Origin: an uncultured Rikenellaceae bacterium
GTDB taxonomy: Bacteria; Bacteroidota; Bacteroidia; Bacteroidales; Rikenellaceae
Reading direction: 5' to 3'
Length of the DNA stretch: 26,763 bases
Assembly (NCBI GenBank): GCA_949284665.1
Contig: CASDWR010000077.1
Location: 1 to 26,763 of the forward strand
Within the stretch, counting starts at the first letter, position 1. Every line of letters begins with the position of its first letter. This document shows positions 1 through 26,763 of the stretch, one piece after another. The notes under the pieces were generated by a model. The model did not search any database, was not told the origin of the DNA, and saw only the letters and a list, made by a program, of their open reading frames with translations. The translations under genes were made by a program, and so were the position numbers.

Positions 1-97
1 GACTGTTTGTCGACGGCCGAATTGCCTCATGCAAACCGAAAGCGGATGAACCCGATCACCGATACGGTATTTCGGACGACTGCCAGTCTCGCTACAA

Positions 98-964
98 TCA
101 CCCGTTTCCCCCACGGGATCCCATCTTACGCAAGAAACATTCGATGGTATTCTCCATCAGACAACAAATGGTCATGGGACCTACACCTCCGGGGACCTTC
201 GTAATAACGGAAGCCTTCGGTTCGACAGCGGCGAAATCTACGTCACCGCACAATTTCCCCGTCTCCGGATCTCGATTCACACCCACATCGATCACAACGG
301 CACCCTCGCCGACCATATCTGCCGTGACGAATTTCGGTCGGCCTATTGCGACGACAAGAATCTCTGCCTGACGCGTTACCTCTGCCAGGTTTTTCGTACG
401 ACTGTGCGCCACGGTAACCGTAGCATTTTCGTCGAGCAACAGTTTCGCCACCGGCAACCCGACAATATTGCTCCGTCCGATCACCACCGCACGCCGCCCC
501 TCGATCGTCACCCCGGCACTCTTGAGCATCTTGATAATTCCTTTCGGCGTACAAGGCAGAGTACAAGGCTGTTTTTGCCACAATGCCGCCACATTCAGCG
601 GGTGGAAACCATCCACATCCTTTTCCTGTCGGATCGCAGCAATCACTTTTGCCTCATCGATATGTTTCGGCAACGGCAACTGGACAAGAATCCCGTCTAC
701 ATCGTTGTCAGCATTCAACCGGGCAATCATATCAAGCAGTTCTGCCTCGCCGATACTCTCCGGCCTGCGAATCGTCGTATTTCGGATTCCCACTTCGGCC
801 GAAGCTTTCGCCTTACCCGTCACATACGAAATACTGCCGGGGTCTTCGCCCACCAGAATCACCACCAAATGGGGTACCCGGCCATACCACCTGGGAAATG
901 TCGCAACCTCCCCGGCCATTTTCATCTTTAGTGAAAGAGCCAACTCTTTCCCGCTTATCACCAT
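98..964 (-). CDS. folD: Bifunctional methylenetetrahydrofolate dehydrogenase / methenyl-THF cyclohydrolase FolD
   Basis: FolD interconverts 5,10-methylene-, 5,10-methenyl- and 10-formyl-tetrahydrofolate in the cytoplasm with NADP as cofactor. The 288-residue length is normal. The catalytic region is visible as SYVTGKAKA at residues 46-54 (Tyr47 and Lys51), then the PLPKH segment and the GRSNIVGLPVA dinucleotide-binding loop in the Rossmann half. I start at the ATG at 964 because MVISGKEL matches where the family begins; the frame stays open to 1021 but that extension looks unlike FolD. It is the last recognisable gene of the purine block, 102 bases after purD. Its product 10-formyl-THF feeds PurN and PurH, which explains its place here. 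Very sure of identity. Confidence 0.96.
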   Translation of the reverse strand: MVISGKELALSLKMKMAGEVATFPRWYGRVPHLVVILVGEDPGSISYVTGKAKASAEVGIRNTTIRRPESIGEAELLDMIARLNADNDVDGILVQLPLPKHIDEAKVIAAIRQEKDVDGFHPLNVAALWQKQPCTLPCTPKGIIKMLKSAGVTIEGRRAVVIGRSNIVGLPVAKLLLDENATVTVAHSRTKNLAEVTRQAEILVVAIGRPKFVTADMVGEGAVVIDVGVNRDPETGKLCGDVDFAAVEPKASVITKVPGGVGPMTICCLMENTIECFLRKMGSRGGNG

Positions 965-1066
965 ATCGTTTCCCTTGTTTTTATTATTTTTCACTGTCAA
1001 TTCCGACACCTCCAACCGCACCGTCTTCCGAACTGTCTACCCGGAAGGATCACCCCCGTCGGAAAA

Positions 1067-2332
1067 TCATTTCAAGAAAGCTTTCGCACCGATGTCCTTT
1101 CTGTAAAAGAGAGCATCTCCGCACTCGATTTTCTCTACTTCATGCAATGCTTTTCCCCTCGCCGCTGCGAGCGTATCAGCGCGACAGACCACAATCAACA
1201 CCCGGCCGCCCGACGATACCAATCGACCGTCGGTCAGCGATGTCCCCATATGGTACACATCTCCGTCTACCGGTGCCGTTTCAAGGATTTCAATTCCCTT
1301 GTGATAACTGCCCGGATACCCTTTAGCTGCCAAAACGATTCCCACTACGGGACGATCATCCCATTCAACTTTTTCCGGTCGTTGTCCATCGGCTACGGCC
1401 CGGAATATTTCGTATATGTCACTTTTGAGACAAGGCAATACCACTTCGGTTTCCGGATCCCCGAAACGGGCATTGAATTCGATCACCTTGATCCCCTGCG
1501 GCGTTTTCATCAACCCGCCATAGAGAACCCCCGTAAAAGGAACCCCTTCGTCGACCAATGCGTCCGCCGTTTTTTGCATGATTTCCCGCAGGGCATACGT
1601 CTCGTCCTCGGGCGTAATGAACGGGAGGGGAGTATAAGCCCCCATTCCCCCCGTATTCGGACCTTTGTCACCATCATATGCCCGTTTGTGATCTTGTGCC
1701 AGCACCATGGGAACAACCTCGCGCCCGGACACAAAACACATGAACGAAAACTCGGGACCCGTAAGAAATTCCTCGATCACGACCTTCCCCTTTCCGAACT
1801 TGTCATCGAGCAGCATGTCGCGCAAAGCCGTCTCAGCCTCCCCGAGGGTCTCGGCAACCACGACACCCTTGCCCGCGGCCAAACCGTCGTATTTCAACAC
1901 CACCGGCAGAGTACCTTGCCGCACCCATGCCAAAGCATCATCGAAATCGCTGAAAGCACGATACGAAGCTGTAGGGATTCCGTAACGTGACATCAACTCT
2001 TTGGCAAATTCCTTGCTGGTCTCTATACGGGCCGCACCCCGGACAGGACCGAAAATCCGCAAACCCGCCTTACGAAACGCATCTACGATTCCCGCTTCCA
2101 ATGCTATTTCCGGCCCTACAACCGTCAAATCGATTTTCCGTGCAAGAGCAAACTCTTTCAAACCTTCGACATCTGTCTCTTTCATGGGTATACATTCGGC
2201 CAGCTTCCCGATTCCAGCATTGCCCGGCGCACAAAAAATCTTGCCCACCTGGGGTGACTTCGACAGTGCATGAACAATCGCATGACACCGACCGCCGCCA
2301 CCGACTACCAATACATTTTTCAGTTTCTCCAT
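1067..2332 (-). CDS. purD: Phosphoribosylamine--glycine ligase (GAR synthetase)
   Basis: PurD joins 5-phosphoribosylamine and glycine using ATP, step 2 of purine synthesis. The protein has 421 residues, the usual size. It begins with the glycine-rich loop GGGGR at residues 11-15 and continues into an ATP-grasp domain with the GLAAGKGV segment, the GPEFSFM strand and the NARFGDPE metal/ATP site near residue 290. One oddity is that the very conserved Arg-Glu-His after the glycine loop reads Arg-Cys-His (Cys16). The rest of the fold looks intact, so I expect an active enzyme. It sits 184 bases downstream of purH and 102 bases upstream of folD. Confidence 0.96.
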   Translation of the reverse strand: MEKLKNVLVVGGGGRCHAIVHALSKSPQVGKIFCAPGNAGIGKLAECIPMKETDVEGLKEFALARKIDLTVVGPEIALEAGIVDAFRKAGLRIFGPVRGAARIETSKEFAKELMSRYGIPTASYRAFSDFDDALAWVRQGTLPVVLKYDGLAAGKGVVVAETLGEAETALRDMLLDDKFGKGKVVIEEFLTGPEFSFMCFVSGREVVPMVLAQDHKRAYDGDKGPNTGGMGAYTPLPFITPEDETYALREIMQKTADALVDEGVPFTGVLYGGLMKTPQGIKVIEFNARFGDPETEVVLPCLKSDIYEIFRAVADGQRPEKVEWDDRPVVGIVLAAKGYPGSYHKGIEILETAPVDGDVYHMGTSLTDGRLVSSGGRVLIVVCRADTLAAARGKALHEVEKIECGDALFYRKDIGAKAFLK

Positions 2333-2516
2333 ATCTCTGTCGATTGTTTTCGCTATTTTTCCCGTTTTCAGTCAACCATCCGAGTCCCATACCATGCCAC
2401 CACATCCATGCACGCTAAAACCGGCCTCCCTCTGTATGTCCGATCCATCCCGGCCACCATCGCATCATAACCGATGGATTCAAACGATCGCCCTGGGAAC
2501 TCGATGACGGTCGGAC

Positions 2517-4046
2517 TTAATGTTTGAAATGCCGCATGCCGGTAAACAGCATAACGATCCCCTTTTCATTAGCTTTCGCTACGGAGTCTCCATCACGCAT
2601 GCTACCACCGGGCTGTACGATGGCCTCAACACCGTATTCGGCGGCAAGCGTCACCGTATCGTCGAAGGGGAAGAAACCGTCCGAAGCAAGGACCAACCCT
2701 GCCTTCACACCTTTTGCACGAGCTTCCTTCAAAGCAATTTCGGCCGATCCCACACGATTCATCTGACCGGCACCTACTCCGAGTGTAATTCCATCCTTAA
2801 CCGCTACAATGGCATTGGATTTGACATGTTTTACGATTCTCCAACCGAAATTCATATCTGACAACTGAGCGTCGGAAGGTTTCGAATCGGTCACACACAT
2901 TTCGGGCGTCACCTTTGCTGTATTCATATCCTGATCCTGGACCAGCAAACCGCCATTCACACTGACCAGTTGACGCGAGACCTCACCGCCCTTTTCCATC
3001 TTCACTTCAAGCAGACGCAAATTCTTTTTGGTGCACAACACCTCGAGTGCCTCCGGAGTGAATGAAGGGGCCATTATGATTTCCAGGAAAATAGGCTTCA
3101 TCAATTCGGCCGCCTCACGCGTAAGCGGACGATTTACGGCAACGATTCCTCCGAAAATGCTTACCTTGTCCGCCTCGTACGCTTTCTTCCAGGCATCGAC
3201 CACATCCACGCCGACCGCAGCACCGCAGGGATTCATGTGCTTGAGACCCACGCAGAACGGTTCGTCGAACTCACGGACAATATTCAAAGCCGCATTTGCA
3301 TCCTGTATATTATTATAAGACAACTCCTTACCGTTCAGTTGGCGAGCAAAAGCCAGCGAATAGGGGACTTCCTCTGCCTGACGATAAAACTTGGCCGACT
3401 GATGGGGATTTTCGCCGTATCGCAACGGCTGCACCAAATCGTACTCGAGGAAAAGTTTCTCATTTAGACCGGCCTGTGCACGCATATAGCCAGCGATCAT
3501 CGAATCGTATTCGGCCGTATGGGTAAATGCTTTGGCTGCCAGTTTCAGGCGTGTATCGGATTCCGTATTCCCGTTACAGCGAATCTCATCCACAACCATC
3601 CCGTAATCGGCCGGATCGCATACCACCGTCACATCCTTGCAATTCTTGGCAGCGCTGCGTAGCATCGAAGGGCCGCCGATGTCGATATTTTCAATAGCAT
3701 CGGCCATCGTCACATCAGGCTTGGCTATGGTCTGACGGAACGGATAGAGATTTACGCATACCAGATCGATAAATTCGATCCCGTTCTCTTTCAGTGCCTG
3801 CAAATGACTTTCGTCGTCACGACGCGCCAACAGTCCCCCGTGCACTTTGGGATGAAGGGTCTTTACGCGTCCGTCGCATATTTCGGGAAATCCTGTCACC
3901 TGACTGATATTGATGACTTCCACCCCCCGATCTTCCAATAATTTCATCGTTCCGCCCGTGGCAATGATCTCCCACCCCAGGGCTTTCAGGCTCTTGGCGA
4001 ATTCCACCACGCCCGTCTTGTCGCTTACGCTAACTAACGCTCTCAT
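2517..4046 (-). CDS. purH: Bifunctional AICAR formyltransferase / IMP cyclohydrolase
   Basis: PurH carries out the last two steps to IMP. The N-terminal third is the methylglyoxal-synthase-like IMP cyclohydrolase domain (ALVSVSDKTG at residues 3-12, IIATGGT at 27-33, DGRVKTLHPKVHGG at 58-71). The C-terminal part, from about residue 200, is the formyltransferase, with the catalytic KHMNPCG motif at residues 269-275 (Lys269-His270) and SDGFFPFDD near 455-463. The 509 residues match the common bacterial length. The start at 4046 gives the usual MRALVSVSD N-terminus. It follows purN by only 19 bases and shares the 10-formyl-THF cofactor with it. Confidence 0.97.
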   Translation of the reverse strand: MRALVSVSDKTGVVEFAKSLKALGWEIIATGGTMKLLEDRGVEVINISQVTGFPEICDGRVKTLHPKVHGGLLARRDDESHLQALKENGIEFIDLVCVNLYPFRQTIAKPDVTMADAIENIDIGGPSMLRSAAKNCKDVTVVCDPADYGMVVDEIRCNGNTESDTRLKLAAKAFTHTAEYDSMIAGYMRAQAGLNEKLFLEYDLVQPLRYGENPHQSAKFYRQAEEVPYSLAFARQLNGKELSYNNIQDANAALNIVREFDEPFCVGLKHMNPCGAAVGVDVVDAWKKAYEADKVSIFGGIVAVNRPLTREAAELMKPIFLEIIMAPSFTPEALEVLCTKKNLRLLEVKMEKGGEVSRQLVSVNGGLLVQDQDMNTAKVTPEMCVTDSKPSDAQLSDMNFGWRIVKHVKSNAIVAVKDGITLGVGAGQMNRVGSAEIALKEARAKGVKAGLVLASDGFFPFDDTVTLAAEYGVEAIVQPGGSMRDGDSVAKANEKGIVMLFTGMRHFKH

Positions 4047-4065
4047 TTCCTGTTTCCTCCGTACA

Positions 4066-4659
4066 TTATTGTTTCTTCTCTCTTATCAGTTTGTTTACCG
4101 TATCGATATAAAGTTCGTGTTCAATGGCATGAATCATCGACTCCACTTCCCGGATATCGTCTCCGTAATACTCGAATGCCTTCTGTGCAATGATTTTTCC
4201 GCCGTCCAGCGTGTCATCCACATAGTGGATACTCACCCCGTAGACCTTGACCCCATATTCGAAAGCCTGTTCGATAGCATGTGCACCGCGGAAGGCAGGC
4301 AACAACGACGGATGGATATTGATGATCTTTCCACCGTAACGACCGAGAAGCGTGGGCCCGATGATCCGCATGTAACCGGCCAAACAGACCAGGTCCACTT
4401 CGTGTTCATCCAACAGACGGGCGATTTCCCATTCGAAAGCCTCCTTTGAGACGTAATCTTTCGGACGAAAGGCAAAAGTCTCCACACCCAGTCTTGCTGC
4501 CCGTTCGTTGACGAACGCACCCGGTTTGTCACACACCAGCAACACAACCCGCGCATCAATACGACCCGACAATGCAGCTTGTACGATAGCCTCGAAATTG
4601 CTCCCGTTACCGCTGGCAAAAACAGCAATGCGTACCGATTTTTCGTTTTTCATGGTCAT
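4066..4659 (-). CDS. purN: Phosphoribosylglycinamide formyltransferase (folate-dependent GART)
   Basis: PurN transfers a formyl group from 10-formyl-THF to GAR, step 3 of purine synthesis. The 197-residue protein shows the family start [16 protein letters not shown] at 10-25 and the active-site residues Asn114 and His116 in [11 protein letters not shown], with Asp152 in the DDTLDGG segment; these correspond to the Asn-His-Asp triad of the family. Its start codon overlaps the purM stop as ATGA, a classic sign of translational coupling. A second in-frame ATG lies six bases inside. No formate-dependent PurT is present, so purine synthesis here depends on folate and hence on FolD. Confidence 0.96.
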
Positions 4660-5684
4660 ACGATCCGAACGCCGGGTTCATCGGTCACCCGACCGATCAC
4701 GGATGCCCGTTCGCCACAACCGGTCAATATTTCGATTGCCGTGTCGGCTTCCGATGCATCGAGTGCGATCACCATTCCGATTCCCATATTGAAAATATTG
4801 AACATCTCCCGATGGTCTACACCACCACACCGTTCCAGCAAGTGAAATACCGGCAGGATCTCCCAACTGCCTTCCCGTATTTCGATACCCTGTCCGGAAT
4901 TCAGAATTCGAGGGATGTTTTCATCGAAACCGCCCCCGGTAATATGGCTGATTCCGTGCACGTCGCAACGACGGATCACTTCCAACACCTGTTTGACATA
5001 AATCCGTGTAGGAGTCAGCAACACCTCGCCCAACGACCGTCCGTCAGCCAATTCCGGACAACTCTTTTTCAAATTCAGTCCGCTGTCGGAAACGATCTTT
5101 CGCACCAGGCTGAAACCATTGGAATGAACCCCGCTCGAAGCAATACCCACAAGCACATCGCCCGTCTTCACTTTTGAACCGTCGATCAATCGTGCCTTTT
5201 CCACTACGCCACAGGTAAATCCGGCTATATCGTATTCCTCTTCGGCATACATGCCCGGCATTTCAGCGGTCTCGCCACCGATCAGTGCACAACCCGCCTG
5301 ACGGCAACCTTCGGCCACGCCGCTTACAATGGCCTCGATCTTGGCCGGTTCATTTCGTCCGACAGCCACATAATCGAGGAAAAAGAGCGGTTCTGCACCC
5401 TGTGCCAACACATCGTTCACACACATGGCCACCGCATCGATGCCGATCGTATCGTGCTTATCCATTTCGAAGGCCAGTTTCAGTTTGGTTCCCACACCAT
5501 CCGTACCACTCACCAAAACGGGTTCCTTCACATTCAGAGCCGACAGATCGAACATCCCGCCGAAAGCTCCTATACCGCCCATCACACCCGTACGTGCCGT
5601 CGAAGCCACATGTTTCCGGATGCGTTTTACCACCTCGTATCCGGCCTCGAGATTCACGCCGGCCTCTTCATAACTTTTTGCCAT
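4656..5684 (-). CDS. purM: Phosphoribosylformylglycinamidine cyclo-ligase (AIR synthetase)
   Basis: PurM closes the imidazole ring, converting FGAM to AIR with ATP (step 5). The 342 residues agree with the family. The N-terminal half shows [14 protein letters not shown], the ATP-binding loop of the AIRS fold, followed by [20 protein letters not shown] and [11 protein letters not shown]; the C-terminal half has the [15 protein letters not shown] segment. Its stop overlaps the purN start by four bases, so the two are probably translated together. It lies 153 bases downstream of purF, in a gap that holds two hairpins. Confidence 0.97.
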
Positions 5685-5773
5685 ATGTTTTTGTTTTTCG
5701 TTCGTTTTTTCTCTTTTCGTCCATTATCGGTCCAAACAGCCCCGGTCCATCGTTTGGTCTGTCATCGTCGGCC

Positions 5774-5824
5774 GAGTCGGACCCTGAAACCGACTCTTCG
5801 ACTCCCGCATGTGATCATGCGGAG
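5774..5824 (-). repeat. Two tandem hairpins between purF and purM
   Basis: The purF-purM gap carries two adjacent inverted repeats. One is a perfect 7-bp stem (5774-5780 with 5790-5796, 9-base loop). The other pairs 802-811 with 816-824 of the 5 kb block (CTCCCGCATG with CATGCGGAG, one bulged base, 4-base loop). Neither is followed by a clear T-run on the minus strand, so they look more like RNA-processing or stability elements than terminators. This functional reading is inference. Confidence 0.5.
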
Positions 5825-5837
5825 AGGCGCAGGCATA

Positions 5838-7262
5838 TCAGAACTTGCCGTCCTTGTTAGCCTCTTCCACGCTTTGGTAGAGAGCCGTAGGATATTTCCC
5901 GCTGAAACAGGCCAGACACAACTCGTTCCGTCCGGCGGCCGCCGCAAAGAGGGCCTCTTGTGACAAAAACCGCAACGAATCGGCTCCGATCATCTTCTGC
6001 ACCTGATCCAACGTATGGTGTGCACACAACAACTCCTCATAGGTGGAGATATCCACACCGTAAAAACAAGGATGCGTAATCGGGGGACTGGCTATCCTCA
6101 CATGCACCTCCGTTGCCCCGGCCTCCTTGAGCAACCGTACGATTCTGCGTGAGGTAGTTCCACGCACCACCGAATCGTCGATCAACACCACCCGTTTGCC
6201 GTTGACGATACTGCGTACCGCCGACAACTTCATGCGGACTCCCTTTTCCCGGAGGCTCTGCGACGGTTGGATAAAAGTCCGTCCGATATATTTGTTTTTG
6301 ATCAATCCCATTTCATACGGAATCCCACTCTCTTCGCTGTAACCCATGGCAGCACTCAGACTCGAGTCGGGCACACCGATCACGATATCGGCTTCGGCCG
6401 GACTCTCCCGATAGAGCAACCGTCCGGTTTCCTTGCGGAAAGCATGGACATTCCGTCCCTCTATATCGCTGTCGGGGCGTGCGAAGTAAATATACTCCAT
6501 CGCACACATGTGGTAACGTTTGAACTGGGAGTAATCGGTGCTTCGGAGTCCGTGATGGTCGATCGTCACCACCTCTCCGGGCAAGACATCGCGTACGAAT
6601 TCAGCTCCGATCGTATCGAAAGCACATGTCTCGCTGCTCACCACCCATCCGCCGTTGAGCCTGCCGATCGAAAGCGGTCGCAATCCGTACTTGTCCCGAC
6701 AGACATAAATCCGATTCGCCGTCATGATAAGAAAGGCAAAGGCTCCCTCTATCATGTTCAACGCATCGACAATAGCATGTATCCGATGGCGGTTATCGGT
6801 CTCTTTTTTGATCAAATGGGCCAGAATTTCGCTGTCGGAGGTGGAATGGAAAAGACTGCCCTTGTTCTCCAAATAACGTATCAGTTGTTTGGAATTGACC
6901 AAATTGCCATTATGAGCCAATGCGAAGTCTCCCGTATTGTGATGGAAAACAAAAGGCTGTACATTCATCAGACCTCCGCCGCCTGCGGTAGAATAACGGA
7001 CATGACCGATCGCCATCTCTCCTTTCAGGGATGCCAGATTGCTTTCCTTGAAAACCTCGGTCACGAGGCCCTCTCCCTTCACGTGATTGAAACGACCGCC
7101 TTCGTCCACGCACACGATACCGCATCCTTCCTGTCCGCGATGCTGCAAAGCGTGCAAGGCGTAATAGGTCAACGTTGCGGCATCGTGCACACCGTAAATA
7201 CCAAATACCCCGCACTCTTCATGCAAGCCCCTAATATCATACAATTCCTGCATATGTGTCAC
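5838..7262 (-). CDS. purF: Amidophosphoribosyltransferase (glutamine PRPP amidotransferase)
   Basis: PurF makes phosphoribosylamine from PRPP and glutamine, the committed step of purine synthesis. The protein has 474 residues. The N-terminal nucleophile glutaminase starts at Cys17 (EECGVFGIYG), so a short propeptide must be removed as in the Bacillus enzyme. Other glutaminase residues are in HVRYSTAG and AHNGNLVN. The C-terminal half is a phosphoribosyltransferase with the PRPP loop VVLIDDSVVRGTTS at 358-371. Cys253, Cys399, Cys449 and Cys452 match the four cysteines of the iron-sulfur type of PurF. An in-frame ATG at 7253 is an alternative start. It lies 180 bases after purC. Confidence 0.97.
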   Translation of the reverse strand: MTHMQELYDIRGLHEECGVFGIYGVHDAATLTYYALHALQHRGQEGCGIVCVDEGGRFNHVKGEGLVTEVFKESNLASLKGEMAIGHVRYSTAGGGGLMNVQPFVFHHNTGDFALAHNGNLVNSKQLIRYLENKGSLFHSTSDSEILAHLIKKETDNRHRIHAIVDALNMIEGAFAFLIMTANRIYVCRDKYGLRPLSIGRLNGGWVVSSETCAFDTIGAEFVRDVLPGEVVTIDHHGLRSTDYSQFKRYHMCAMEYIYFARPDSDIEGRNVHAFRKETGRLLYRESPAEADIVIGVPDSSLSAAMGYSEESGIPYEMGLIKNKYIGRTFIQPSQSLREKGVRMKLSAVRSIVNGKRVVLIDDSVVRGTTSRRIVRLLKEAGATEVHVRIASPPITHPCFYGVDISTYEELLCAHHTLDQVQKMIGADSLRFLSQEALFAAAAGRNELCLACFSGKYPTALYQSVEEANKDGKF

Positions 7263-7372
7263 CTCTCATCTCCTGTTCGCGTTTCATAAAACGACCGGCA
7301 CGGAACCTCCCTTCATAAACCATCTTCTTCAATAACGAGCCCGATCCAAAGAATGGCAGACCGATTTCAAAA

Positions 7373-7404
7373 CCGGCCGCGTTGCCTGACACCAGGCGTT
7401 CCGG
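7373..7404 (-). repeat. Hairpin between purC and purF
   Basis: A 5-bp GC-rich stem (GCCTG at 7384-7388 with CAGGC at 7393-7397, 4-base loop) is flanked by CCGG at 7373-7376 and 7401-7404 that can pair as an outer stem across unpaired bases. Four T residues follow on the minus strand, so weak termination or 3'-end protection is possible. Confidence in its function is low. Confidence 0.4.
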
Positions 7405-7442
7405 CAAAACCGTTCCAAACCGGGATCAATAACGGACAGAGA

Positions 7443-8150
7443 TCAGCGCGACAAACGAGCCAGAATCTCTTCGTAAGCCTCACGAACTTTGCCCAAATCC
7501 CTACGGAAACGATCCTTATCCAATTTTTCGTTGGTTTTCGCATCCCACAGACGGCATGTATCGGGACTGATCTCGTCGGCTAATACGATCTCTCCATCGC
7601 TCGTCTTTCCGAATTCGATCTTGAAATCCACCAGTACGATTCCGACCTTTTTGAAGAGATCGGTCAATACCTCGTTGATGCGGGCGGTCATGGCATAGAT
7701 CTCTTCCAGTTCCGCATAGGTAGCCGCACCCAAGGCTACGGCATGATGATCGTTGATAAGCGGATCACCAAGTTCGTCTTTCTTGTAACAAATGTCGTAA
7801 ATCACGTTCGAAGGCTTAACCCCTTCTTCGATTCCCAGGCGTTTGGCCATCGACCCGGCAACGATATTCCGGACAATCACCTCCAACGGGATAATCGTCA
7901 CTTTCCGGCAAAGCTGATCGCGATCGTTGAGCGTCTTGATATAATGGGTCTTGATCCCTGCCTTGTGAAGATGCTCGAAAATGATGGTCGATATCTTGTT
8001 GTTCAGGATACCTTTATTTTCGATCGTGGCTTTTTTGATGTTGTTGTACGCCGTAGCAGAATCTTTGTAGTGAATGATGATCAGATCATTATCATCCGTA
8101 CTGTAAACCTGTTTTGCCTTACCTTCGTAAAGCATTTCGCGCTTTTCCAT
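7443..8150 (-). CDS. purC: Phosphoribosylaminoimidazole-succinocarboxamide synthase (SAICAR synthetase)
   Basis: PurC condenses CAIR with aspartate using ATP (step 7). The 235 residues are the normal length of the compact bacterial form. The start [16 protein letters not shown] carries the LYEGKAK signature at residues 7-13. SATAYNN, the [13 protein letters not shown] block around 92-104 and VDFKIEFG followed by [13 protein letters not shown] near 190-210 are all present and typical. It lies 124 bases downstream of purL and 180 bases upstream of purF. Its product needs adenylosuccinate lyase (PurB) next, and no purB is present in this window. Confidence 0.97.
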
Positions 8151-8274
8151 ACCGTTTCGTGTTTTATGATTGTTTAGTTTTCAATTACCGTTTCTCTTTG
8201 ATTCCACATCGGAATTCTTCGGGCGGCAAAACCTCTTCCCGATCGTTCCATCCATCGTCATTGTTTGCTCCGCA

Positions 8275-11200
8275 TCATTCGGACTTTCTGAAATAGTTCA
8301 CTGCATTAGTGAAAATTCCCTGTTCCTTGTTCCCGGATATGTTTTTGTATAGGTTGGACTCGTAACGCTCCGTATGTCCCATCTTCCCGAGTATTTGTCC
8401 GTCGTTGCTGACGATTCCTTCGATGGCATAAAGCGACCCGTTCGGATTATATGGTGCTTCGGCCGTGGCATGCCCGTCGGGATCGGCATATTGAAAAGCC
8501 ACCTGCCCGTTCGCAAACAACTCCTCGGCCAGTTCAGGGCTCACCATGAATTTACCCTCACCGTGACTGACGGCAATACTGTGGCATTCACCGGCTTCGA
8601 AGCCCGAAAGCCACGGCGAAGCAAGACTTGCCACCCGCGTGGTAACAATTTGGGAGACATGACGATTGATGTCATTCCGGAAAAGGGTGGGCGATGCTTG
8701 CGTCACCGTACCCAACCGTCCGTATGGGAGAAGTCCCGATTTGACCAATGCCTGAAAACCGTTGCATATGCCCAATATCAATCCCCCCCGATCGATCAGG
8801 GCGTGTATCTCGTCCGCTACACCTTCGTTGTTCAATACGTTGGCGATGAACTTGCCGCTTCCGTCAGGTTCGTCACCTGCCGAAAAACCTCCGCTGAGTA
8901 CAAAAATATGACATTCGCGCAACAATCGTTTCATCTCATCGATCGAACGGAAAATATCATCGCTGTCGAGATTACGGAATACGGAAGTCGTTATCCGTGC
9001 CCCAGCTCTCCGGAAAGCTTTGGCCGTATCGTAGTCGCAATTGGTTCCGGGGAATACGGGGAGGTATGCTATCGGCTCACGGACCGCCTCGCCCGGATAT
9101 ACAAATGTACGTTGCAGGGCTTTCCGTTCGACTGCCATTGCACAGTTCTTCCCTCGATCGGGATAAACGGTTGCAAAACGACGCGTATTGACTTCGTACA
9201 GTTCATCGATCGCCAACCGGACCCCATTTATTGTCAGTGCATCGTCGTCCACAGTCGCTCCAAGTCGTTCGGCTCTCGGGAAATCGAGTGCTTTCCGACT
9301 TTCAACCACTATCGATCCGTATCCGTAATCGAACAGCGTCGACTCATCGACCGTTGCCTCGATACCAATCCGGTTTCCGAATGCCATCTTGGCAAGAGCC
9401 TCTCCGGCACCGCCGAAACCGAGAGCATAGGCGGCCACGACATCTCCCCGCTCGATCGATTCGCTGACAAATGAGAAATTCTCTTTCAACTGCTCCGTAT
9501 CGGGCATATACCCTTCCCGGGGCGTATGCCGGATCAAATATACAGAATGTCCGGCCTCCTTGAAATCGGTTCCGATTACCCGATTTGCATCGACTGTCGT
9601 GATACCGAACGCCATCAACATGGGCGGAACGTTGATATTTTGGAACGTGCCGCTCATGGAGTCTTTCCCACCGATGGACGGCAGCCCCAGTTCGACTTGC
9701 ATGCGCAAAGCACCGAGCAAAGCTGCCAACGGTTTACCCCATGTGGTACGGTCATGCGTCATCCGTTCGAAATACTCCTGATAGGAGTAACGCATCCGGT
9801 CGTAACGGGCTCCGGCAGCAACCACCTTCGCCGCAGCTTCCACCACGGCATAAGCTGCTCCGTGATACGGACTCCACGAAGCGATGAACGGATTGTAGCC
9901 GAACGCCATGATACTGGCCGTGTCGGTGTATCCCTCACCGACAGGCAGCTTCTGTACCGAAACCTGTGTTTCAGAACGCTGGGTTTTGCCCCCGAAAGGC
10001 ATCAATACGGTCGACGCTCCGATCGTGGAATCGAACATCTCGATCAACCCTTTTTGCGACAACACATTATCATCGTTCAAATTGGCTTTGAAACGGTCGG
10101 CAAACGCCGCTCCTTCGGGATATCGGACAAAAGGTTCGCATGCTTCCACGGCTCCGATCGTGGCTTCCGCATAATGCTTCGCACCGGCACTGTCGATAAA
10201 ACGGCGGGCCAGGTCGACAACCATCTTGCCGTGATTGAACATGCGCAACCGTTTGGTATCGGTCACGTCGGCCACATAAGTCACCTCCACGTTCTCTTCA
10301 CGGCAATAGCGCGAAAAACGCTCCCGCTCTTTCGCCTCGATCACCACGGCCATTCGCTCCTGCGATTCACTGATCGCCAACTCCGTAGAGTTCAATCCGC
10401 TGTATTTGGTCGGTACACGGTCGAGATAGATATCCAACCCGTCGGTCAATTCGCCGATGGCCACACTCACTCCTCCGGCACCGAAATCGTTCGATTTTTT
10501 AATCAACCTGGTTACCTCGGGACGACGGAAAAGTCGTTCGAGTTTTCGCTCTTCAGGAGCATTGCCCTTCTGAACTTCGCTGCCGCACTCCTCAAGCGAC
10601 TTGGCGTTGTGCTCCTTGGACGAACCGGTTGCTCCGCCGATGCCGTCCCGTCCCGTACGGCCACCCAACAGCAGTACCACATCTCCAGGTACAGGGGTTT
10701 CACGTCGTACGTTTTCCGCCTTTACGGCCCCGACTACGGCTCCCACTTCGAGTCGTTTGGCCACATAATCCGGGTGATAAATCTCCCGCACATGCGTTGT
10801 TGCCAATCCGATCTGGTTCCCGTAGCTTGAATATCCCGAGGCAGCCTTCAGACTGATCACACGTTGTGGCAATTTCCCTTCGAGCGTCTCGGAAACCGGC
10901 TGCCAGATATCGCCGGCACCCGTTACCCGCATGGCCTGATAAACATAGCTCCGCCCCGACAATGGGTCACGAATCGCTCCCCCCAAACAAGTCGAAGCTC
11001 CACCAAAAGGTTCAATCTCGGTAGGATGGTTGTGCGTTTCGTTCTTGAACTGCAACAACCATCGTTGCGGTTTGTTGTCCACATCCACCGTTATGAAAAT
11101 GCTGCAAGCGTTGTTCTCTTCGCTGATCTCCATGTCATCCAACAATCCGCGCTTTTTCAAATAACGCGCCCCGATCGTGGCAAGGTCCATCAAACAGACG

Positions 11201-11994
11201 CTTTTGTCTTCCCGGCCCAACTCCCGGCGGATATTATAATAGAGATCAAGGGACTCTTCGAGTTCGGCCTTCATGAACGATTCGTCGATGGAGATATCGG
11301 TCAACTCGGTCGTAAAGGTCGTATGGCGACAATGATCGCTCCAGTAGGTATCCAGAATGCGCAGTTCCGTTTCGTAAGGATCTCGTCCTTCGGCCCGGAA
11401 ATAGGTCACTACCTCCCGCAAATCATCTGCATTCATTGCTAAACCGTACTCTTTGCAGAATATTTCGAGACGATCTTCATTCATCGACCGAAACCCTTCG
11501 AGTACCGGGACAGGTTTCACGGGTGCATGCTCCGTATCGCTCAATACCGAGAGATCTTTCTCTCTCGACTCAACGGCATTGATATAGTATTTTCGGATAC
11601 GAATCAACTCCTCATCCGTCACCTGATCGTCGAAAATCAAAAGCCTCGAACTTTTGATATTTACCGTTGCCGTCGGATCGATCAATCGCACACAGTCGAT
11701 CGCCGAACTGGCCCGTTGATCGAATTGGCCCGGAAGATACTCCACAGCCAGGTATTTCCTGTCCGTCAGATCGCATGCGTCCGTCACCTCATCCGTAACT
11801 ACCTCACCGAATACGCGGTAACGACTCCGCTCCAGCAATTCAGCCGTAAATCCGAAAAGGTCGTACACATTCAAAAGCCTCAACGTTTTCAGGTTCAAAT
11901 TCAAATTTCCGTTCAACTCACGCATGAGACTCTCCGCCTCCACCCTGAAACGGGGACGCTTTTCCACATAAATCCGATAATTCTGGCTCTCCAT
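8275..11994 (-). CDS. purL: Phosphoribosylformylglycinamidine synthase, single-chain large form (FGAM synthetase)
   Basis: PurL converts FGAR to FGAM with ATP and glutamine (step 4). At 1239 residues it is the single-chain form that fuses the PurS-like, synthetase and glutaminase parts found as PurS/PurL/PurQ in other bacteria. An N-terminal PurS-like region (about 1-150) leads into a linker with DTYWSDHCRHTTF, then two AIRS-like halves with KNETHNHPTEIEPFGGA and the later GGKDSMSG. The C-terminal class I glutaminase, from about residue 980, has its nucleophile Cys1077 in GICNGFQAL and His1207/Glu1209 in MGHTERY. So this glutaminase is intact, unlike that of CarA in this window. It lies 185 bases after purK. 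Confidence 0.97.
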   Translation of the reverse strand: MESQNYRIYVEKRPRFRVEAESLMRELNGNLNLNLKTLRLLNVYDLFGFTAELLERSRYRVFGEVVTDEVTDACDLTDRKYLAVEYLPGQFDQRASSAIDCVRLIDPTATVNIKSSRLLIFDDQVTDEELIRIRKYYINAVESREKDLSVLSDTEHAPVKPVPVLEGFRSMNEDRLEIFCKEYGLAMNADDLREVVTYFRAEGRDPYETELRILDTYWSDHCRHTTFTTELTDISIDESFMKAELEESLDLYYNIRRELGREDKSVCLMDLATIGARYLKKRGLLDDMEISEENNACSIFITVDVDNKPQRWLLQFKNETHNHPTEIEPFGGASTCLGGAIRDPLSGRSYVYQAMRVTGAGDIWQPVSETLEGKLPQRVISLKAASGYSSYGNQIGLATTHVREIYHPDYVAKRLEVGAVVGAVKAENVRRETPVPGDVVLLLGGRTGRDGIGGATGSSKEHNAKSLEECGSEVQKGNAPEERKLERLFRRPEVTRLIKKSNDFGAGGVSVAIGELTDGLDIYLDRVPTKYSGLNSTELAISESQERMAVVIEAKERERFSRYCREENVEVTYVADVTDTKRLRMFNHGKMVVDLARRFIDSAGAKHYAEATIGAVEACEPFVRYPEGAAFADRFKANLNDDNVLSQKGLIEMFDSTIGASTVLMPFGGKTQRSETQVSVQKLPVGEGYTDTASIMAFGYNPFIASWSPYHGAAYAVVEAAAKVVAAGARYDRMRYSYQEYFERMTHDRTTWGKPLAALLGALRMQVELGLPSIGGKDSMSGTFQNINVPPMLMAFGITTVDANRVIGTDFKEAGHSVYLIRHTPREGYMPDTEQLKENFSFVSESIERGDVVAAYALGFGGAGEALAKMAFGNRIGIEATVDESTLFDYGYGSIVVESRKALDFPRAERLGATVDDDALTINGVRLAIDELYEVNTRRFATVYPDRGKNCAMAVERKALQRTFVYPGEAVREPIAYLPVFPGTNCDYDTAKAFRRAGARITTSVFRNLDSDDIFRSIDEMKRLLRECHIFVLSGGFSAGDEPDGSGKFIANVLNNEGVADEIHALIDRGGLILGICNGFQALVKSGLLPYGRLGTVTQASPTLFRNDINRHVSQIVTTRVASLASPWLSGFEAGECHSIAVSHGEGKFMVSPELAEELFANGQVAFQYADPDGHATAEAPYNPNGSLYAIEGIVSNDGQILGKMGHTERYESNLYKNISGNKEQGIFTNAVNYFRKSE

Positions 11995-12179
11995 CGACTC
12001 TTTCTCAGTTAATTTTCAACATGTCGTATTCGTTTCGATCGTTTTCCTCTTTCAAAAGTTTTGTTGACACCTTTTTACTTCGCTCTCTTTCTTCCGAACC
12101 TTTCCCTTCGAGGAGTGTCGTCCGTACAATCGGGCATCGCCGGAATTTCGGAATCTTTTACGGGAACCCGCTCCGACGG

Positions 12180-13283
12180 TTATCCCCGTACGAACCGGTC
12201 GCTCCAGCGCGCACGATACTCCTCTTCCGTAATTCCGACAAAAGTCACATGTCCCATTTTCCGCTTCGGACGACATTCACTTTTGCCATAGATATGTACA
12301 TAAACATTCGGATGCCCTTCGACGGCCAGACGTTCAGCCGCTTCGAGGTCTTCACCCAAAATGTTTTTCATGACGGTCGGAGCCAACAGGCGGGGTTCCT
12401 CAAGCGGTTCGTCGAGCAGATAACGGCACAACTCACGGAACTGATTGGTCGTACATCCTTCGATGGTATAGTGTCCGCTGTTGTGCGGACGAGGAGCCAT
12501 CTCGTTAAACAAGACCTCTTCCCCTCGGACAAAGTATTCAATGGCCAGAATACCTCTGTACCCACAACGATCCATAAATGTTTTGCTGCCTTCCACGATC
12601 TGCTCCTGCACTGTCGGACTCATGGCGGCCGGAACGATACAAAGATCGAGAATCCCGTCACGATGGATATTCCGACCTATCGGAAAGACAATGGTACGGT
12701 CACCATCGCTCACGACCACTGCACTCGCCTCATAGTCGAAACATACGAACTCTTCCAAGATGCCGGGTTGTCCCAAATAGGGTTTTACCTTCCCCAGATC
12801 GATGTCACCATGAAGGAGTACCTGACCATGTCCGTCGTAACCCAACGTACGGGTTTTGTAGACACAAGGATAACCCAGGTCGGCGACACCGGTCCGCAAG
12901 GAATCCATGTCATCCACCGCCACATAACGGGGGGTATGCAATCCACCGGCACGGGCGTTCTCCTTTTCCCGCAGACGATCCTGCGAATCGAACAGCGGCC
13001 TGAATCCCTGTTTGATATTGTATCGTTTCTCCAATGCAATCAACAGATCGCCGGGCACGTTTTCGAACTCATAAGTCACCACATCGCTCCGACGGCACAA
13101 CATCTCCAATGCTGCCGAATCATCGAATGAAGCCACGATATGGTCATCGCTCACCTTGAATGCGGGCGCATCCGGGGCAGGATCGAGACAAATCGTCCGG
13201 GCACCGAGCAAATGCGCCTGCTCGACGATCATCAATCCCAACTGTCCGCCTCCGATAATTCCGATCGTTTTCATTTCCGTCAT
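12180..13283 (-). CDS. purK: N5-carboxyaminoimidazole ribonucleotide synthase
   Basis: PurK makes N5-CAIR from AIR, bicarbonate and ATP, the substrate for PurE. The 367-residue protein begins with the ATP-grasp family N-terminus TIGIIGGGQLGLM (residues 6-18) and contains VTYEFENVP, YKTRTLGYDGHGQ, and the FNEMAPRPHNSGHYTIEG block that holds metal-binding and substrate residues. Only 4 bases separate it from the purE stop, so the pair is surely co-translated. A second in-frame ATG at 13274 would remove three residues and fits the family equally well. Confidence 0.96.
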   Translation of the reverse strand: MTEMKTIGIIGGGQLGLMIVEQAHLLGARTICLDPAPDAPAFKVSDDHIVASFDDSAALEMLCRRSDVVTYEFENVPGDLLIALEKRYNIKQGFRPLFDSQDRLREKENARAGGLHTPRYVAVDDMDSLRTGVADLGYPCVYKTRTLGYDGHGQVLLHGDIDLGKVKPYLGQPGILEEFVCFDYEASAVVVSDGDRTIVFPIGRNIHRDGILDLCIVPAAMSPTVQEQIVEGSKTFMDRCGYRGILAIEYFVRGEEVLFNEMAPRPHNSGHYTIEGCTTNQFRELCRYLLDEPLEEPRLLAPTVMKNILGEDLEAAERLAVEGHPNVYVHIYGKSECRPKRKMGHVTFVGITEEEYRARWSDRFVRG

Positions 13284-13287
13284 TATA

Positions 13288-13758
13288 TCACTGCAAATCA
13301 GCTTTTAAAACGTCTGCGGTCTGGTTTGCACGAAACGCGTCGAGACGTTCAGCCAATGCTGGATCCTCAAGAGCCAGTATCGATACGGCTATCAAGGCTG
13401 CATTCTTGGCGCCGTTGATCGCCACAGTTGCCACCGGCACACCGGCGGGCATCTGTACGATCGAGAGCAGCGAATCCAATCCGTTCAGGGCACGGGACTT
13501 GACCGGCACACCGACGACCGGTAGCGGTGTCATACTCGCCACCATGCCCGGTAAATGGGCGGCACCACCCGCCCCGGCAATGATGACTTTCAATCCACGT
13601 TCTTTGGCACTCCGGGCATATTCAAACAACAGTTCCGGGGTACGGTGCGCACTGACCACCCGCTTTTCGCAAGCCACACCAAACTGTTCGAGCGTTTCGA
13701 CCGCAGCCGACATTACTTCCCAGTCGCTGGTGGACCCCATAATAACTCCCACTTTCAT
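13288..13758 (-). CDS. purE: N5-carboxyaminoimidazole ribonucleotide mutase (class I PurE)
   Basis: PurE moves the carboxyl group of N5-CAIR to give CAIR (step 6). The 156-residue protein shows [10 protein letters not shown] at 4-13, the substrate motif SAHRTP at about 36-41 and [11 protein letters not shown] around 67-77, the pattern of the class I mutase that works with PurK. I use the ATG at 13758, which gives MKVGVIMGS; the frame stays open to 13833, but that part runs through a terminator hairpin and is not PurE-like. It is the first gene of the purine block, and its start lies 26 bases after the T-tract of that terminator. Confidence 0.96.
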
Positions 13759-13783
13759 GATTCGCAACCTTTTTGCTTCTCGT

Positions 13784-13828
13784 AAAAACAAAAACAAACC
13801 GCTACGACACGATACGTCATAGCGGTTT
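13784..13828 (-). terminator. Strong intrinsic terminator just upstream of purE
   Basis: Bases 13796-13808 and 13816-13828 form a 13-bp stem (one G-U pair, 7-base loop). On the minus strand it is followed by a T-rich tail of two five-T runs split by single Gs (13794-13784). The tail ends only 26 bases before the purE ATG, and I see no room for a separate promoter in between. The purine genes must therefore depend on readthrough, which makes this a candidate attenuator, or else a small-RNA terminator that purine transcripts pass. Confidence 0.8.
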
Positions 13829-13829
13829 T

Positions 13830-14020
13830 TCAATTATTTCAACAGGTACTCCGCCCCTGATGATGCTTCTCTTTCCGACGGAGACACTCCTTGCTCGCAA
13901 GGTTGACACAACCGGACAGATGCGGCCATGCATGCCCACGAAAACATCGCTTCCGCCTCACTTTATTTTCGAATACAGACCGTAACATCATCGATACAAC
14001 TTTCCCTGATAAGTTCTTTA
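13830..14020 (-). ncRNA. Candidate structured leader or small RNA upstream of purE (6S-like?)
   Basis: Part of a 366-base stretch with no conventional gene. On the minus strand I see a hairpin CCTTG-CGAG-CAAGG, an overlapping GGTTG-TGT-CAACC, GGAG-TGT-CTCC, and a long-range match of GATGATG near 14000 with CATCATC near 13863. A segment reading GTGGGCATGCATGG, then TTGTGTCAACCTTG and CAAGG, loosely resembles the terminal and 3' parts of 6S RNA, and ssrS often sits next to purine or folate genes in other phyla. A convincing closing stem could not be built by eye. It could instead be a cis-acting purine leader. Ends are approximate. Confidence 0.35.
13834..13947 (-). CDS. Possible 37-codon leader ORF before the purE terminator
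   Basis: An ATG at 13947, preceded by a purine-rich GAGGCGGAAGCG, opens a 37-codon frame that is Cys- and Ser-rich (CQPCEQG at residues 14-20, SPSEREASSGAEYLLK at the end). Its TAA at 13836-13834 lies five bases before the terminator stem. It could be a leader peptide for attenuation. Equally it may be a chance frame inside a structured RNA: the same bases contain several compact hairpins. I do not recognise the peptide. Confidence 0.3.
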   Translation of the reverse strand: MFSWACMAASVRLCQPCEQGVSPSEREASSGAEYLLK

Positions 14021-14043
14021 CAAATCACAACCCTCTTTTGCGG

Positions 14044-14066
14044 AAAAAGGATCGGACTTTCCGATC
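14044..14066 (-). terminator. Likely terminator of the pyrimidine operon
   Basis: Bases 14050-14056 and 14060-14066 form a perfect 7-bp stem (GATCGGA with TCCGATC, 3-base loop), followed on the minus strand by C and five Ts. It lies 58 bases past the pyrB stop. A competing palindrome, TTTCCGATCGGAAA, overlaps its 5' side, so the structure may switch. Confidence 0.55.
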
Positions 14067-14078
14067 GGAAATTCGGAC

Positions 14079-14110
14079 GTAAAGGTAGTGCTTTCAGGGC
14101 AAACTTCCCA
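14079..14110 (-). promoter_or_regulatory. Possible promoter for the purine leader
   Basis: On the minus strand TACCTTTA (14086-14079) is one base off the Bacteroidota -7 box TAnnTTTG, and a TTG lies 21 bases upstream. This would start a transcript near 14073, giving a leader of roughly 310 bases before purE. Against it, the putative pyr terminator at 14044-14066 would lie at the very start of this transcript. No better promoter was found in the pyrB-purE gap. Confidence 0.4.
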
Positions 14111-14124
14111 ATAAAACTCCGAAA

Positions 14125-15210
14125 TTATTTTGCCTTTGACTCGCAATAAGCGCATCGGTAGATCCCATGTTCCTGATCCACGAGGCGAAAAAGCTGCGGC
14201 ACATCTTCCGTGGCGGAGATACACCGCTTGTTCGAACAGATCATCCGGTCCACAATCAATCCGTTCCGAGATATCACCTCTTTGTCAGAACCGCCCTTGC
14301 TCCATTCGAGCAATTTGCATATCAATGCCATACGAACGAACTTACCGTTCTCCACCTGACGGAAATAGGCTGCCCGCGGATCGGCGTCAACCTCTTGTGT
14401 AATCTCATTTACACGCGGAAGCGGATGGAGGATCACCATATCCTTTTTAGCCGTACGCAGTTTGGCCGGATCAAGGATAAAACTCTCCTTGAGCCGATCG
14501 AATTCATCCTCATCCAGGAAACGTTCCTTTTGTACACGTGTCATGTAGAGAATATCCAGCTCGTGCATCACGCTTTCCATTGAATTCACTTCCCGATACG
14601 GGATTCCGTTCTTCTCGCACACCTCGTATTTCATGTAACCCGGCAAACGCAATTCATCGGGGGCAATGAGAATAACCCGTATCCCATGGTATCGCGATAA
14701 AGCCTTGATGAGCGAATGCACCGTTCGTCCGAACTTCAAATCTCCACAAAACCCGATGGTCAGATTATCGAAACGTCCCTTTTCCCGCTTGATGGTCAAC
14801 AGGTCGGTCAGTGTCTGGGTGGGATGGGCATGACTGCCGTCTCCGGCATTGATTACCGGAATCTTCGCATACTGTGCAGCCACCAGCGGAGCTCCCTCCT
14901 TGAAATGGCGCATGGCGATGATATCCGCAAAACATCCGATGACACGTACCGTATCGGCCACGGTCTCACCTTTGCTCACCGAAGAGCTGTTGGCATCCGA
15001 AAAACCGATTACATTCCCGCCGAGTTCCATCATGGCCGCCGTAAAACTGAGTCGGGTGCGGGTACTGGGCTCATAAAAAAGCGTAGCCAGTTGTTTGCCC
15101 TTGCATACTTCGCTGTACTTCTCGCGGTGCGCGATGATGTCGAGGGCCAGATCGATGATCTCTTCGGTCTCCTGAACCGTCAGATCGGTAGGGTCGATTA
15201 AATGACGCAT
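14125..15210 (-). CDS. pyrB: Aspartate carbamoyltransferase with fused PyrI-type zinc domain
   Basis: PyrB condenses carbamoyl phosphate with aspartate. The catalytic chain occupies residues 1 to about 305: [12 protein letters not shown] at 45-56 (carbamoyl phosphate site), Lys80 in [17 protein letters not shown] at 128-138, and HPLPR at 262-266. The protein continues to 361 residues. The extra tail matches the zinc domain of the regulatory chain PyrI: Cys325-X4-Cys330 (CSNKRCIS) and Cys353-X2-Cys356 (CAYC). The nucleotide-binding N-terminal domain of PyrI, which binds CTP and ATP in E. coli, is absent, and no separate pyrI is present. It is the last pyrimidine gene, 149 bases after pyrE. Confidence 0.95.
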
Positions 15211-15274
15211 ATTCTTCTGAATTTAAGTTTTCCCCTGTTGTTTTTTGTTTTAATACCGAAATCCTCAATCATTC

Positions 15275-15309
15275 GCAAAAGGTGTCCCCCCTTGTCTCTC
15301 CCCTTTTGC
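15275..15309 (-). repeat. 8-bp inverted repeat between pyrE and pyrB
   Basis: GCAAAAGG at 15275-15282 is repeated in perfect inverted form as CCTTTTGC at 15302-15309, with a C/G-skewed 19-base spacer. No T-run follows on the minus strand. It may shape the mRNA between the two genes; no function can be assigned. Confidence 0.4.
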
Positions 15310-15359
15310 ATGGTGTTCCAATTCGGTCGATTATCGTACATCGAGATCGCCGCATCCGA

Positions 15360-15998
15360 CTATTTTCGAATCCAACTCTCGTCCGATGGATTGTTGCGGA
15401 AAGCGATCAGCCGGGCCACATCTTCCTGTCGAATATAGCCCTCCGCAGCAGCAACCTCGACCAGGGTATCCAGATTCGAAAGGCTGTAATTGACCACTCC
15501 AGCCTCCTGCAATCGATCGAGTCCTTTGCGCATGCCGTAGGTAAAAATACTGGCTACTCCCAATACCTCTCCCCCAGCCTCTCGCAAGGCATCCACCACA
15601 TCGACACAACTACCGGCCGTTGAGATCAAATCTTCAATAACAACCACTTTCTCTCCCTTTTCAAGCCGACCTTCGATCCTGTTGGCGCGGCCATGATCCT
15701 TGGCTCCACTACGGACATATCCCATTGGCAAACCGAGAATCGTTGCCGTAATGGCCGCATGGGCAATTCCAGCCGTACTCGTACCCATTAACACCTGACA
15801 CCCGGGAAAATGTTCGCGCACGATTTCAGCCAGACCTTCCTCTACGCGGTTTCTTATCTCTGGAGCACTAAGTGTCAAGCGGTTATCGCAATAAATAGGA
15901 CTCTTGATGCCGCTTGCCCATGTAAAAGGTTCTTCGGGCCTCAAAAAGACCGCCCCGATCGAGAGCAGGTCTTTGGCGATTTGAATCGATTTCTCCAT
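15360..15998 (-). CDS. pyrE: Orotate phosphoribosyltransferase
   Basis: PyrE couples orotate with PRPP to give OMP (step 5 of UMP synthesis). The 212-residue protein shows the N-terminal FTWASGIKSPIYCDNR (residues 25-40), the RSGAKDHGR loop that closes over the active site, and the PRPP-binding signature VVVIEDLISTAGSC around 128-141. The length is typical of the bacterial form that occurs in multigene pyr operons. It lies 219 bases after pyrF, in a gap with one small hairpin, and 149 bases before pyrB. Confidence 0.96.
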   Translation of the reverse strand: MEKSIQIAKDLLSIGAVFLRPEEPFTWASGIKSPIYCDNRLTLSAPEIRNRVEEGLAEIVREHFPGCQVLMGTSTAGIAHAAITATILGLPMGYVRSGAKDHGRANRIEGRLEKGEKVVVIEDLISTAGSCVDVVDALREAGGEVLGVASIFTYGMRKGLDRLQEAGVVNYSLSNLDTLVEVAAAEGYIRQEDVARLIAFRNNPSDESWIRK

Positions 15999-16147
15999 AA
16001 ACTGTTTTCGGTTTTATCTGTAACTTCTTTTCCCCCTCTTCTTTATCCCTCATCGGATACTCCCTGTTTCGGACTCCTGCCAGTTCACCCTGCCCGCACT
16101 TTCCCACATTTTTCCGCATCATCGGTCACCCGTATTATCCGAATTCC

Positions 16148-16163
16148 TGCCGGACAACCGGCA
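16148..16163 (-). repeat. Small GC hairpin between pyrF and pyrE
   Basis: TGCCGG at 16148-16153 pairs with CCGGCA at 16158-16163 around a 4-base loop. It sits in the 219-base pyrF-pyrE gap with no T-run after it. Processing or stability element is only a guess. The rest of this gap shows nothing recognisable. Confidence 0.4.
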
Positions 16164-16217
16164 TTCCCCCTCAACCGATACGTCCTTCAAACGTTTCGAT
16201 CCGCTTTTGTTCGGAGT

Positions 16218-16925
16218 CTACATCGTCCCCACAAAATCAACCACACAACGCCTGTATGCGGCAACCGGATCGGCAGCAGCTGTTACGGGTCTCCCCACAA
16301 CAATAAAATCGGATCCGATTTCACGTGCACGTGCCGGTGTAGTGATTCGTACCTGATCCCCGGCGTCGCCATCGGCAAAACGTATCCCCGGCGTAACGGT
16401 CAAAAAATCCCGGCCACAAGCCTTTTTCACCATGCCCGCCTCCAAAGGCGAACATACCACGCCGTCCAATCCGGCCTCCTTCGTATTGAGTGCATAACGG
16501 ACAATGGTCTCATCCATCGTGGCATTAACCAACAACTCGCGCTGCATCCTTTCCTGACTGGTAGAGGTGAGTTGCGTTACCGCAATCAACAAAGGTCTCG
16601 TACCATCCGGACGAGTCAACCCTTCGCGTGCTGCACGCATCATTTCGATGGTCCCCGCAGCATGCACGTTGCACATATCCACATCGAGTCGCGAGAGAAC
16701 CGCCATTGCCTTGCGCACGGTATTGGGAATATCGTGGAGTTTCAGATCGAGAAAAATCGGATGACCCCGACGTTTGATCTCCCGTACGATCGCCGGACCC
16801 TCGGCGTAATAGAGCTCCATGCCGATCTTTACGAACGGTTTCTCGGATTCGAAACGGTCCAGAAAACGGAACGTCTCTGCTGCACTGGCAAAATCGCAGG
16901 CAATGATCACATCTCTCTTTTTCAT
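16218..16925 (-). CDS. pyrF: Orotidine 5'-phosphate decarboxylase
   Basis: PyrF decarboxylates OMP to UMP, the final step of the pathway. The 235-residue protein has the catalytic [11 protein letters not shown] motif at 60-70, with Asp60, Lys62 and Asp65 numbered as in the Bacillus enzyme. ACDF at 9-12 and the C-terminal VTPGIRF and VVGRPVTAA phosphate-binding segments complete the barrel. This is the short subfamily 1 form; Bacteroides species usually carry the longer subfamily 2 enzyme of about 270 residues, so the type is of interest. The start at 16925 gives the family N-terminus. It follows pyrD by 137 bases. Confidence 0.96.
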
Positions 16926-17062
16926 CTCTCTTCTTCAACTGTTTTCATTCGTATTCGGGTATCGGAGTTTTTTCATCCCGAACTTTTTTTGCATCCTTAT
17001 CCACTCCAACCGACACATCTGTCCCTGCTGGTTCAGTAATGGAACCGCATCCATAAAATCCG

Positions 17063-18010
17063 CTACCGGTGGGCAATACCGATTATATCGGAAATTTTCC
17101 CGATGCAGCGTTTTTCCATCTCTTCCGGTAGTGTTTCAATAATCTCCTTGCAGGCATAGGGATTTTTCAGATTGGCCGAGCCGACCTGTACGGCTGTAGC
17201 TCCCGCCATCATCATTTCGATCACGTCGGAAGCAGTCGAAACCCCCCCGCACCCCATGACCGGAATCCGGCATGCAGCACTCACCTGCCAAACCATACGC
17301 AAAGCTACCGGGAAAACGGCAGGGCCTGAAAAGCCTCCCATCGCATTGGCGATCACCGGTCGCCTTCGATAAGTATCGATCCGCATCCCCAGCAAGGTGT
17401 TTATCAGACATATCCCATCAGCACCGGCCTCTTCACATGCTTGTGCGATGGTTACGATATCCGTCACATTGGGGCTCAATTTGATATAGACGGGTTTTGT
17501 GGTCACCGCCTTCACGGCCCGGGTCACCTCAGCGGCAGCCTCGGGCGAAGTTCCGAAACTCATTCCTCCGTGGCGGACATTCGGGCAACTGACATTCACT
17601 TCGATCAGCCCTACCTGTTCCTGACGATCGATTCTCTCGCAACAGTACGCATACTCTTCTACCGAAAACCCACTGATGTTGGCGATCACCGGTTTCTGAA
17701 AAAAACGCTTCAACCGGGGCAATTCCCTTTCGATTACGGCATCGATACCGGGATTCTGAAGTCCCACGGCGTTAATCATGCCGGACGTACATTCGGCGAT
17801 ACGTGGTGTGGTATTGCCGAACCTCGCTTCGCGAGTCGTCCCTTTTAATGAAAACGACCCCAAAATATTGATATCGTAAAAATCCTTGAACTCGAATCCG
17901 TATCCGAACGTACCGCTGGCAGGAATCACCGGGTTATCGAGCAACAAACCGCTGAGGTTCACGGACAGATCGGGTTTCCCAATCATTGTTTCGTTCTCTT
18001 TCGTCACCAT
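17063..18010 (-). CDS. pyrD: Dihydroorotate dehydrogenase, class 1B catalytic subunit
   Basis: PyrD oxidises dihydroorotate to orotate with FMN; the class 1B enzyme passes electrons to NAD through PyrK. With the start at 18010 it has 315 residues. The N-terminal PVIPASGTFGYG, INAVGLQNPG at 80-89, and the active-site cysteine Cys142 in VNVSCPNV mark class 1B. NAMGGFSGPA and the GCGGVSTASD and GATAVQVGSA phosphate-site loops follow. I chose the ATG at 18010 because a clear GGAGGA lies just upstream and the start overlaps the pyrK stop by seven bases; the frame is open further, to 18049, and an internal ATG lies at 17986. Confidence 0.95.
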   Translation of the reverse strand: MVTKENETMIGKPDLSVNLSGLLLDNPVIPASGTFGYGFEFKDFYDINILGSFSLKGTTREARFGNTTPRIAECTSGMINAVGLQNPGIDAVIERELPRLKRFFQKPVIANISGFSVEEYAYCCERIDRQEQVGLIEVNVSCPNVRHGGMSFGTSPEAAAEVTRAVKAVTTKPVYIKLSPNVTDIVTIAQACEEAGADGICLINTLLGMRIDTYRRRPVIANAMGGFSGPAVFPVALRMVWQVSAACRIPVMGCGGVSTASDVIEMMMAGATAVQVGSANLKNPYACKEIIETLPEEMEKRCIGKISDIIGIAHR

Positions 18011-18744
18011 ATGATCTCCTCCTTCATCAAAACGGGGCCCTCTTTGCAAAGCCTTTTATCTGCATATTTCGTATGGCAGCTGCACCCCATACAGGCACCG
18101 AAGCCACACCCCATCCGTTCTTCGAAACTGAGTTGTCCGTTGCAGTCGATCGTATCGCACAATGCCTTGAGCATCGGGATCGGACCGCAGGCGTAAAAGT
18201 AGTCGAAATCCATTCCTGACTCTCTTATCGCATCGGTCACAAAACCTTTCACTCCCGCCGAACCGTCGACAGTGGCTATTACGACCCGTGCTCCCAATGT
18301 CCGGAATTCGTCGGCATAAAAAATCTCGGAAGCCGTGTTGAATCCCAATACGACATTTACCGGCGTACCCTCGGTCAAAAACACCCGCGCCAGATTGTAG
18401 AGAGGAGGGACACCCACACCCCCACCGACCAACAGTGGACGAGCCGGTTCTTCAGCCGTACTGAATCCGTTTCCCAAACCCGTCAACAGATCGAGGATCG
18501 TCCCCGGACACATACGACTCATTTGTTCGGTTCCCGCTCCGACCACCTTGTAAACAAGTGTGATCGTTTCCCGGTCATAATCGCAAATCGAGATCGGGCG
18601 TCGCAGAAATCTCCCCTCCAACTCGATATTTACAAACTGACCGGGGGCACGAATGTACTGCGTATCTCCCTCTACCACCATGCGCCATACCGAGGCGGTC
18701 AACGGTTCATTCGATCGGATTTCGTATTTCCCTTTTTTATACAT
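18004..18744 (-). CDS. pyrK: Dihydroorotate dehydrogenase electron transfer subunit PyrK
   Basis: PyrK carries FAD and a [2Fe-2S] cluster and links PyrD to NAD+. The 246-residue protein has a ferredoxin-reductase-like fold: the FAD motif RRPISICD at 48-55, the NAD-binding GGGVGVPPLY at 107-116, and the C-terminal cluster cysteines Cys213, Cys218, Cys221 and Cys233 in GCGFGACMGC followed by RLC. It lies 48 bases after carB and overlaps pyrD, its partner subunit, which fits the need for equal amounts of both. Confidence 0.96.
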   Translation of the reverse strand: MYKKGKYEIRSNEPLTASVWRMVVEGDTQYIRAPGQFVNIELEGRFLRRPISICDYDRETITLVYKVVGAGTEQMSRMCPGTILDLLTGLGNGFSTAEEPARPLLVGGGVGVPPLYNLARVFLTEGTPVNVVLGFNTASEIFYADEFRTLGARVVIATVDGSAGVKGFVTDAIRESGMDFDYFYACGPIPMLKALCDTIDCNGQLSFEERMGCGFGACMGCSCHTKYADKRLCKEGPVLMKEEIIW

Positions 18745-18792
18745 GGTTCGGTTTGCACTGAATTTTCTGTTTTGCCGGCAGCCCCGAAAGTT

Positions 18793-21700
18793 CTATTCGG
18801 CATCGATGGTGGAAACGCCGAGTGTAATCTCTTCCAGCACATCCAGCAACACACGTACCGTTTCGAGTGCCGTGAAGATCGTCACATTGTTTTCTACCGC
18901 TGCCTGTCGTATTTCATAACCGTCGAGACGCGTATTGTGTTGATTGATGTCGATGGTGTTGATTACATAATTCACGTGTCCCCGACGCAAGGAGTCGATG
19001 ATCTCCGTACTTCCTTCACTCAATTTGTGAAGCAGACGGGTACGGATACCGTGCCGACGCAGGAAAGCTGCCGTCCCGGAAGTGGCTTCAATATTGAACC
19101 CCAAATCATAAAACCGCCGTACCAGCGGCAATGCACTCTCCTTATCCTTGTCGGCAATGGTCACAAAAATGGTTCCGTAATTGGCCACCGTCATCCCCGA
19201 CGACTGGAGAGCTTTGTACAAGGCTCTCGTAAGTTTGTTGTCGTAACCGATCGCCTCACCCGTCGATTTCATCTCGGGCGAGAGATAGGATTCCATCCCT
19301 CGAATCTTGGCAAACGAAAATGCCGGCACTTTCACGAACCAGCGGTTCTTCTCTTTCCCGTACACCTCCGTAAATCCCTGGCTTCGCAACGAGTGCCCCA
19401 AAATAACCTGTGTGGCGATATGGGCCATGGGGACTCCCGTCGACTTGGACAGGAAAGGAACCGTACGCGACGACCGTGGATTGACTTCGATTACATAGAC
19501 TTTCTCCTGCTGATCAACAATAAACTGGATGTTGTACAAACCTACGATTCCGATTTCCAGTCCCAATCGGACCGTATAGTCGAGAATGGTCTCCTTCACC
19601 TTTCCCCCGACGCTGAAGGTAGGATATACACTGATACTGTCTCCGGAGTGGATCCCCGTCTTCTCGACATGTTCCATAATACCGGGGACGAACACATCTT
19701 TCCCGTCACAAATGGCATCCACTTCCAACTCTTTACCCTGAATGTACTTATCCACCAGCACCGGCTGATCGACATTGATCTCAACCGCTGTTTGGAGATA
19801 GCGTCTGAGGGCCTCTTCATTGCTCACAATCTGCATCGCCCGACCACCGAGCACATAACTCGGACGTACCAATACCGGATAACCGATCCGCTGTGCAGCT
19901 CTTACTCCCGCCTCGATATCGGTCACCGCTTCGGCCTGTGGTTGAGGAATACCCAATTGTGTCATGATTCGTTCGAAGCATCCGCGATCTTCGGCGTTGC
20001 GGATGGCCTGTACGTCGGTCCCGATAATCGGAACTCCGAGTCGATGAAGCGGTTCCGCCAGATTGATTGCGGTCTGACCGCCCAACGATACCACGATACC
20101 CAACGGCTTCTCCAGACGAACTACATTCATTACATCCTCCACTGTAAGCGGTTCGAAATAGAGCTTGTCGCTGGTCGTATAATCGGTCGAAACGGTCTCG
20201 GGATTGTTGTTGATAATGATCGCCTCATACCCCGCCTCACGGATCGACCAGATCGCATGTACCGTAGAGTAGTCGAATTCGACCCCCTGGCCGATTCGGA
20301 TCGGACCCGAACCGAGCACCACGATTTTTTCCCGATCGCTGACTAACGATTCATTTTCTTCCTCGTAGGTCGAATAGAAGTAGGGGACATACGTACTGAA
20401 CCCACCTGCGCATGAATCGATCATCTTGTATACCGGGAAAATTCCGAACTGTTCCCGCATCCGATAAATGTCCTGCTCGTCCATACCCCATACCTGACCG
20501 ATGTACTTGTCGCTGAATCCCATCTTTTTCGCTTCACGCAACGTTTCGGGATCCCGGGGCGACGATGCCACCTGTTTCTCGAACTCTACAATATTGCGGA
20601 ACTTTTCCAAGAAAAGCATGTCGATTTTCGTACGGCTGTATATCAGGGTCAGATCCACCCCATTGCGGATCAATTGTGCAATGGCGTAAAGACGATCGTC
20701 CGTCCCTTCGCGGATGTAATCGAGCATCAGGTCATCGCTCATGGCATCGAACTTCCGGTGGTGTATGTGACAGACTCCCGTTTCCAACGAGCGTACCGCC
20801 TTCAACAGACTCTCTTCGAAAGTACGTCCGATACTCATCACCTCCCCCGTCGCCTTCATCTGGGTCCCCAACTTGTTGGAGGCGTCACTGAACTTGTCAA
20901 AGGGGAAACGGGCAATTTTCGTCACTACATAGTCGATCGCAGGTTCGAAACTGGCCGGGAAATCCCCGATCCGGATTTCGTCGAGTGTCAATCCCACCGC
21001 CACCTTGGCACTTACCCGGGCAATCGGATACCCACTTGCTTTCGATGCCAATGCCGAAGAGCGTGACACTCGCGGGTTGACCTCAATCAGATAGTATCGG
21101 AACGAAAGCGGGTCGAGCGCAAACTGAATGTTGCACCCGCCTTCGATCTTGAGAGCACGGATTATCTTTAAGGCGCTGTTGCGCAACAACTGATACTCTC
21201 TGTCCGTAAGGGTCTGGCTCGGAGCCACTACAATCGAATCGCCCGTATGGATTCCCACCGGATCCACATTTTCCATACTGCAAATGGTGATGGCCGTGTC
21301 GTTGCTGTCGCGCATCACCTCGAACTCGATCTCCTTATATCCCTTGATACTCTTCTCCACCAATACCTGATGGGCCGGAGAAAGCATCAATGCGTTGCGC
21401 ATGAGTTCACCAAACTCCTCTTCGTTATCTGCGAAACCACCGCCCGTACCGCCCAACGTAAAGGCCGGGCGCAATACCACCGGATAACCGATTTTTGCTG
21501 CGGCTTCGAATCCTTCTTTCATGCTGCAGGCCACGAGCGACGGCAATACCGGTTCTCCCAACTCTTCGCACAGCTCCTTGAACAATTCTCGATCCTCAGC
21601 CCGCTCGATACTCTCGAACGATGTCCCCAGAATCTCCACCTGACACTCCTCGAGGATTCCTTTCCGGGCAAGCTGAACCGCCAGATTCAACCCTGTCTGG

Positions 21701-21975
21701 CCACCGAGACCGGGAACAATGGCATCGGGCCGCTCGTAACGGATAATCTTGGCCACATATTCCAAAGTCAACGGTTCCATATACACCTTGTCGGCAATAT
21801 GGGTATCTGTCATGATCGTTGCCGGGTTGGAATTTGCAAGGATCACTTCGTAACCCTCTTCTTTCAAGGCGAGACAGGCCTGTGTCCCCGCATAGTCAAA
21901 CTCGGCCGCCTGGCCGATTACGATCGGTCCCGAGCCGATCACCATTACTTTCTTTATATCGGTTCTCTTAGGCAT
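18793..21975 (-). CDS. carB: Carbamoyl phosphate synthetase, large subunit
   Basis: CarB makes carbamoyl phosphate from bicarbonate, ammonia and two ATP. The 1060 residues show the duplicated ATP-grasp architecture: the first half opens with VMVIGSGPIVIGQAAEFDYAG and carries PGLGGQTGLNLA, the second half repeats this with VVLGSGPIRIGQGVEFDYS and VSLGGQTAINLA. The last 130 or so residues form the methylglyoxal-synthase-like allosteric domain (NIEATSGTAAFL, then VNYVINT), where UMP and ornithine act in relatives. It overlaps carA by eight bases. Because CarA lacks its cysteine nucleophile, CarB may use free ammonia here. Confidence 0.97.
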   Translation of the reverse strand: MPKRTDIKKVMVIGSGPIVIGQAAEFDYAGTQACLALKEEGYEVILANSNPATIMTDTHIADKVYMEPLTLEYVAKIIRYERPDAIVPGLGGQTGLNLAVQLARKGILEECQVEILGTSFESIERAEDRELFKELCEELGEPVLPSLVACSMKEGFEAAAKIGYPVVLRPAFTLGGTGGGFADNEEEFGELMRNALMLSPAHQVLVEKSIKGYKEIEFEVMRDSNDTAITICSMENVDPVGIHTGDSIVVAPSQTLTDREYQLLRNSALKIIRALKIEGGCNIQFALDPLSFRYYLIEVNPRVSRSSALASKASGYPIARVSAKVAVGLTLDEIRIGDFPASFEPAIDYVVTKIARFPFDKFSDASNKLGTQMKATGEVMSIGRTFEESLLKAVRSLETGVCHIHHRKFDAMSDDLMLDYIREGTDDRLYAIAQLIRNGVDLTLIYSRTKIDMLFLEKFRNIVEFEKQVASSPRDPETLREAKKMGFSDKYIGQVWGMDEQDIYRMREQFGIFPVYKMIDSCAGGFSTYVPYFYSTYEEENESLVSDREKIVVLGSGPIRIGQGVEFDYSTVHAIWSIREAGYEAIIINNNPETVSTDYTTSDKLYFEPLTVEDVMNVVRLEKPLGIVVSLGGQTAINLAEPLHRLGVPIIGTDVQAIRNAEDRGCFERIMTQLGIPQPQAEAVTDIEAGVRAAQRIGYPVLVRPSYVLGGRAMQIVSNEEALRRYLQTAVEINVDQPVLVDKYIQGKELEVDAICDGKDVFVPGIMEHVEKTGIHSGDSISVYPTFSVGGKVKETILDYTVRLGLEIGIVGLYNIQFIVDQQEKVYVIEVNPRSSRTVPFLSKSTGVPMAHIATQVILGHSLRSQGFTEVYGKEKNRWFVKVPAFSFAKIRGMESYLSPEMKSTGEAIGYDNKLTRALYKALQSSGMTVANYGTIFVTIADKDKESALPLVRRFYDLGFNIEATSGTAAFLRRHGIRTRLLHKLSEGSTEIIDSLRRGHVNYVINTIDINQHNTRLDGYEIRQAAVENNVTIFTALETVRVLLDVLEEITLGVSTIDAE

Positions 21976-23056
21976 GTGCGTGTTCCTCCATCATTTTAAT
22001 GAACTTGTCGAATAAATAACCCGTATCCTGCGGACCCGGGGCGCTCTCGGGATGGAACTGGACCGCACAAATCCGATCCGCAACACATTCCACACCTTCG
22101 GCCGTACCATCGAAAAGATCGAGATGGGTAAGCGTAAGCCCTGTCCCCACCAACGAATCGGAATCAACGGCATAGCGGTGATTCTGCACGGCCATTTCAA
22201 TTTTGCCGGTCCGGAGATCTCTTACGGGACGGCTACCGCAACAACCGAACTTCATCTTATATACTTTTGCCCCGTAAGCGAGTGCGATGATCTGATATCC
22301 GAGTGATAGGCCGAAGATAGGCAACCGGCCTTTCAACCGACGAACCGCCTCGATCGCCTCGACCGCGCACTCCGGATTCCCCGGGCCACTGGAAACGAGC
22401 AATCCGTCCGGACGAAAAGAGAGAATCTCTTCCGTAGTCGCATCATAGGGAACTACCGTTACATTACACCCTTTGGCATTGAGACGACGAATGACGTTGT
22501 ACTTGATTCCGCAATCGACCGCCACTACATCGAAACGGTGATTCGGTGTACGCGACATCCAACGTTTCCGACAACTCACGCGTGAAACCGCATCTGTCGG
22601 CACCGGTGTTTCCGCAATGATTTTCAAAGCATCATCCCGGGATTTGTCTACATCGGCTATGAGTACCCGCTGGCTCCCTTCATCGCGGATGATCCGAGTC
22701 AGCTGACGGGTATCGATCCCGCTGATGGCCGGAATTCCGCACTCTTCCAATACCTCGCCGAGTGTTTTGGTATAACGAAAATTGCTCGGTGTGTCGTTGT
22801 ATTCGCGAACCACCAATCCGCCGAGCGACGGAAATTTGGTTTCATAGTCTTCGTCCGTGATTCCGTAGTTGCCGATCAGCGGGTAGGTCATCACCACCAT
22901 CTGATCGGTATAGGCGGGATCGGAAACGATCTCCTGATAACCGACCATGGAAGTATTGAAAACCAGCTCGTTTACCGCTTCCCGATCTGCTCCGAAACCA
23001 TAGCCGTAAAATTCCAGTCCGTTTTCCAGGACGATTTTTTTCGTAAAAGGTTTCAT
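21968..23056 (-). CDS. carA: Carbamoyl phosphate synthetase small subunit with degenerate glutaminase site
   Basis: CarA normally hydrolyses glutamine and passes ammonia to CarB. The 362 residues and overall layout are normal: the N-terminal CarA-specific domain (LVFNTSMVGYQEIVSDPAYTDQ spans 31-52) and a C-terminal class I glutaminase fold. The nucleophile motif GICLGHQ reads GLSLGYQ, so the catalytic Cys is Ser251 (codon TCA at 22304-22306), and the His after it is Tyr254. The next conserved block KFGHRGANHPV is shortened to KFGCCGSRPV (269-278), and Arg294 replaces Gly in QNHGY. His335 and Glu337 of the triad remain. The glutaminase is probably dead while the subunit is kept. Overlaps pyrC (ATGA) and carB. 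Confidence 0.95.
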   Translation of the reverse strand: MKPFTKKIVLENGLEFYGYGFGADREAVNELVFNTSMVGYQEIVSDPAYTDQMVVMTYPLIGNYGITDEDYETKFPSLGGLVVREYNDTPSNFRYTKTLGEVLEECGIPAISGIDTRQLTRIIRDEGSQRVLIADVDKSRDDALKIIAETPVPTDAVSRVSCRKRWMSRTPNHRFDVVAVDCGIKYNVIRRLNAKGCNVTVVPYDATTEEILSFRPDGLLVSSGPGNPECAVEAIEAVRRLKGRLPIFGLSLGYQIIALAYGAKVYKMKFGCCGSRPVRDLRTGKIEMAVQNHRYAVDSDSLVGTGLTLTHLDLFDGTAEGVECVADRICAVQFHPESAPGPQDTGYLFDKFIKMMEEHAHA

Positions 23057-24390
23057 ATCATTCGTTTCAATTTATCATCAAACTCTTCCGCCGCATACAC
23101 CGTCCGCCCGTTCACGAGCGTCAACACACTGCATCCTTGTACCTGCATGCCGGCAAATGGCGTACTGCGGCCCTTCGACCGGAACGTATCCGGATCAATC
23201 ACATATTTCCGATTGAAATCGAGGACTGTCACATCGGCCGATTCCCCCGACTGCAAGGCCCCGCCGATTCCGAACAAACATCTCGGAGCTGCACTCATCA
23301 ATTCCACCATACGTTCTTCGGGAATAAACCCTTTCATCACCAACCCGGTATAAATTATCGGAACCGCCGTTTCCAAACCCACGATTCCCATGGCACTGCC
23401 AGCAAGTCCACGCGACTTTTCGGCTGCCGTATGAGGAGCATGGTCGGTCGCGATCACATCGATCGTACCGTCAACTACCCCTGCAATCAAGGCCTCCCGA
23501 TCCGCACGACTACGGATCGGAGGATTCATTTTGAAACGTCCGTCCTCCTGCAAATCTTCATCGCAAAGAATCAGGTAATGGGGAGCCGTCTCGCATGTTA
23601 CGCCAATCCCTGCCGCTTTAGCTTTCCGGATAATCTCCACGCTCTCCTTGGTCGAAACATGACACACGTGATAACGACATCCGGTCCGGGCTGCCAGTTC
23701 GACGTCGCGGGCAACCTGTCGCCATTCGCTTTCCGAACATATCCCACGATGACCGTGTTCCCGAGCGTACACACCGTCGTGAATATAGCCCCCGCGCAAC
23801 AATTCGTTCTCTTCACAATGGGCCACAATCGGTTTGCCGCACCGTGCCGCACGCCGCATCGCCTCCTCCATCAGAGCGGCATCCTGTACTCCTCGGCCGT
23901 CATCCGAAAATCCGACTACCGAAGCGCACAGTGCCTCGAAATCGACCAACTCTCCGTATCCTTTTTGCCCCCGCGTAATACAACCATACGGAAGCACCTT
24001 TACGACAGCTTCCCGGTGAATCTTTTCCAACTCCACGCCCAGGGATTCCGGGGAGTCGGGAGCAGGATCGAGATTCGGCATTGCACAAACCGTTGTAAAA
24101 CCTCCGTGCGCTGCAGCCTCCGTCCCCGTACGAATCGTCTCTTTGGCCGGGAAACCGGGTTCGCGCAAATGCACATGCACATCAACCAGTCCGGGTATCA
24201 CACGACAACCCCGAACGTCGAATACCTCGTCTTCCTCTCGGGGGAAAATCCCCGGAGCCACCGTTTCGATTCTCTCTCCGACAATCGACACGTCGGCATC
24301 GATGAATTTCCCATCCCGATAAACCGTGCCTCCTTTCAATACCTTGCGCTTACGCTCCCTCTCCTTCCCGCCGATCGACGACGCAGACAA
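23053..24390 (-). CDS. pyrC: Dihydroorotase, class I
   Basis: PyrC cyclises carbamoyl aspartate to dihydroorotate. From the TTG at 24390 it has 445 residues. Metal ligands are visible: His72 and His74 in DVHVHLREPG, His191 in HCEEN, His244 in CHVST, and Asp316 in ATDHAPH; Asp163 lies in FSDDGRG. The family N-terminus should begin near VLKGGTVY (residues 17-24). No ATG lies between the upstream terminator and this point, so the start must be non-ATG: TTG at 24390, which adds a basic KERERKRK stretch, or TTG at 24339. It overlaps carA by four bases and is the first structural gene of the pyrimidine operon. Confidence 0.92.
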   Translation of the reverse strand: MSASSIGGKERERKRKVLKGGTVYRDGKFIDADVSIVGERIETVAPGIFPREEDEVFDVRGCRVIPGLVDVHVHLREPGFPAKETIRTGTEAAAHGGFTTVCAMPNLDPAPDSPESLGVELEKIHREAVVKVLPYGCITRGQKGYGELVDFEALCASVVGFSDDGRGVQDAALMEEAMRRAARCGKPIVAHCEENELLRGGYIHDGVYAREHGHRGICSESEWRQVARDVELAARTGCRYHVCHVSTKESVEIIRKAKAAGIGVTCETAPHYLILCDEDLQEDGRFKMNPPIRSRADREALIAGVVDGTIDVIATDHAPHTAAEKSRGLAGSAMGIVGLETAVPIIYTGLVMKGFIPEERMVELMSAAPRCLFGIGGALQSGESADVTVLDFNRKYVIDPDTFRSKGRSTPFAGMQVQGCSVLTLVNGRTVYAAEEFDDKLKRMI

Positions 24391-24419
24391 AAAAGAAGGG
24401 TAACCCGAAAGTTACCCTT
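24389..24419 (-). terminator. Attenuator terminator between the pyr promoter and pyrC
   Basis: AAGGGTAAC (24419-24411) pairs perfectly with GTTACCCTT (24404-24396) around the loop TTTCGG, giving nine base pairs with a possible extra wobble pair closing a UUCG loop. The minus-strand tail then reads C and six Ts (24395-24389), running into the TTG start codon of pyrC. The position after the promoter and before the first gene makes it an attenuator. It could stop most transcripts unless blocked by a translating ribosome. Confidence 0.82.
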
Positions 24420-24525
24420 AAAAAACAATTATCGAAAATCCGAGAGCGGTACGGCCTTCACGACCGATATAATGGTGCGATTGCACATTGCGGACAATCC
24501 GTTTACAACTGCTCGTCGGAATCAT
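24418..24525 (-). CDS. Probable pyr operon leader peptide, 35 codons
   Basis: An ATG at 24525, preceded by the purine-rich GAAAGGGAAAGAG, opens a 35-codon frame ending in Phe and TAA at 24420-24418. The stop codon overlaps the first bases of the attenuator stem, and a second in-frame TAA lies inside the stem. The last codons are very U-rich (FSIIVF, containing six Ts in a row), where a polymerase would stall when UTP is low. This layout is that of enterobacterial pyrBI leader control. A 5-bp hairpin (24466-24462 with 24456-24452) upstream could act as a pause site. The frame is the same as pyrC. The peptide itself has no relatives I recognise. Confidence 0.55.
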   Translation of the reverse strand: MIPTSSCKRIVRNVQSHHYIGREGRTALGFSIIVF

Positions 24526-24548
24526 CTCTTTCCCTTTCAATCCGGGCA

Positions 24549-24579
24549 CAAAGGTACGGATTTTATATCGGCCATCAAA
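24549..24579 (-). promoter_or_regulatory. Bacteroidota-type promoter of the pyrimidine operon
   Basis: On the minus strand TTTG (24579-24576) is followed after exactly 19 bases by TACCTTTG (24556-24549), a full match to the -33/-7 pattern of the Bacteroidota housekeeping sigma factor. Transcription would start near 24541-24544, about 17 bases before the leader ATG. It lies in the 306-base nth-pyrC gap; between it and nth (24580-24696) I see only A/T-rich sequence and a weak 4-bp hairpin. Confidence 0.82.
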
Positions 24580-24696
24580 ATTTTTCGGCTATTTTTCACC
24601 CGCATCCGGGAAGAAAAAAGGACCCCGACAGGAAAAAGTAGTCGAGAGTTTCCACCAACGGTATCATCAGCCGAGAATCGGTGAATTCGGTTGCGG

Positions 24697-25347
24697 TCAA
24701 TCCCCGCTGCCCGATCGGGCAGCGAACTCCTTGCACCACTCAGAAATGCCGCATTCACCGCATCGCGGATTACGGGCCGTACACACGTAACGTCCGTGAA
24801 GGATGAGCCAATGATGTGCTACAGGGAGCAGATGAGCGGGAATATGCCGTGTAAGTTGTTGTTCGGTTTGCAAAGGAGTTTTGGCTCCACGCGTCAAACC
24901 GATCCGACGCGAAACCCGGAACACATGAGTATCGACCGGCATCACGTATTTGTTGTATATTACCGCTCCTACTACATTGGCCGTCTTACGACCCACACCG
25001 GGAAGTGTCTGGAGCAAGGCTATATCATCGGGAACCTGTCCGCCGAAATCGGCAACCAGTTTCCGGGACATGGCTGCCAAATGTTTTGCCTTGTTGTTCG
25101 GGTACGAAATGCTCCTTATGTATGGGAATATCTCCTCTACGGTCGCGTCCGCCATTGCTTCGGGGGTCGGAAACCGCTCGAAAAGCGCCGGTGTTGTCAT
25201 ATTGACCCGCCGGTCCGTACACTGTGCGGATAAGATGACCGCCACCAATAATTGAAACGGATTGTCATAATGCAATTCGCTTTCGGCAACGGGCATATGT
25301 TCCGAAAACCATTCGATTACCCCTTTGTAACGTGCTTCGATTCTCAT
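24697..25347 (-). CDS. nth: Endonuclease III
   Basis: Nth removes oxidised pyrimidines from DNA and cuts the resulting abasic site, the first step of base excision repair. The 216 residues are normal. LLVAVILSAQCTD at 33-45 opens the fold; the helix-hairpin-helix LPGVGRKTANVV at 115-126 contains the catalytic Lys121, and Asp139 lies in PVDTHVFRV. The C-terminus holds the [4Fe-4S] cluster pattern Cys189-X6-Cys196-X2-Cys199-X5-Cys205. It lies downstream of a strong terminator, so it probably has its own promoter, which I could not pinpoint. It is a separate unit from the pyr operon. Confidence 0.97.
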   Translation of the reverse strand: MRIEARYKGVIEWFSEHMPVAESELHYDNPFQLLVAVILSAQCTDRRVNMTTPALFERFPTPEAMADATVEEIFPYIRSISYPNNKAKHLAAMSRKLVADFGGQVPDDIALLQTLPGVGRKTANVVGAVIYNKYVMPVDTHVFRVSRRIGLTRGAKTPLQTEQQLTRHIPAHLLPVAHHWLILHGRYVCTARNPRCGECGISEWCKEFAARSGSGD

Positions 25348-25412
25348 GACAACAACTCTTCAGGTTTCTGTCTTACTCTCTTTTTCGATTTCGGAAACCC
25401 ATACATTACCAT
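25344..25412 (-). CDS. Possible 22-codon upstream ORF coupled to nth
   Basis: An ATG at 25412 opens a 22-codon Lys/Arg-rich frame (FPKSKKRVRQKPEE at residues 6-19) whose TGA overlaps the nth ATG as ATGA. Such an overlap is typical of translational coupling. The peptide matches nothing I know, no clear Shine-Dalgarno is seen, and chance cannot be excluded. Confidence 0.25.
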   Translation of the reverse strand: MVMYGFPKSKKRVRQKPEELLS

Positions 25413-25534
25413 CTGGTTTCTCCCGTTTTTATTTTGTCCAATACGGGCTCCCTATCTTTTGTCGATCCATCCGGCAGCCCCACAAGAGGACTCCACCTTT
25501 CTCTCCCCGTACTCTTTATTTTCCGCGGGTTTGC

Positions 25535-25575
25535 AAATACGACAGATCGTCCTGGCAGGACGATCTGTCGTATTT
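25535..25575 (-). terminator. Perfect 19-bp inverted repeat terminator after the lipoprotein gene
   Basis: Bases 25535-25553 and 25557-25575 are perfect inverted copies around a 3-base loop. A/T-rich ends give a T-run on either strand, so it may act in both directions, although no gene on the plus strand is visible. It sits 51 bases past the lipoprotein stop and separates that gene from nth. The remainder of the gap (25413-25534) shows nothing recognisable. Confidence 0.85.
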
Positions 25576-25625
25576 TTCATTCTCTTAATCGGAATTTTCC
25601 GCTATAGAAAATTCTCTTTTGCCTG

Positions 25626-26063
25626 CTATCGACTCTGGATCGTAACATCCAACGAAATTCCCAGTTGAATCTGGAACAACAGATCCATCTTTCCGGCCTT
25701 GATCGTTCCACTCAACTTACCGCTGCCTGTCCCCATACCTGCCACTTCAACAGGGCCATCATAACTTACGGAAACATCACCTTCGCTGCCCGATACGGAG
25801 ATTCCACTCAAAGAGATCGGAATCGTTGCCTGCCCGATCATGAATCCGGACAAATCGACCTTGATCGTATTTTCGCTTTCGGCAGTCACCTGTACCGTTG
25901 CAGGAGATGGTTCTACACCGGTATAAGAAATATTCACTTCATACGAGCCCTCTACGCTCTGAGCAAGGGATTTCGTCTCTTCATCCTTGTCCTTGTCACA
26001 AGCAGTGAACAGCATGCACACAGGCAAAGCCAAGGCGCAGCACATCAACATTAATTTTTTCAT
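25626..26063 (-). CDS. Small calycin-like beta-barrel lipoprotein
   Basis: A 145-residue secreted protein of unknown function. MKKLMLMCC begins a lipoprotein signal peptide with a hydrophobic core and a lipobox ending at Cys22 (LFTAC). The mature start CDKDKDEE is rich in acid, similar to the export signal that sends Bacteroidota lipoproteins to the cell surface. The rest is a run of alternating strands: GSYEVNISYTG, ATVQVTAESENTIKVDLSGFMIG and GKLSGTIKAGKMDLLFQIQLG, resembling the calycin-like small domains common in gut Bacteroidales. I start at 26063 because it gives the signal peptide; the open frame extends to 26216 without signal-like sequence. It stands alone between two terminators. 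Confidence 0.85.
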   Translation of the reverse strand: MKKLMLMCCALALPVCMLFTACDKDKDEETKSLAQSVEGSYEVNISYTGVEPSPATVQVTAESENTIKVDLSGFMIGQATIPISLSGISVSGSEGDVSVSYDGPVEVAGMGTGSGKLSGTIKAGKMDLLFQIQLGISLDVTIQSR

Positions 26064-26146
26064 TGTCAATTCAATTTTTTTCTTCGTTAAACAAATCGTA
26101 TTCGATATTCTTTTATCTACTCTACCGGCATTCTCTTCGATCCGAC

Positions 26147-26172
26147 AAAAACTCCTGTACAGTCCATACAGG
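26147..26172 (-). terminator. Likely terminator of the helicase gene
   Basis: CCTGTA (26154-26159) pairs with TACAGG (26167-26172) around a 7-base loop, and five Ts follow two to three bases later on the minus strand. It lies 41 bases past the helicase stop. The stem is only 6 bp, so strength is moderate. Confidence 0.5.
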
Positions 26173-26212
26173 TCAGCCCTCCGTCCCCTCAATCGATTTT
26201 CCACGACTTCGG

Positions 26213-26763
26213 TCACTCCTGGTCGAGTACGCTCAATTTCGCATATTTCCCGAGAAGCGTTTTCTTACCAAATCTTTCGTCGGCAAAAATAATCATAATT
26301 TTCATATCTGACGCAATATGTTCGATTCCGACAATTTTTCCCTTTCCGAATTTGGCATGCTCTACCGTCATGCCTACCCGATACCGATCACCGGAATGCG
26401 TTGCTGAAGAGTTATCCGGAATTTTGGAATCGGGAGCAACCTCCGTCTGCGAAGAGACGGAACGCACCCCCATCGTTCTGAATTTTCCGGAAGCGAGGCG
26501 TTCCTCGACGGATTTTGCCGGATATTTTTCCCTTTCGTACGACGATTTCTGACCGACCGGAACCATATCTCGCCGTGTATCGCGATTCCGTCCACCGGCA
26601 AAACGATCTCCTCGGGGAAAGTCACTGGTCCGGTTCCCGTCACTCTGACGGATGCCCCCATCCGTATCTCCGATCCCCTCTGGAGGTAAATCCACATATT
26701 CCCCATCCATTTCACGAATAAACCGACTCGGGCGGCTAAACTCCATCGAACCCCACTGACGAC
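26213..26763 (-). CDS. PcrA/UvrD-type DNA helicase, C-terminal part (cut by window edge)
   Basis: Only the last 183 or so residues are inside the window, and the frame continues past the right edge. It opens with RQWGSMEFSRPSRFIREM, the end of helicase domain 2 in the UvrD/PcrA family. A long low-complexity linker rich in Arg, Gly, Ser and Asp follows. The C-terminus RYRVGMTVEHAKFGKGKIVGIE ... LLGKYAKLSVL is the Tudor-like domain found at the end of PcrA, which contacts RNA polymerase in Bacillus. In the cell these helicases act in repair, replication-fork clearance and transcription-coupled repair. The ATPase motifs are outside the window, so the exact symbol is left open. Confidence 0.9.
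   Translation of the reverse strand, partial: RQWGSMEFSRPSRFIREMDGEYVDLPPEGIGDTDGGIRQSDGNRTSDFPRGDRFAGGRNRDTRRDMVPVGQKSSYEREKYPAKSVEERLASGKFRTMGVRSVSSQTEVAPDSKIPDNSSATHSGDRYRVGMTVEHAKFGKGKIVGIEHIASDMKIMIIFADERFGKKTLLGKYAKLSVLDQE

Follow-up and report, generated by a model that had tools for sequence, protein, structure and literature searches.

Repeated loss of the CarA glutaminase cysteine in the Rikenellaceae, and a probable shift of pyrimidine synthesis to free ammonia

The catalytic cysteine of CarA, the small subunit of carbamoyl phosphate synthetase (CPS), has disappeared repeatedly from the pyrimidine operons of the Rikenellaceae, and the genes that lost it are under purifying selection. 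This recurrent, selected loss across a family is our main finding, and it extends beyond the one gene of the window, as we call the whole stretch of 26,763 nucleotides that was analysed. The source genome of the window (G000; 1.89 Mb, 76.6% complete) groups with the Rikenellaceae (Alistipes relatives). The reading that we favor, with a probability of roughly 0.84, is that the pyr-operon CPS is a CarAB whose CarA is unable to split glutamine, that its CarB uses free ammonia for pyrimidines, that arginine has its own glutamine-type CarAB, and that this conversion was repeated within the Rikenellaceae. If true, gut bacteria would have departed naturally, and more than once, from the use of glutamine as the bacterial CPS donor.

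The accessible text of one review names glutamine as the donor for all bacterial CPSases and describes Cys-269 and His-353 as essential for glutamine hydrolysis in E. coli (PMC6245113). The available part of a 2018 review calls glutamine the preferred and physiologically relevant donor, and the available text of another source assigns the bacterial CPS, with its glutaminase subunit, to CPS II (PMC6022934). In Table 1 of PMC3376133, the portion accessible to us, which deals with gene presence only, the "no glutaminase" class is empty for guaA (730 genomes), pyrG (800) and carAB (600). Our search of the literature, for which most subscription papers were out of reach, turned up no description of a bacterial CarA without the Cys.

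The genes of the window form a purine-pyrimidine biosynthesis block, its pyr operon intact, that comprises folD, purD, purH, purN, purM, purF, purC, purL, purK, pyrB, pyrE, pyrF, pyrD, pyrK, carB, carA and pyrC (table 1); an Rfam scan of it gave no match. Residues 319-360 of its PyrB match the aspartate carbamoyltransferase regulatory chain.

Table 1. Positions in the window of the genes and CarA sites discussed in the text
Feature	Position	Strand	Description
carA	21968..23056	minus	362 aa; CPS small subunit, glutaminase predicted dead
Ser251 codon TCA	22304..22306	minus	site where E. coli CarA has its nucleophile, Cys269
KFGCCGSRPV	22223..22252	minus	shortened loop, 10 residues vs 11
QNHRY	22172..22186	minus	glutamine-pocket strand with Arg294
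His335-Pro-Glu337	22046..22054	minus	remaining triad residues, intact (FHPESAPGP)
PGP	22031..22039	minus	E. coli 358-360 (our numbering); intact in window CarA
carB	18793..21975	minus	1060 aa, CPS large subunit; 8-base overlap with carA
pyrC	23053..24390	minus	dihydroorotase; 4-base overlap with carA
pyrK	18004..18744	minus	dihydroorotate dehydrogenase electron transfer subunit
pyrD	17063..18049	minus	dihydroorotate dehydrogenase
pyrF	16218..16925	minus	OMP decarboxylase
pyrE	15360..15998	minus	orotate phosphoribosyltransferase
pyrB	14125..15210	minus	aspartate carbamoyltransferase + C-terminal piece of regulatory chain
purL	8275..11994	minus	glutaminase Cys intact (GICNGFQ); control
purF	5838..7262	minus	glutaminase Cys intact (ECGVFGIYG); control

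The nucleophile motif G-x-C-x-G-x-Q is broken in the window CarA, which reads GLSLGYQ, and the serine codon, TCA, lies two base changes away from TGC or TGT. The first-pass annotation had described just this replacement of Cys by Ser, and had reported the other triad residues and carB as intact; both observations hold, since His335 and Glu337 are present and CarB is full length and conserved, differing at 12 of the 593 columns that are ≥98% constant in 63 Cys-type CarB. It was equally correct that PurF and PurL have kept their own glutaminase cysteines (in ECGVFGIYG and GICNGFQ) and that the KFG..HPV block of CarA is shortened, to KFGCCGSRPV. The one-residue shortening occurs in 32 of 110 Cys-less rows and in none of the 56 Cys rows and 50 outgroup rows; confined in this way, it is a lineage feature that accompanies Cys loss only. 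The description of an Arg for the Gly of QNHGY was right about the Arg, an unusual residue for this site, and probably wrong about the starting residue: the Cys-bearing CarA of the family have Ser (48/56) or Asn (8/56) there, and the ancestral residue was, on this sequence comparison, probably not Gly.

TIGR01368, the NCBIfam model of "glutamine-hydrolyzing" CarA, still matches the window CarA (408.9 bits; cut-off 307.35), and the CPSase_sm_chain (PF00988, 160.5 bits) and class I GATase (PF00117, 147.7 bits) domains are both found. Its predicted fold has a mean pLDDT of 82.2 (<50 at residues 59-80 and 82-95) and E. coli CarA as its best match; the closest solved structure, by sequence as well as by fold, is 1C30, the E. 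coli C269S mutant. The exact Ser form of the window has a single MAG (76.6% complete) as its source, its protein cluster being one member sequence on two contigs.

A comparison with the CarA of relatives, a check proposed by the first-pass annotation, indicates that the loss in the window is not a one-off. PF00988 was matched in 227 of the 268 family genomes searched, and in the 166 where the pyr-operon CarA could be read the Cys is present in 56 and missing from 110. Its replacements are Gly (38), Ser (33), Asp (32), Ala (3), Asn (2) and Glu (2), and the triad His is gone as well from 66 of the 110. The complete Cys-His-Glu triad is kept in all 56 Cys rows and in all 50 outgroup rows (36 Bacillota, 13 other Bacteroidota and 1 unplaced, drawn from the 80 best loci). 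These counts leave aside all Bacteroidales-type CarA, the truncated L285 (G161, Gly), the duplicates L100 and L263-L268, the partial L286 and the partial matches in G195 and G214. Within the source genus, 5 of 22 genomes (G009, G012, G013, G016 and G017) have a CarA with 62-65% identity to that of the window, each with Gly at the Cys site and each as the single carA. When an Asp-type CarA was used as the query against a protein database, 111 of the 120 matches listed (the best of 7999 scored) had Asp and 9 had Gly, and the organism names given among those listed were Alistipes sp. MAGs. NCBI names label the Asp-type relatives "glutamine-hydrolyzing", as the NCBI model does the window CarA, a label that can mislead.

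Several observations lie beside these counts. No carA match was obtained in 13 of the 22 genomes of the source genus, seven of them 98-99% complete, and these organisms are possible pyrimidine auxotrophs. The triad is kept in most of the Bacteroidales-type CarA rows read, several rows of genus g46 being degenerate. Three such CarA from the source genus (L311, L312 and L313, in G005, G007 and G011) retain the Cys and have QID in place of HPE, which from the sequence would be another route to a dead glutaminase; in G007 and G011 this gene is the sole carA, with argG ~4 kb away. A further Bacteroidales-type CarA (L291, G172:C51) reads GLGLGNQ and FIPEMNC; the genome that carries it is 8% contaminated.

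The Cys was lost more than once. With the motif columns masked, a FastTree phylogeny of 216 rows divides the Cys-less rows into 8 maximal groups and requires 6 Fitch changes, and parsimony on an IQ-TREE phylogeny of 103 chosen rows gives at least 5 changes; a single origin of all the Cys-less rows was rejected (p-AU 0.000311). The IQ-TREE topology makes L119-L121, which are Cys rows, the neighbors of the window CarA, though the support is weak (55/87), and constraining it to group with the Gly rows of the same genus brought no rejection (p-AU 0.194). The window CarA and the Gly species of its genus have the one-residue loop deletion in common, and they may go back to one shared loss of the Cys.

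Selection has been maintained on these genes. From pairs with dS of 0.15-2.0, the median pairwise dN/dS of CarA was 0.101 in the Asp group, 0.102 in the Ser/Ala group, 0.167 in a Gly group, 0.115 in a mixed group and 0.087 in the same-genus Gly group, five Cys-less groups that take in 99 of the 110 rows and leave out 11; the value for the Cys group was 0.172. The N-terminal part of the window CarA, set against three Cys relatives, has a dN of 0.12-0.15 at a dS of 1.2-1.3. The partner subunit is also preserved: once rows of <1000 aa or running off their locus had been dropped, the pyr-type CarB was full length and conserved in 28 of 28 Cys-less cases, with 2 to 29 of the 593 near-constant columns changed. 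The low dN/dS and the full-length, conserved CarB together argue that the Cys-less CarA are not pseudogenes. Recurrent CarB changes, candidates for compensation, occur at columns constant in the Cys rows, but their count is biased by that very choice of columns and we base no conclusion on it.

A single PF00988 match, and thus no other carA, was found in 103 of the 110 Cys-less genomes (36 of the single-copy genomes are ≥90% complete and ≤5% contaminated); the exceptions are G000, G172, G173, G196, G207, G236 and G238. In G000 itself a second carA-carB pair lies on contigs C205 and C252; this CarA2 has GICLGNQ and HPE intact, reads QNHGF, and shares just 39% identity with the window CarA. Its neighborhood is that of arginine synthesis: C205 has, in order, argH, an ArgE/DapE-type deacylase, argB, argD, argC, argG, a protein that matched no family and that we read as GNAT-like, carB2 and carA2, and at the end of C252 lie argR and the opening residues of carA2. 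The NCBIfam cut-offs are passed by argH, argB, argC and argR; argG falls just short of its own (266.5 vs 268.2 bits), and the scores of argD and the deacylase are also below theirs. There is no exact overlap between the ends of C205 and C252, which lie inside carA2 (L348 and L349), but 25 nt agree, by eye, with one difference; both parts probably belong to a single gene, and the near-match suggests that strain variation broke the assembly. Contamination is an unlikely source of this second carA, for the tetranucleotide composition of C205 and C252 correlates with that of the window at r 0.92 and 0.91, as against ≤0.48 between the window and six other genomes (a 4 to 12 kb stretch of each), a match that a contaminant of like composition would also produce.

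The first-pass annotation had supposed that the Cys-less CPS feeds arginine synthesis too, and had named a second carA with an intact Cys as evidence against its whole reading. Such a gene exists, and it sits in an argR-linked arginine cluster. The arginine part of the claim is thereby left unsupported for G000, while the mechanism proposed for pyrimidines stands as likely, given the recurrent loss, the purifying selection and the usual lack of any other carA; the second gene limits the claim to pyrimidines and does not overturn it, because 103 of the 110 Cys-less genomes have no such gene. As predicted from these sequences, G000 would take free ammonia for its pyrimidines and glutamine for its arginine. 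The Gly-type genomes G196, G207, G236 and G238 similarly have one dead and one Cys-type CarA each, the latter lying, in the first three, 4.2 kb from argG on the same contig. In the Cys-less genomes as a whole, argG (scored at E <1e-30) is present in 60 of 110 and absent from 50, including all 32 Asp rows; where argG accompanies a single carA, that one enzyme probably supplies arginine as well.

In the mechanism that we propose, the window CarA would have lost glutamine splitting and been kept as a structural, perhaps regulatory, subunit, and CarB would make carbamoyl phosphate for pyrimidines from free ammonia, bicarbonate and ATP, the arginine of the source organism being served by the separate glutamine-type CarAB. 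The Rikenellaceae would have made the same conversion several times, the probable reason being an abundance of free ammonia in their habitat. The E. coli CPS requires very high ammonia, according to the accessible text of PMC6245113, and our reading therefore requires either that the Km for ammonia be lower here or that the cell be very rich in ammonia.

Could glutamine still be the donor, with another glutaminase, or the CarA2 of the arginine cluster, passing ammonia to the pyr-operon CarB? The intact Cys of CarA2 in G000 means that it could in principle share the load, and a Cys-type second carA is also available in four of the Gly-type genomes. Such an arrangement is nevertheless unlikely: the large majority of the Cys-less genomes have one carA only, CarA2 has diverged far from the window CarA, and the Cys-less CarA are themselves under purifying selection. 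That last point also bears on the idea of a recent strain defect, in which the pyr CPS is decaying and the arginine CPS covers for it. The presence of a second CarAB in G000 and the restriction of the window Ser to one genome are what such a defect would leave, but CarA and CarB are both full length, the five same-genus genomes with Gly have no second carA to cover for them, and dN/dS is low in five Cys-less groups, as is dN relative to dS in the N-terminal part of the window CarA; we regard this idea as very unlikely.

It might also be supposed that Ser251 acts as an alternative nucleophile, or that Cys272 or Cys273 of the loop substitutes for the lost residue, His335 and Glu337 being kept and two cysteines being at hand. 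This we consider extremely unlikely: in relatives the site reads Gly, Asp, Ala, Asn or Glu, the same-genus Gly rows are without a Cys in the loop, and the E. coli Cys269 Ser mutant has no activity with glutamine.

Other ammonia-related genes of the family were also surveyed. Of the 268 genomes, 27 have an AmtB above the cut-off: none of the 110 Cys-less genomes, 3 of the 56 Cys genomes and 24 genomes outside these two groups, with 0 of 23 in the source genus and only four in g39 (Alistipes relatives). As AmtB is missing from 53 of the 56 Cys genomes too, its absence does not single out the genomes that lost the Cys; it is the wider of the two losses and fits an ammonia-rich habitat, and AmtB may have been lost before the Cys. 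A short GMP synthetase (~435-440 aa), whose GATase is without the Cys-bearing part, is found in 77 of the 268 Rikenellaceae genomes. It occurs in 60 of 68 labelled non-Cys non-Asp genomes and in 0 of 28 labelled Asp and 0 of 48 labelled Cys genomes (Fisher 2.5e-15, kinship ignored). The short or full label is given by match strength to a short-GuaA query, open-frame length being checked for listed genomes only; 22 of the 166 genomes have no GuaA label, contig ends truncate some of the short frames, and the one in G092 has an internal stop. No guaA was found in G000 (76.6% complete). The short GuaA is not a Rikenellaceae novelty, the same 435-aa form being present in Parabacteroides gordonii (P0189), where it is named glutamine-hydrolysing, and the short form also in other Bacteroidales; one of 435 aa lies beside a guaB-like gene at L405:436-1743 (G129).

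PyrG was found in 25 of 30 chosen genomes (no match in G062, G080, G116, G142 and G150), with the glutaminase Cys or His lost in 6 and both kept in 19, including the window genome. In the CTP synthetases L370, L372, L374, L375, L377 and L378, Cys is replaced by Ser or Gly, or His by Asn. Within CarA, the Gly-Pro of PGP is intact in all 56 Cys rows, all 50 outgroup rows and 40 of the 110 Cys-less rows, and altered in 69 of the latter, one further row being cut short. The E. coli G359F mutant (1M6V) sits at this site, and we take that mutation to open the tunnel to solvent. It is a tentative proposal, at somewhat less than even odds, that nucleotide amination as a whole moved from glutamine to free ammonia in part of one gut bacterial family, with the CarA glutaminase killed several times, GuaA cut down, PyrG losing Cys or His in some lineages, AmtB gone, and the tunnel-mouth Gly-Pro (E. 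coli 359-360) changed in most Cys-less CarA, perhaps as a new ammonia entrance.

In the Rikenellaceae the change that produced the vertebrate CPS1 would be available as several independent replicates, which would let one ask what further adjustments (ammonia entry, Km, regulation) are needed once a glutaminase is shut off. The accessible text of PMC4655335 describes human CPS1 as having Ser294 at the Cys position and accepting ammonia; CPS1 has kept a glutaminase-like domain with Ser for Cys and has ammonia as its donor, as is predicted for the enzyme of the window, and the window CarA can be aligned with the human enzyme over residues 2-357. Vertebrate CPS1, for which N-acetylglutamate is an essential activator, is, however, a single fused polypeptide of ~1500 residues, whereas carA and carB of the window are separate, overlapping genes in a pyrimidine operon, and in other Rikenellaceae lineages the Cys has given way to Gly, Asp, Ala, Asn or Glu. 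With the E. coli-type CarAB (CPS II) the window enzyme shares domains, operon partner and fold, but its CarA is without the catalytic Cys and its glutamine use is predicted to be lost. The single-domain, ammonia-dependent NadE is likewise a bacterial amidating enzyme that works without a glutaminase (PMC3376133, accessible text), but it has no glutaminase whatever, whereas the window CPS retains a dead subunit. Independent shifts from glutamine towards ammonia are also described, in the available text of PMC7657897, for the CPS III of Alcolapia fish and the CPS I of frogs; there, unlike in the Rikenellaceae, the triad was kept and the glutamine-binding residues changed.
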